From contig NZ_KE992087.1 of assembly GCF_000466425.1 (NCBI RefSeq), positions 1 through 49,620 on the forward strand: a stretch of 49,620 nucleotides of DNA. The letters run 5' to 3'. The stretch comes from Capnocytophaga sp. oral taxon 863 str. F0517 (GTDB lineage Bacteria; Bacteroidota; Bacteroidia; Flavobacteriales; Flavobacteriaceae). The position numbers were made by a program, and so were the translations under genes. The notes under the pieces were generated by a model. It was not told the DNA's origin and did not search any database. It saw only the letters and a program-made list of their open reading frames with translations. Positions 1 to 49,620 of the stretch are shown here, piece after piece (the stretch's first letter is position 1; the number at the start of each line of letters is the position of its first letter).

Positions 1-174
1 AGTGTCGGTACCGAGCTACAGACCTACTTCCTTTCGATAGCCAACGAACGTACCAAGCCTTATATCTCCTTAGGAATCAGCGCTATTTATGGAGGGTATG
101 AGAAAAATAACTTTACTATTGAGCGCACTTACTTCATGCCCCATATTGGCCTTGGGATTGTAACACAATTCTAA
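1..174 (+). CDS. C-terminal end of an outer-membrane beta-barrel protein (partial)
   Basis: The frame is open from base 1 to the TAA at 172-174 and gives 57 residues; the start lies outside the window. The peptide alternates hydrophobic and polar residues (PYISLGISAIYGGYE, then MPHIGLGIVTQF) and ends in a terminal Phe, typical of the last strand of an outer-membrane beta-barrel recognised by the Bam machinery. No family can be named from so little sequence. It is followed by a repeat-rich gap before tsaD. Confidence 0.55.
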   Translation, partial: SVGTELQTYFLSIANERTKPYISLGISAIYGGYEKNNFTIERTYFMPHIGLGIVTQF

Positions 175-225
175 GTCTCTGAATGATTTACTGGGTAGGT
201 CATGATCTTTTTCATGGCTCTCTGA

Positions 226-264
226 TTGATAATTAACAATTAACCATTGACAATTAACAATTAA
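226..264. repeat. AATTAAC word repeat upstream of tsaD
   Basis: Tandem, slightly varied copies of AATTAAC/CATTGAC fill this gap between the barrel gene and the tsaD promoter. One copy supplies the TTG at 247-249 that sits 21 nt upstream of the -7 box. Confidence 0.6.
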
Positions 265-278
265 TCTTTTTATCTTTG
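247..278 (+). promoter_or_regulatory. tsaD promoter
   Basis: The -7 box TATCTTTG is at 271-278 with TTG at 247-249, 21 nt upstream, matching the Bacteroidota pattern. It shows that the in-frame TTG at 276 lies inside the promoter and cannot be the start of tsaD. Confidence 0.75.
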
Positions 279-302
279 CCTTCTGAAAAAAGACCCTCTT
301 TT

Positions 303-1328
303 ATGAGTACAGAGATCCCCTATCTATTGGCTATAGAATCCTCCTGTGACGACACCTCAGCGGCTGTCTTACAGGGGGATAAGGTACTTTCCAATATGAT
401 TGCCAGCCAAAAGATACATCAGGAATACGGAGGGGTGGTGCCGGAGCTGGCCTCACGGGCACACCAGCAGCATATCGTTCCGGTAGTGCATCAGGCCTTG
501 CAGTGCGCTGGGGTCGGCAAAGAACAGCTATCGGCTATTGCCTTTACACGTGGGCCAGGCTTGCAGGGTTCCCTCTTGGTGGGGGTGTCCTTCGCCAAAT
601 CCTTGGCGCTCTCCTTAGGGATTCCCTTGGTGGAAGTCAATCACTTGCAAGGACATATCCTTTCCCACTTTATAGACGAAGGGCAGAAGAAGCCTGCTTT
701 TCCTTTTTTGGCGATGACCATCAGCGGCGGACATACCCAAATCCTCAAGGTCAATGATTATTTTTCCATGGAAATCCTGGGGGAAACCCAAGATGATGCC
801 ACCGGAGAGGCCTTCGACAAGACCGCCAAGCTCCTGGGACTTCCCTACCCCGGAGGCCCCCTGATCGACCAATATGCCCAAAAGGGCAATCCTAAGGCCT
901 TTCCCTTTCCTTTCCCTAAGGTGGAGGGACTGAACTTCAGCTTTTCTGGCCTGAAAACTGCCGTGCTTTACTTTATCCAAAAGCAAGAACAGTTACAACC
1001 AGGCTTTGTTCAGGCTCATTTGGCAGATATATGTGCCTCCGTGCAATATACCATCATAGAAATCCTGATGCGCAAGCTCAAAAAAGCTGTCGAGCAGACA
1101 GGCATCCGCCAAATTGCCATCGGAGGAGGGGTCTGCGCCAATTCTGGCTTGCGGCAAACCCTCCAACAGTATGCCCAAAAATACCATTGGGAGGTCTTCC
1201 TCCCCTCCTTCCAGTATTGTACCGACAATGCCGCTATGATCGGTATTGCTGCTTATTTCAAGTACTTACGAAAGGACTTTGCCGATATGCACATCACCGC
1301 TCAAGCAAGATACCGTTTTAGTGACTAA
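303..1328 (+). CDS. tsaD: tRNA N6-adenosine threonylcarbamoyltransferase TsaD
   Basis: TsaD transfers the threonylcarbamoyl group from TC-AMP to A37 of tRNAs that read ANN codons, working with TsaB and TsaE in the cytoplasm. The 341-residue length is standard. The N-terminus reads AIESSCDDTSAAV, the metal-binding region is VNHLQGH (the HxxxH histidines kept, the usual Glu replaced by Gln), SGGHTQI follows, and GEAFDKTAKLLGLPYPGG is the classic ASKHA nucleotide segment. The ATG at 303 is chosen because a longer TTG start at 276 falls in the promoter. bshA follows after 24 nt and is probably co-transcribed. Confidence 0.97.
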   Translation: MSTEIPYLLAIESSCDDTSAAVLQGDKVLSNMIASQKIHQEYGGVVPELASRAHQQHIVPVVHQALQCAGVGKEQLSAIAFTRGPGLQGSLLVGVSFAKSLALSLGIPLVEVNHLQGHILSHFIDEGQKKPAFPFLAMTISGGHTQILKVNDYFSMEILGETQDDATGEAFDKTAKLLGLPYPGGPLIDQYAQKGNPKAFPFPFPKVEGLNFSFSGLKTAVLYFIQKQEQLQPGFVQAHLADICASVQYTIIEILMRKLKKAVEQTGIRQIAIGGGVCANSGLRQTLQQYAQKYHWEVFLPSFQYCTDNAAMIGIAAYFKYLRKDFADMHITAQARYRFSD

Positions 1329-1351
1329 TCACTAACCACTAACAACTAAAA
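1322..1351. repeat. ACTAATC/ACTAACC word repeat
   Basis: Four to five diverged copies of ACTAAYN overlap the tsaD stop and fill the space up to the bshA ATG, where a ribosome-binding site would normally lie. No purine-rich Shine-Dalgarno sequence is present. Confidence 0.6.
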
Positions 1352-1352
1352 A

Positions 1353-2474
1353 ATGAACATCGCTATCGTCTGTTATTCCACCTTCGGGGGAAGCGGAGTA
1401 GTCGCCACCGAGTTGGGGGTTGCCTTAGCTCGAAAGGGCTACCAAATACACTTTATCACCAGCGGACAGCCGGTAAGGCTTTCTTCTTTTCATAAAAACA
1501 TCCACTTACATCAGGTATATGTGGAGGAATATCCCTTGTTTCGCTACCAGCCCTACGAACTTGCCCTCACCAGCAAGATGGTGGAGGTAGTGCGAGAACA
1601 CCACATCGATATTATCCACGCTCACTATGCGATTCCTCATGCCTATACAGCCTATATGGCAAAGCAAATCCTGCATAAGGAGGGATTAGAGGTCAAGATA
1701 ATCACCACCCTACATGGCACTGATATTACCTTGGTAGGCAATCACCCTTATTATAAGACAGCGGTCAACTTCAGCATCAACGCCTCCGATGCCGTTACGG
1801 CTGTCTCTCATAGCTTGAGAAACATGACCTACGAACTATTTGATATTCAAAAACATATCCAGGTTATCCCCAATTTTATCAACTTAAAAAAGAAGAAACA
1901 GAAGCCCAGCACCTGTCATCGTGCCATGCTAGCCGAGCCGGACGAGCTGATCCTTACCCATGTGAGTAACTTCAGGCCAGTGAAAAGAGCCTGCGATGTG
2001 GTACGGATCTTCCACAAAGTCCTCCAACACAAAAAGGCACGCCTTGTGATGGTGGGCGATGGGCCTGATAGGGAAAATGCCCAAGCCGTAGCGCATGACT
2101 TGGAAATACAGAACTATGTAAACTTCCTGGGTAACTACCTGGATGTGAATGACATCCTTTGCTCCAGCGACCTTTTCCTGCTCCCTTCTGAGTCCGAGAG
2201 CTTTGGACTGGCCGCCTTAGAAGCCATGGCCGAAGGAGTGCCCGTTATCTCCAGCAATGCCGGAGGAATTCCTGAGGTGAATAAGCAAGGCGTTTCTGGC
2301 TTTTTAAGCCCCATAGGTGATATAGACGACATGGCTCGCAATGCCCTAATTATCTTGCAGGACAAGCTAACTCTCGACCGCTTCAAGGCGCAAGCCTTTC
2401 AGGAGGCGACCCTCTTCGATGAGGAAAAAATTATCCCTATGTATGAGCTAGCCTACAAAAACACACAAGGTTAA
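1353..2474 (+). CDS. bshA: N-acetyl-alpha-D-glucosaminyl L-malate synthase BshA
   Basis: This GT4 glycosyltransferase joins UDP-GlcNAc and L-malate, the first step of bacillithiol synthesis; bacillithiol is the low-molecular-weight thiol of many Bacteroidota. The 373 residues begin MNIAIVCYSTFGGSGVVATE, the BshA glycine-rich loop, and carry HAHYAIPHA, TTLHGTDITLVG and the C-terminal donor-site motif SESESFGLAALEAMAEG followed by PVISSNAGGIPEV. It starts 24 nt after tsaD, the gap being made of ACTAAC-type repeats. No other bsh gene is in the window. Confidence 0.93.
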   Translation: MNIAIVCYSTFGGSGVVATELGVALARKGYQIHFITSGQPVRLSSFHKNIHLHQVYVEEYPLFRYQPYELALTSKMVEVVREHHIDIIHAHYAIPHAYTAYMAKQILHKEGLEVKIITTLHGTDITLVGNHPYYKTAVNFSINASDAVTAVSHSLRNMTYELFDIQKHIQVIPNFINLKKKKQKPSTCHRAMLAEPDELILTHVSNFRPVKRACDVVRIFHKVLQHKKARLVMVGDGPDRENAQAVAHDLEIQNYVNFLGNYLDVNDILCSSDLFLLPSESESFGLAALEAMAEGVPVISSNAGGIPEVNKQGVSGFLSPIGDIDDMARNALIILQDKLTLDRFKAQAFQEATLFDEEKIIPMYELAYKNTQG

Positions 2475-2565
2475 TTTTATTACAAATTTTTAACTTTCAT
2501 TTTATTATAAACCTTGTTTGAATTGTAAACATAGTTAAAAAATATATTATTATATTTAATATAAC

Positions 2566-2573
2566 TACATTTG
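2566..2573 (+). promoter_or_regulatory. -7 box of the Roadblock/LC7 gene
   Basis: TACATTTG fits the TAnnTTTG consensus and overlaps the in-frame TTG at 2571, so the ATG at 2601 is the likely start. A second TACATTTG at 2590-2597 is too close to the start to be the main box. Confidence 0.55.
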
Positions 2574-2600
2574 CAGCCCAGTAATTCATTACATTTGCTC

Positions 2601-3011
2601 ATGACAGGTATAGAAATACAGAAAGCGCTTGATGATCTTTGCGCTGATATGAAGGCCAAATTACCTGGATTCCGCTTCTGTGGCATCCTTAGCTGTGCCG
2701 ATGGCTCTATTATTGCCCATTCTACTGCGGATCCTGAACTTGATAAGATAGCCTCTGAAGTGGCTCCTTTCTTTTCTATTATTATAGATCAGGTGAAGCT
2801 TGTGGTTGCCTCATGTGCTTCTATAGGGGTTAAGGAAACCCATACGCTTCTTATTGAGACAAACAAAACCACCTTTGTATCAGGTATTTCCAACAAGGGG
2901 AAATTCTTTATTGTTTTATCCTTAGAAAGAGAAAAAGCCAATCTAGGTATCGCTAGAGCTCTTATAGAAGCAAGCCGTCCGCTTGCCACTATCCTGGATG
3001 AACAACTATAA
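2601..3011 (+). CDS. Roadblock/LC7 domain protein
   Basis: The 136-residue protein spans one Roadblock/LC7 fold: a first helix (IQKALDDLCADMKAKL), a strand pair around GFRFCGILSCADGSIIAHS, a long helix, the strands THTLLIETNKTTFVSGIS and FFIVLSLEREKANLGIARALIE. Bacterial members such as MglB regulate small Ras-like GTPases and gliding or polarity; no GTPase gene lies beside it here, so its partner is unknown. There is no signal peptide, so it is cytoplasmic. It appears monocistronic with its own promoter. Confidence 0.7.
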   Translation: MTGIEIQKALDDLCADMKAKLPGFRFCGILSCADGSIIAHSTADPELDKIASEVAPFFSIIIDQVKLVVASCASIGVKETHTLLIETNKTTFVSGISNKGKFFIVLSLEREKANLGIARALIEASRPLATILDEQL

Positions 3012-3114
3012 CTTCAAAACTTTGAAACACAGATTCAACTTTGAACCTGTGTTTTTCCTTTTTCTATAACACTACATGGCTCCTTAATCTTTGCCTTCAA
3101 AAAAAAAGACTTTT

Positions 3115-3147
3115 TTGTGCCTCTTTAAAAAAAATTTCGTATCTTTG
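3115..3147 (+). promoter_or_regulatory. Promoter of the nos cluster
   Basis: TATCTTTG is at 3140-3147, with TTG at 3115-3117 about 22 nt upstream. It lies 27 nt ahead of the ATG of the cytochrome c gene and rules out the upstream in-frame TTG at 3091. No clear FNR or Nnr-type palindrome is visible. Confidence 0.7.
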
Positions 3148-3174
3148 TCCCATAAAATACTAAATTTAAATTTA

Positions 3175-3696
3175 ATGAAATCATTAAGACTAACACTCTC
3201 TGTATTAGCCATTACGGCACTTGCCAGCTGTAACGGAGGAAGTGGAAATGGGCAAAACAACAACGATTCTCAGCCAGCCGCTGCCACTGAGACTCCTGCC
3301 GCTGCCACTCCTGCTGAGACTCCTGCTGCTCCTGCCGCTGGGGCTAATGTAGATTTGAACAACAAGGGAATAGGCCCAGTGAAAGCTGTAAACCCACCCC
3401 TTGGGGCTACTGTAGACCAAGCGCTTGCCGAAAAAGGTAAAGAGCTTTTCAAAATCAACTGTACCGCTTGCCACAAGCCTACTAAGAAATTCATAGGCCC
3501 AGCTCCTAAGGGTATCTTAGAAAGACGTGCTCCTGAATGGGTAATGAACATGATCCTCAACCCTGAGGAAATGATCGCTAACGACCCTATCGCAAAGCAA
3601 CTTTTGCTCGAAGCCAACGGAGCCCCTATGGCAAACCAGCACCTCAATGAGGAGCAAGCCAGAGCTATCCTTGAGTACTTCCGTACCATAGAGTAA
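3175..3696 (+). CDS. Lipoprotein cytochrome c, probable electron donor to NosZ
   Basis: The 173-residue protein has a lipoprotein signal ending LASC (lipidated Cys19), then a low-complexity Ala/Pro/Thr/Glu linker (about 35-57), then a class I cytochrome c domain with heme motif CTACH (Cys96, Cys99, His100) and a likely distal ligand Met152 in the segment APMANQ. It is the first gene of the nos cluster, directly ahead of nosZ, as in other Bacteroidota N2O reducers. The inferred role is membrane-tethered electron delivery to NosZ. The Ala/Pro linker would act as a flexible arm. Confidence 0.88.
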   Translation: MKSLRLTLSVLAITALASCNGGSGNGQNNNDSQPAAATETPAAATPAETPAAPAAGANVDLNNKGIGPVKAVNPPLGATVDQALAEKGKELFKINCTACHKPTKKFIGPAPKGILERRAPEWVMNMILNPEEMIANDPIAKQLLLEANGAPMANQHLNEEQARAILEYFRTIE

Positions 3697-3702
3697 GCTC
3701 CC

Positions 3703-3739
3703 AAAAGACTCCTTCAGGCATGGGCTGAAGTAGTCTTTT
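3703..3739 (+). terminator. Hairpin between cytochrome c and nosZ
   Basis: AAAAGACT (3703-3710) pairs with AGTCTTTT (3732-3739) and TTCAG (3713-3717) with CTGAA (3725-3729), separated by a small internal loop. It has no long run of T after it, so it may attenuate, terminate partly, or protect an mRNA end rather than stop all transcription. Confidence 0.55.
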
Positions 3740-3785
3740 GTTATCCATCTCTCGGATATAATTTTTTTTTAAATAAATTGTTTTT

Positions 3786-5756
3786 ATGAAGACAAGCAAA
3801 TTGTTATCTTTGGCAGTTGCTGGAGCTTTTCTTGCCAGTTGTGGAAATGGCAATAATAGCAATAGTAATAAGTCTGGAGCTATCGGTGCTTCAGATGCTG
3901 CCTCCAAGGTGTATGTAGCACCAGGAGAGTACGATGAGTACTATGCCTTCCTTTCAGGTGGTTTCAGTGGCCAGCTCGCCACTTACGGACTTCCTTCAGG
4001 ACGACTCCTCAAAGTAATCCCTGTGTTCTCACAAGACCCTGAAAAGGCGTATGGTTACAACGAAGAAACCAAACCCCTTTTGCAAACTACCCACGGATTC
4101 ATTCCTTGGGACGACACACACCACCCCGACCTTTCTCAAACTAATGGAGAAGTGGACGGCCGTTGGATCTTTATCAACGCGAATAACACCCCTCGTGTAG
4201 CGCGTATCAGCCTTAAGACTTTCGAAACTGAAGAAATCCTTGAGCTTCCTAACGCTGCCGGTAACCACTCTTCTACTTTCGTTACTGAAAATACGGAATA
4301 TATCGTAGGGGGTACTCGTTTCTCCGTACCTATTCCTCAGGAAGACGTAGCTATCAAAGACTACAAAGGAAAATTCAAAGGGGTAATCTCTTTCGTGAAA
4401 ATCAATCCTGATTCTGGGGCTATGAACCTTGAGTTCCAAATCCTTATGCCTGGGTTCAACTACGACTTAGCACACTCTGGTAAAGGTAAATCTCACGGAT
4501 GGGTATTCTTCACCACTTACAACACTGAAGAAGCAAATACCCTTCTTGAGGTAGAAGCCTCACAAAATGACTACGACTATGTAGCTGCTATCAACTGGAA
4601 AGTAGCTGAGGACTATATCAAACAAGGTAAATTTACCGAAATGAAAGCGCCTCACTACCACAATACTTACAGCGATGAGACCCACACTGGTAAGAGTGAA
4701 GTAGTAGAAACTGTAAAAATCCTTGATGCTTCTCAGCTCCCAGGACTTGTTTACCTACTTCCTACTCCTAAATCTCCTCACGGAGTGGATGTTGACCCAA
4801 CAGGGGAATACATCATCGGTAACGGAAAACTCGCTTCTGAACTTACTGTACACTCTTTCACTAAAATGCTAAAAGCTATTGAAGACAAAGCTTTTGATGG
4901 TGAAAAATATGGTATTCCTACTATCAAAATGGATGCTGTTGTAGCTGGCTCTGTAAAAAGCTCCGGTCTCGGCCCATTGCATACCGAATTCGACGACAAA
5001 GGTAATGCCTACACTACTTTCTTTATCTCTTCTGAAGTAGTAAAATGGAAAGTAGGTACTTGGGAAGTATTGGACAGAAAACCAACTTACTACGCTCCTG
5101 GACACCTTATGATCCCTGGTGGAGACTCTCGTAAGCCTTATGGTAAATACCTCGTTGCGATGAACAAGATTACCAAAGACCGCTACCTCCCTACCGGACC
5201 TGAGCTTTGCCAATCTGCCCAATTGTTCGATATCTCTGGTGACAAAATGGAACTCCTTTTGGACTTCCCAACTATCGGAGAACCTCACTATGCACAAGGT
5301 ATTGCTGCCTCTAAAATCAAAGATCAACAAACTAAGATCTATGCACTTAAGGACAACCACCACCCTTACGTAACTCGTTCCGATGCCGATGCTAAAGTCG
5401 TAAGAGAAGGTAACAACGTTCATGTATACATGACTTGCGTTCGTAGCCACTTCTCTCCTGACAACATCGAAGGTATCAAAGTAGGGGACACTGTGTACTT
5501 CCACGTAACTAACGTAGAACAAGACTGGGATATCCCTCACGGATTTTCCGTATTGGGTGCTCAAAACTCAGAACTCCTTGTCATGCCTGGACAAACTGAA
5601 ACCCTCGTTTGGAAACCTACCAAAGTAGGGGTATGGCCTTTCTACTGTACTGACTTCTGTTCAGCTCTTCACCAAGAAATGCAAGGATACCTCCGCGTAT
5701 CTGCCGCTAATGCCAACACTCCGCTTAAGTGGAGCCTTGGTAGCGACGAAGAATAG
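3786..5756 (+). CDS. nosZ: Nitrous oxide reductase NosZ, clade II, lipoprotein type
   Basis: NosZ reduces N2O to N2 in the periplasm using the CuZ and CuA copper centres. This 656-residue form has a Sec lipoprotein signal ending LASCG (Cys19) in place of the Tat signal of clade I enzymes. The N-terminal beta-propeller carries copper-ligand histidines such as DDTHHP (about residue 109), SPHGVDVDP and EPHYAQGI. The C-terminal cupredoxin domain has the CuA motif with Cys621, Cys625, His629 and Met632 (CTDFCSALHQEM). Codon use is strongly biased, suggesting high expression. Strong hairpins flank the gene on both sides. Confidence 0.97.
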   Translation: MKTSKLLSLAVAGAFLASCGNGNNSNSNKSGAIGASDAASKVYVAPGEYDEYYAFLSGGFSGQLATYGLPSGRLLKVIPVFSQDPEKAYGYNEETKPLLQTTHGFIPWDDTHHPDLSQTNGEVDGRWIFINANNTPRVARISLKTFETEEILELPNAAGNHSSTFVTENTEYIVGGTRFSVPIPQEDVAIKDYKGKFKGVISFVKINPDSGAMNLEFQILMPGFNYDLAHSGKGKSHGWVFFTTYNTEEANTLLEVEASQNDYDYVAAINWKVAEDYIKQGKFTEMKAPHYHNTYSDETHTGKSEVVETVKILDASQLPGLVYLLPTPKSPHGVDVDPTGEYIIGNGKLASELTVHSFTKMLKAIEDKAFDGEKYGIPTIKMDAVVAGSVKSSGLGPLHTEFDDKGNAYTTFFISSEVVKWKVGTWEVLDRKPTYYAPGHLMIPGGDSRKPYGKYLVAMNKITKDRYLPTGPELCQSAQLFDISGDKMELLLDFPTIGEPHYAQGIAASKIKDQQTKIYALKDNHHPYVTRSDADAKVVREGNNVHVYMTCVRSHFSPDNIEGIKVGDTVYFHVTNVEQDWDIPHGFSVLGAQNSELLVMPGQTETLVWKPTKVGVWPFYCTDFCSALHQEMQGYLRVSAANANTPLKWSLGSDEE

Positions 5757-5765
5757 TATATAACC

Positions 5766-5797
5766 AAAAAAGGCTGGTACTCGTATCAGCCTTTTTT
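5766..5797 (+). terminator. Terminator after nosZ
   Basis: GGCTG (5772-5776) pairs with CAGCC (5787-5791), extended by A6 with T6 and by inner base pairs round a CTCG loop. The U-run makes this a typical intrinsic terminator, ending 18 nt before the next gene. Confidence 0.85.
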
Positions 5798-5814
5798 ACA
5801 AAATTTTAATTGAA

Positions 5815-6429
5815 ATGAAAGCACGAATTCTAATGGTAGTAGCTTCCCTTTTGCTACTATTCTTATTCTTTTTCCCTATTTGGCATATCAAACTTGATGC
5901 GCCTCAATATCCAGAAGGTATCAATATGTATATCTGGATTGACGATATTAATGGAAAGAGCAGCTTCTCTGCCCAAGAGGACGAACTTTCCGTACACACT
6001 ATTGAGAATGTGAACCTTCTCAACCACTATATAGGAATGAAACACATCCATGCCGAAGATTTTTGGGAATTCAAGTATTTCCCTTGGGTGATCGGAGGTT
6101 TCCTTGTCTTAGGTCTTATTATTGCTTTCTTAGGCAAGCGTATCCTATACCTTGTTTGGGCTGGCCTTATGGGTGTAGCTGGAGTATTGGGTATGTATGA
6201 CTTCTATCAGTGGGAATATGACTATGGACACAACCTTAGCGACACTGCTCAGATCAAAATCCCTGGTATGGCCTACCAGCCTCCTTTCTTTGGAGGTAAG
6301 GAGCTGCTGAACTTCTATGCAGAATCCTATCCTGCATGGGGTACTTATGCAATGATTATTGCCGCTACACTGGCTATTGTAGCCTTCTTTGTTACCAAAT
6401 GCGACAAATGCAATAAGTGCAAAGCATAG
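5815..6429 (+). CDS. NosB-like membrane protein of the nos cluster
   Basis: The 204-residue protein has an N-terminal membrane segment (about 4-22), a roughly 65-residue loop holding PEGINMYIWIDD and a short His-bearing stretch GMKHIHAEDFWEF, two adjacent membrane segments (about 90-125), a second extracytoplasmic loop, and a last membrane segment (about 178-194). The tail ends KCDKCNKCKA, giving Cys196, Cys199 and Cys202. Clade II nos clusters commonly encode a small multi-pass protein after nosZ (NosB in epsilonproteobacteria); homology is inferred from position and topology. The CxxCxxC tail could bind copper. Confidence 0.65.
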   Translation: MKARILMVVASLLLLFLFFFPIWHIKLDAPQYPEGINMYIWIDDINGKSSFSAQEDELSVHTIENVNLLNHYIGMKHIHAEDFWEFKYFPWVIGGFLVLGLIIAFLGKRILYLVWAGLMGVAGVLGMYDFYQWEYDYGHNLSDTAQIKIPGMAYQPPFFGGKELLNFYAESYPAWGTYAMIIAATLAIVAFFVTKCDKCNKCKA

Positions 6430-6441
6430 TCCTATGAAATA

Positions 6442-6492
6442 ATCATCTTAGCCTAAGAGAATACCCCTTGGGCTAAGGTGATTTTATTTTTA
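6442..6492 (+). terminator. Terminator after the NosB-like gene
   Basis: A 12-bp stem with one G-U pair (6442-6453 with 6471-6482) is extended inside by further pairs and is followed by a T-rich run. It separates nosZ and the NosB-like gene from nosL. Confidence 0.8.
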
Positions 6493-6538
6493 CAATCAAC
6501 TGATTTACAATATATTAATCTTTATTAATTATCAAATC

Positions 6539-7003
6539 ATGAAAAAAGTATTCTTATTACTGAGCATGGCGCTCTTAGCGGTTGCCTGCTCTCCCAAAGC
6601 GGAGCCTATCGACTATGGTAAGGAAGAATGTGCCTTCTGCAAGATGACCATCGTAAGCCCACAGTTCGCTTCCGAAGTGGTTACCCAAAAGTCGAAGGCC
6701 TTCAAGTATGATGCCATAGAGTGTATGCTCCAAGCCCCTCAAGAGGATAAGGTAGCCCTACACCTTGTGTGCGACTACCTACATGAAAACACCCTAATTG
6801 ATGCGACCAAGGCCACTTATCTCATCTCCAAAGAGATACAAAGCCCTATGGGAGCTCACTTGGCTGCCTTCGCCTCAAAGGATGAAGCTCAAAAGGTACA
6901 AGCTGAAAAAGGGGGTGACCTATACGATTGGGCTGGTATTCAAGCCAAATTCCAAAGTCACCAACACCCTGCCCACGATCATGGAAACATGCACGATCAC
7001 TAA
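6539..7003 (+). CDS. nosL: NosL, copper chaperone lipoprotein for NosZ
   Basis: NosL is a periplasm-facing lipoprotein that delivers Cu(I) to apo-NosZ. The 154-residue protein has lipobox LAVAC (Cys17) and the copper motif CAFCKM (Cys31, Cys34, Met36), followed by segments typical of NosL such as KAFKYDAIECML and SPMGAHLAAF. The C-terminus carries a His/Met-rich tail (HQHPAHDHGNMHDH) not essential to the family core, which may add copper-binding capacity. nosD follows after 13 nt. Confidence 0.95.
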   Translation: MKKVFLLLSMALLAVACSPKAEPIDYGKEECAFCKMTIVSPQFASEVVTQKSKAFKYDAIECMLQAPQEDKVALHLVCDYLHENTLIDATKATYLISKEIQSPMGAHLAAFASKDEAQKVQAEKGGDLYDWAGIQAKFQSHQHPAHDHGNMHDH

Positions 7004-7016
7004 TATTATCTTCTAA

Positions 7017-8258
7017 ATGCTAAAAAAACTAATACCCCTGCTTATAGGCCTCCCCTTTTGGGGAGAGGCCCAAAGCCTACAAGTATGCCCCCAATGTCCC
7101 TATAGTACCATCGCCCAAGCCATAGCCGCTGCCAAAGAAGGTGACACTATCCTGGTACAAAAGGGGGTATATGCTGAACATAATATCACCATTGATAAGC
7201 CCCTAACCCTCATAGGAAAGGACAGGCCTACTATCAACGGGCAGTTTAAGGGAAATATCTTTAAAATACGAGCTAACCAAGTCACCATCAAGGGATTCCG
7301 CTTGGCCAACGTCCCCTTCAAGGCGACCGAAGAACAAGCGGCTATTCACTTAGAAAAAGCCAAAAATTTCCTCATAGAGGACAACCTCATGGATCAGGTA
7401 TGTTTCGGGGTCATCCTATTCAAGGGAAAGGATGGACTGGTGAAGAATAATAGAATCTCCTCCAACGCGAAGGAACAATACAATTCTGGAAATGCCATCC
7501 ACCTATGGAGCTGTAAAAACGTGAAAGTCATAGGTAATGAGGCCTTCAATTGTCGTGATGGTATTTATATACAATTCTCTTCCAAATCCTATATCGAAGG
7601 TAACTACTGCTATGGAAACCTTCGCTATGGGCTGCACTTCATGTTCTCCGATGACAACGAATACCACCGCAACAAATTTGCCAAAAATGGTGCTGGTGCC
7701 GCAGTGATGTTCTCCAAGCGGGTCAAAATGGTGGAAAATACCTTCCAGGACAACTGGGGTCCCTCCTCCTACGGGCTATTGCTTAAGGAACTCTATGATT
7801 CCGAGCTGGTAGGCAATACCTTCTATCGCAATACCATAGGTATCAATGGGGAGAACTGTACCCGTATGAAGTATAATGAGAATACCTTCTCCGAGAACGG
7901 CTGGGGAATCCGTATCCGTGGAGGCTGTTACCAAAATGATTTTTGGGACAACAACTTCCTGAATAACACCTTCGATGTGGCTTATGATAACAACGTGAAC
8001 GACAACAAGTTTCGCAGCAACTACTGGAGTGACTACACCGGTTACGACCTCAATAAGGACTCCGTAGGCGATGTCCCCTACCGCCCGGTGAAGCTCTTCT
8101 CCTACATCAGCAACCGAACTCCCGAGAGTATCGTGCTTTTGCGCAGCTTGTTCATCGATATCATGAACTTCTCCGAGAAAGTAGCCCCCGTTTTCACCCC
8201 TGAAAACCTCATCGACGAAACGCCCCGCATGGAGCCTTTCAAAAGAACCCAAAAATAA
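7017..8258 (+). CDS. nosD: NosD, periplasmic copper-site maturation protein
   Basis: NosD is a periplasmic right-handed beta-helix protein that works with the NosFY ABC transporter in NosZ copper-centre assembly. The 413 residues comprise a signal peptide (cut near GEAQS), CPQCPYSTIAQAI, a long series of CASH-type beta-helix rungs (NRISSN, GNYCYGNLRYGLHFMFSD, NTFYRNTIGINGEN), and the conserved end NYWSDYTGYDLNKDSVGD. Two Cys form CPQC in the mature N-terminus. nosF begins 30 nt downstream. Confidence 0.95.
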   Translation: MLKKLIPLLIGLPFWGEAQSLQVCPQCPYSTIAQAIAAAKEGDTILVQKGVYAEHNITIDKPLTLIGKDRPTINGQFKGNIFKIRANQVTIKGFRLANVPFKATEEQAAIHLEKAKNFLIEDNLMDQVCFGVILFKGKDGLVKNNRISSNAKEQYNSGNAIHLWSCKNVKVIGNEAFNCRDGIYIQFSSKSYIEGNYCYGNLRYGLHFMFSDDNEYHRNKFAKNGAGAAVMFSKRVKMVENTFQDNWGPSSYGLLLKELYDSELVGNTFYRNTIGINGENCTRMKYNENTFSENGWGIRIRGGCYQNDFWDNNFLNNTFDVAYDNNVNDNKFRSNYWSDYTGYDLNKDSVGDVPYRPVKLFSYISNRTPESIVLLRSLFIDIMNFSEKVAPVFTPENLIDETPRMEPFKRTQK

Positions 8259-8288
8259 CATTTACCCCAACTAATACCTATCTCAAGC

Positions 8289-8999
8289 ATGATCGAATTC
8301 AAAGATGTCCATAAGAAATATGGCAAGTTAGAAGTCCTCAAAGGGGTGAGCTTTACCATCAAGGATGGGGGCATCATCGCCATCCTAGGCCCTAATGGCT
8401 CCGGGAAAACGACCTCCATGAAGAGCTTCCTCGGTATGGTGGTGCCTACCAAAGGTGACATCCTCTTCAATGGCAAATCTATCAAAAACCAATGGGCTTA
8501 TAGGGAACAAATCTCCTATCTGCCCCAGATAGCCAACTTCCCCAGCAACCTGAAGGTGAAGGAGCTGATTGCCATGATCAAAAACATCAAAAAACTCCCC
8601 TGCCAAGACCAAGAACTCATAGAACTCTTCGGCCTACAAAAACATATGAACAAGTCCTTGGGCAACCTCTCCGGTGGTACCAAGCAGAAGGTAAACTTAG
8701 TGCTGACCTTCATGGTGGATGTTCCTGTACTGGTCTTGGACGAGCCTACCTCCGGACTGGATCCTATCGCTATCCTCGCTCTAAAGAAGCTCATCCTACG
8801 CGAGAAAGAAAAAGGAAAAACGATCCTTATCACCTCTCACATTCTTAGCTTCATTGAGGAACTCTCCGACGAGATCCTCTTTATCTTAGAAGGGAATATC
8901 TACTTCCGCGGCACCCCGCTGCAACTGCTGGAGACTACCCAAAAAGACAATTTCCAAGAAGCCATTGCCGAATTGCTAAAAAACGAAAAATATGATTAA
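8289..8999 (+). CDS. nosF: NosF, ABC transporter ATPase
   Basis: The 236-residue ATP-binding subunit pairs with NosY in NosZ maturation. It has Walker A GPNGSGKTT (residues 35-43), signature LSGGTKQKVN, Walker B VLVLDEPTSGLDP with an intact catalytic Glu, and H-loop ITSH. Its stop overlaps the nosY start by 8 nt, indicating translational coupling. Confidence 0.95.
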   Translation: MIEFKDVHKKYGKLEVLKGVSFTIKDGGIIAILGPNGSGKTTSMKSFLGMVVPTKGDILFNGKSIKNQWAYREQISYLPQIANFPSNLKVKELIAMIKNIKKLPCQDQELIELFGLQKHMNKSLGNLSGGTKQKVNLVLTFMVDVPVLVLDEPTSGLDPIAILALKKLILREKEKGKTILITSHILSFIEELSDEILFILEGNIYFRGTPLQLLETTQKDNFQEAIAELLKNEKYD

Positions 9000-9774
9000 G
9001 ATTATCCGATATACTTTCTTCGACCTCATCCGCAGCAGCTGGACGTATTTCTACTTGGGGTTCTATCTGATTCTAAGTAGTATCCTCTTGTTCCTTAACC
9101 ATGATATTTCCAAGTCGGTCATCACCCTTATGAACGTGATTATCGTGCTTATCCCTCTGATTTCCACCATCTTCGGGGTGATGTATTACTACAATGCACG
9201 AGAGTTCATTGAGCTGCTGCTGGCGCAGCCTATTCCCAGGAAGCACATCTTCTTAGGACAATACTTAGGCATCTCCCTTTCGCTCTCTCTGAGCCTTGTC
9301 ATCGGACTGGGGGTTCCTTTCTTGCTCTATGGGCTATTCCTCTCCCCTGATATATTCAACTTTATCATGCTCATTATCACTGGGGTATTCCTAAGCTTCA
9401 TCTTTGTAGGTTTCTCCTACCTCATCGGGCTTTACTATGAGAACAAGATCAAGGGTTTCAGCTTGGCCATCTTCATTTGGCTCTTCATGGCGGTGATTTT
9501 CGATGGTCTCTTCCTGATTTGCTTTATGGTATTCCGTCAATATCCCTTGGATACCTTCTCTATGGCGATGATTTTGTTCAATCCTGTGGATCTCTCCCGT
9601 ATCCTCGTCCTACTGAAGTTAGACATCTCTGCGCTGATGGGCTACACCGATGCGATTTTCAAGTCCTTCTTCGGCTCCACCGCCGGTATTGCCGCCTCCT
9701 TGGGCTCTCTAAGTCTCTGGGTCGGTGCCATTATCCTGATGATACTAAGAAAAATAAAGAAGAAAGACTTTTAG
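8992..9774 (+). CDS. nosY: NosY, ABC transporter permease
   Basis: The 260-residue protein has six hydrophobic segments and the ABC-2 permease hallmark FIELLLAQPIPRKHIFLGQ near the second membrane helix. It forms the membrane channel of the NosFY transporter, which is thought to move a sulfur species or act on NosD during CuZ assembly. It closes the nos cluster; a repeat hairpin follows at once. Confidence 0.93.
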   Translation: MIKIIRYTFFDLIRSSWTYFYLGFYLILSSILLFLNHDISKSVITLMNVIIVLIPLISTIFGVMYYYNAREFIELLLAQPIPRKHIFLGQYLGISLSLSLSLVIGLGVPFLLYGLFLSPDIFNFIMLIITGVFLSFIFVGFSYLIGLYYENKIKGFSLAIFIWLFMAVIFDGLFLICFMVFRQYPLDTFSMAMILFNPVDLSRILVLLKLDISALMGYTDAIFKSFFGSTAGIAASLGSLSLWVGAIILMILRKIKKKDF

Positions 9775-9777
9775 TTA

Positions 9778-9850
9778 GTTTGAGTTTTGAGTTGTAAGTT
9801 TTGAGTTGTAAGTAACTCAAAATTAAAAACTCAAAACTCAAAACTTTTTT
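9778..9850 (+). terminator. GAGTTTT repeat hairpin after nosY
   Basis: Left-arm copies of TTTTGAG (9778-9793, with more internal copies) and right-arm ACTCAAAACTCAAAAC (9829-9844) form a long inverted repeat followed by TTTTTT. It doubles as the nosY terminator and sits immediately ahead of the oxyR promoter. Confidence 0.7.
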
Positions 9851-9851
9851 G

Positions 9852-9859
9852 TATTTTTG
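9852..9859 (+). promoter_or_regulatory. oxyR -7 box
   Basis: TATTTTTG matches TAnnTTTG and includes the in-frame TTG at 9857, so translation is taken from the ATG at 9887. Confidence 0.65.
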
Positions 9860-9886
9860 CCTTCTAATTCCAAATCACTTTATCTT

Positions 9887-10852
9887 ATGACTATTGTTCA
9901 GTTTCAGTATATTCTGGCCGTTGCCCAATATAAGAACTTCAGTGTAGCGGCAGAAAAATGCTTTGTGACCCAACCTACCCTAAGCATGCAGGTACAGCGC
10001 TTAGAAGAGGAATTGGACGTGCTTATCTTTGATCGTTCCAAAAAGCCGGTACGCGTAACCGAGATAGGAGAAAAAATCCTAAAACAGGCCGAGAGTATCG
10101 TCAACGAATCTGAACGTATCAAGAGCCTCATTGCCCAGCACAAAGGCTTTATCGGAGGGCGTTTCCGCTTGGGAATTATCCCCACCATTGCCCCTACGCT
10201 GCTGCCTATGTTCCTGAACAACTTCACTAAGAAATATCCCAAAGTAGAACTCAAGGTAGAGGAAATGGCCACCCGTGAGTGTATCCGAGAATTGAACGAA
10301 GGAAGCCTCGATGTGGCTATTGTAGCGACCCCCTTGGGAGAGAAAAACCTCATCGAACGTGTCCTATACGAGGAACCTTTTGTAGCCTATATCCCCAATG
10401 AGAGATACCACCTAAAGGAAAAACAGAAGATAAAAGTCTCCGACCTCAAGCTCCATGATATGCTCATGCTTCAGGACGGACACTGTTTTCGCGATAGCGT
10501 ACTGAATCTCTGCCAGGAACTGGCTCATCAGGAGAAGGGGAAAGGCCTTCCCGTGGAAATCAAAAGTGGTAGCTTCGAGACCCTTATCCGCCTCTCCAAC
10601 GAAGGTATGGGCATGACCCTACTCCCCTACCTACATACGCTCAACTTAGGGGAGAAAGAAATAAAAAACCTACACTATTTCGAGGATCCTGCCCCCGCTC
10701 GTGAAGTCAGCCTCCTATACCACAATCACGAACTGAAAATCAATATTATCAATGCCTTACACGAGGTCATTGCTGGGGTTGTTCGCGGTGCAATTACCTT
10801 CCACGACCTCCATATCATTGACCCTATACTCAAGAAAAAAAGCAAGAAATAG
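9887..10852 (+). CDS. oxyR: OxyR, LysR-type peroxide-sensing regulator
   Basis: The 321-residue protein has an N-terminal LysR helix-turn-helix (VAAEKCFVTQPTLSMQVQRL) and a periplasmic-binding-like sensor domain. Cys200 and Cys209 sit in GHCFRDSVLNLC with the same nine-residue spacing as the redox pair of E. coli OxyR (Cys199 and Cys208), which supports peroxide sensing by disulfide formation. It follows the nos cluster with its own promoter; whether it also controls nos is not shown by the sequence. Its TAG stop lies at the outer edge of the repeat hairpin shared with ppx. Confidence 0.92.
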   Translation: MTIVQFQYILAVAQYKNFSVAAEKCFVTQPTLSMQVQRLEEELDVLIFDRSKKPVRVTEIGEKILKQAESIVNESERIKSLIAQHKGFIGGRFRLGIIPTIAPTLLPMFLNNFTKKYPKVELKVEEMATRECIRELNEGSLDVAIVATPLGEKNLIERVLYEEPFVAYIPNERYHLKEKQKIKVSDLKLHDMLMLQDGHCFRDSVLNLCQELAHQEKGKGLPVEIKSGSFETLIRLSNEGMGMTLLPYLHTLNLGEKEIKNLHYFEDPAPAREVSLLYHNHELKINIINALHEVIAGVVRGAITFHDLHIIDPILKKKSKK

Positions 10853-10889
10853 TTTTGAGTTTTGAGTTATTAATTCAAAACTCAAAACT
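10851..10889. terminator. Bidirectional repeat hairpin between oxyR and ppx
   Basis: A 15-bp perfect stem (10851-10865 with 10875-10889) has a 9-nt loop. The stops of the convergent genes oxyR (10850-10852) and ppx (10888-10890) lie on the two outer ends of the stem, so one element can serve both transcripts. The A/T-rich tracts within the arms supply U-runs in both directions. Confidence 0.75.
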
Positions 10890-11772
10890 AAGAATTTAAG
10901 TAGAGTTGTCTTACAATCCCATCGGCCAAGCCTACTTTAGGGACAAGGATATGCTTGATTTTAGCCCATTTCATGGCCTTGATATAGATAGGCAATGCCA
11001 AAGGAAGAATATCAGCGCGGTCCGGGTTGAGTTCCAGGTCACGGATACGCTCCTCATAGGTCATCTGGTTGATTTGCTCGAGGTATTCCTCCAAGAAGTG
11101 TAGGGTAAGCGGTACATCCTTGCGCTTACCGGTGGATTTGGATATCTTATTGATATTCCCGCCGGAGCCTATCGCTTCCATATCCTTGAGGTCTTTGGTA
11201 TAGAGGCGTATCCAGTCCTTCACCTTGTCCCACAACTGCTCGTCAGCCTTGCCCTTGAGCAGGCGTACCCCCCCTATGGGGAAAGACCTGGCTGCCCTAA
11301 CCTCGCCTTGGGCATATACGGTAAACTCCGTACTTCCTCCCCCCACATCTATATAGAGGTAGTTCTTATCTCCCTCCAAGAGGGTATGTAGGTCTGTATT
11401 GGCAATAATAGCAGCCTCCTCCGCCCCATCTATAATTTCTATAAAGATCCCCGTCTGCTGGGCTACTTCCTCCACTACTTCCTTCCCATTGGTTGCTTCT
11501 CGCATCGCCGAGGTAGCACAAGCCCGATAGGCCTCCACCCCTTGTACTTTCATCAGTAAGCGATAAGCCTCCATCGCATCCTTTAGGCGAACCGTATTCT
11601 CGGGGCTTATCTTCCCCTGTTCGAAGACATCCGCCCCCAAGCGGATAGGAACCCGCACCAAGCTCCCCTTGGAGAAAATAGGCTCCTTGCCCTCTTCCTC
11701 TAATACATTGGCAATAAGGAGACGAACCCCATTGGAACCAATATCTATTCCTGCAAATTTTCGTATATTCAT
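10888..11772 (-). CDS. ppx: Exopolyphosphatase / guanosine pentaphosphate phosphohydrolase family (Ppx/GppA)
   Basis: This ASKHA-fold enzyme removes terminal phosphates from polyphosphate or pppGpp. The 294 residues cover only the N-terminal catalytic domains: AGIDIGSNGVRLLIA, ATSAMREATNG, the glutamate-bearing segment IIDGAEEAAII, YIDVGGGSTEF and AIGSGGNINKI. It lacks the C-terminal HD-like domain of the long E. coli forms, as is usual for short Bacteroidota Ppx. A TATCTTTG box precedes it on the minus strand. Confidence 0.9.
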   Translation of the reverse strand: MNIRKFAGIDIGSNGVRLLIANVLEEEGKEPIFSKGSLVRVPIRLGADVFEQGKISPENTVRLKDAMEAYRLLMKVQGVEAYRACATSAMREATNGKEVVEEVAQQTGIFIEIIDGAEEAAIIANTDLHTLLEGDKNYLYIDVGGGSTEFTVYAQGEVRAARSFPIGGVRLLKGKADEQLWDKVKDWIRLYTKDLKDMEAIGSGGNINKISKSTGKRKDVPLTLHFLEEYLEQINQMTYEERIRDLELNPDRADILPLALPIYIKAMKWAKIKHILVPKVGLADGIVRQLYLNS

Positions 11773-11806
11773 GGTTTTGTTATGTTAGTTTTACTTTGCA
11801 AAGCTA

Positions 11807-11814
11807 CAAAGATA
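11807..11814 (-). promoter_or_regulatory. ppx -7 box
   Basis: TATCTTTG on the minus strand, 35 nt before the ppx ATG. Confidence 0.65.
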
Positions 11815-11851
11815 AAACAATAAAAAAAGCTAATAAATGCCAATTAAAACA

Positions 11852-11882
11852 CAAAAACCTTCTGCAACACAGTCACAGAAGG
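11852..11882 (-). terminator. hemB terminator
   Basis: On the minus strand CCTTCTG (read at 11882-11876) pairs with CAGAAGG (11864-11858), followed by TTTTTG. It ends hemB before ppx. Confidence 0.7.
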
Positions 11883-11915
11883 AATTTAAAAAATTAAGTA
11901 GAATGAAAAAGAAAT

Positions 11916-12902
11916 TTATAACAGTTTGACAACGTCTTTGGCAAAATAAGAGGCGATAAGGTCAGCCCCCGCTCTCTTAATAGCATAGATTTGCTCCAGC
12001 ATAATCGCATCGTGGTCTAACCACCCGCGTTGTGCTGCTGCCTTGATCATAGCATATTCTCCAGATACTTGATATACGGAAACAGGTACCTGTACCGCAT
12101 TCTTCACCTCACGTACCACATCCAAATATACAATACCGGGCTTTACCATCACCATATCAGCACCCTCGGCCACATCCATAGCCACCTCTTTGAGGGCTTC
12201 TATACGATTGGCAAAATCCATCTGATAGGTTTTCTTATCCTTAGGAATATCCTGCATATCTACCGGAGCACTATCCAAGGCATCGCGGAAAGGCCCATAG
12301 AGTGCCGAAGCATATTTGGCCGAATAGGCCATAATACCCGCATTTTTATAGTTATTTTCGTCCAAGACACGGCGTATTTCCTCTATACGACCATCCATCA
12401 TATCGCTGGGAGCCACCCAGTCGGCACCGGCTTGTATATGAGAAAGACTCATTTGAGCCAATACCGATACCGTCTCATCATTGAGTACCACCCCTTCTTT
12501 GATGATACCATCATGCCCATAGATAGAATAAGGGTCGAGCGCCACATCGGTCATCACCAGCATTTGAGGGGTCGCCTCTTTGACTGTTTTGACAGCTCGC
12601 TGCATCAGTCCCTCAGGATTAAGCGCTTCCGTTCCTTGATTATCTTTCAGGTTATCAGGCACTTTTACAAATAGCAATACAGATTTGATGCCTAAGCTCC
12701 ACAATTCCTTTACCTCCTTGGCCAATATATCCAAGCTATAGCGATAATAGTCCGGCATGGAGGGGATTTCCTCTTTTACGCCCTTACCCTCTACCACAAA
12801 GAGCGGTACGATAAAATCATTAGGCGTTACAGTAGTTTCTCTTACCAAGGCGCGTATGGTGTCATTTACACGCAATCTGCGATTTCTTCTAAGTAGGTTC
12901 AC
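11916..12902 (-). CDS. hemB: Delta-aminolevulinic acid dehydratase (porphobilinogen synthase) HemB
   Basis: HemB condenses two 5-aminolevulinate molecules into porphobilinogen in heme synthesis. The 328-residue protein carries the Schiff-base lysines in MAYSAKYASALYGPF and MVKPGIVYLD. The metal segment reads DVALDPYSIYGHDG: the three Cys of zinc-type enzymes are absent and Asp residues stand in their place, the pattern of the magnesium-dependent class. It lies apart from hemD/hemE and hemH, which are elsewhere in the window. Confidence 0.96.
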   Translation of the reverse strand: MNLLRRNRRLRVNDTIRALVRETTVTPNDFIVPLFVVEGKGVKEEIPSMPDYYRYSLDILAKEVKELWSLGIKSVLLFVKVPDNLKDNQGTEALNPEGLMQRAVKTVKEATPQMLVMTDVALDPYSIYGHDGIIKEGVVLNDETVSVLAQMSLSHIQAGADWVAPSDMMDGRIEEIRRVLDENNYKNAGIMAYSAKYASALYGPFRDALDSAPVDMQDIPKDKKTYQMDFANRIEALKEVAMDVAEGADMVMVKPGIVYLDVVREVKNAVQVPVSVYQVSGEYAMIKAAAQRGWLDHDAIMLEQIYAIKRAGADLIASYFAKDVVKLL

Positions 12903-12974
12903 TTTTTTAGGATTTAAGGGTTATAGGATTACAGATAACAAACCTCTAATCCGTAACCACTAATTCAACGAGTG

Positions 12975-12982
12975 CAAAGATA
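12975..12982 (-). promoter_or_regulatory. hemB -7 box
   Basis: TATCTTTG on the minus strand, about 75 nt before the hemB ATG. The leader in between holds loose copies of TAACC/TAATCC words. Confidence 0.6.
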
Positions 12983-13025
12983 CGTTTTTTTCTGTTAAAA
13001 AAGAAATTATATCTGTTAGATTTTG

Positions 13026-13033
13026 TACTTTTG
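13026..13033 (+). promoter_or_regulatory. -7 box of the PorT-like gene
   Basis: TACTTTTG, 17 nt ahead of the ATG at 13051, divergent from the hemB promoter. Confidence 0.55.
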
Positions 13034-13050
13034 TCCGTAAAAAATAACAT

Positions 13051-13746
13051 ATGCGGTTTTATATGCTTTGGATAGGCTGTCTCTTAACAGCAGTAGCCTC
13101 GGCACAGAGCGACTCCCTACAGATAGACCATAGTATAGATACTAAGTATTTAGAAGACCAATTTTACCTTGGGGTAAGCTATGATTGGCTTGTATCCAAG
13201 CCCGAGAATATGAAGCAACACAGCTTCTCCCGAAGCTTCTTCGGAGGCTATCAGCGGGATATTCCCTTGAATAAGGCGCGCAATATAGGGCTAGCCGCAG
13301 GGGTGGGGCTCTCCTATGAATTGCTTTACATTAATCTCAAGGCTACCCCATCTGATACAGGCACTCTATACGACTTGGTCTCTATCGAAAAAGCCCGAAT
13401 CCATAAGAACTATTACGAGCACTACCGAGTGGACTTCCCTATCGAATTCCGCTGGCGTACCTCCACCCCTTATACCCATAAGTTTTGGCGTATTTATACA
13501 GGACTTAGGCCCTCCATTGCTTTTGTCTCTGGCTATAAGTTGGACAGTTCTTCCCAAAACTATACCCTCTCTTTGGAATCCCTCAAGGAATTTCAGTGTG
13601 GCCTCTATGCCGCTATAGGGCATAATACCTGGAACATCTATGTCCAATATGGTCTGCGCCCTCTCTTTAAGGATACCTATAGCCAAGAGGGCACCTCTTT
13701 GGAGAGTCATATGCTAAATATCGGACTTATTTTTTATATTCTGTAA
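13051..13746 (+). CDS. PorT-like outer-membrane beta-barrel protein
   Basis: The 231-residue protein has a signal peptide ending ASAQ and then about eight amphipathic strands (FYLGVSYDWLVS, NIGLAAGVGLSYELLYINL, VDFPIEFRWRTS, KFWRIYTGLRPSIAF, MLNIGLIFYIL). The combination of DIPLN, a PIEFRWR strand and FWRIYTGLR is like the PorT/SprT group of small barrels, which assist type IX secretion in Bacteroidota. The family assignment rests on pattern memory, so a general small porin remains possible. No other secretion gene is nearby. Confidence 0.55.
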   Translation: MRFYMLWIGCLLTAVASAQSDSLQIDHSIDTKYLEDQFYLGVSYDWLVSKPENMKQHSFSRSFFGGYQRDIPLNKARNIGLAAGVGLSYELLYINLKATPSDTGTLYDLVSIEKARIHKNYYEHYRVDFPIEFRWRTSTPYTHKFWRIYTGLRPSIAFVSGYKLDSSSQNYTLSLESLKEFQCGLYAAIGHNTWNIYVQYGLRPLFKDTYSQEGTSLESHMLNIGLIFYIL

Positions 13747-13752
13747 TTTTTT

Positions 13753-13783
13753 TTGGTCAATTCAAATAAAAATTCTATTTTTG
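13753..13783 (+). promoter_or_regulatory. mscL promoter
   Basis: TTG at 13753-13755 and TATTTTTG at 13776-13783 are 20 nt apart. It excludes the in-frame TTG at 13753 as a start. Confidence 0.75.
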
Positions 13784-13812
13784 CCCCCAAATTTAAAACA
13801 ATATTGTTATTT

Positions 13813-14187
13813 ATGGGATTTTTAAAAGAATTCAAAGAATTTGCTGTAAAAGGCAATGTAGTTGATTTGGCTATAGGGGTGATCATTGGGGCTGCATTTG
13901 GCGCCATCGTATCTTCCTTAGTAGCTGATGTGATCACACCTTTACTACTCAACCCAGCGCTAAAGGCCGCTCAGGTGGATAAGCTCGATGCCCTCATATG
14001 GAATGGGGTCGCTTATGGAAAATTCTTAGCCGCGGTGATCAACTTCTTATTTGTAGCCTTTGTACTCTTTATGTTGGTTAAAGGTATCAACAAGTTGAAG
14101 AAGAAGGAAGAAGAAGCCCCCGCTGCTCCAGCAGGGCCTACTCAAGAAGAACTATTGGCTGAGATCCGAGATCTGTTAAAAAAATAG
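13813..14187 (+). CDS. mscL: Large-conductance mechanosensitive channel MscL
   Basis: MscL opens on membrane tension and releases solutes during hypo-osmotic shock. The 124-residue protein begins [41 protein letters not shown]-like, with the pore-lining first helix and glycine hinge. A second helix ([21 protein letters not shown]) follows, with an Ala/Pro linker and the C-terminal bundle helix [14 protein letters not shown] strong terminator follows. Confidence 0.96.
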
Positions 14188-14210
14188 TTTTCCATTTTAT
14201 TTATTGCAGA

Positions 14211-14246
14211 AAATTGCCTCCTATCCTTTGGGAGGTAATTTTTTTA
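14211..14246 (+). terminator. mscL terminator
   Basis: AAATTGCCTCC (14211-14221) pairs with GGAGGTAATTT (14231-14241) and is followed by a T-run. Confidence 0.85.
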
Positions 14247-14278
14247 ATAACACTACCCTTAGATGTAAGAAAAATTAT

Positions 14279-14286
14279 TATCTTTG
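14279..14286 (+). promoter_or_regulatory. -7 box of the AT-rich island
   Basis: TATCTTTG, 24 nt ahead of the ATG at 14311, so the damaged gene still has a consensus promoter. Confidence 0.55.
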
Positions 14287-14310
14287 CTCTCTGTTAACGT
14301 CTCTTCTTTT

Positions 14311-14625
14311 ATGTCTCATTACACAAGAATAACAGCCAATAGTGATACTATTGTAATTAATCTATCGCAATATTTGTATGATGCAGGCAAAACAGAATCG
14401 ATGGTTATTGGACATTCAACCGAAGCAAACCCTAATTTACCTTCAACTAAAAGAAAGAAGAAACTGATTGATAAAGAATAGAAGGAACGAGCCAATATAT
14501 CACAAGATTACCGTCACGGAGAACGAAAGTTTTATAATAATGGAAAAGTTATCTTAACAACAACTAAGGAAGGCAGAATTACAGGTGAAGAAATTAGAGA
14601 GGCATTAAAAAATACAAGTTTATGA
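14311..14625 (+). pseudogene. Unknown small gene interrupted by an in-frame amber codon
   Basis: From the ATG at 14311 the frame gives 56 residues (starting MSHYTRITANSDTIVINLSQ) to a TAG at 14479-14481. The same frame then stays open for 47 more codons, with coding-like sequence (DYRHGERKFYNNGKVILTTT), to a TGA at 14623-14625 that overlaps the ATG of the next gene. Together they look like one 104-codon gene broken by a single base change, or read through. No family recognised. The base composition is clearly AT-richer than in mscL or ychF. Confidence 0.5.
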
Positions 14626-14945
14626 TTATTATCTTTTTGATTTTTTTTCTTATTTGCTATTTAATAAGTTTTCTTATTGTAAAAAGATTTATCAAAAAGA
14701 ATAAATGGCAATGGTTTTTTATTATTGGGTGGATAGTAGCCTTATTAGGGTTTATCATAAATGTATTTTTACATCACGACTTTGGAATGGATGGGTTTGC
14801 AAATATTAGTGATTTAAAAATAGCATTGGTGTTTTCTATTTATGAAACTATATTAGAACCACTCCATCACATTTTATTTTTAGTTGCAGTAATTTGGTTT
14901 ATTGTAGAATGGTATAAAAAGAAAAAAATATTCAAACAGATCTAA
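14622..14945 (+). CDS. Small membrane protein of the AT-rich island
   Basis: The 107-residue protein has three hydrophobic helices (about 1-19, 31-49 and 84-96) and a basic, Lys-rich tail (WYKKKKIFKQI). Its ATG overlaps the stop of the upstream frame (ATGA), an arrangement often seen in translationally coupled effector/immunity or toxin/antitoxin pairs; here that is only a possibility. No family recognised. Confidence 0.5.
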   Translation: MIIIFLIFFLICYLISFLIVKRFIKKNKWQWFFIIGWIVALLGFIINVFLHHDFGMDGFANISDLKIALVFSIYETILEPLHHILFLVAVIWFIVEWYKKKKIFKQI

Positions 14946-15031
14946 TGACACTATAGAATTGGATATCATTTTTTGGTATCTTTTCAAATCCGTAAAGAAA
15001 TTACTATCATTACCGACCAAAGCTCCTATAG

Positions 15032-15301
15032 GTCATTCTTAGTCTCAATAATAAGGATTACCTCATAGAAGCTACTCTTAGTGATAATGACAATCAACGA
15101 AAAATGGAAGCAGAACCTGTACCCCGACACTTAGCTAGACATATGCTGGAAGTGAATGCCAACAGTATGGATCTTTTCGTCGCAAGAGAACTATATTCCA
15201 ATCATTTAACAGATTTTAATCATGTCATAGTAGATCAAGAAACAAAGAATTTAAAAACGCTTCAGATCCAAAATTCACGGAACGATTTAAAGAAATTGTA
15301 A
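15032..15301 (+). pseudogene. Decayed gene fragment
   Basis: The frame is open from just after a TAG at 15029 and reads VILSLNNKDYLIEATLSDND, passing an ATG at 15104 and continuing with RHLARHMLEVNANSMDLFVA to a TAA at 15299-15301. Protein-like sequence starts upstream of the only ATG, and a different upstream frame also reads like protein (KEITIITDQSSY), so the original gene seems to have lost its start or suffered a frameshift. No family recognised. Confidence 0.4.
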
Positions 15302-15421
15302 ACCAAAACACTTTTAGATACAAAAGTAATTATAGGGTCATACATAAGAGATAATATAGTAAATCCTCCGAACTTCAGGGGATTTATCATCTTAAAGTCC
15401 TAATATTTTCTATTAGAATAC
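15302..15421. other. Non-coding gap before the tRNA-His terminator
   Basis: I see no gene, tRNA or strong hairpin here; it is AT-rich continuation of the decayed island. Confidence 0.5.
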
Positions 15422-15455
15422 AAAAAACTCCTGACAAACAGCTATTTGTCAGGAG
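15422..15455 (-). terminator. tRNA-His terminator
   Basis: CTCCTGACAAA (15428-15438) and TTTGTCAGGAG (15445-15455) form an 11-bp stem with a 6-nt loop. On the minus strand it is followed by TTTTTT, immediately after the tRNA 3' end. Confidence 0.85.
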
Positions 15456-15460
15456 TTTTG

Positions 15461-15535
<75 letters not shown>

Positions 15536-15677
15536 ATCTATTTCGGGTGCAAAGGTAAGACTTTTTTTCTAATTAAAAAAACTTTTTTCAAGAAAAAATA
15601 TATTTTCCATAGTTTGATTTGCAACAAATTGATTTTTAATCATTTATCACGATTCGCAATTCATGTCCCCTAAAAAA

Positions 15678-15708
15678 TTGCTCATTTGTCATTATTGTTG
15701 TATCTTTG
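15678..15708 (+). promoter_or_regulatory. ychF promoter
   Basis: TTG at 15678-15680 and TATCTTTG at 15701-15708, 20 nt apart; a textbook example of the host consensus. Confidence 0.8.
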
Positions 15709-15731
15709 CCCCTCTAAAACTTCATAAGATA

Positions 15732-16823
15732 ATGAAAGCAGGTATCGTAGGGCTCCCCAATGTGGGAAAATCAACACTATTTAATTGTTTGTCAAACGCT
15801 AAGGCACAAAGTGCCAACTTCCCTTTTTGTACCATAGAACCCAACTTGGGGGTGGTCAATGTTCCTGATGTGCGCCTTGAGAAGCTCGAAGCGCTCGTCA
15901 ATCCGGAGCGTGTACAGCCCGCTACAGTGGAGATTGTGGATATTGCAGGTCTTGTCAAAGGTGCCAGCAAGGGAGAAGGCCTCGGGAACCAATTCTTAGG
16001 TAATATACGTGAATGCCACGCTATTATCCATGTGTTGCGCTGCTTCGACAATGACAATATCGTCCATGTGGATGGCTCTGTAAACCCTATTCGAGACAAA
16101 GAAACCATAGATATAGAACTACAACTCAAGGACTTGGAGACTGTAGAGAAACGCCTCGAGAAGGTAACCCGTGCCGCCAAGGCAGGCGATAAGGTTGCTC
16201 AAAAGGAATTGGCGCTCTTAGGTCGCTATAAGGAAGCGCTTCTTCAGGGGATTTCTGCACGTGCTGTTGCGCTCTCTGAAGAGGAGGCCGAACTCAGCCA
16301 AAGCTATCAGCTACTTACAGCCAAGCCCATTCTCTATGTCTGCAATGTAGATGAGGCCGCTGCGGCTAATGGAAACAAATATGTGGAGCAGGTCAGGGAA
16401 GCAGTCAAAGACGAAAACGCCCAAGTCATCGTCCTTGCAGTGGCCACTGAGGCCGATATAGCTGAATTGGAAACTTACGAAGAGCGACAGATGTTCCTGC
16501 AAGACATGGGACTGAGCGAACCTGGGGCTTCAGTACTGATCCGTGCTGCCTATAAGCTCCTAAGCCTACAGACCTATTTTACTGCTGGAGTCAAGGAAGT
16601 ACGTGCTTGGACAATTCCTGTGGGAGCCACCGCACCTCAGGCGGCAGGGGTGATACACTCCGATTTCGAACGTGGTTTTATCCGTGCCGAAGTGATTGCC
16701 TATGAGGACTTTATCTCCTATGGCAGCGAAAGCAAGGTCAAGGAAGCCGGCAAAATGCGTGTAGAAGGCAAGGAATATATCGTCAAAGACGGTGATATCA
16801 TGCACTTTAGATTCAATGTATAG
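15732..16823 (+). CDS. ychF: Redox-regulated ATPase YchF
   Basis: YchF is an Obg-related P-loop protein that binds ATP and the ribosome and modulates stress responses. The 363 residues match the E. coli length. It has G1 GLPNVGKST, the switch segment [20 protein letters not shown], the ATP-specifying region with NVDE (in place of NKxD) and a C-terminal TGS domain ([20 protein letters not shown]). The ATG at 15732 is preferred because the longer frame from 15663 runs through the promoter. Confidence 0.96.
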
Positions 16824-16912
16824 CTTAGTGACTAATGACTAACGATTAGTGACTAATCCACCCCATCACTAAAACTATTTATCATTAATCATTTGTCATT
16901 AATCATTAATTT
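16824..16912. repeat. ATTAGTGACTA / ATCATTAATC word repeats
   Basis: Two word families fill the gap after ychF: GTGACTAATGACTAACGATTAGTGACTAA and then ATTAATCATTTGTCATTAATCATTAAT. The TTG inside a copy at 16893-16895 serves as the upstream element of the next promoter. Confidence 0.6.
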
Positions 16913-16922
16913 TGTACTTTTG
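16893..16922 (+). promoter_or_regulatory. Promoter of the MCE-domain gene
   Basis: TTG at 16893-16895 and TACTTTTG at 16915-16922 are 19 nt apart, so the in-frame TTG at 16893 is not the start. Confidence 0.65.
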
Positions 16923-16946
16923 CCCCGAACTTTTATTCATAACACC

Positions 16947-17912
16947 GTGAAATTATCTAAAGAGGCTAAGACAGCCATTATCATTCTCATAGGATTAGCA
17001 TGCTTTATATTTGGCATAAGCTATATCAAGTCTTCTTCCTTGTTCAGTTCTAACAAGGATTACTATGCTATTTTTTCCCATTCAGCTGGCTTGCAATCAG
17101 GAACGAATGTAACGGCCAATGGGGTGGGGATTGGAACTGTGAAATCGGTTGTGATAGACCCTAAGACTGCCCAAGTGGTAGTTACCTTTTCTATCAAGAA
17201 GGACTTTACCTTCTCCAAGAATACAGTGGCCGAGATCTATAGTAGCTTGGTTGGAAATACAAGCCTACAGCTACTTCCGGCTATGGATGGGGCTGCTCTT
17301 GCGCAAGCAGGAGACACCTTGACTTCCCATATCCAAACCAGCCTGATGGATGCCATAGGTGCCAATATAGAACCTACCATTGGCAACCTTAATAAGGCGC
17401 TTACCGCTGCTGACTCTCTTATAGGAAATGTCTCTAACACCCTGGATGCCAAAACTCAACAAGATATCAAAGAGAGCTTGGCCAACCTGAATCTTACCCT
17501 ACAACAGATGACCAAGGCTTCAGCCAATCTCAACAATCTCTTAAGTGCCTCCAGTGCCCCTCTACAGAAGTCTTTGGCTAATATGCAGACCGTCTCAGGA
17601 AACTTTGTACAGCTAAGCGATTCCCTTTCTAAGTTACAGATAGGTCGCCTCATGGAGCAAATGGAAGGTACCCTTAGCAAAGTCAATGGTCTTTTGGCAC
17701 AAGTCGAAAAAGGAGGTGGTACCGTAAGCAAACTCCTTACCGATCCTAAGCTATACAACAACCTACAAACAGCCACTTCCGAACTCGGCCTACTGATGGA
17801 AGACCTTCGCCTCAACCCTAAGCGCTATGTTCATATCTCAGTGTTTGGGAAGAATAACCAAGCGTACGAAACTCCTAAAAAGGTAGAGACCCCAATCTCA
17901 GAGAGAAATTAG
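16947..17912 (+). CDS. MlaD-type MCE-domain protein
   Basis: The 321-residue protein has one N-terminal membrane anchor (IIILIGLACFIFGISYI), one MCE domain (about 37-115; GLQSGTNVTANGVGIGTVKSV and NTSLQLLP) and a long helical tail with repeated Leu/Asn/Ser heptads (170-270). Such proteins form the periplasmic ring of phospholipid transporters. Partner MlaE/MlaF genes are not adjacent. The GTG at 16947 is the only start between the promoter and the anchor, hence an unusual start codon. Confidence 0.85.
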   Translation: MKLSKEAKTAIIILIGLACFIFGISYIKSSSLFSSNKDYYAIFSHSAGLQSGTNVTANGVGIGTVKSVVIDPKTAQVVVTFSIKKDFTFSKNTVAEIYSSLVGNTSLQLLPAMDGAALAQAGDTLTSHIQTSLMDAIGANIEPTIGNLNKALTAADSLIGNVSNTLDAKTQQDIKESLANLNLTLQQMTKASANLNNLLSASSAPLQKSLANMQTVSGNFVQLSDSLSKLQIGRLMEQMEGTLSKVNGLLAQVEKGGGTVSKLLTDPKLYNNLQTATSELGLLMEDLRLNPKRYVHISVFGKNNQAYETPKKVETPISERN

Positions 17913-17966
17913 TGATTAGTGGTTAGGCTAACCACTAATCGCTAAAAACGAATCACTGACAACTAA
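17907..17966. repeat. TTAGTGATTAGTGGTTAG inverted repeat
   Basis: TTAGTGATTAGTGGTTAG (17909-17926) faces CTAACCACTAATCGCTAA (17928-17945), giving a near-perfect hairpin across the stop of the MCE gene, followed by further ACTAA copies. It is the same word family as 1322-1351 and 22070-22139. Confidence 0.65.
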
Positions 17967-17978
17967 AAACTGACTTTC

Positions 17979-19265
17979 TTGTTTATATTATTAGTCATAG
18001 CAGGCATTGCTCTTTTTGTGCGCAATATGCGTCGGCTGCGCCATAATATTCGCTTAGGGACAGTGGTGGATACCTCTGACCATAAGCGGGAACGACTTAT
18101 ACGTATGCTTCGCTTAGCCTTAGGGCAAGGAAAAATGGGCGTACGCCCTGTGGCAGGACTGCTACACTTATTTGTATATGTGGGCTTTATCATTATCAAT
18201 ATAGAGGTATTGGAAATCCTTATCGATGGGATTTTCTCCACTCACCGTGCATTTGGCTTTATGGGTGGTTTTTACAACTTTCTTATTGGTGCTTTTGAGT
18301 GCTTGGCGCTTTTAGTCTTAGTGGGGGTAGTGACCTTCTATATCCGTAGGAATGTACTAAAGATTTCACGCTTCCACAAAAAGGAACTACAAGGCAGTGC
18401 GCAGCGTGATGCCAATATCATCCTCTATGCGGAGATGGTGATGATGAGCCTTTTCTTGGTAATGAACGCCTGCGATTACCTCTTACAAATCAGAGAAGTA
18501 GCTCCTTATGCCAAGGTAGGTGCCTTCCCTGTAAGCCAGTGGATCAGTCCTCTGTTTGCCTCTTTCTCGACTCCTGTACTTATTGCGATAGAACGTACTG
18601 CCTGGTGGGGGCACATCATCGGGATTTTTGCCTTCCTCAATTACCTCTACTACTCCAAGCACCTACATATCCTCTTGGCTTTCCCTTATACCTATTATGC
18701 ACCGGTAAAGCCCAAAGGGGAGCTAAACAACCTCCCTTCAGTCACCCGAGAAGTCCAACTCATGCTCGGCACCATAGAGGACAATGGAGCGGAAGAGCCT
18801 ACTCCCACCTTTGGTGCCTCTGATATCATGCACCTGAGTCGTACCCAACTGCTTGCCGCCTATAGCTGTACCGAATGCGGCCGCTGTACCGATGAGTGTC
18901 CGGCCAACCAAACCGGAAAGCTACTCTCCCCCCGTAAAATCATGATGGATACCCGCCGAAGAACGCAAGAGGTGGGCGAAAATATACGAAAACATAAAGG
19001 TGTCTTCCAGCCTGATAACAAGCAACTTTTGGGCGACTATATCACCCCCGAAGAGCTATGGGCTTGTACTACTTGTGCTGCCTGCGTGGAGGCCTGTCCT
19101 ATGGAAATCAACCCCCTATCTATCATTATGGATATGCGCCGCTATATCGTCATGGAACAATCCGCAGCTCCTACTTCCCTAAACAAGATGATGACCCAGA
19201 TAGAAAATACCTCCTCTCCCTGGGGCTATCACCCCTCTGAAAGAGAAAAAGTATGGAAAGAATAG
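17979..19265 (+). CDS. Membrane (Fe-S)-binding protein, heterodisulfide-reductase-like
   Basis: The 428-residue protein has four or so N-terminal membrane helices (between about 1 and 260, with HLFVYVGFIIINIEVLEILIDG), then two [4Fe-4S] motifs, CTECGRCTDECP and CTTCAACVEACP. It resembles NarI/HdrE-plus-HdrC fusions common in flavobacteria, probably moving electrons between a quinone pool and a soluble partner. The usual next gene, a CCG-domain HdrB-like protein, is not here; gpmA follows. The start is uncertain: a stop precedes at 17964, leaving CTG 17970 or TTG 17979, and the first ATG (18027) would remove the first helix. Confidence 0.8.
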   Translation: MFILLVIAGIALFVRNMRRLRHNIRLGTVVDTSDHKRERLIRMLRLALGQGKMGVRPVAGLLHLFVYVGFIIINIEVLEILIDGIFSTHRAFGFMGGFYNFLIGAFECLALLVLVGVVTFYIRRNVLKISRFHKKELQGSAQRDANIILYAEMVMMSLFLVMNACDYLLQIREVAPYAKVGAFPVSQWISPLFASFSTPVLIAIERTAWWGHIIGIFAFLNYLYYSKHLHILLAFPYTYYAPVKPKGELNNLPSVTREVQLMLGTIEDNGAEEPTPTFGASDIMHLSRTQLLAAYSCTECGRCTDECPANQTGKLLSPRKIMMDTRRRTQEVGENIRKHKGVFQPDNKQLLGDYITPEELWACTTCAACVEACPMEINPLSIIMDMRRYIVMEQSAAPTSLNKMMTQIENTSSPWGYHPSEREKVWKE

Positions 19266-19285
19266 GAAATTTGTTTTTTTATTCG

Positions 19286-19293
19286 TAACTTTG
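19286..19293 (+). promoter_or_regulatory. gpmA -7 box
   Basis: TAACTTTG, 44 nt ahead of the gpmA ATG; no clear upstream TTG at the right distance. Confidence 0.5.
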
Positions 19294-19337
19294 TCACTCT
19301 ATATAACCTTATTAATAACCTATTAATCTGCTGTAAT

Positions 19338-20084
19338 ATGTATAAAGTAGTATTATTACGTCATGGACAAAGTGAATGGAACAAACTCAACCTATTCACA
19401 GGTTGGCAGGATGTAGATCTTACCGAGCAAGGAGTACAGGAGGCTCGTGAGGCCGGCCGAGTACTCAAGGAAGAGGGATTTCGCTTCGATGTAGCCTATA
19501 CATCCGTGCTCAAGAGAGCTATCAAAACCCTGAATAATGCCTTGGAAGTGATGGGCGAGCTATGGGTACCTACCTACAAAAGCTGGCGCCTGAATGAAAA
19601 GAGCTACGGAGCGCTACAAGGGCTTAACAAGGCCGAAACAGCCGCTAAGTATGGCGAAGATCAAGTACTCCTATGGAGACGTTCGTATGATGTACAGCCT
19701 CCCCTATTGGAAGAAAGCGATGAGCGCCACCCCTCTCATGACCGCCGTTACAATGCCCTTACCAAGGAAGAGAAAACCGCCGGAGAAAGCCTCAAGGACT
19801 GCTACGATCGTATGCTCCCCCTATGGTTCAGCGACATAGCCCCTGCTATCAAAGAAGGAAAAAGCGTAATTATCGCCGCCCATGGCAACAGCTTGCGCTC
19901 CTTAGTACAGTATCTCGATAGCCTTTCAGAGGAAGAAATCCTAAAGCTGAATATTCCAACCGGAGTACCTTTGGTATATGAATTGGATGCGGAGCTAAAA
20001 CCTATCAAACACTACTACTTAGGTGACCAAGAGGCCATTGCTGCTGCTATCAATAGTGTTGCCAATCAAGGAAAAAGCAAATAA
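19338..20084 (+). CDS. gpmA: 2,3-bisphosphoglycerate-dependent phosphoglycerate mutase
   Basis: The enzyme interconverts 3- and 2-phosphoglycerate in glycolysis and gluconeogenesis. The 248-residue length is standard. The phosphohistidine motif LRHGQSEWN opens the protein (His9), followed by [13 protein letters not shown], the acid-base Glu in [12 protein letters not shown], and the second histidine in [10 protein letters not shown]. It ends in a repeat hairpin shared with the convergent Uma2 gene. Confidence 0.97.
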
Positions 20085-20156
20085 AAATTTTGAGTTTTGA
20101 GTGCTTAGTGCTGAGTTGTAGTAAACTCAAAATTAAAAACTCAAAACTCAAAATTT
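20085..20156. terminator. Bidirectional TTTTGAG repeat hairpin between gpmA and the Uma2 gene
   Basis: An 18-bp perfect inverted repeat (20085-20102 with 20139-20156) encloses 36 nt. It starts right after the gpmA stop and extends into the last codons of the Uma2 gene, whose stop is at 20141-20143. Confidence 0.7.
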
Positions 20157-20728
20157 ATATTCATATCAGGAAAGCGAACAGACCGGATGGGTTCTCCTTG
20201 GGCGACAGGGGGAAGACCTATATAGTGTCCTTGTTCTAAAACATATACTGAGATGGAGGGTTCCTGAGGATATACGATCCAATATTCAGGTACGCCAGCT
20301 TCTTCGTATATTCGGTATTTGTCCTTGAGATCTCTTTTTGAATTATGAGCGGAAAGTACTTCTATTACCAAGTCGGGAGCTCCTATAGCGCCGCGTTCAT
20401 CGAGTTTGCTCGGATCACAGATAACACATAAGTCGGGCTGTACAACTGTATCTATTTGGTTGTCAGCCTTTCCTTTTTGGGGTAAACGGACATCAAAGGG
20501 AGAGAGATAGACCCTGCATTCGCACTTATCTGTACATTGTTTAAAGAAATTAACCAACCGCCAGTGCAAGTCACCAATGACCTCCTGATGCCTACGAGAG
20601 GGAGCCGGAGACATAGAAAAGATACGCCCTCTGAGCAACTCTACACGTTCCTTGAGCTGCCAAAGTAGGTAATCCGCATAGGTATAGATACCTTGGGGGT
20701 CTAACTGACTGAGATGAGTGATGACCAT
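20141..20728 (-). CDS. Uma2 (DUF820) family protein
   Basis: The 195-residue protein has the PD-(D/E)XK-like Uma2 fold: LLRGRIFSMSPAPSRRHQEV, VQPDLCVICD, GAPDLVIEVLS with the following NSKRDLKDKYRIYEEAGVPEYW. Acidic residues in PDLVIEVLS and the Lys region are intact, so nuclease activity is conceivable, but function is unproved for most of the family. The gene lies between two repeat hairpins, which suggests an inserted unit, and its C-terminal residues are encoded by one of them. Confidence 0.85.
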   Translation of the reverse strand: MVITHLSQLDPQGIYTYADYLLWQLKERVELLRGRIFSMSPAPSRRHQEVIGDLHWRLVNFFKQCTDKCECRVYLSPFDVRLPQKGKADNQIDTVVQPDLCVICDPSKLDERGAIGAPDLVIEVLSAHNSKRDLKDKYRIYEEAGVPEYWIVYPQEPSISVYVLEQGHYIGLPPVAQGEPIRSVRFPDMNINFEF

Positions 20729-20749
20729 TCTTGGTAGTTTTGAGTTGGT

Positions 20750-20791
20750 AGTTTTGAGTTTTAAGCTACTTTCTACTTAAAACTCAAAACT
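20750..20791 (-). terminator. serS terminator made of TTTTGAG repeats
   Basis: A 16-bp perfect stem (20750-20765 with 20776-20791) has a 10-nt loop, 6 nt past the serS stop on the minus strand. Extra TTTTGAG copies continue to 20735. Confidence 0.7.
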
Positions 20792-20796
20792 CATAA

Positions 20797-22068
20797 TTAA
20801 TCAATGATATCAAAGCCTGTGTATTTGCGCAATACCTCCGGAATCACGATACCTTCTGGAGTTTGGTAATTTTCCAAGATACCGGCTAAGACACGGGGCA
20901 AGGCAAGGGAGCTACCGTTGAGGGTATGAGCAAGCTGTGTTTTCCCTTCGCTATTGCGGAAGCGGAGCTTGAGTCGGTTGGCCTGAAAAGTCTCAAAGTT
21001 GGACACAGAACTGATTTCGAGCCATTTTTCTTGAGCGGTAGAATATACCTCAAAGTCGTAAGTAAGCGCTGAGGTAAAGCCCATATCCCCCCCACAGAGG
21101 CGTAGAATACGATAAGGGAGCTTTAGTTCGTTCATGATTCCTTTGACATGCTCCACCATTTGGTCAAGTGCCTGATAGGAGCGACTGGGGTGTTCTATAC
21201 GGACGATTTCAACTTTGTCGAACTGATGCAAGCGGTTAAGGCCTCTTACATGCGCTCCGTAGCTACCAGCTTCACGGCGGAAACAAGGGGTATAGCCTGT
21301 ACAGCAGATCGGCAACTCACTTTCAGAGAGAATCACATCACGAAAGATATTAGTCACCGGCACCTCGGCCGTAGGGATGAGATAGAGGTTATCCAACTGT
21401 ACATGATACATCTGTCCTTCCTTGTCAGGAAGCTGACCGGTACCATAGCCAGAGTCCTGATTGACCATGTGGGGTACTTGAAACTCCTGATAACCAGCCT
21501 GGGTATTCTTGTCCAAGAAGTAGGTAATGAGAGCACGTTGCAATTTGGCTCCTTTTCCTTTGTAAACAGGGAAGCCTGCTCCGGTGAGTTTGACCCCCAA
21601 TTCAAAGTCGATAATATCATACTTTTTGGCCAATTCCCAGTGAGGAAGTGCTCCTTCGAAGAGTTGCGGGATTTCGCCTGCTTGGAACACATTGAGGTTA
21701 TCCTCTGCGGAGGTACCTTCAGGGACGATTTCATTGGGGATATTAGGGATCCGATAGAGGATTTCATTAAGCTCTTGTACGGTTTGGTCAAGGGCTGCTG
21801 TATATTGTTTGATTTGCTCTTTGAGATCGGCAGTTTGGGCTTTAGCCGCTTCGGCTTCTTGTCTTTTCCCTTCTTTCATAAGCGCCCCAATCTCTTTGGA
21901 GAGCCTGTTGCTCTCAGAGAGGGTATTGTCCAATTGAGTTTGTGTTTGGCGACGATTCTCATCCAAGGCAATTGCCCTATCCACCAAGTCTAATTCTTTA
22001 AAGTTTCGCTTCTTTAATCCTTTGATTACGAGATCTTTATTGTCTCGAATGTAACTGATTTGTAACAT
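20797..22068 (-). CDS. serS: Seryl-tRNA synthetase
   Basis: SerRS charges tRNA-Ser and tRNA-Sec with serine. The 423-residue protein has an N-terminal antiparallel coiled-coil arm (about 28-105, rich in Glu, Lys and Gln) that grips the tRNA, then the class II core: motif 1 near GAGFPVYKGKGAKL, motif 2 CFRREAGSYGAHVRGLNRLHQF and motif 3 NGSSLALPRVLAGILENYQ. The gene is bounded by word repeats on both sides. Confidence 0.98.
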   Translation of the reverse strand: MLQISYIRDNKDLVIKGLKKRNFKELDLVDRAIALDENRRQTQTQLDNTLSESNRLSKEIGALMKEGKRQEAEAAKAQTADLKEQIKQYTAALDQTVQELNEILYRIPNIPNEIVPEGTSAEDNLNVFQAGEIPQLFEGALPHWELAKKYDIIDFELGVKLTGAGFPVYKGKGAKLQRALITYFLDKNTQAGYQEFQVPHMVNQDSGYGTGQLPDKEGQMYHVQLDNLYLIPTAEVPVTNIFRDVILSESELPICCTGYTPCFRREAGSYGAHVRGLNRLHQFDKVEIVRIEHPSRSYQALDQMVEHVKGIMNELKLPYRILRLCGGDMGFTSALTYDFEVYSTAQEKWLEISSVSNFETFQANRLKLRFRNSEGKTQLAHTLNGSSLALPRVLAGILENYQTPEGIVIPEVLRKYTGFDIID

Positions 22069-22069
22069 A

Positions 22070-22139
22070 ATAGTAATTAGTTGTTAGTTATTAGTTGTTA
22101 GTCACTCGCCATTAGTTGTTAGTCACATGTCATTAGTCA
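22070..22139. repeat. TTAGTTGTTAGTCA word repeat
   Basis: Several imperfect copies of TTAGTTGTTAG and ATTAGTCAC fill the whole gap between serS and the NlpC/P60 gene (both minus). No TAnnTTTG box is seen, so serS may be transcribed with the upstream hydrolase gene. Confidence 0.6.
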
Positions 22140-22778
22140 CTATTTAAGTACTCTACTGGTTTTAGCATAGGCTTTTTGCCAATAATTCTCTGAAAGGGTT
22201 GATACAGTAATTCCTTGAGATACTGAGGCATGGATAAACTTCACTTCGTCACCTACTCCAACCACGATGCCCACATGGCTAATGCGATTGCGCTTGCGGT
22301 TAGTTTTGAAAAAGAGCAAGTCTCCTACTTCGGCTTGGCTTAAGGGGATGTCCCGCCCTTGGGTAGACATCTCCAAAGAGGAGCGGCTTAGGGGAACATT
22401 GATAGCACTAAATGCAGTGCTTACAAAGCCCGAACAGTCCATTCCACTTCGGGAAGTACCCGCCCACTTATAGGGGGTTCCGATGTAGGAATAAGCCGAA
22501 TCTATCAGGGTGATAATGCGTTCATCGGCTCCTAAGGCCGCCATATCAGGCTTGATCAGTAGTTCTGCCTTTCGGCTCAGAGGCATATTGGATTCGTCTA
22601 TCACTTCTCTCTCATAGCGAGCTATATCTCCGAAATCAGTAGCAGCGATAAGCATATCATTGGCACTTTCCATATAGGAAGGATTGTCTACCAATTCACG
22701 GGCAGGGCGATTCTGTGCCTGTAAGCAGGAGAATCCTGTTAGAAATGAGAAAGAGAGGATAGGAATGATTTTTTTCAT
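22140..22778 (-). CDS. Secreted NlpC/P60 cell-wall hydrolase
   Basis: The protein has a signal peptide (ending near CLQAQ), a roughly 80-residue N-terminal region, and a C-terminal NlpC/P60 domain with the catalytic Cys in MDCSGFVSTAF, His in ISHVGIVVG and a third polar residue in FIHASVSQG. Such enzymes cut D-Glu/mDAP bonds in peptidoglycan peptides. The inner ATG at 22778 (212 residues) is preferred to the one at 22787 because the promoter box at 22793-22800 leaves almost no leader. Confidence 0.88.
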   Translation of the reverse strand: MKKIIPILSFSFLTGFSCLQAQNRPARELVDNPSYMESANDMLIAATDFGDIARYEREVIDESNMPLSRKAELLIKPDMAALGADERIITLIDSAYSYIGTPYKWAGTSRSGMDCSGFVSTAFSAINVPLSRSSLEMSTQGRDIPLSQAEVGDLLFFKTNRKRNRISHVGIVVGVGDEVKFIHASVSQGITVSTLSENYWQKAYAKTSRVLK

Positions 22779-22792
22779 AACATACATTTTTG

Positions 22793-22800
22793 CAAAGTTA
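22793..22800 (-). promoter_or_regulatory. -7 box of the NlpC/P60 gene
   Basis: TAACTTTG on the minus strand, with only about 15 nt to the chosen ATG; the transcript would have a very short leader. Confidence 0.6.
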
Positions 22801-22915
22801 CGGAATAAATTGATATGATGTTCTATTTTTTATCCATTGTTGATAAAAATATCTTGATGAGTCGGACAAATGTTAAACAAGCGAGAAACCGTCCCTCCAA
22901 GTGATAAAAATTTAT

Positions 22916-22923
22916 TATTTTTG
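22916..22923 (+). promoter_or_regulatory. hemD -7 box
   Basis: TATTTTTG, 10 nt ahead of the hemD ATG at 22934; it excludes the upstream start at 22901. Confidence 0.6.
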
Positions 22924-22933
22924 CACCAAAAAA

Positions 22934-23593
22934 ATGATACGTCTCTTCTCCACCAAGCAGCTTTCTCCCACTCAAAGGCAAGCCTTTACTTCCGCAGGTT
23001 TTTCCTTGGAGATGGAAGACTTTATTGAGATTCTACCGGTGGCTCCTATAGGGGCGATCCCCCAGGCCGACTATTTTCTGTTCAGTAGCCAAAATACCTT
23101 ACTTTCCTTAGCTCAAAACCCTTATTATGCGCAACTACCACATAAGCGAGCTTTCTGCGTAGGAGAAAAGACCCGACAACTCTTGGAACAAATGGGTTGG
23201 GAGGTGTTGGCCTCCTTTGATTATGCCAAAGACTTAGCCCCTTTCTTAGTGGAACACTATTCGGAGGCGTCTTTTGTATTCTTCTGTGGAGCGCAACGGA
23301 TGAACACGCTACCCAATACGCTAAGAGCCCATCATATATCGCTACAGGAATACATCGTCTATCATACGGCACTCACCCCCAAGCGATTGGAGTCTCCCTA
23401 CGATGCACTGCTATTCTTCAGTCCTTCTGCTATAGAGAGCTATCTGAAGGATAATGAGATAGGCCGGGAGAAGCTCATCTGTATAGGAGAGACCACTTAT
23501 GCCGCTTTGCCCAAGGGTAGCCAAGGCTATATAGCGCCTCGCCCTACGATAGAGGGAGTACTGGAATGCTGTATAAGCCTATTTGACAATTGA
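22934..23593 (+). CDS. hemD: Uroporphyrinogen-III synthase HemD
   Basis: HemD closes the hydroxymethylbilane ring with inversion of ring D. The family is poorly conserved; this 219-residue protein has the expected two-lobe pattern: FSTKQLSP and [14 protein letters not shown] in lobe one, [31 protein letters not shown], then [14 protein letters not shown] and [12 protein letters not shown]. Its place directly ahead of hemE supports the call. hemE starts 17 nt after its stop. Confidence 0.85.
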
Positions 23594-23610
23594 TAAAACT
23601 TCACCGAAAC

Positions 23611-24636
23611 ATGATAAAAAATGATCTTTTCTTAAGAATTCTCAAGGGAGAGGCGACGGAACGTCCAGCAGTATGGATGATGCGCCAGGCTGGGCGTTAC
23701 CTCCCTGAGTTTCGAGCCCTAAGAGACCAATATGATTTCTTCACCCGTTGCCGTACCCCGGAGCTGGTAGCGGAGATTACCACCCAACCGGTTAATATAG
23801 TGGGGGTAGATGCCGCCATTCTCTTCAGTGATATACTGGTAGTCCCCCAAGCCATGGGGATAGAGATTGAGATGAAGGAGCAGGTAGGCCCCTTCTTACC
23901 CCATCCTATTCGTAACCAAGCCGATATCGATCGCGTATACCTCCCCGATGTCACCGAAGCCTTAGGTTATGTGATGGAAGGAATCCGCCTTACCAAGGAA
24001 CGCTTGGCCGATAGGGTGCCACTCATTGGCTTTGCCGGTGCCCCTTGGACTATCTTCTGTTATGCCGTAGAGGGAAAGGGCTCTAAGAATTTTGATATCG
24101 CCAAGTCCTTTGCCTTCTCCCATCCTGAATGGGCGGATACTTTGCTACAGAAAATCACCGATACTACCATCCTCTACCTCAAAGAAAAAGTAAAAGCAGG
24201 AGTGGATGCCCTACAGCTCTTCGATAGCTGGGGCGGAGTACTCTCCCCGGAAGACTATGAGCGCTACTCTTGGCGTTATACCAAGCAGATTGTAGAGGCG
24301 CTTTCTGCTGAAGTTCCAGTGATTGTCTTTGCCAAGGGCTGTTGGTATGCCTTGGAGGCCATGAGCCAAAGCAAAGCCGCTGCCTTGGGGGTTGACTGGA
24401 GTTGTAGCCCAGCGGTAGCACGAAAGCTCACCGGAGGGAAGAAAGTACTTCAAGGGAACTTAGATCCTGCCTGGCTGCTTTCCTCCCCTGAAGTCATTCG
24501 CGAAAAAACCCAGCAGATGATACGTGCCTTTGGCAGAACCCACTATATAGCCAACTTAGGACATGGCATTTTACCGAATGTACCGGTGGCGAATGCCCAA
24601 GCCTTTGTGGAGGCTGTCAAGCAGTTTAAGGAATAA
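23611..24636 (+). CDS. hemE: Uroporphyrinogen decarboxylase HemE
   Basis: HemE removes four carboxyl groups from uroporphyrinogen III to give coproporphyrinogen III. The 341-residue protein has the N-terminal signature [18 protein letters not shown], the catalytic Asp in [22 protein letters not shown] and the C-terminal [11 protein letters not shown]. The ATG at 23611 gives the family N-terminus [11 protein letters not shown]. Its last 11 nt overlap the end of the convergent sirtuin gene. Confidence 0.97.
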
Positions 24637-25303
24637 TCAGTTCAATGGCTTTGGCCACTCCGGTGGAGGCCTTTTGAGCGATTACAGTAAGGTCGCCACG
24701 ACTATGTAGGGAGGGATTCGGGTCTATATAGAAGACCGGAGTCCCTTCCTTTCTGTAATTCATCAGTCCAGCAGCGGGATACACCTGAAGGGAGGTGCCG
24801 ATAATCATCAGCACATCGGCGGTATAGACCTCCTCAATAGCCTGATCCAGCATAGGAACTTCCTCCCCGAACCATACGATATGGGGTCGCAGCTGGGCAC
24901 CAGTAGGACTCTTGTCTCCTACCTTTATATCTCCTGTACAAGGGTAGGTAACCTGAGGGTTATCCACTCCACGACTTTTGAGGAGTTCACCATGGAGGTG
25001 TATCACATTGTGGCTACCCGCACGCTCGTGTAGGTCATCCACATTTTGGGTAATGATGACCACCTGAAAGCGCTTCTCGAGGTGTACCAAAAGGCGATGT
25101 GCCTCATTGGGCTGTACCTCAAGGAGTTGGCGACGGCGCTGGTTATAGAAATCCAACACCAAGGCAGGATTGGCCGCAAAGCCCTCAGGGGTAGCTACTT
25201 CATTGACATCGTGTCCCTCCCATAGCCCCCCTGAATCGCGGAATGTACTGATGCCACTCTCAGCACTAATCCCTGCTCCGGTGAGTACAACTAATTTTTT
25301 CAT
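24626..25303 (-). CDS. cobB: Sir2-family NAD-dependent protein deacylase (CobB type, class III)
   Basis: The enzyme removes acyl groups from lysines using NAD. The 225-residue protein has [32 protein letters not shown], catalytic His in HLHGEL and [20 protein letters not shown] carries the Tyr-x-x-Arg pair that reads succinyl/malonyl groups in CobB and SIRT5. The structural zinc Cys are mostly absent (one Cys in YPCTGD). Its ATG shares one base with the stop of the upstream lipoprotein gene, so it ends the five-gene minus-strand operon. Confidence 0.93.
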
Positions 25304-27525
25304 TATTGATTCGATTCTGATACATATCTTTTAAAATAGCCACATTCGGCTAAGACCTCTTGGTAGTACTTGGTATGGGCATAGCGACTTAGCTCCTCGA
25401 AAGCATCCCAGCGATACTGAAGCCCCTCACCGACAGTTTCTTTTTGGTATCTGTCCTGATCTTGCAAACAGAAATCAACGAGATTGTAATATTCATTGCG
25501 CTCTACCTTGGCCAGCATATAAGTAATTTTAGCCTTTTGCTCATCGGTCTCGGCATGTTCCCGAGCCAGGAGGTAATACTTTTTAGCTTGCTTCATACTA
25601 AGAAGGATATCCCAATGCTTGGCTGTGATACGATAACCATATTCATCTACAATTTTATTTTCATAGAAAAAGCGTGTACTTCCGAAATAAGACGCATTGT
25701 AGAAAGCATTGCCCACCAGTAAGGCATTGTTATAAACATCCTCTTTTCTATTGATCTTATCCTCCATTTCCTTTACCTTTTCCAAGAAAGAAAGTTTGGT
25801 ATATTTCACCTTTTGAGGCAAGGCATGTTCGCAATCGGCACAGTCCTTTATTTTCCCATTGAAAGGATTGGAGGGAAGGTACTTGGGCTCGGTTGTATTC
25901 ATTTTTTTGAATTGGTCGATAGCCTTTGATATATTATCCTCATAGAAGGCATAGATGGCACGGCTTTCGTAGATATCGTTGAGGTTATAGGCATATTTCT
26001 TAGTCCAAAAAGCCTCCCAAGGGGTCTTATCCTGCTTGAGCAAAAACTGTTCCATAGCGATGGATTGTGCTTTGTTTTTGTAGAACCCTTTTTCACTATA
26101 GGTCAGCTCGGCCATCAGGGGATTGTCCTGCTTGAGATAGAGCATAGAGAGGTATTTGCCTACAAAGACAGGCACATAGGCCACGCGTATGGCCTCCTGT
26201 CCTTTGGGTGCTTGGTAGTCCCATAACCATTGTAAGTCCGCAAGGAGCTTGGTTTCGGCCTGTGGCGTAATCTGATCCAAGGCGGAGACCCCACAGAGGA
26301 TACCCAAAAGCCTTACTTGTGTCTTTTTGGCAGAGTCGTATGCCAATTTATCCGCCTTACTCAAAAAAGAACGCGCTTGGTCAAATTCGTTTTGAAACAT
26401 CGCCACATAGCCCGCTGCCAAGTTCCAAAGGTAAGGGTTGGAGACCTTTTGGTGGGAGGTAATCTCCATAATCCAAGTGGTAGGTAAATCCTTCGTTGCC
26501 ACTCTCTTGGCATATAGGTGATAGCCATTGTAGGATTTTATAGTCTCCCCATAGGTACCATATATATTTATCTTAGCTTCCAAGCGATTGATATAGCGAG
26601 AAAGCAGAAAATCTACATAAGGAGAGGCGCTATCAAGAGCGAGGATCTTTTCTATAGCTTCTTTTTCCCCTGCATAATACCCCTGCATCGCCCATAAGGC
26701 ACATTGCTCCTCGGTGGAGAGGCCTTGGTAGAGCGAGGCTATCTGCTCAGCAGGTAAGGGACGATACTCATAGGTAGTCATCTGTCGCAAAGCAGGTATC
26801 TTGTTAAAAACCTGTGCCAACAAAGGCGCACTCTTGGCGTATTCCTTTTGGGCTATGTAAGCCCCCGCCACATAGTGTACGCCTCGATAGTAAAGCTCGG
26901 TTCGGGGCTGAGCGGCTTGGGTTTGCTGAAAGAAATCAATGACCGCACTGCGATTATTGGAATAGAATTTCAGGCGCATCACTTGGTACCACATCCTATG
27001 AGCAAAAAAGGCATCTTGCTGCTCAAGTGCCTGCTGGTAGAGTATCTGAGCCTTTTCGATAGAAGCCTCTTGGGTACGCATTACCTTGCGACTGTCATAG
27101 TCCCAAGGATTGTAGGAAGCATTGGTAGCCTCCTCATTGGAACGAGCTATAGAGAGCAAGGCAAAGAAATTCTTCACTCGCTTGTTGGTCGTGCTATAGT
27201 TCTGAATCGCTGCTAAGTCCTTTTCCTTATATAAGAAATGTTCGATTTGCTGCTTGGTAAGGGCTTTTCCTAAGTATTCCGACCAGCTTTTGACATCTGA
27301 CTGGGAAAAATCCTTTGCCTCTTCCCCGATGTAAGTATTGCCATAGAAGAGAAAATCCTTATCGAAGAAAAGGGGCGTATAGGATTTTTGGGTAACGGTC
27401 ACCTCTGGAGCAAATACAGAGTTGTAATCATAGCCCAGAAATCCATCTATACAGGCATAAGCGCCATAGACAGAGACAAGAAAGAAGCATAACTTAGCGC
27501 AGTTTTTTAAAAAAGTCTTTTTCAT
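25303..27525 (-). CDS. Large helical-repeat lipoprotein of unknown function
   Basis: The 740-residue protein has a lipoprotein signal ending GAYAC (Cys25) and is then almost wholly helical with TPR-like stretches (for example AQILYQQALEQQDAFFAHRMWYQ, AGAYIAQKEYAKSAPLLAQVF, NEFDQARSFLSKADKLAYDS, AKKYYLLAREHAETDEQKAK). A CADCEH-containing segment lies near residue 560. It is probably a periplasmic or surface scaffold; no named family recognised. It overlaps the upstream lipoprotein gene by 32 nt and the sirtuin gene by 1 nt. Confidence 0.75.
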   Translation of the reverse strand: MKKTFLKNCAKLCFFLVSVYGAYACIDGFLGYDYNSVFAPEVTVTQKSYTPLFFDKDFLFYGNTYIGEEAKDFSQSDVKSWSEYLGKALTKQQIEHFLYKEKDLAAIQNYSTTNKRVKNFFALLSIARSNEEATNASYNPWDYDSRKVMRTQEASIEKAQILYQQALEQQDAFFAHRMWYQVMRLKFYSNNRSAVIDFFQQTQAAQPRTELYYRGVHYVAGAYIAQKEYAKSAPLLAQVFNKIPALRQMTTYEYRPLPAEQIASLYQGLSTEEQCALWAMQGYYAGEKEAIEKILALDSASPYVDFLLSRYINRLEAKINIYGTYGETIKSYNGYHLYAKRVATKDLPTTWIMEITSHQKVSNPYLWNLAAGYVAMFQNEFDQARSFLSKADKLAYDSAKKTQVRLLGILCGVSALDQITPQAETKLLADLQWLWDYQAPKGQEAIRVAYVPVFVGKYLSMLYLKQDNPLMAELTYSEKGFYKNKAQSIAMEQFLLKQDKTPWEAFWTKKYAYNLNDIYESRAIYAFYEDNISKAIDQFKKMNTTEPKYLPSNPFNGKIKDCADCEHALPQKVKYTKLSFLEKVKEMEDKINRKEDVYNNALLVGNAFYNASYFGSTRFFYENKIVDEYGYRITAKHWDILLSMKQAKKYYLLAREHAETDEQKAKITYMLAKVERNEYYNLVDFCLQDQDRYQKETVGEGLQYRWDAFEELSRYAHTKYYQEVLAECGYFKRYVSESNQ

Positions 27526-28483
27526 AAGTATAAATATGAGTATTTAGGTCGTATAAGATTATTTCTTTAGGAGGTTGTTTCATATATTTGAACAAATCAG
27601 CCTTCATGGTTTGGAGGTCAGAGGGGGTTATCTCCTCTATTTTGATAATATCTCCTTTCTGCCATAGTTGTCCTTGGTAAGGAACCGCCTGGGTGACTAA
27701 GTAACAATTGCTCTCACCTATGCGGCTAAGCTGCCTTAGGGTATCGGCCTGGGCGGAGGACATCCCTGATACCAAATGGGTTACCTCACCAGCTACAGAG
27801 TGTACACCCCAGCAGAAAACCGGAAGGGCTACCCGCAGCGGCAAGGGATAGTCCCTTAGGGCAGAGAGGTACTTTTGGGCAGTGGCACGATCATAGATAG
27901 CGTTAGCCCCAGTGGCGGTAATCTTGCCCATGTTATAGTACATCAGCACTCCCTCCTCCACAGGGGGAATCCCCGTGGTATGGTGGTACTTGACCTGATG
28001 GAGGCGAATGGTAGCCGAGAGACGATAAGGGTTTTCCGCCTTGAAGCGCTGGACAAACTCAAAATAAGGTTCCCGACTCTTGAGCGACCAATCACAATCC
28101 AGCTGTACCTCTGAGACGGAGAGCTTGTAAGTGCGATTGATCTGTGCGATATATTGGCTCAGTCTTTCCGAGAGCTGCTCTACAGAGACCTCCCTATTGA
28201 GGAACACCTCATTTTTAATATAGATCACCGGGACAATCTCCTTTCCCTTAAGGTGGGTGGTATCCATCTCCACGGGAGCATCGGGGACGGCCTCTCCCTC
28301 CCTAAGGATGATATCACAGTAGCGCACATAGAGTCTTTGGATATGATAGTCCTGAAGGAACTGCTGCGCTGGTGCCTCCAAGCGAAAGAAAGTCTTCCAA
28401 TAATACACACTCAACTGGGCGGGCGCCTGTTTTTGCTGGCAAGCCCAAAAGAGAGGGAAAAAGAGATATAAAACCTTTCTCAT
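27494..28483 (-). CDS. Lipoprotein with glycosidase-like TIM-barrel pattern, unknown function
   Basis: The 329-residue protein has a lipobox FWAC (Cys15). Its strand-helix order and motifs (LYVRYCDIIL, VQLDCDWSLKSREPYF, LSATIRLHQVKY, GVLMYYNMG, LRVALPVFCWGV) suggest a TIM barrel like GH18/DUF3142-type proteins, with LDCDW where a catalytic acidic pair would sit. That is inference from pattern only. It overlaps rloB by 4 nt (ATGA) and the helical lipoprotein gene by 32 nt, so the three are co-translated. Confidence 0.65.
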   Translation of the reverse strand: MRKVLYLFFPLFWACQQKQAPAQLSVYYWKTFFRLEAPAQQFLQDYHIQRLYVRYCDIILREGEAVPDAPVEMDTTHLKGKEIVPVIYIKNEVFLNREVSVEQLSERLSQYIAQINRTYKLSVSEVQLDCDWSLKSREPYFEFVQRFKAENPYRLSATIRLHQVKYHHTTGIPPVEEGVLMYYNMGKITATGANAIYDRATAQKYLSALRDYPLPLRVALPVFCWGVHSVAGEVTHLVSGMSSAQADTLRQLSRIGESNCYLVTQAVPYQGQLWQKGDIIKIEEITPSDLQTMKADLFKYMKQPPKEIILYDLNTHIYTYEKDFFKKLR

Positions 28484-29121
28484 AGGGACATCATTTCTTT
28501 GAAAAAAGGATAAATACTTTGTGCTAAATAATGTACTTCCGTTGTATATAAGATAGGTTGTCCCTTATCATCTTTCTCAAAATGTTTCAGACTATGATCT
28601 ATCGCTGTTTTGATATGTATAGGTGCCTTGCGAGTATCAAAGCCCCCTTTTATCTTATGATTTAAGTATTCTTTGAAGCTGGAGTATGACTTCACCTCTT
28701 GCACTTTAGGTTTCTCCTCCATAAAATGGTAATATAACCAAACTTCAAAAGAGGGGTTGCTTTGACTTACTTCCCAACTATTCTGGTCTGTTTTATTCTC
28801 TAAGCAAAAGTTCTTCAATTGTGCTATTTTTTCCTTTTCATTCCAGCGATCCGTATCAATAACAAACCACACTTCATCATGATAATCAGCATTCAAGGAA
28901 GTTTTCTGAAAATATACAATGGCCTGATCTTTGAGCTTTACAGGGTCGGACTTACCTTCTTCGCTCCCAATAGGAATAATATCAATATTCGAAGATATAC
29001 CCGTAAAATAATTAAAATAGCTTACTTCTCTATCTCCTTCACAAAAGATATAAACCTTTTTAGCATCTCGATTGGGGGGCTGTCGCTGGTATATTTTATT
29101 TCTCGTTAGATATGTTTTCAT
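28480..29121 (-). CDS. RloB-family Toprim-like protein (intact)
   Basis: The 213-residue protein has the RloB hallmarks: FCEGDREVSYF (Cys27, Glu28, Gly29), VWFVIDTDRW (Asp89 and Asp91) and SNPSFEVWLYYHF. The Glu plus Asp-x-Asp set resembles Toprim active sites, and such proteins are the likely nuclease effectors of AbiL/RloAB-type and related phage-defence pairs. It overlaps the ATPase gene upstream by 26 nt. It is AT-richer than the genes downstream, suggesting acquisition. Confidence 0.85.
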   Translation of the reverse strand: MKTYLTRNKIYQRQPPNRDAKKVYIFCEGDREVSYFNYFTGISSNIDIIPIGSEEGKSDPVKLKDQAIVYFQKTSLNADYHDEVWFVIDTDRWNEKEKIAQLKNFCLENKTDQNSWEVSQSNPSFEVWLYYHFMEEKPKVQEVKSYSSFKEYLNHKIKGGFDTRKAPIHIKTAIDHSLKHFEKDDKGQPILYTTEVHYLAQSIYPFFKEMMSL

Positions 29122-30466
29122 CCGTATGCCAATTGAGTTCTTTTAGATTTGATAAAAAGGGAATACCTCCATAACGTCCATTGAGATAACCATCTTCGAT
29201 ATTAGCTGTATTACTGATATTAAAATCACTTAGCGAATACATATGAGAGACGCCTGCTTTGTCCTTTTGTGTAAACCAAATCTCATCGGTACGCAATATT
29301 TGCTGATCTAACAGACATGATTCATGGGTGGTGAAAATAAGTTGCCCCCGAGCTGTAGTATCCCATGATATTTTTTTTATCAGCTCTTTTATCATCATAG
29401 GATGAATGCTACGTTCTATTTCATCTACCACATACACTGTCTCATGATTGATCACGTCACTGATCATAGGAGCGTATTCTAACAATCGCTTGGTGCCATC
29501 GGATTCTAATCTCAAGGGGAAATGCTCTCTATAACCTCCCTTGCCTAAATGCTCTGTAAATAGTCGCTTGGTATAAAGTTGCTCGTTTTCATCTAAGACG
29601 ATACCTACTTCTTCATTAGTAAGATCATCGTAGAGTGTAATTATCCCATCTCCTTCTTTTCTTATTCTATCGATTAGTTCCTTTTTGTTTTCTTCACTAA
29701 GATTAGGGAAGGTATTCTCTATCTTCTCTTTTTCTATATAGATTCTTTCGATACCAGCACTAAGATTCGGTATAAATGTATTGATAAAGTGGCGCATATG
29801 ACTATTTGCATCAAAGGAATGCACCATCCCATTTACCTGAAAAGTGGGAGAAAGAACCACAAGGTTTCTTGAAAACCAATTATATACCCTATCAATATCT
29901 GGATATTCATTAGGGTATTTCTGAGAAAGAAAGGTAAGTAATAGCTCTTCCTTACCAAGGAGCTTATCCGAGAGTATTTCTAAAAATAATCGCTCTTTCT
30001 CATCTTTTACCTCCCTTTCGATAAAAGGAATTTCTTGTTTTTCACCTATTAGACTTCGCTCAAATATAATACGATCTCTTTCCTTAAAACTCTCAAGCAG
30101 TGTCTCATTAAGAATTTTTTTATGATCAAAGGTAAGGGTATAGTAATATATTTTTCCATCTGATAGAAATTCTATAGCCAATGAGATAGGTTCCTGTAAT
30201 GTGTCTTTGTTCAACCTAAATTTGTAAGTATTGACCTTACCCATTATCTTTCCCTCTCTTATTGTCCTTTGTAACAGCGCAATAGCCCTTACAAAATTAG
30301 ATTTTCCAGAGGCATTGGCTCCATAAATAGCGCTTAGGCGAAGGATATCAATTCCTTTGTAGTGCTTTTTATGATGTGACAACTGTTCAGAATGATTCGT
30401 TAGGAGGTTGAACTCTGTTTCCGCTCCGAATGAATATAAGTTTTTTACCTGAAATCGTATAAGCAT
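29096..30466 (-). CDS. RloA-family AAA/ABC-like ATPase (intact)
   Basis: The 456-residue ATPase of the AAA15/21 (COG1106) group has Walker A YGANASGKSN (around residues 48-57), signature ESDGTKRLLEYAP, Walker B TVYVVDEIERSIHP with catalytic Glu, and switch His in IFTTHESCLL. It pairs with the overlapping RloB gene. Families of this kind sense phage components and control the Toprim partner. A minus-strand TACCTTTG box lies upstream. Confidence 0.88.
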   Translation of the reverse strand: MLIRFQVKNLYSFGAETEFNLLTNHSEQLSHHKKHYKGIDILRLSAIYGANASGKSNFVRAIALLQRTIREGKIMGKVNTYKFRLNKDTLQEPISLAIEFLSDGKIYYYTLTFDHKKILNETLLESFKERDRIIFERSLIGEKQEIPFIEREVKDEKERLFLEILSDKLLGKEELLLTFLSQKYPNEYPDIDRVYNWFSRNLVVLSPTFQVNGMVHSFDANSHMRHFINTFIPNLSAGIERIYIEKEKIENTFPNLSEENKKELIDRIRKEGDGIITLYDDLTNEEVGIVLDENEQLYTKRLFTEHLGKGGYREHFPLRLESDGTKRLLEYAPMISDVINHETVYVVDEIERSIHPMMIKELIKKISWDTTARGQLIFTTHESCLLDQQILRTDEIWFTQKDKAGVSHMYSLSDFNISNTANIEDGYLNGRYGGIPFLSNLKELNWHTDENISNEK

Positions 30467-30542
30467 ATTCTTTTGTCTGTTCTTAGCTATATTTTAGCCT
30501 CTAAAAATGACCTTACCGGACAATAGCATAATTTCCATGACA

Positions 30543-30550
30543 CAAAGGTA
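30543..30550 (-). promoter_or_regulatory. -7 box of the RloAB operon
   Basis: TACCTTTG on the minus strand, about 77 nt ahead of the ATPase ATG. Confidence 0.55.
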
Positions 30551-30736
30551 ATGAAAAAAAATGAGATACCTACTTTTTTTAATGGTTAATTATCAATGGT
30601 TAATTTTTCAAGTCTATTTTTATGCCGCTTCAATGTTCAAATCCTATTCATTTGCTTTGGTATAAAAACAAATGGCCTTCCACCCCTACCCTCCCTAATA
30701 CTAATTTTTCACAGACCATTTCTAATTGACTATAAT

Positions 30737-30767
30737 TTGGTGTTTTCAAAAAAAATCACTACCTTTG
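30737..30767 (+). promoter_or_regulatory. lpd promoter
   Basis: TTG at 30737-30739 and TACCTTTG at 30760-30767, 20 nt apart. Confidence 0.75.
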
Positions 30768-30806
30768 TAGCTCACTGCAAGTAATACAAAATTAAAATTT
30801 ACTATA

Positions 30807-32204
30807 ATGAAGAATTATGATGTGATTGTCATAGGAGCTGGCCCAGGAGGCTATGTGGCTGCTATTCGTTGCGCTCAATTAGGAAAGAAAACGGCTATTG
30901 TAGAGAAATACAGTACCTTAGGGGGCACTTGCCTGAATGTAGGCTGTATTCCCTCCAAGGCGCTCTTGGACTCCACACACTTGTTGGACGATGCGCACAA
31001 GCATGCTCCTATACATGGAATCGATATTGCGGGAGAGATTACCGTAGATTTTCCTAAGATGGTAGCCCGCAAACAAGCCGTGGTAGACCAAAACACTCAG
31101 GGAATCAACTTTCTGATGAAAAAGAACAATGTGGATGTATTCCACGGAAAGGCTTCGTTCGTCTCTCCCACCGAGCTACAGGTACAGGGAGCCGAGAGCG
31201 AAACACTTTCTGCTACCCACTTTATCATTGCCACAGGATCTAAGCCATCGGCTTTGCCTTTCATCTCAATTGACAAAGAACGTGTGATTACCTCCACCGA
31301 GGCCTTGAGCCTGAAGGAGGTGCCCAAGCACCTAATTGTGATAGGTGGGGGCGTGATTGGCTTGGAGCTTGGCCAAGTATACCTCCGCTTGGGTGCTCAA
31401 GTATCCGTAGTGGAATACGCTGCGAGCATCCTCCCTACTATGGATGCCGCCATTGGTAAGGAACTTAGCAAAGTGCTTAAAAAACAAGGCTTTGAGTTCT
31501 ATACCGACAGCAAAGTAAAAGAGGTAACCCGCACTGGGGATACCGTTACTGTAAAAGCCGATGGGCCTAAGGGAGAGATTGTTCTCGAAGGTGACTACTG
31601 CTTAGTGGCTACCGGCCGCCGTCCCTATACAGAAGGCTTAGGCCTCGACAAGGCTGGGGTACAGCTCAACCAACGCGGTCAAATAGAGGTGAACGACCAC
31701 CTACAGACCTCCGCCGCTCATATCTATGCCATAGGAGATGTGATCCGCGGGGCTATGTTGGCTCACAAAGCTGAAGAAGAAGGGGTCTATGTAGCGGAAC
31801 TTTTGGCCGGAGAGAAGCCTCATGTGAATTATGACCTCATCCCAGGGGCTGTCTATACCACCCCTGAAGTGGCAGCTGTAGGTAAGACCGAGCAACAGCT
31901 ACAAGCGGAAGGCCGCCCCTACAAGGTAGGTCAGTTTCCCATGCGTGCCTTGGGTCGTGCCCGTGCGAGCCTTGAGACCGATGGCTTTGTAAAGGTCTTG
32001 GCCGATGCTACTACAGATGAGATCCTTGGGGTACATATTCTCGGAGCACGTGCATCCGACCTTATCGCCCAATCGGTAGTGGCTATGGAGTACCGCGCCA
32101 GTGCAGAGGACATCGCCCGTATCTGCCATGCTCACCCTACTTACAGCGAAGCCGTGAAAGAAGCCTGCCTCGATGCTACTGCTAAGAGAGCGATACACAT
32201 GTAA
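30807..32204 (+). CDS. lpdA: Dihydrolipoyl dehydrogenase (E3)
   Basis: E3 re-oxidises dihydrolipoamide in 2-oxoacid dehydrogenase complexes and the glycine cleavage system. The 465-residue protein has the FAD motif VIGAGPGGYVAAI, the redox disulfide GGTCLNVGC (Cys42, Cys47), an NAD motif VIGGGVIGLELG and the C-terminal catalytic pair in HAHPTYSEA. No E1 or E2 gene is adjacent. A GTGAAGA-type repeat hairpin follows. Confidence 0.97.
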   Translation: MKNYDVIVIGAGPGGYVAAIRCAQLGKKTAIVEKYSTLGGTCLNVGCIPSKALLDSTHLLDDAHKHAPIHGIDIAGEITVDFPKMVARKQAVVDQNTQGINFLMKKNNVDVFHGKASFVSPTELQVQGAESETLSATHFIIATGSKPSALPFISIDKERVITSTEALSLKEVPKHLIVIGGGVIGLELGQVYLRLGAQVSVVEYAASILPTMDAAIGKELSKVLKKQGFEFYTDSKVKEVTRTGDTVTVKADGPKGEIVLEGDYCLVATGRRPYTEGLGLDKAGVQLNQRGQIEVNDHLQTSAAHIYAIGDVIRGAMLAHKAEEEGVYVAELLAGEKPHVNYDLIPGAVYTTPEVAAVGKTEQQLQAEGRPYKVGQFPMRALGRARASLETDGFVKVLADATTDEILGVHILGARASDLIAQSVVAMEYRASAEDIARICHAHPTYSEAVKEACLDATAKRAIHM

Positions 32205-32274
32205 GTGAAGAGTGAAGAGTGAAAAGTGAAGAGTGAATAACAGTTTTTCACTCTTCACTTTTCATTATTCACTT
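32205..32274. terminator. AGTGAAAAGTGAAGAGTG repeat hairpin between lpd and batE
   Basis: Four tandem GTGAARA copies on the left face TCACTCTTCACTTTTC copies on the right, giving a long stem with TTTTTC in the loop region. It fills the whole space between the convergent genes. Confidence 0.65.
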
Positions 32275-33033
32275 CTAAAGTTTTTTGGCGCTATGTTTCT
32301 TCGCCCAGCCGATGCGCCCGTCGGCGACTTTAAGTTTGTACCATTCTTGGACTTGGTCTAAGATCTCTACTTTGGTACCTTCATGAAGGGCAAAGACTTC
32401 CTTACTATAGGTATTAGGCTGCTCATAGAGGCGTACTTCCTTGTCAAAAAGGATGGCGTAATGATTGGCCTCAGTGTATTTGCTAACGGTTTTCCCCAAG
32501 AAGAAGCTCGCTACGGAGACAAACAGCGCGACGATCATCAGGGTGAAGAAGAGCCGCTTATAGCGTATCTGCTGAAGAAAATAATACCCAAAGAAACACC
32601 CTACAAATAAGCACATACTGCCTATAGCCCAACCGCCCCATCCATTGGGCGAGTTCCAGCGGCTTAGAGCTGCTACCACACGCTGTGACCATATCTTAGG
32701 CAAGGGGACAATCTCGTCCAAGGCCATTTGTTGGGCATAGCGCAAATTGGTCTGTATTGCCTTATCTTCTGGAGCCAGTTGCAAGGCTTTTTCATAATAA
32801 TAGATACTAGGAGCCACCTCTTCTTGCTTATAGTAAGCATTGGCTAAGTTGTAATAGAGGCTCGCGGAGGCCTTCCCCTTGGCTAAAATTCGCTGGTAGT
32901 TGTCCACCGCTTCTTGGTAGTCTCCTCTGTTATAGGCACTTCCCGCTTGGGCGAACAGTTCCCCATTAGAAAGCTGAGCGCTGGCAGGTAAAAGGTAAAA
33001 GGCAATAGCTAATAGAGATAAGAGGTATTTCAT
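32275..33033 (-). CDS. batE: BatE-like TPR and SH3 membrane protein
   Basis: The 252-residue protein has a signal peptide, two or three TPR units (about 25-105; LFAQAGSAYNRGDYQEAVDNYQRIL and SLYYNLANAYYKQ), two membrane helices (about 135-180) and a C-terminal SH3-like domain (EVRLYEQP, KVEILDQVQEWYKLK, GRIGWAKK). This matches BatE of the Bacteroides aerotolerance operon. In relatives batE lies with moxR and batABCD; here it stands alone and moxR is about 7 kb away. Confidence 0.8.
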   Translation of the reverse strand: MKYLLSLLAIAFYLLPASAQLSNGELFAQAGSAYNRGDYQEAVDNYQRILAKGKASASLYYNLANAYYKQEEVAPSIYYYEKALQLAPEDKAIQTNLRYAQQMALDEIVPLPKIWSQRVVAALSRWNSPNGWGGWAIGSMCLFVGCFFGYYFLQQIRYKRLFFTLMIVALFVSVASFFLGKTVSKYTEANHYAILFDKEVRLYEQPNTYSKEVFALHEGTKVEILDQVQEWYKLKVADGRIGWAKKHSAKKL

Positions 33034-33067
33034 TAGGGGTTAGGGTTTAGGTGATAGGGATAGGGGG

Positions 33068-33355
33068 TTATAGAGAGATGATTCCTTCTATCTTTCCAGC
33101 TTCCTTATAGTAGGCGATAACCTGGTCAGGGTCTTGTACTTTAAGGCGTATGGAATAAGCTGTATATTTGCCTGTAGCGGATGGTTTTTCCTCTATGGTA
33201 GCATCCGTATGAGCAAAAATAGCCTTTATAGCTGCTTTTTTCTCTTCTCCAGTGGGAAGGATGAACTTATATAGGTATTCAGCAGGGAATACGGTAGTCT
33301 TTTCTAATTCTGATTTTAGCTTTGCGTAAAATTCTTCTACTTCTTGATTGGTCAT
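33068..33355 (-). CDS. DUF493 family protein
   Basis: The 95-residue protein shows the ferredoxin-like DUF493 (YbeD) pattern: YLYKFILPTGEEK, an alternating strand YTAYSIRLKVQDPDQVIAYY. YbeD-like proteins are small, ACT-resembling and of unknown role. The gene precedes batE on the minus strand after a 34-nt gap of TAGGGTT repeats and may be co-transcribed. Confidence 0.8.
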   Translation of the reverse strand: MTNQEVEEFYAKLKSELEKTTVFPAEYLYKFILPTGEEKKAAIKAIFAHTDATIEEKPSATGKYTAYSIRLKVQDPDQVIAYYKEAGKIEGIISL

Positions 33356-33489
33356 TTTTTAGGTATTAGTTGTTAGTGATTAGTTTTCTCCGCCGCAAAA
33401 AGTATGCCAAAAGCATCTCACACCCAATTTGTCACTTTTCATTCTTCACCCACATACCCAGCTCCATGTATTCGCTGGCTTTACTTTTC

Positions 33490-33520
33490 TTACAAAAGAA
33501 AAGGCTCCCTGAAGGGGAGC
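33490..33520 (-). terminator. Terminator of the leucine-rich-repeat lipoprotein gene
   Basis: GCTCCC (33520-33515 on the minus strand) pairs with GGGAGC (33509-33504) round a 5-nt loop, followed by CTTTTCTTTT. Confidence 0.7.
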
Positions 33521-33552
33521 ACTTTTCTGATAAAGATATGTAATGTTCAAAA

Positions 33553-35682
33553 TTAATCACATGCAGTGGTTCTAACTTTAGAGCGATAGAGGGTTTCCTT
33601 GGCAGCTCCTGCAGCTCCATTAGAGCCTGTTTTAGAATAGATGATTTTATCCTTAATCAATTGCTCTTTTCCTGAAGGTACCGCAATACACTCTATGTGG
33701 TTAGGAGTTGTATTAGCCTCTGTGATGCGTACCTCCTCAAGGCTTCGGAAGCCACGTAGATCCAGCTTGGTTATATTTCGATTTTCATCCAATTCTACAA
33801 GTTTAACTCTAGGAGCATCCCCTACAATATTTTGAATAGTACCTGAACCTGACAAAGTTATTTCCTCCAATTGTAACATAGTAGAAACATCAATGGTAGT
33901 AGGCCCTTGTGGGTATAGAGTCAGTTTCTTAAGTTTTCTAAAAGCTTCCAATCCAGTAAGATCCCTTACATTGTTATCTACTGTGAACTCAGTTATCTTA
34001 TCGACATCGGACTGAGTAATGGGATCATTATCTGAACGTCTTCCATACAATGGCCTATCTATTGCTTTGAGCTTCTCCAAAGTAATTTTCTTAAGTCTTG
34101 CACTATTGAAAGTGATAGGTGTATTATTGGAACCTCCTCCTGTCACTGAGGTATACTTAGAGGTCTGTTCTGCTGTATTGAGTGCAGTTTCCTCATCTGC
34201 AGTATTTACAATAATACTGGTTACCTCAGTATTGGTTCTTGTACCTTGGTATGCTCTTACTATTTGGAAAGTTCCTGCATTAGTTGCGAGGTTCTGTATA
34301 GGTCTCAAGTTGATTTCTCCCTGAATGCTATTCTGCAAGAGGTTCAGTGAATTAATCTTTGTCAAAGTATTGAAAAAGTCTCCAGCAATAGCTGTAAGGC
34401 TATTATTTTGCAAATTTAACACTTGGAGTTCTGCTACCTCAGAGATTGCAATCTTATCCAAGCTACCATTAGTTACAAAAATTTTAGTCAGCTTAGGGGC
34501 GTTCTTAACCTCTAATTCCTTTAAATTAGAATTGTATATTCCGAAGGATTCTATGTCTGGGAAGTCAGAAAAAGAGATTGTCTTAGAATCGTTATTGAGT
34601 TCCATTCTGCCACTTCCTCCAGATACTCTTAGAGATTTTATTTTTTTGAAAAACTCTAATCCCTTTAGGGAACGTATCTCAGAAGACTCTATATCTATTC
34701 TTTCTGAATAACGAGCTGCCTCGGAAATAGTAATAGCTCTATCCCCATTTCTATCAGGACTTGGGTTAAGAACCAAAAGCTTGGCTAGCAGAATAGGATC
34801 AAGCTCTTCCAATATACGATCTACATTAGAGCTAGCTGTATATTTGCCTGTACCATCAGAGGTATTGAGGCTATTGGCTAAATTATCACTATAGACTTTT
34901 ATCTTAGTCACCCCTGAGTTACCACTATCTCCTTTCATGATTTCAACTTTTCCATTTTGTAGGTTACTCAATAGAGAGAAGTCCAATTCTCCTTTTAGAC
35001 GGTTTCCCTTAAGTTTTATTTCTTGAAGAGCAGTGAGCATATTAATGTTTACTGTCTCAAGCTGGTTATTGGTAGCTTCTAAGACTTGTATATTTTTAAA
35101 ATGTTCGATTCCATCCAAGGAAGAAATTCCCACATTAGGCACCCTCACTGCCTGGGCAGCTAAAGCCTCTGCTTTGGATATTTTACCATCGCCATTGGTA
35201 TCTGCCTTCAGTATTCCCTCTCCTCCGGTAAGAAGTGCATTTCTGAAACGCTCATCACGTATATAGATTTCATCCGATACTTCTGTCCAAGTTCCTGATT
35301 TTTTTTGGTAAACCTTAGTATCCTCTTTGGTATTAACATAGAAATCATTTTCAGCGCCTACACTTGAGTCAGGCGCTCCTTCTCTGACATAGAGTTTGTT
35401 TCCTTCAGCAAAGGTTGGGAGGGAGGCCTTTACAGTTGCTGCTCTTCCTGATGCATCTCTTTTATAAAGTGTCTTGGAGCGTTTGTCTACATAATAGCCT
35501 AACTCTGTTGGGTTAGGAGCACCATTCCCTTGCGAAGCCTGTGTTATTGTAGCTGTTCCATTTCCTCCTCCACTACTTCCTCCTCCGCTTTCAGGATCTT
35601 TGTTGTCTTTGTTACAACTTACAGCCAAGGCTGCAATGGCACAAGTGGTCAGCGCCAAGAGCATGTGTATTCTTTTTCTCAT
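33553..35682 (-). CDS. Surface lipoprotein with leucine-rich repeats and an EF-hand-like loop
   Basis: The 709-residue protein has a lipobox VSC (Cys23) followed by NKDNKD, similar to the Lys/acidic export signal of Capnocytophaga and other Bacteroidota surface lipoproteins, then a Gly/Ser linker. Residues 161-172 (DTNGDGKISKAE) form a perfect EF-hand-type calcium loop. The rest shows three diverged blocks, each with LRR-like strands (LEATNNQLETVNI, LQVLNLQNNSLTAI, LKKLTLYPQGPTTIDVS). It is probably an exposed binding protein; the ligand is unknown. The region is AT-richer than its neighbours. Confidence 0.75.
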   Translation of the reverse strand: MRKRIHMLLALTTCAIAALAVSCNKDNKDPESGGGSSGGGNGTATITQASQGNGAPNPTELGYYVDKRSKTLYKRDASGRAATVKASLPTFAEGNKLYVREGAPDSSVGAENDFYVNTKEDTKVYQKKSGTWTEVSDEIYIRDERFRNALLTGGEGILKADTNGDGKISKAEALAAQAVRVPNVGISSLDGIEHFKNIQVLEATNNQLETVNINMLTALQEIKLKGNRLKGELDFSLLSNLQNGKVEIMKGDSGNSGVTKIKVYSDNLANSLNTSDGTGKYTASSNVDRILEELDPILLAKLLVLNPSPDRNGDRAITISEAARYSERIDIESSEIRSLKGLEFFKKIKSLRVSGGSGRMELNNDSKTISFSDFPDIESFGIYNSNLKELEVKNAPKLTKIFVTNGSLDKIAISEVAELQVLNLQNNSLTAIAGDFFNTLTKINSLNLLQNSIQGEINLRPIQNLATNAGTFQIVRAYQGTRTNTEVTSIIVNTADEETALNTAEQTSKYTSVTGGGSNNTPITFNSARLKKITLEKLKAIDRPLYGRRSDNDPITQSDVDKITEFTVDNNVRDLTGLEAFRKLKKLTLYPQGPTTIDVSTMLQLEEITLSGSGTIQNIVGDAPRVKLVELDENRNITKLDLRGFRSLEEVRITEANTTPNHIECIAVPSGKEQLIKDKIIYSKTGSNGAAGAAKETLYRSKVRTTACD

Positions 35683-35983
35683 AATTAATTAGTTTTGCTT
35701 AACATTACTATAATCATTTTTTGTCTTATTTGGGGTTTCCCATGGGACAAAAGTAAACTATTTTTCCGATATAAACAAATTTACAATCTTTTCTCTTCTT
35801 CTTTTTTATTCAGATATTCACTTATCAACTTAGTTATCCACCATTGAGCACAGGATATGCAAGGTTTTTATTAAGAAAAAAGCGTTATTATGTAATACTT
35901 ATAGCTATTTTATTAAGAAAACGGTGTTAAAAAGTACAGTTCGTGAAAAATTATGCACCATTGGTGATTTTTTGTTAATAACC
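35683..35983. other. Intergenic region between hemH and the LRR lipoprotein gene
   Basis: It holds the promoter of the LRR gene (35748-35779), two near-copies of TTATTAAGAAAA (around 35869 and 35910) each followed by a CG-x-x-GTTA-like tail, a palindrome CACCATTGGTG (35956-35966) and two 9-mers resembling DnaA boxes (35822-35830, 35834-35842). No gene is seen. Confidence 0.5.
35748..35779 (-). promoter_or_regulatory. Promoter of the LRR lipoprotein gene
   Basis: On the minus strand TTTG (35779-35776) and TACTTTTG (35755-35748) are 20 nt apart; the leader is about 65 nt. Confidence 0.7.
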
Positions 35984-36997
35984 TTATTTTTGCTGCCATT
36001 TTTGTATCCAAGAGGCGAGGGTTTTAGCCCAGTCGTCTCGGTCGTTGAGGCAAGGGATACAGTTGTAGGTTTCCCCTCCGTGGGAAAGGAAGGTTTCCTT
36101 TCCTTCCATGGCGATTTCCTCAAGGGTTTCGAGGCAGTCGGCCACAAAGGCAGGGGTTACGATGGCCAAATGCTTGACCCCCTCTTTGCCCAATCGCTCG
36201 AGGGTGGCATCGGTATAGGGTTGCAGCCAAGGGTCTCGCCCTAATCGGGATTGGAAGGAGGTGCTATAGTGCGCTGGGGAGAGCTGTAGTTCCTTGATAA
36301 CCGCCTGGGTAAGGGCATAGCACTGGTGCCGGTAGCAATACTGATGGGCTGGGGAGAGGGTATTGCAACAGATATCATTAATCTGGCAATGCTCCCGAGT
36401 GACATCGGACTTATAGATATGTCTTTCGGGGATACCATGGTAGGAGAAGAGTAAGTACTCCCCTTCCTTATAATATTCCTTGATAGAGGCAGCCAAGAGC
36501 TTGACATAATCTGGGCGATTATAGAAAGAAGGCAGCTCCGAGAGGGAGATATGCGGATATTTCTTCTTCACTATTTTATGCGCCAGCACGGAGATGGTCT
36601 CGGTGGTGGACATGGCATATTGGGGATAGAGTGGTACCAAGAGTATTTCGCTCACCCCTTTTTCAGAAAGGGCTTCAATAGCCGAGGCGATGGACGGATT
36701 TCCATATCGCATGGCCATCTGTACCGGGATAGAGAGCTGTGCTTGCACCTTTTTGGTCAGCTTGCGGGTATGGACGATCAGGGGGGAGCCTTCTGGAGTC
36801 CATACTTTTTGGTAAGCAGCAGCAGATTTTTTAGGTCGGGTACGCAGGATAATGCCTTTGACGAGCAATGCGCGACTCAAATAAGGCAGGTCTATGACCC
36901 GTGGATCCATCAAGAACTCGTCTAAATAATTACGTACATCTTTGACAGAAGTAGAGTTAGGCGAGCCTAAATTGACCAAAAGAACACCTTTTGACAT
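35984..36997 (-). CDS. hemH: Ferrochelatase HemH
   Basis: HemH inserts Fe2+ into protoporphyrin IX, the last step of heme synthesis. The 337-residue protein has GVLLVNLGSPNS, the catalytic His in FSYHGIPERH, and SFQSRLGRDPWLQPYTD. The central stretch is Cys-rich (HCQINDICC and QYCYRHQC), as in many bacterial ferrochelatases. The ATG at 36997 is used because the longer GTG start at 37027 falls upstream of the -7 box. Confidence 0.97.
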   Translation of the reverse strand: MSKGVLLVNLGSPNSTSVKDVRNYLDEFLMDPRVIDLPYLSRALLVKGIILRTRPKKSAAAYQKVWTPEGSPLIVHTRKLTKKVQAQLSIPVQMAMRYGNPSIASAIEALSEKGVSEILLVPLYPQYAMSTTETISVLAHKIVKKKYPHISLSELPSFYNRPDYVKLLAASIKEYYKEGEYLLFSYHGIPERHIYKSDVTREHCQINDICCNTLSPAHQYCYRHQCYALTQAVIKELQLSPAHYSTSFQSRLGRDPWLQPYTDATLERLGKEGVKHLAIVTPAFVADCLETLEEIAMEGKETFLSHGGETYNCIPCLNDRDDWAKTLASWIQKWQQK

Positions 36998-37014
36998 TCG
37001 ATTTAATTTTGCCA

Positions 37015-37022
37015 CAAATGTA
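37015..37022 (-). promoter_or_regulatory. hemH -7 box
   Basis: TACATTTG on the minus strand, 18 nt before the ATG. Confidence 0.55.
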
Positions 37023-37079
37023 CGCACTTTTTTATATTTTTCCCTATACTATTTATTTTTTTTATTGAAAAAAACATCG

Positions 37080-37087
37080 TATCTTTG
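37080..37087 (+). promoter_or_regulatory. -7 box of the small membrane protein gene
   Basis: TATCTTTG, 20 nt ahead of the ATG at 37108, divergent from hemH. Confidence 0.6.
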
Positions 37088-37107
37088 CCACAGAAAAAAA
37101 CAACAAC

Positions 37108-37299
37108 ATGCAAGTCGATTTTACTTTTCAGGAATATTTAGGCTTTTTAGCCTTCTTAGGGATTGCCACCATGGGCTTTTGGCTTATGATTTTCTTGCTT
37201 TCCTATGTAGTACCTTATTGGTTATTTGGAGCAGCGATAGAGCGCTTTAAGGAAAATCGAGCCGCTAAGAAGCTCGCCAAAGAACAGCAAACCGCCTAA
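37108..37299 (+). CDS. Small single-domain membrane protein
   Basis: The 63-residue protein has an amphipathic start (MQVDFTFQEYLGF), a long hydrophobic helix or hairpin (about 12-42, LAFLGIATMGFWLMIFLLSYVV) and a basic tail (KENRAAKKLAKEQQ). It has its own promoter and a strong hairpin after it, which supports a real gene. No family recognised. Confidence 0.6.
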   Translation: MQVDFTFQEYLGFLAFLGIATMGFWLMIFLLSYVVPYWLFGAAIERFKENRAAKKLAKEQQTA

Positions 37300-37315
37300 G
37301 GACACTCCCCTTATA

Positions 37316-37356
37316 AAAGCCTACTCTTACAGAGGCCCCCCCTCTGTAAGGGCTTT
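37316..37356 (+). terminator. Hairpin after the small membrane protein gene
   Basis: CTTACAGAGG (37326-37335) and CCTCTGTAAG (37341-37350) form a perfect 10-bp stem with a CCCCC loop, extended by AAAGCC with GGCTTT across a 4-nt bulge. The T-run is short. Confidence 0.75.
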
Positions 37357-37409
37357 CGCATATCTGTATGAAGCGGATATGAATCATTTTTTAACCTAAA
37401 TATATTATT

Positions 37410-38330
37410 ATGAGCCAAAGTACCGAAGCGCGTTTGTGGCGTATCCCACTGCTAAGCAAGTTCTTTACCTTTCTCAAAGGAATTCCCTTAGGCAAGGGGC
37501 GAGTGTTCTCGCTTTATGACCTACTGGAACTCTATACGATAGGTATTGTAAGGGGGGCACTTACCTATAGGGCAAGTGCGATTTCGTACAGCTTCTTTGT
37601 GGCTATTTTCCCCTTTCTCTTGGTGGTGCTGAACCTGATCCCTTATATACCGATCAACGATTTTCAGCAGGATTTTTGGATTTTTTTAGACAATCTGCTA
37701 CCTCCAGGAACACATCATTTCTTTGAGGATATCTTCATGGACATTGCAGGAAAGAAGCGCGCAGGCTTGCTTTCTTCTGTATTTGTACTTTCTATCTTTC
37801 TCACTACCAATGGCATCAATGCCGTTTTTGGTGGCTTCGAGAACTCCTATCATGTGGAAAATACCCGCGGGGTGGTACGGCAGTACTTTATCTCAATGGG
37901 GGTAGCGATGCTATTGGTATTTCTGATTCTCTCTTCAGTAATCCTTTGGTTGGCCTTCGAGTATATACAGGGGATGCGTATCTTTGAGTTTTTCAATAGC
38001 AATCCTTATTTTTATCCGCTAACGAAAAAGGTTTTCTTCATTTTTATTGCCTTTCTATCTATCTCGATACTGTTTTACTTCGGCTCTCCCAAGAAGGGTT
38101 TGCGATTTTTCTCAGCCGGTTCGCTACTGACTTTGATTCTTTTTATTCTGACCACCTATGGTTTCGGGATTTATATAGAGCATTTTGCTCAGTACAACCA
38201 GCTGTATGGCTCGATAGGGGCTCTTTTGATCTTCCTTTTATACATATGGCTCAATGCAACGATCCTCCTGCTGGGGTTCGAGCTGAATGCCTCCTTGCTG
38301 AAACTCCAGTGGTCAGGAAACAACAATTAA
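37410..38330 (+). CDS. YihY/BrkB family inner-membrane protein
   Basis: The 306-residue protein has six hydrophobic segments and family motifs: GALTYRASAISYSFFVAIFPFLLVVL, ILLPP-like DNLLPPGTHHF, TNGINAVFGGFENSYHV and the end IWLNATILLLGFELNA. The family was once labelled ribonuclease BN and virulence factor BrkB; its transport or envelope role is unsettled. The gene is monocistronic. Confidence 0.9.
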   Translation: MSQSTEARLWRIPLLSKFFTFLKGIPLGKGRVFSLYDLLELYTIGIVRGALTYRASAISYSFFVAIFPFLLVVLNLIPYIPINDFQQDFWIFLDNLLPPGTHHFFEDIFMDIAGKKRAGLLSSVFVLSIFLTTNGINAVFGGFENSYHVENTRGVVRQYFISMGVAMLLVFLILSSVILWLAFEYIQGMRIFEFFNSNPYFYPLTKKVFFIFIAFLSISILFYFGSPKKGLRFFSAGSLLTLILFILTTYGFGIYIEHFAQYNQLYGSIGALLIFLLYIWLNATILLLGFELNASLLKLQWSGNNN

Positions 38331-38365
38331 ACAATTAGTGGTTAGTGATTAGTGACTCACCATCA
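38331..38365. repeat. ATTAGTGGTTAGTGATTAGTGA word repeat
   Basis: Three to four copies of TTAGTGR start right after the YihY gene stop and belong to the same family as 1322-1351 and 17907-17966. Confidence 0.55.
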
Positions 38366-38412
38366 AAATAGTTAAAGTCTTATAAAAAAATCATTATATT
38401 CCTTTTTATTTC

Positions 38413-38420
38413 TATCTTTG
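38413..38420 (+). promoter_or_regulatory. -7 box of the second RloAB-like pair
   Basis: TATCTTTG, 27 nt ahead of the ATPase ATG; so the pair has its own consensus promoter. Confidence 0.6.
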
Positions 38421-38447
38421 CGAAAGATCCACAATTTTTAAGATAAA

Positions 38448-39719
38448 ATGATTATACAAGACTTTAGCTTTGGCAATTTTCGTTCTTTCAAGGAAATACA
38501 AACGCTAAGCCTGACAAAGGCGAAGCTAACGGCCAAGAAAGACAAGGTTTTGGAAGAGAGTCATACCTTTGTTCATCAAAGAGATGTTTTTTTGAAATCA
38601 AAAGCCATCTATGGGGCGAATGCCAGTGGGAAAAGCAATTTGGTGAAGGCCTTGTCTGTTTTTTTGAAAATCATCTCTCAATCTCTTAAGAATGAAAAGG
38701 TATTGGAATTGATTAACAGTTTTAGGCTCAGTGCCGATAGCATGGAGCGCCCTTCCTTCTTTCAGATGATTTTTTGGATAGATGAGACCAAGTACCGCTA
38801 TGGCTTTGAGGCTACCGATAAGGCCATACAGTCCGAATGGCTCTATGAGAAGAAAGGAAAAAAAGAGACTTGTTATTTTATCCGAGAAAACCAAGCTATC
38901 AGCTATCTGAATGAGACCTTGTTCAAGGAAGGGGATATCTACCTTGGACTTGCCCAACAGGAAGAAGGGAACAAGGAGTTCCTCTCCCCTACAAGTCTTT
39001 TCCTAAAAATGCTCACCTCCTTCCCCTTTGCCAAAATCTCCAAGGCCATTGTCGAGGGATTTGAGCGTATCAAAGTGCTGAGCGGCTTGGGTACCCCTGA
39101 AATGACGGCCTATGCACGGGAAGCCCTAAGAGTACCCGCCAAGAAGTCCTTCATGCTTGAGATGCTCAAAAGAGGGGATACAGCCGTGGAAAAATTAGGC
39201 TTTTTGGAGCTGGATAACGACAATACGGAGGGCTTAGAGGCTCCTAAAAAGCGTTCGGTATTGCTCTCGGCCAAAAAGCTCAACCGCGTAGATACGGACA
39301 AGATTCCGCTCTCACTCTTTGCCTTCGAAGAATATGAGTCCGAAGGTACCCAACGCCTCTTCGAATATGCGGCCTACCTATACGATGCCCTCCACCAGGG
39401 AAATGTGCTAATCATAGACCAATTCGATAGCCAACTGCATCCCCTGCTGGCCAAGCGGCTGGTGGACTTGTTCAACAGTGCTGCCAATACCCATAGCCAA
39501 ATAATCTTCGTTACTCAAAATACCCAACTCATGGAGGAGAACCTGCTAAGGCGTGACCAAATTGCCTTTGTAGAGAAAGACCGACAAGGAGGAAGTCACC
39601 TCTATTGCTTGGCAGAGATAAAAGGGGTAAAAACGGAGGCTCACCAAAGAGAGTACCTCTGTGGCCGATATGGTGCTACGCCTGTTGTAGGTGATTTTAA
39701 AGAACTTTTTGAAATTTAG
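38448..39719 (+). CDS. RloA-like ATPase with altered catalytic residues
   Basis: The 423-residue COG1106-type protein is built like RloA. Walker A YGANASGKSN is intact (about 55-64), as is the signature-like ESEGTQRLFEYA. In Walker B, IIDQFDSQLHP carries Gln325 where the catalytic Glu is expected (IDE in the pair at 29096), and the switch histidine is Gln357 (FVTQNTQ against FTTHES). Both substitutions predict ATP binding without normal hydrolysis. The frame is undamaged. The partner gene starts 3 nt after its stop. Confidence 0.85.
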   Translation: MIIQDFSFGNFRSFKEIQTLSLTKAKLTAKKDKVLEESHTFVHQRDVFLKSKAIYGANASGKSNLVKALSVFLKIISQSLKNEKVLELINSFRLSADSMERPSFFQMIFWIDETKYRYGFEATDKAIQSEWLYEKKGKKETCYFIRENQAISYLNETLFKEGDIYLGLAQQEEGNKEFLSPTSLFLKMLTSFPFAKISKAIVEGFERIKVLSGLGTPEMTAYAREALRVPAKKSFMLEMLKRGDTAVEKLGFLELDNDNTEGLEAPKKRSVLLSAKKLNRVDTDKIPLSLFAFEEYESEGTQRLFEYAAYLYDALHQGNVLIIDQFDSQLHPLLAKRLVDLFNSAANTHSQIIFVTQNTQLMEENLLRRDQIAFVEKDRQGGSHLYCLAEIKGVKTEAHQREYLCGRYGATPVVGDFKELFEI

Positions 39720-39722
39720 ACC

Positions 39723-40412
39723 ATGGCAAAGAAAAGAAAAACAACTCAGAAGCAGACCAAAGCGGTCAAAGCGACCCGATATACCAAGCATATCCCTAAC
39801 CCTGAGGAACCGACTCCCGCTTGGGAGCTACTGAAGGAGCCTTACGAATATAGTGAGAAACGTAGCTTGCGCAAAACCATCTTGGTGGTATGCCAATCCA
39901 AAGAAGAAGCTGCCTACTTCAAGTCTTTTCCTATAGCCTCCTTAACGGTGGTACCCCCTCGGGAAGAGGAAGCCACACCGCTGGATACCGTTCTCTACGC
40001 ACAGGAGATTGTCAAGGCTACTGCACATGATTTCGATCAAGTATGGTGTGTGTGTAGAACCAGCCCCGAGCAGACCAACTCCTTGGAAGCAGCTACCAAG
40101 AAAGCCCATAGCCTGGGCTATCGCATCGTCTATAGCAATGATAGTTTCGACCTATGGATATGGCTCCACTATGGAGAAATGCAGGAAAACTACCAACAAG
40201 CCTTGAGAGAAACCCTACAAATCGACCCTGAAAAAGGGAAAGACCTTTTCTTCTATAAGAGACTCTATAACCAACTCGAAGAAGACCCTCGCGCCCAACG
40301 CTCCTTAGCCATCGAACGTGCTAAGAAATTATACCTGGCACAGGAAAAACTTCCCTACGCCTCCCAATCCCCTCTGACCAATCTCTATGAACTGGTAGAA
40401 AACCTTCTATAA
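39723..40412 (+). CDS. RloB-like protein lacking Toprim catalytic residues
   Basis: The 229-residue protein aligns by eye with the RloB at 28480 in three places: ILVVCQSKEEAAYF for IFCEGDREVSYF, VWCVCRTS for VWFVIDTD, and SNDSFDLWIWLHYG for SNPSFEVWLYYHF. The catalytic-type Glu is Gln58 and the two Asp are Arg112 and Ser114. It also has a basic N-terminal extension (MAKKRKTTQKQTKAVKATRY). Hydrophobic fold positions are kept, so a structural or binding role is more likely than nuclease activity. Confidence 0.75.
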   Translation: MAKKRKTTQKQTKAVKATRYTKHIPNPEEPTPAWELLKEPYEYSEKRSLRKTILVVCQSKEEAAYFKSFPIASLTVVPPREEEATPLDTVLYAQEIVKATAHDFDQVWCVCRTSPEQTNSLEAATKKAHSLGYRIVYSNDSFDLWIWLHYGEMQENYQQALRETLQIDPEKGKDLFFYKRLYNQLEEDPRAQRSLAIERAKKLYLAQEKLPYASQSPLTNLYELVENLL

Positions 40413-40415
40413 TAA

Positions 40416-40527
40416 CAAATGACGAGTGACAAGTGACTAATTATCAGAATGAAATTAATCACTTGTCACTCGTCATTTGTCACTTGTCATTTGTCACTTG
40501 TCACTTGTCACTTGTCGTTAGTCACTA
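40416..40527. terminator. AAGTGAC/GTCACTTGTCA repeat hairpin between RloB-like and moxR genes
   Basis: Tandem ACGAGTGACAAGTGACTAA on the left faces seven or so tandem CACTTGTCA copies on the right. The left copies can pair with any of several right copies. It lies between convergent genes and ends at the moxR stop. Confidence 0.65.
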
Positions 40528-41517
40528 TTAAGGTACTTCTATAGTGTTGATAATCTTATTGATAATCTCCACAGAGGTAACATTTTCGGCTTCGGCCTCG
40601 TAGGTGATACCGATACGGTGACGTAAGACATCGTAGATGACCGAGCGCACATCCTCAGGCACTACATAACCACGGTGGTGAATAAAAGCATGACACTTAG
40701 CCGCTACCGCTAAGCTGATGCTACCACGAGGGGAAGCGCCAAACTGTATCAGAGGACTAAGCTCCGCAAGCTGATACTTCTCTGGATAACGGGTAGCAAA
40801 GATAATATCCAAGATATACTTCTCAATTTTTTCATCCATATAGACCTCATAAGCAACCTTTTGGGCATGTAGGATTTGCTCAAGGCTCACCACTGGATTG
40901 ACCTTTGGATGAGTACCCTGTAGGTTATTGTGCATAATCTGTTGTTCTTCCTGTAGCTTGGGATAGTCGATTACGACCTTGAGCATGAACCTATCTACCT
41001 GTGCTTCTGGTAGTGGGTAAGTCCCTTCCTGCTCTACAGGGTTCTGAGTGGCCATGACCAAGAAAGGCTTATCCAAGGCGAAAGTAGTATCCCCTATGGT
41101 CACCTGTTTTTCCTGCATCGCTTCAAGCAAGGCCGATTGTACCTTGGCAGGGGCACGGTTGATCTCATCGGCTAAGACAAAGTTGGCAAAGATAGGCCCT
41201 TTTTTGATAGAGAACTCATTTTGCTTGACATTGTAGGTCATCGTACCGATCACGTCGGCCGGTAGCAAGTCGGGGGTGAACTGTATACGACTAAAAGACC
41301 CCTGTACGGACTTAGCTAAGGTATTGATAGAAAGCGTCTTGGCCAGCCCTGGCACCCCTTCCAGAAGGATATGTCCCTGACCTAAGAGACCTATAAGGAG
41401 TGCATCCACCATATGCCGCTGGCCAATGATGACCTTGGACATCTCGGAGGTAAGCTGCTCTATAAAGACACTTTCTCGTGCTATTTTTTCATTGATTTGG
41501 CTAATATCAACACTCAT
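40528..41517 (-). CDS. MoxR-family AAA+ ATPase
   Basis: The 329-residue protein has Walker A LEGVPGLAKT, Walker B FVLADEINRAPAK, sensor MATQNPVEQEGTYPLPEAQVDRF and a C-terminal lid with PRGSISLAVAAK. MoxR proteins act as chaperones with VWA-domain partners. In relatives it begins the batABCDE operon; here no bat gene or DUF58 gene adjoins it, while batE is at 32275. Confidence 0.95.
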   Translation of the reverse strand: MSVDISQINEKIARESVFIEQLTSEMSKVIIGQRHMVDALLIGLLGQGHILLEGVPGLAKTLSINTLAKSVQGSFSRIQFTPDLLPADVIGTMTYNVKQNEFSIKKGPIFANFVLADEINRAPAKVQSALLEAMQEKQVTIGDTTFALDKPFLVMATQNPVEQEGTYPLPEAQVDRFMLKVVIDYPKLQEEQQIMHNNLQGTHPKVNPVVSLEQILHAQKVAYEVYMDEKIEKYILDIIFATRYPEKYQLAELSPLIQFGASPRGSISLAVAAKCHAFIHHRGYVVPEDVRSVIYDVLRHRIGITYEAEAENVTSVEIINKIINTIEVP

Positions 41518-41587
41518 GATTTGTTATTTTTCTTTACACTTTGTTTCAGGAGGCTAAGTTATTATTTTTTTCTCGATTAGGGCGTTA

Positions 41588-41655
41588 AAAGAAAGTGAAT
41601 AATAAAAAGTGAAAAGTGAATAGTTATCCCCGCTCTTGACTTTGTTATTCACGCT
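41588..41655. repeat. AAAGTGAATA word repeats
   Basis: AAGTGAATAATAAAAAGTGAAAAGTGAATAG faces GTTATTCACGCTTTCACTT, forming an inverted repeat between moxR and the DUF6263-like gene (both minus), in the same style as 32205-32274. Confidence 0.55.
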
Positions 41656-41656
41656 T

Positions 41657-42574
41657 TCACTTGCCACTAACCTCTATATGGGATTGGCTTTCGAAGGGGA
41701 TTACCTTTCCTTTTTGGTGGGAGAGGTCTCCTTCTACCTCAGTTTCCCCTTGGAGGGTTTGCTTAGCGGTCGCTTTTTGAATCCACTTGGTAGCCGGATC
41801 GAGCCAAATGTCGATTTCTATCTGTCCATTCATGGTAAAGAAGACATATTGGCCTTGCTGTAGGATGACTTTTTCATGGTCGGTAGCTACAGTGACTTTT
41901 CCTTGGATATAGATTGTCTCAGGGGTTACCTCCTTGAGGGTATATTGGGTTTTTATATTCACATTCATCTCTTTGGAGAGGAAGGAAGTTATCTCCCAGC
42001 TATCCCCTACGCTGACTTTTTGTCGGGGCAATACGGAAAGTACGGAGGAGAGGTTGGACTGAAGGGTGGTCTCGGCAAAGGCGGCTTCGAGTTGCGCCAT
42101 CACCTGCTGTTTTTCAAAAGGGGTAAGGGGGCTACTCTTGGCATACTTTTTCTCCAATTGCTTCATAGCACGCTCCATAAGTGGCTTGACCGGGTCGAGC
42201 TTTACAATTTTCCCCTTGACACTCAGCTCTCCTTTGAAGGCTTGCTTGCAGAGCTCCTTGGCCGCCTCATTGGTATATTGAGGAATTTTTTCCAAGGGCA
42301 TGGGCTTCCCTTGCACTTGGGTTTCCATCTCTAAGGAAGCCGCTTCATAACGAAGACTTACCGGATATAGCTGCTTTTCCTCCTTCGCAGGAGTAAGGCT
42401 AAGCAGCGTATGGCTTGTCGCCTTGACGGCCACATCCATTTGGTCTACCCGCTGCTTGGAGGATACCTCGGAGACTACATTCCACTTATACACCCCCTTA
42501 GGCTTCAGAACAAGGCTCAAGTCAATGGCTTGTGACCATCCTAAGAAAGGAATGAAAAATAATAAATACCTCAT
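41657..42574 (-). CDS. DUF6263-like periplasmic protein
   Basis: The roughly 305-residue protein has a signal peptide (FFIPFLGWSQA) and a largely beta, repeat-like body with alternating strands (TSHTLLSLTPA, LYPVSLRYEAASLEM, FTMNGQIEIDIWLD, WIQKATAKQTLQG). The pattern is that of Bacteroidota DUF6263 proteins, probably lipocalin-like or lipoprotein-carrier-like; function unknown. ATGs at 42583 and 42574 are both possible. A minus-strand TATCTTTG lies upstream. Confidence 0.6.
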   Translation of the reverse strand: MRYLLFFIPFLGWSQAIDLSLVLKPKGVYKWNVVSEVSSKQRVDQMDVAVKATSHTLLSLTPAKEEKQLYPVSLRYEAASLEMETQVQGKPMPLEKIPQYTNEAAKELCKQAFKGELSVKGKIVKLDPVKPLMERAMKQLEKKYAKSSPLTPFEKQQVMAQLEAAFAETTLQSNLSSVLSVLPRQKVSVGDSWEITSFLSKEMNVNIKTQYTLKEVTPETIYIQGKVTVATDHEKVILQQGQYVFFTMNGQIEIDIWLDPATKWIQKATAKQTLQGETEVEGDLSHQKGKVIPFESQSHIEVSGK

Positions 42575-42618
42575 ATTCAACATAATAAATAGCTATAGCA
42601 CTTATACTTAATACTCTG

Positions 42619-42626
42619 CAAAGATA
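42619..42626 (-). promoter_or_regulatory. -7 box of the DUF6263-like gene
   Basis: TATCTTTG on the minus strand, 36-45 nt ahead of the candidate ATGs. Confidence 0.6.
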
Positions 42627-42703
42627 AGAAAAAAACAATGATTAATGAATAACTATCCATTGTTAATGCTATATTATTTTAACCATTAATGAGGGCACAC
42701 AAG

Positions 42704-43189
42704 CTAATACTTAATCGTCCTTTTAATAAGGATTCCTAAAAGGAGCAGGAGCATCAGCCATAAGAGGAGAGGGCGGCGGTGGTGAACCTTCTGGCTTTGG
42801 TATTGGTGGGCATGGTATTGTCTAGTTTGGTGTTGGGTAAGTTGTTGGTAGTCTTGGTTTTGCTCTTTTTGGTGACTGACATTTCTGAGCTTCAGGGAAA
42901 GGTGAGGGGCTTGAGCTATAAGGATACGCTGGGCACCTTGCTTGATTTCGGCCAAGAGAGGGCGGGTACTCGAAGGGGCTAAGCAAGGGAGTGTATCGCC
43001 TGGCGACTGGGAGAGTTCCCATTCCAGTTCCTGCCATTGGTCGAGCTGGATTCGCTGTTCTTGTAGCCGTTGCTTGTATAGGGCTAAGCTATCGGTTTGC
43101 TGGGTGTGTAGCACCTGCTGGGTAGTTTGCTGGGAGCTCTTGCAGGCGACAAGCAGCAAGGGCAGGACCAGGGGCAATAGGGTTTTCAT
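42704..43189 (-). CDS. Possible one-protein (u-)spanin: lipoprotein with C-terminal membrane helix
   Basis: The 161-residue protein has a lipobox LLLVAC (Cys16), a long hydrophilic Gln-rich middle likely to be helical (about 17-135) and a C-terminal membrane helix (RRPLLLWLMLLLLLGILIK) with a basic end. An outer-membrane lipid anchor plus an inner-membrane helix in one chain is the topology of unimolecular spanins, which fuse the membranes in phage lysis. It starts 4 nt after the cell-wall hydrolase gene, which fits. No homolog can be named. A longer reading of the frame to 43405 is an overlap artefact. Confidence 0.6.
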   Translation of the reverse strand: MKTLLPLVLPLLLVACKSSQQTTQQVLHTQQTDSLALYKQRLQEQRIQLDQWQELEWELSQSPGDTLPCLAPSSTRPLLAEIKQGAQRILIAQAPHLSLKLRNVSHQKEQNQDYQQLTQHQTRQYHAHQYQSQKVHHRRPLLLWLMLLLLLGILIKRTIKY

Positions 43190-43193
43190 AGGC

Positions 43194-43682
43194 TTAGGAG
43201 AGTTGTTGGATGATCCGTTTGAGTTTGTCTGCATATTGAGGGTCGGTGGCATAGCCGGCCGCTGCGATTTCTTCGGCCAAGCGATAGGGGTCACTTTTGT
43301 ACTGCATGGCCTTTTGGTAGCGCGGCAGCTGGGAGAGTAAGCGGGCATGGTCGGTGAAGGAGCCTTCGGGACTATCGTATTTGCGAAACCAATCCCGAAC
43401 CACACAGAGGTATCTCCCCTTACCCATTTTCTTTACACTGATAACCTCTGGGAATTGTCCTGCCTCAGGCAAGGCCGAGAGAATTTCATAGGTTCGCAAC
43501 AACTGCCGCTGGGCAAGAGGGGTGTCCTTCGTGGCTTTGATTCCGAAGAACATATTCCCTGGGGCATGCTTGCCCCAACCGGTCTCCAAGGCGGCTTGTG
43601 CCAAGATGAAGATAGCCGAAAGTCCTGTCTTTCGCTCACTTTCCATGGCATAAGGAAGGTATTTTTCTTTGAAAATATTCAT
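43194..43682 (-). CDS. Phage-type glucosaminidase (endolysin)
   Basis: The 162-residue protein is a single FlgJ/LytG-type glucosaminidase domain: YAMESERKTGLSAIFILAQAALETGWG with the catalytic Glu33, then GNMFFGIKA, FRKYDSPEGSFTDHARLL, GYATDPQYADKLKRII. It has no signal peptide, so export would need a holin or other aid. It lies between structural genes and the spanin candidate. The ATG at 43682 is preferred over the far upstream start, which runs into the next gene. Confidence 0.88.
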   Translation of the reverse strand: MNIFKEKYLPYAMESERKTGLSAIFILAQAALETGWGKHAPGNMFFGIKATKDTPLAQRQLLRTYEILSALPEAGQFPEVISVKKMGKGRYLCVVRDWFRKYDSPEGSFTDHARLLSQLPRYQKAMQYKSDPYRLAEEIAAAGYATDPQYADKLKRIIQQLS

Positions 43683-43708
43683 ACGATGCGCAATAGTTAA
43701 TGATGCTA

Positions 43709-44140
43709 TTAAAGTCCTACAGTGATCGTGACGGCATGTTGTCGTATCTCGGGTAGGGGTTTGAGCTTTTGGCCGAGTATCATCAGGTGAGGAGGGTCGG
43801 CTTGCCAAGAGGTGCGGATAGCGGTGATGACTTCTTGGACGATAAAGCGCAGGCGATAGCGAGCCGAGACATATCGGGCGCCCTCTACACCTTGATATAC
43901 ATAGATATCGGGTACATAGATAATGATTTGCCCCACTCCTGTGGTTGCTAATTCTTGCATGGTCGGCTTGCGATCCTTAGGAAAATGATATTCAAGGCAT
44001 TGTAATACGATATCTTCCTTATAGGAGTCCTGAGGGCGATCGTTGCCTAAGTATATATCGCCGGTAAGGGCTATGCGATTCTTCAAGTCGTATCGCTTAA
44101 GGAGCTGATACAGATGGGTTTCTACATCGAATGTGGTCAT
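43709..44140 (-). CDS. Phage tail-completion or neck-like protein
   Basis: The 143-residue protein (MTTFDVETHLYQLLKRYDLK start; RYRLRFIVQEVITAIRTSW; end HAVTITVGL) has the size, position and mixed alpha/beta pattern of tail-terminator or neck proteins. This is placement by context. It follows the two other connector-like genes. Confidence 0.5.
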   Translation of the reverse strand: MTTFDVETHLYQLLKRYDLKNRIALTGDIYLGNDRPQDSYKEDIVLQCLEYHFPKDRKPTMQELATTGVGQIIIYVPDIYVYQGVEGARYVSARYRLRFIVQEVITAIRTSWQADPPHLMILGQKLKPLPEIRQHAVTITVGL

Positions 44141-44170
44141 TTTTTGAGTTTTTAAGGTTCTGAGATTTGG

Positions 44171-44524
44171 TTATACCCATAATCGGGAGTGGTATTGTCC
44201 TATATCACAGCGCTGGACGAGGGCTTCTACACGCACCTCTTTGCCCTGAGGGTCGTCGCTGATAAGGATACGCACTCCTGCGGGAAGGCGGGCGACTCCT
44301 TTGGGGAAATAGACTACCGAGGAGAAGCGTCGGAAAGAGGCATTGCCCCTTTGGACATGGTGATAGAGGGTGTTGGCCAAGGGTACTTCTTGTCCCTTGC
44401 TTTGGGCTTCTTCCCTACAGCGACATAGGAAGACAAGCGCTTGGGTAGGCGGCTCCCAGCTACCATCCTCGCGCTGCTGCACAGAAGAAGTGGTGATTAC
44501 AAAAAGATAATGGGGATACTGCAT
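44171..44524 (-). CDS. Phage head-closure-like small protein
   Basis: The 117-residue protein is beta-rich (PHYLFVITTSSVQQ, FRRFSSVVYFPKGVARLPAGVRILISD, KEVRVEALVQRCDIG) and has the size of stopper/head-closure proteins. No homolog can be named; the call rests on its place between the capsid and neck genes. Confidence 0.45.
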   Translation of the reverse strand: MQYPHYLFVITTSSVQQREDGSWEPPTQALVFLCRCREEAQSKGQEVPLANTLYHHVQRGNASFRRFSSVVYFPKGVARLPAGVRILISDDPQGKEVRVEALVQRCDIGQYHSRLWV

Positions 44525-44577
44525 GTTAATTTGTCAATTAGTCAATTTGACAATGAGCTCATTGGCCAATTAGCTTA

Positions 44578-44898
44578 TTACCATAGGTTGCTTTTGTCTC
44601 TTAGTTGGGGCGTAGCTGTGGGAAAGAGTATATTTTTCTCTCCCAACTCGTAGCATAAGGCCGTGTAGTAACGTGCTATGGCGGCTAAGTCCCAGCTTTG
44701 GGAGAAGCTCCCTTCGCTTCGTTTTTGGGAGGTTGCCCCTAGTATAAGGGAGAAATAGCGGTAGATGGCGCTATCACAGCGCGCTATCTCTAATTGCCCC
44801 TCTGGGGAGAGCTGCCCCTTCTCCAGGAGCAGCGCTATAGTTTCTGGCTCTATCCCCATCGGGGACAGGCTCTTAGTAAGATAGTCTATATTCGTCAT
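44578..44898 (-). CDS. Phage connector-like protein (DUF6706-like)
   Basis: The 106-residue, mostly helical protein (NIDYLTKSLSPMGIEPETIALLL, DLAAIARYYTALCYELGE) resembles head-tail connector/adaptor proteins found after the capsid gene in Bacteroidota prophages. Its family label is from memory of the pattern. It follows the capsid gene after a repeat-filled gap. Confidence 0.45.
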   Translation of the reverse strand: MTNIDYLTKSLSPMGIEPETIALLLEKGQLSPEGQLEIARCDSAIYRYFSLILGATSQKRSEGSFSQSWDLAAIARYYTALCYELGEKNILFPTATPQLRDKSNLW

Positions 44899-44946
44899 TC
44901 TTTATATTTTGGGTTTCACTTTTCATTGTTCATTTTTCACTATTCA

Positions 44947-46047
44947 CTAATTTTTCTCCCACCTACTGGCACTAATCTGCATCAGTACGGAGCGACCGGC
45001 CAAGTTCCATACGGGGAAGAGGTTGGCGATTCCCTCGGTAATCTCCTTCACGGGCGATTCTTGGGAATATTTCTTGATAAGGGTATGGGCATGTAAGGCC
45101 TTGAGGGTACTGGAGGAAGGCATCTTCACATCGATAGGGGTCTTCCAGTAGGTATTGCCCAGCACCTTACTTTCAGAGAAGAGGATGACGTCATTGGCAA
45201 AAGGGTTGAGAGTTTCATGTTTTCCCTTACCGCTTTGCAGGGTTATCTCCTGGTCTATGACGATAATTTGTAGGCCTCGGTAGCTCTCGGCATGCTTGGC
45301 CAAATAGGTATTGACAGTCAGCAGGTCGGGGGTCTCTCCGGTAACATTCTGCAAGGTATAGGGCATACAACGCTTTATAACTTCCTCCTGTGAGGAGAAC
45401 TTCAGGAAGGTATCCACATTCATAAAGGCGTACTTATAGGTAACCCCATGTTCATTTCGCCCTATGCTCATCGCCCTAGGAATGTCCTGGGTAAGAGGAC
45501 GACCTTTTCCTTCGTTATAGGCTGTTTGCACTCCTATTTTCTGTTTGGCTGGGATGCGATAGTCCATCTCATACTGACTAACTACAGAAAAGTTGTTGTC
45601 CGCAGTGAGAGAGAATTTCCCTAAGGAGATTTGTTGTAAAGCGATCCACTCTGCACGAGCGGCAATTCCGTGCCAGCAGTACTTGGTATCGTCCGCCCAG
45701 AACTCTATCAAGGAGCGCATATCCGGATTTTCGCCGGAGGTAGCCACCATCAGGTCATAGTCTGTTAGTTCGTCTTCGTTTTTCTCTCGTGCGATGGAGA
45801 GCTTGGGTATCTCTCCGTAGAACTTATCCATACTCTTTCGCTCTTTAGCAGGGATAGAAGCGCCTCGGGCTACTACATCGGCCGCTACTTTCAGTCCTGC
45901 CTGTGCCTCCAGCATACGCCAAGAGAGCAGCGAGGTCTCCCTAAGGGGGAACAAGGTAGGATAGTAATACTGTTCTAAGTTGTAACTACTTACAACCGCT
46001 TGCAAATCGGCCTGCTTGAGGCCTACCATTAAGGATGAATTTATCAT
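44947..46047 (-). CDS. Phage major capsid protein (gpE-like)
   Basis: The protein (366 residues from the ATG at 46047) resembles the lambda gpE/HK97-fold group: VAADVVARGASIPAKERKSMDKFYGEIPKLSIAREKNEDE, DYDLM, WHGIAARAEWIALQQISLGKFSLT, and a late segment with ESKVLGNTYWKTPID. Position after scaffold and decoration genes is the usual phage order. An ATG at 46095 would overlap the decoration gene and its extra residues are polar. The 40-nt gap carries TTTTGAG-type repeats. Confidence 0.75.
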   Translation of the reverse strand: MINSSLMVGLKQADLQAVVSSYNLEQYYYPTLFPLRETSLLSWRMLEAQAGLKVAADVVARGASIPAKERKSMDKFYGEIPKLSIAREKNEDELTDYDLMVATSGENPDMRSLIEFWADDTKYCWHGIAARAEWIALQQISLGKFSLTADNNFSVVSQYEMDYRIPAKQKIGVQTAYNEGKGRPLTQDIPRAMSIGRNEHGVTYKYAFMNVDTFLKFSSQEEVIKRCMPYTLQNVTGETPDLLTVNTYLAKHAESYRGLQIIVIDQEITLQSGKGKHETLNPFANDVILFSESKVLGNTYWKTPIDVKMPSSSTLKALHAHTLIKKYSQESPVKEITEGIANLFPVWNLAGRSVLMQISASRWEKN

Positions 46048-46087
46048 ATGAGTTTTGTGTTTTGAGTTATCACTGTTCTTTTTTTCA

Positions 46088-46645
46088 CTAAACAAAGAGA
46101 ACCGTTTTGAGGTGTTCCCGTAGTGTTTGGGCGATAGGCAGGTTTTGTTTTTCTTTTATGACACAGATTAGCCAAGCCCCGCAATAGAGTTCGCCTTCGC
46201 GTGGTACGAGGGTACTGGCAGCCACCAAGGCTATGGGAACGACCTTGGGTTGCTTGTTATTCCCCTCACTGGCAAAAAGTGCTGTTTGCTTGGGGAGCAT
46301 CACCGAGAAGGGTTGCTCGAGGGTGAGTATATCGTATTCTACGGATTGTTTATTGACCGATACGATTCTTTGGCCATCGGCTATATCCGCGGCTATGTAG
46401 TCTCCGGCCAAGAAATGATGGCCTTTTTCTACTTTCAACTCCTTGGAGTCACTTCGTATTTCGATGTAGGTGGAGGCAATCTTCTCCACCTGGTAGATGC
46501 CCTTCTCTCCTTTGCCTATAGGCGTACCGACCTGAAGATAAGCCCCTCCTAAGTTTTCTGAATGGAGTGTTACCCCTCCGGGCAGGTCGGCTATGGTGTG
46601 CATAAATAGTCCCGATGTAGGAACCGATGGTGTGTGATGTATCAT
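46088..46645 (-). CDS. Phage decoration / head-fiber-like protein
   Basis: The 185-residue beta-rich protein (GAYLQVGTPIGKGEKGIYQVEKIASTYIEI, GHHFLAGDYIAADI, LTLEQPFSVMLPKQTALFA, PKVVPIALVAASTLVPREGELYCGAWLICVIKE) resembles capsid decoration or DUF2190-type proteins that sit just upstream of the capsid gene. No exact family named. Confidence 0.55.
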   Translation of the reverse strand: MIHHTPSVPTSGLFMHTIADLPGGVTLHSENLGGAYLQVGTPIGKGEKGIYQVEKIASTYIEIRSDSKELKVEKGHHFLAGDYIAADIADGQRIVSVNKQSVEYDILTLEQPFSVMLPKQTALFASEGNNKQPKVVPIALVAASTLVPREGELYCGAWLICVIKEKQNLPIAQTLREHLKTVLFV

Positions 46646-46779
46646 TCTTTCTAATAGTTAATAGTTAATGGTTAATGATTAATGGTTAATTGTTAATGAT
46701 TAGTCGCTGGTCGCTGGTCACTAGTCACTGGTCACTAGTCACTAGTCACTAGTCATTAGTCACTGGTCACTAGTCATTA
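46646..46779. repeat. TTAATGG and GTCACTAGTCACTGG tandem words inside the phage cassette
   Basis: The left part holds five or six copies of GTTAATN; the right part is nearly pure tandem CACTAGT/CACTGGT (about ten 7-nt copies). No promoter box is seen. It is the longest repeat in the window and lies between two structural genes of the same operon. Confidence 0.7.
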
Positions 46780-46780
46780 C

Positions 46781-47389
46781 CTACACTTCTTTTCCCTTGA
46801 ACATTTTACCTTCATTTTGTTGTAATTGGATAAAGGTTGCGACCGAGGGCGAGACATGCTCCAGGGAAGCTCCCTTAGAGGAGAGAGGGGGTTGCTGCTG
46901 AGAGAGGCGCTGGTTAGCCAAAAGTTGGTTGGCCTGTAGTACATCTTCTCTTTTTTGGGCTAAGTACTGGGTAAAATCCTCCGCAGAGGCAAACTGCATA
47001 CGCCTGAAGTCCTTGAGGCTTTGGTCTCGAAAGCTGCGATCTTCACAGCTATCTAAGGCCTCTTGTAGCGCGCTATAGCGCTGCTGATAGCTCTGGGCAT
47101 CCTCATAACGGAGCAGGCGTTGCTCGAGCGAGGACACGGCTTGCCTCACCTGTGCCGCTACCAGCTGCTCCAGGGCAGGGGACACCACTGGGGGCTGTTC
47201 TTTCTTCTTGAAGGCCTCCGCTGGTACAAAGTCCTTGATCTGCTCCTCAGTGAGCTTGGTAATCAAGGCTTGGCTCTGATGACTATCCGGCCCTTGAGCG
47301 GCTAAATCACTGGCCAACGGCGCCAAATCTGCTGGGGCTAACTGTGGAAACTTCTGCTGAAGCAATGCTAAAATCTCTTCTTGATTCAT
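46781..47389 (-). CDS. Phage scaffold-like protein
   Basis: The 202-residue protein is acidic, Gln/Ala/Leu-rich and largely coiled coil (NQEEILALLQQKFPQL, EQLVAAQVRQAVSSLEQRLLR), ending with a short basic tail KMFKGKEV, the typical plan of capsid scaffolding proteins with a basic capsid-binding end. It is the first gene of the cassette. Confidence 0.6.
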   Translation of the reverse strand: MNQEEILALLQQKFPQLAPADLAPLASDLAAQGPDSHQSQALITKLTEEQIKDFVPAEAFKKKEQPPVVSPALEQLVAAQVRQAVSSLEQRLLRYEDAQSYQQRYSALQEALDSCEDRSFRDQSLKDFRRMQFASAEDFTQYLAQKREDVLQANQLLANQRLSQQQPPLSSKGASLEHVSPSVATFIQLQQNEGKMFKGKEV

Positions 47390-47427
47390 GATATTTTATT
47401 TTTAAATTCTTTTACTCGTTGTTCGAC

Positions 47428-47464
47428 GTTGCAAAATTACAACATTTTAGACTACGAAATCAAG
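47428..47464 (-). promoter_or_regulatory. Promoter/operator of the phage cassette
   Basis: On the minus strand CTTGA (47464-47460), then TAATTTTG (47439-47432) inside the near-palindrome GTTGTAATTTTGCAAC (47443-47428). The same 17 nt occur at 49535-49551. Confidence 0.6.
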
Positions 47465-47551
47465 TATTTTTCGTGTGAGAAGTAAGAATTTATACAATAA
47501 AAAATAATGTTAAACAAAAACGAGTTAATTAGAGAATATTTAACGTTGATT

Positions 47552-47584
47552 TTGTGCTATTTCAAAAAAAATGACGTATATTTG
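47552..47584 (+). promoter_or_regulatory. Promoter of the CarboxypepD-like gene
   Basis: TTG at 47552-47554 and TATATTTG at 47577-47584, 22 nt apart, divergent from the phage-cassette promoter. Confidence 0.65.
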
Positions 47585-47609
47585 TCGGAACCTTCTAACT
47601 TAATGTCTT

Positions 47610-48005
47610 ATGAAAAATTTACTTATCTATTGTTTTTTAGCGCTATTTGGATGGAGTGATTGCCTTTTTGCATCCTCCCATGAGATTGTTCTTCCTCATA
47701 GCAAGTTAGACCAACTATATACCTACCGTATAGTGGGAGTCGTAATGGATGTGAGAACACATGTGATCATCCCTGAGGCGATCGTTTCTCTCAAAAACCT
47801 CTCTACAGGACAGGAAAATACCTACTCCTGCGACAAAAGTGGCTCTTATGTCATCGTACTGGATGTCAGAAATAGCTATCAGATAAAGGCTACCGCCAAG
47901 GAATACACCCCTTCGGAACAATTTACGGTAAAAGAAAATAGCAATAACCCTGAGGAAACCCCTGTCAAAATCAAAGATTTTGAGCTCCTTAAGAAACACA
48001 ATTAA
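47610..48005 (+). CDS. Secreted small CarboxypepD-regulatory-like protein
   Basis: The 131-residue protein has a signal peptide (about 1-22, ending near FASS) and one CarboxypepD_reg-like beta-sandwich (RIVGVVMDVRTHVIIPEAIVSLKNLSTGQ, then SGSYVIVLDVRNSYQIKATAKEY). This domain usually heads SusC-type receptors or secreted enzymes; here it stands alone. The porin gene begins 52 nt downstream with no separating terminator, so they may be co-transcribed. Confidence 0.7.
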   Translation: MKNLLIYCFLALFGWSDCLFASSHEIVLPHSKLDQLYTYRIVGVVMDVRTHVIIPEAIVSLKNLSTGQENTYSCDKSGSYVIVLDVRNSYQIKATAKEYTPSEQFTVKENSNNPEETPVKIKDFELLKKHN

Positions 48006-48057
48006 CACTGGTTAGCTGCTAAGCTTTGGCAATTAAAAAACAATTAAAAAAGAACAT

Positions 48058-49383
48058 ATGAACAAAATGATGCTTTCTGCACTCCTCTTAGCAGGAGTGG
48101 CCTCTATAGCACAAGCGCAAGAGGAGAATGCTCCAGAGAATTCCTTCACCCTATCGGCTCAGCTACGCCCTCGTTTCGAATACCGAAACGGTGCTTATGT
48201 GCCCTTACAGGAAGGAGAAAAACCTGCTATCTTGGTCAATAACCGCACACGCCTGAACTTCAATTATCAGCACGGTGACCAATTGCAATTCTACGTTTCG
48301 CTACAGAACGTCAACATTTGGGGACAAGCACCTCAAGTACAAGTCAAAGATCGTACCGGCGGACTTTCCGTATTCGAAGCCTACGCTGCCCTTCCTCTCT
48401 ACAAGGATGTCAATGCCAAAATAGGCCGACAAATGATCGTGCTCGACGAAGACCGTATCTTCGGTTCCCTTGATTGGCACCCTGCCGGACGTGCGCATGA
48501 TGCGATCAATATCAATTGGAAAGCCTCCGAAAAGCTCTCCCTACGCTCTTTCTTTGCCTTCAACCAAAACTACTTCGAAGGAAAAATTACTAGTGGAAAT
48601 GTCAATAACCCTAAAGGACAGTTCTTTGCTCCAGGTGGCCAACCTTACCAACACCTAGAAGCAGTACATGCGCATTACGACTTCGCCCCTACTCAAGGAC
48701 TTTCTGTTTTGATAGCTAACCTCGGACAACGTAACGACCTTGTTGATAACAATGATTACAACATGCAGACCATCGGTTTCCACTACCGCGGTAAGTCCGA
48801 TGCGCTACGTTATGGTGCTGAAGGATACCTACAAACTGGTAAAAATGCAGCAGGTAAGGACAAAGAAGCCTTCCTATTGGCAGGTTTGGTAGGATACCAA
48901 TTCACCCCTACTTTCTCCGCTACCCTCGGAGTGGATTACCTCAGTGGGAATGATACCAATAGCAGCTCTGACAAAGACAAGGCTTTCAATCCGTTCTCTG
49001 GTACCAACCATAAGTTCTATGGCTTCATGGATCACTTCTACGTAAGCTATTCCCCTAGCTATGGCCTCTTGAACCCTTATCTAACCCTTAACCTCAAGAC
49101 CTCCGATAAGGGAAGCCTCTCCGCTACCGGACACTATTTCCACTCTGCTGGAAAAATTCTCGGTGATCAAGGAAGCAAAACACGCCTCTTGGCTGTAGAA
49201 GGTGACCTCGTTTATACCCATAAGATCCAACAATATGTTTCCCTACAAGCAGGCTACTCCCTTATAGTCCCTTCTAGCACCTACAAACAACAACGCGGGC
49301 TCAACTTAAAAGTACGCAAACAACAGGATTGGCTATGGTGCAGCCTCAATATCAACCCTAAGCTCTTCTCTGCTAAATTCTAA
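48058..49383 (+). CDS. Alginate-export-like outer-membrane porin
   Basis: The 441-residue protein has a signal peptide ending AQAQ and about sixteen to eighteen amphipathic strands (LSAQLRPRFEYRNGA, NNRTRLNFNYQHGDQLQFYVSLQNVNIWG, EAYAALPLYKDVNAKIGRQMIVLDEDRIFG, AININWKASEKLSLRSFFAFNQNY), ending in a terminal Phe. The RPRFEYRNG start and the GRQ strand are typical of alginate_exp (PF13372) porins, which pass anionic or sugar solutes; the substrate is unknown. Codon use is strongly biased, suggesting high expression. Confidence 0.85.
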   Translation: MNKMMLSALLLAGVASIAQAQEENAPENSFTLSAQLRPRFEYRNGAYVPLQEGEKPAILVNNRTRLNFNYQHGDQLQFYVSLQNVNIWGQAPQVQVKDRTGGLSVFEAYAALPLYKDVNAKIGRQMIVLDEDRIFGSLDWHPAGRAHDAININWKASEKLSLRSFFAFNQNYFEGKITSGNVNNPKGQFFAPGGQPYQHLEAVHAHYDFAPTQGLSVLIANLGQRNDLVDNNDYNMQTIGFHYRGKSDALRYGAEGYLQTGKNAAGKDKEAFLLAGLVGYQFTPTFSATLGVDYLSGNDTNSSSDKDKAFNPFSGTNHKFYGFMDHFYVSYSPSYGLLNPYLTLNLKTSDKGSLSATGHYFHSAGKILGDQGSKTRLLAVEGDLVYTHKIQQYVSLQAGYSLIVPSSTYKQQRGLNLKVRKQQDWLWCSLNINPKLFSAKF

Positions 49384-49431
49384 TCGAATCTTGTGTTTTG
49401 AGCGATAATTCATAACTAAAAACGCACAACT

Positions 49432-49470
49432 AAAAAGGACTGCCTTGAGATCTCAAGGCAGTCCTTTTTT
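49432..49470. terminator. Strong bidirectional terminator after the porin gene
   Basis: AAAAAGGACTGCCTTGAGA (49432-49450) is a perfect palindrome with TCTCAAGGCAGTCCTTTTT (49451-49469), with A and T runs on both sides. The pairing closes on itself, so a short loop must form within GAGATCTC. Confidence 0.9.
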
Positions 49471-49515
49471 ACTAACTGCTGACAACCAACCTCTAAGTCC
49501 AAATCTGTTAAATTT

Positions 49516-49551
49516 CTTGACTTTAATAATTTATTGTTGTAATTTTGCAAC
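49516..49551 (+). promoter_or_regulatory. Promoter/operator for a gene beyond the window
   Basis: CTTGA at 49516-49520 and TAATTTTG at 49540-49547, within GTTGTAATTTTGCAAC (49536-49551), point to a plus-strand gene beyond 49620. No start codon and frame can be fixed in the remaining bases. Confidence 0.55.
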
Positions 49552-49620
49552 TCAAATAATTCACTTGTGACAATTGATAATTAATACGAATCAATAGTTA
49601 AAATAATACACTTTATATAG

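What the first reader, a model, noticed from the sequence alone, without database searches (positions are those of the whole stretch)
38448..40412. An intact but catalytically erased RloA/RloB-like pair
Both reading frames are complete and keep their promoter, Walker A and fold motifs, yet the catalytic residues are gone in both partners. In the ATPase the Walker B Glu is Gln325 (IIDQFD) and the switch His is Gln357 (FVTQNT). In the partner the Toprim-type Glu is Gln58 and the two Asp are Arg112 and Ser114. The intact pair at 28480-30466 shows what is expected (VVDEIE, FTTHES, CEG, IDTD). Losing active sites in both proteins without stop codons or frameshifts suggests selection for a non-catalytic role: an ATP-locked sensor, a decoy for phage inhibitors, or a brake on the active pair.
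Basis: partly seen in the sequence, partly recalled or inferred. Interest (0 to 1): 0.88.

Follow-up and report, generated by a model that had tools for sequence, protein, structure and literature searches.

The report
A defence gene pair, catalytically silent
In one Capnocytophaga genome a two-gene antiviral system has lost the working residues of both its ATPase and its nuclease, yet both genes are intact and look kept by selection, so it may now act as a non-killing part of the cell's phage defence.

Summary
Both frames are complete; Q325 and Q357 (ATPase) and Q58, R112 and S114 (partner) stand where relatives carry Glu, His, Glu, Asp and Asp. By profile the pair belongs to RloB/AbiL-type ATPase+Toprim systems, in a Capnocytophaga genome. 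Of 127 surveyed pairs with every site visible, 122 are intact in both partners; this is the only one without the Walker-B Glu. A second, distant pair (L124) has His->Gln in the ATPase and Glu->Gly in the partner.

Silent sites are saturated. Neutral drift that spares both frames yet removes all five residues has joint probability at most 5e-7. ATP-binding motifs are untouched (0 of 21 invariant positions changed); hydrolysis motifs are hit (7 of 16). A retained, non-catalytic pair is therefore favoured. Its role is inferred: most likely an ATP-clamped, non-firing complex that restrains or buffers an active RloAB system, the best candidate being an intact pair on another contig.

Limits: one genome. 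None of 19 other Capnocytophaga species genomes has a close copy, so clade conservation is untested. The partner is clearly relaxed, and slow toxin-first decay remains a serious rival.

The parts
38448..39719 (+). A: OLD/AAA_21-type ABC ATPase, RloA/AbiLi-like, catalytic residues replaced
39723..40412 (+). B: RloB/AbiLii-like Toprim partner, catalytic acids replaced
38613..38639 (+). Walker A GANASGKSN (residues 56-64), kept
39336..39350 (+). ABC signature ESEGT (residues 297-301), kept
39420..39422 (+). Q325 in place of the Walker-B Glu
39516..39518 (+). Q357 in place of the switch (H-loop) His
39642..39668 (+). Degraded C-terminal motif (residues 399-407; SFEKDY..GK in relatives, one residue deleted)
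39894..39896 (+). Q58 in place of the Toprim Glu
40056..40064 (+). R112-T113-S114 in place of D-x-D
38413..38420 (+). TAnnTTTG promoter-like box (weak evidence)
   Evidence: 42 such boxes on the + strand of the window
40415..40480 (.). Long perfect hairpin made of inverted 7-nt repeats after the pair, between convergent genes
   Evidence: 40405-40530 folds at -42 kcal/mol, z -6.2
28480..30466 (-).

Best explanation
A retained, non-catalytic RloAB/AbiL-like pair. A still binds ATP and assembles, but with Glu->Gln and His->Gln it should stay clamped on ATP and not complete the cycle. B still folds and docks but has lost its metal-binding acids, so it should not cut RNA. Such a complex cannot fire. 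Most likely it restrains or buffers an active RloAB system in the same cell, by binding the same triggers or partners or by joining mixed rings with the C6 pair. Shown: the residue changes, the open frames, the sparing of ATP-binding motifs, constraint on A. Inferred from ABC and Toprim chemistry: ATP clamping and loss of nuclease activity. Speculative: the brake or buffer role. My estimates: catalytically dead about 0.9; kept by selection for a non-catalytic role about 0.7; ATP-clamped about 0.55; brake or buffer about 0.3.
For: The replaced sites are near invariant in 127 full pairs. In A, 0 of 21 invariant positions in Walker A, Q-loop region and signature are changed, against 7 of 16 in Walker B/D-loop and switch (p=0.001; regions set after seeing the changes). 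Changes in A: 4 of 64 invariants up to residue 302, 15 of 48 after (p=7e-4). Residues 1-141 of A match C6 at 62-72%, close to C6 against C. bilenii (66-76%), while residues 283-423 fall to 46-57% against 70-87%. Replacements at A invariants are conservative in 16 of 18 (10.3 expected, P=0.003). A neutral stretch of 0.1 substitution per codon or more lowers the A likelihood; the best joint probability of no stop in A and B with all five catalytic residues lost is 4.7e-7. Papers (passages): Walker-B Glu->Gln locks ABC proteins ATP-bound and Glu loss is often joined by H-loop changes (PMC7756269); GajA lacks ATP hydrolysis (PMC12796447; PMC10568477); preserved inactive nuclease domains are proposed as decoys (PMC12839542).
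Against: One genome only. B is strongly relaxed: branch 1.86 against 0.37-0.45 for the sister paths, 21 of 60 invariants changed, replacements not conservative (9 of 18, 10.9 expected). A has also lost much of a conserved C-terminal motif (6 of 13). Silent sites are saturated, so constraint on the branch can be measured only by assuming a clock. Codon adaptation is low (22nd and 39th percentile). His->Gln can be tolerated: ABCC1 NBS2 keeps near-normal transport (PMC7756269). [quoted passage not shown] In the genome of L124 the RloB profile finds only L124 itself, so a brake on a sister pair is not a general rule. The clustering tests share one alignment and are not independent.
Confidence: 0.42

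Rival explanations
1. Slow, toxin-first decay. The partner lost its nuclease, the ATPase then had nothing to control and lost hydrolysis, and the remaining constraint reflects folding, or harm from a misfolded or half-active protein, not a new job.
For: B is more relaxed than A in branch length, invariants changed and clock-based exponent. Among 127 pairs three have a changed partner with an intact ATPase and none the reverse. Toxin loss is common: 7 of the 81 places listed and 1 of 61 have stops inside the RloB match.
Against: No stop or frameshift in 652 codons although silent sites are saturated; changes at A invariants are conservative and spare ATP-binding motifs.
Confidence: 0.33
2. Decoy: the dead pair is kept to absorb phage inhibitors or triggers aimed at active RloAB pairs, without mixing with them.
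For: The genome holds three intact RloAB-like pairs; a decoy role is proposed in print for inactive nuclease domains (PMC12839542 passages).
Against: No inhibitor or trigger is known for these pairs; the erased pair is diverged from the active ones, most in B.
Confidence: 0.13
3. Recent loss of catalysis followed by ordinary neutral drift (a young pseudogene).
For: Absent from the other species searched; a neutral stretch of about 0.03 substitution per codon in A is not excluded.
Against: Maximum joint probability 4.7e-7 for five lost catalytic residues with no stop; five residues in two genes need at least seven base changes by my count.
Confidence: 0.05
4. Still active by altered residues or with a different substrate.
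For: B keeps the second Glu (E62) and much of the S-N-D-x-F-x-L-W block; some OLD proteins tolerate Walker-B changes (PMC12796447 passages).
Against: Both Asps and the first Glu of the two-metal site are gone; AriB E26A is inactive (PMC12409363 passages).
Confidence: 0.07

Closest known systems
AbiL (AbiLi/AbiLii) and RloB-linked ATPase pairs
   Same: Top PADLOC models for both proteins, Pfam RloB and AAA_21 above cut-off, two adjacent genes. RloB and AbiLii are linked to OLD_TOPRIM in PMC10440598 (passages).
   Different: Catalytic residues of both partners are replaced.
PARIS (AriA/AriB), class 4 OLD
   Same: Separate ATPase sensor and Toprim effector; AriA hexamer holds AriB (PMC12409363 passages; PMC11455837 whole text); ATPase or Toprim mutations abolish defence (PMC9122126 passages).
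   Different: The partner matches RloB, with no DUF4435 match; its active sites are lost in nature.
GajA of Gabija (class 2 OLD)
   Same: An OLD ATPase reported to keep nucleotide binding but lack hydrolysis (passages).
   Different: GajA keeps an active Toprim nuclease; here the nuclease is lost too.
Degenerate ABC sites (ABCB2/B3, ABCC7 and others)
   Same: Loss of the Walker-B Glu together with H-loop changes (passages).
   Different: Those are transporters or channels; heteromer formation is not shown here.

Membership tests
RloAB / AbiL | Partner matches the RloB profile above its curated cut-off | tested here: met
   87.1 bits against 31.5
RloAB / AbiL | Adjacent AAA_21/OLD-type ATPase gene | tested here: met
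   114.9 bits against 27; 3-nt gap
RloAB / AbiL | Toprim acids (first Glu/Asp, D-x-D) in the partner | tested here: not met
   Q58, R112, S114
RloAB / AbiL | Walker-B Glu and switch His in the ATPase | tested here: not met
   Q325, Q357
RloAB / AbiL | Abortive-infection activity | not testable with these tools
   needs phage assays
PARIS (AriAB) | DUF4435 (PF14491) effector, the detection rule in PMC9122126 | tested here: not met
   no DUF4435 match at E<=0.1
Pseudoenzyme (non-catalytic homologue kept by selection) | Catalytic residues absent while frame and binding motifs are kept | tested here: met
Pseudoenzyme (non-catalytic homologue kept by selection) | Erased state conserved across a clade | tested here: inconclusive
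   only one of 20 Capnocytophaga genomes holds it; no same-species genome available
Degenerate ABC heteromer | Complex with a catalytically complete ABC partner | not testable with these tools
   candidate partner is the C6 pair

The most novel reading that the evidence does not exclude
A natural non-firing RloAB complex: an ATP-clamped sensor holding a dead nuclease, kept to set the threshold of a live sister system by subunit mixing or trigger titration, much as degenerate subunits do in heteromeric ABC proteins. Change in both partners may recur (the window pair and the distant L124 pair).
Probability: 0.22. Interest if true: 0.78.

Novelty: new variant of a known kind. Interest (0 to 1): 0.52.

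Why it matters
Suicide-type phage defences must avoid firing by accident. A kept, catalytically silent copy would be a simple way to set the trigger threshold or to trap phage counter-defence, and it would warn annotators that profile hits to RloB or AbiL do not guarantee an active system. If it is only a slowly dying system, it is still an example of the order of loss: effector first, ATPase second.

Tried and rejected
Solved structures: single proteins gave nothing useful; profiles gave weak PtuA and SMC hits for A and nothing credible for B. Viral contigs: no relative of A, one distant relative of B. Plasmids and phages: A in 171 plasmid records, all under 60% identity; B in 2 plasmid records and 1 phage record, all under 60% (A was not run against phages). 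Looking for an erased clade around L124: 1 other genome of 4 in its genus and 5 others of 80 in its family have a relative of the partner; where a pattern search could read the neighbouring ATPases they keep Glu (4 of 4) and His (3 of 3).

Host-like GC3 as a sign of high expression was rejected: most ribosomal-operon genes have lower GC3, and the pair's codon adaptation is low. One search's gain for relaxed B came from a bound on branch length: with the bound lifted it disappears (log-likelihood -4177.2 against -4176.7), so time and relaxation can be told apart only with a clock. The A and A+B background fits stopped on time, unconverged; fixed part of their parameters at those values, and the clock drift fit for A was not fully optimised. 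In trees with fewer rows the place of B is open, and grouping the erased pair with C6 and G007 alone is not rejected (p-AU 0.082 for A, 0.128 for B), so the age of the split is uncertain. L103 (Glu->Gly) may be misaligned; L055 (second Asp->Asn) is mild; L172 (broken partner) was not among the 127. In the invariant-column test of B, G620 was dropped (broken frame) and G075 had no B in the set; three of the 21 B changes are the D-x-D columns, aligned as gaps there. Four RloB places were not fetched (G1066:C36, G853, G1282, G1167:C201). Models from four-row alignments were modest (A mean pLDDT 62.0, B 58.8); no fold search ran.

Full report
WHAT IS THERE. Two complete, adjacent genes lie at 38448-39719 and 39723-40412. 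By profile they are an AAA_21/OLD-type ATPase (A) and an RloB-like partner (B); the top PADLOC models are AbiLi and AbiLii. The genome is taken to be a Capnocytophaga because the only match among named genomes is C. bilenii, which is also one of its congeners. It holds three other RloAB-like pairs: one on contig C6 (A 54%, B 41% identical), one on C4, and the pair at 28480-30466. Below, 'erased pair' means 38448-40412.

HOW RARE. Among 28 A and 23 B homologues from the genus, family and order searches, only the erased pair lacks these residues where they are visible (the own C4 partner has Asp for the first Glu). I then took RloB-profile matches from 395 genomes of the class (48 with a match) and 395 of the phylum (66 with a match; the two sets overlap), fetched stretches for all but four of the listed places (and the loci of the searches), and read the motifs by profile alignment. 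After removing duplicates there were 142 loci, 127 with every site of both partners visible. 122 are intact in both, with Asp allowed at the first Toprim position (12 loci have it). Five have a changed partner: the erased pair, L055 (second Asp to Asn), L103 (Glu to Gly, alignment uncertain), L105 (Glu to Ser and both Asps lost) and L124 (Glu to Gly). Two of the five, the erased pair and L124 (His to Gln), also have a changed ATPase; none has a changed ATPase alone. The association is p=0.0012 with the discovery case and p=0.03 without it, and it counts the mild and uncertain changes.

ANCESTRY. In the full trees the erased A and B are sisters of the three intact Capnocytophaga pairs (C6, G007, C. 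bilenii), with support 100/100 for A and 97/91 for B. Its branches are long: A 0.69 against 0.33-0.37 for the sister paths, B 1.86 against 0.37-0.45. With fewer rows the place of B is open, and a tree with the erased pair inside the C6/G007 lineage is not rejected. The C6 pair sits in a collinear block shared with G007 over about 15 kb. The erased pair's site, between a YihY-like gene and a MoxR gene, is empty in G007, where about 150 bases separate the two. None of the other 19 Capnocytophaga genomes has a partner closer than about 40%. The erased pair has GC3 0.527 and 0.524, near the 70th percentile of 174 ORFs of its genome, while its other three pairs lie at 0.27-0.35. I read this as long residence, not high expression, since codon adaptation is low.

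IS IT DRIFTING? Silent sites on its branch are saturated. For A a final stretch of free drift is disfavoured: log-likelihood -8201.8 without it, -8205.3 at 0.1 and -8210.2 at 0.2 substitutions per codon. For B alone a neutral stretch improved the bounded fit a little (-4191.8 to -4187.3). Under a clock tying its branch to the sister path, selection is relaxed but not absent (exponents 0.65 for A and 0.46 for B, where 1 is the background and 0 neutral), and this fits better than a drift stretch (A -8206.1 against -8214.1, B -4178.8 against -4196.8). Without the clock, time and relaxation cannot be told apart. A second argument does not need the clock: a neutral period long enough to lose all five catalytic residues should have produced stops. 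The best joint probability over all durations is 4.7e-7 (A alone 1.3e-3, B alone 5e-4). The pair was picked for looking odd, so this is not a clean p-value. Selected loss followed by a short neutral time is not excluded.

WHERE THE CHANGES FALL. Of 112 A columns invariant in ten intact relatives 19 are changed (leave-one-out controls on the intact rows: 1 to 13). Of 60 B columns invariant in eight intact relatives 21 are changed (controls 0 to 22, the 22 being G035). In A the ATP-binding elements are untouched (0 of 21) and the hydrolysis elements are hit (7 of 16); a C-terminal motif is also degraded (6 of 13) and the RRDQ block is untouched (0 of 9) (motif assignments recalled, regions set after seeing the data). 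Replacements at A invariants are conservative (16 of 18, 10.3 expected); those in B are not (9 of 18, 10.9 expected). Predicted models of modest confidence place strands at 320-326 and 351-356 in A and at 53-57 and 106-112 in B, next to the replaced residues, as expected for ABC and Toprim folds.

HOW IT MAY WORK. In PARIS an AriA hexamer holds AriB and releases it on sensing a phage protein (PMC12409363 passages; PMC11455837 whole text); ATPase and Toprim mutations abolish defence (PMC9122126 passages). In ABC proteins Walker-B Glu to Gln gives stable ATP-bound states and Glu loss is often joined by H-loop changes, though ABCC1 tolerates His to Gln (PMC7756269 passages), and in the OLD protein Cran1 Walker-B changes to Ala did not affect the ATPase (PMC12796447 passages). 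I expect a complex that binds ATP, holds its partner and does not fire. The most likely use is to restrain or buffer a live RloAB system, for which the C6 pair is the only close candidate; that step is speculation. A decoy role is in print for inactive nuclease domains of BREX-related systems (PMC12839542 passages). The listings of nine paper searches, in open-licence papers only, showed no paper on erased RloAB pairs.

VERDICT. The particular role is unproven, and slow toxin-first decay is the main rival.

Noticed in passing
L124 (G1433:C14:45996-47958): A distant RloAB pair with switch His->Gln in the ATPase and Toprim Glu->Gly in the partner, both frames intact; GC3 0.31-0.33 against 0.42-0.48 for neighbouring ORFs.
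   Followed up: partly
L105 / L194 (G1004:C1:403537-404022): RloB partner with Glu->Ser and both Asps of D-x-D lost, beside an intact ATPase.
   Followed up: partly
window 9783-9845, 32204-32237, 40415-40526, 46652-46776: Intergenic arrays with a 7-nt period and different units, several as inverted pairs that fold into long hairpins. GTGACAA-type units recur genome-wide (229+287 matches against 140+209 for the reversed control).
   Followed up: partly
L018, L047, L106, L172, L189: Partner gene read in more than one piece; in the four with visible ATPase motifs (not L172) these are intact.
   Followed up: no
window 33553-35682: Large ORF with a lipoprotein-like start and GC3 0.313, low for its surroundings and like the defence pairs.
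   Followed up: no
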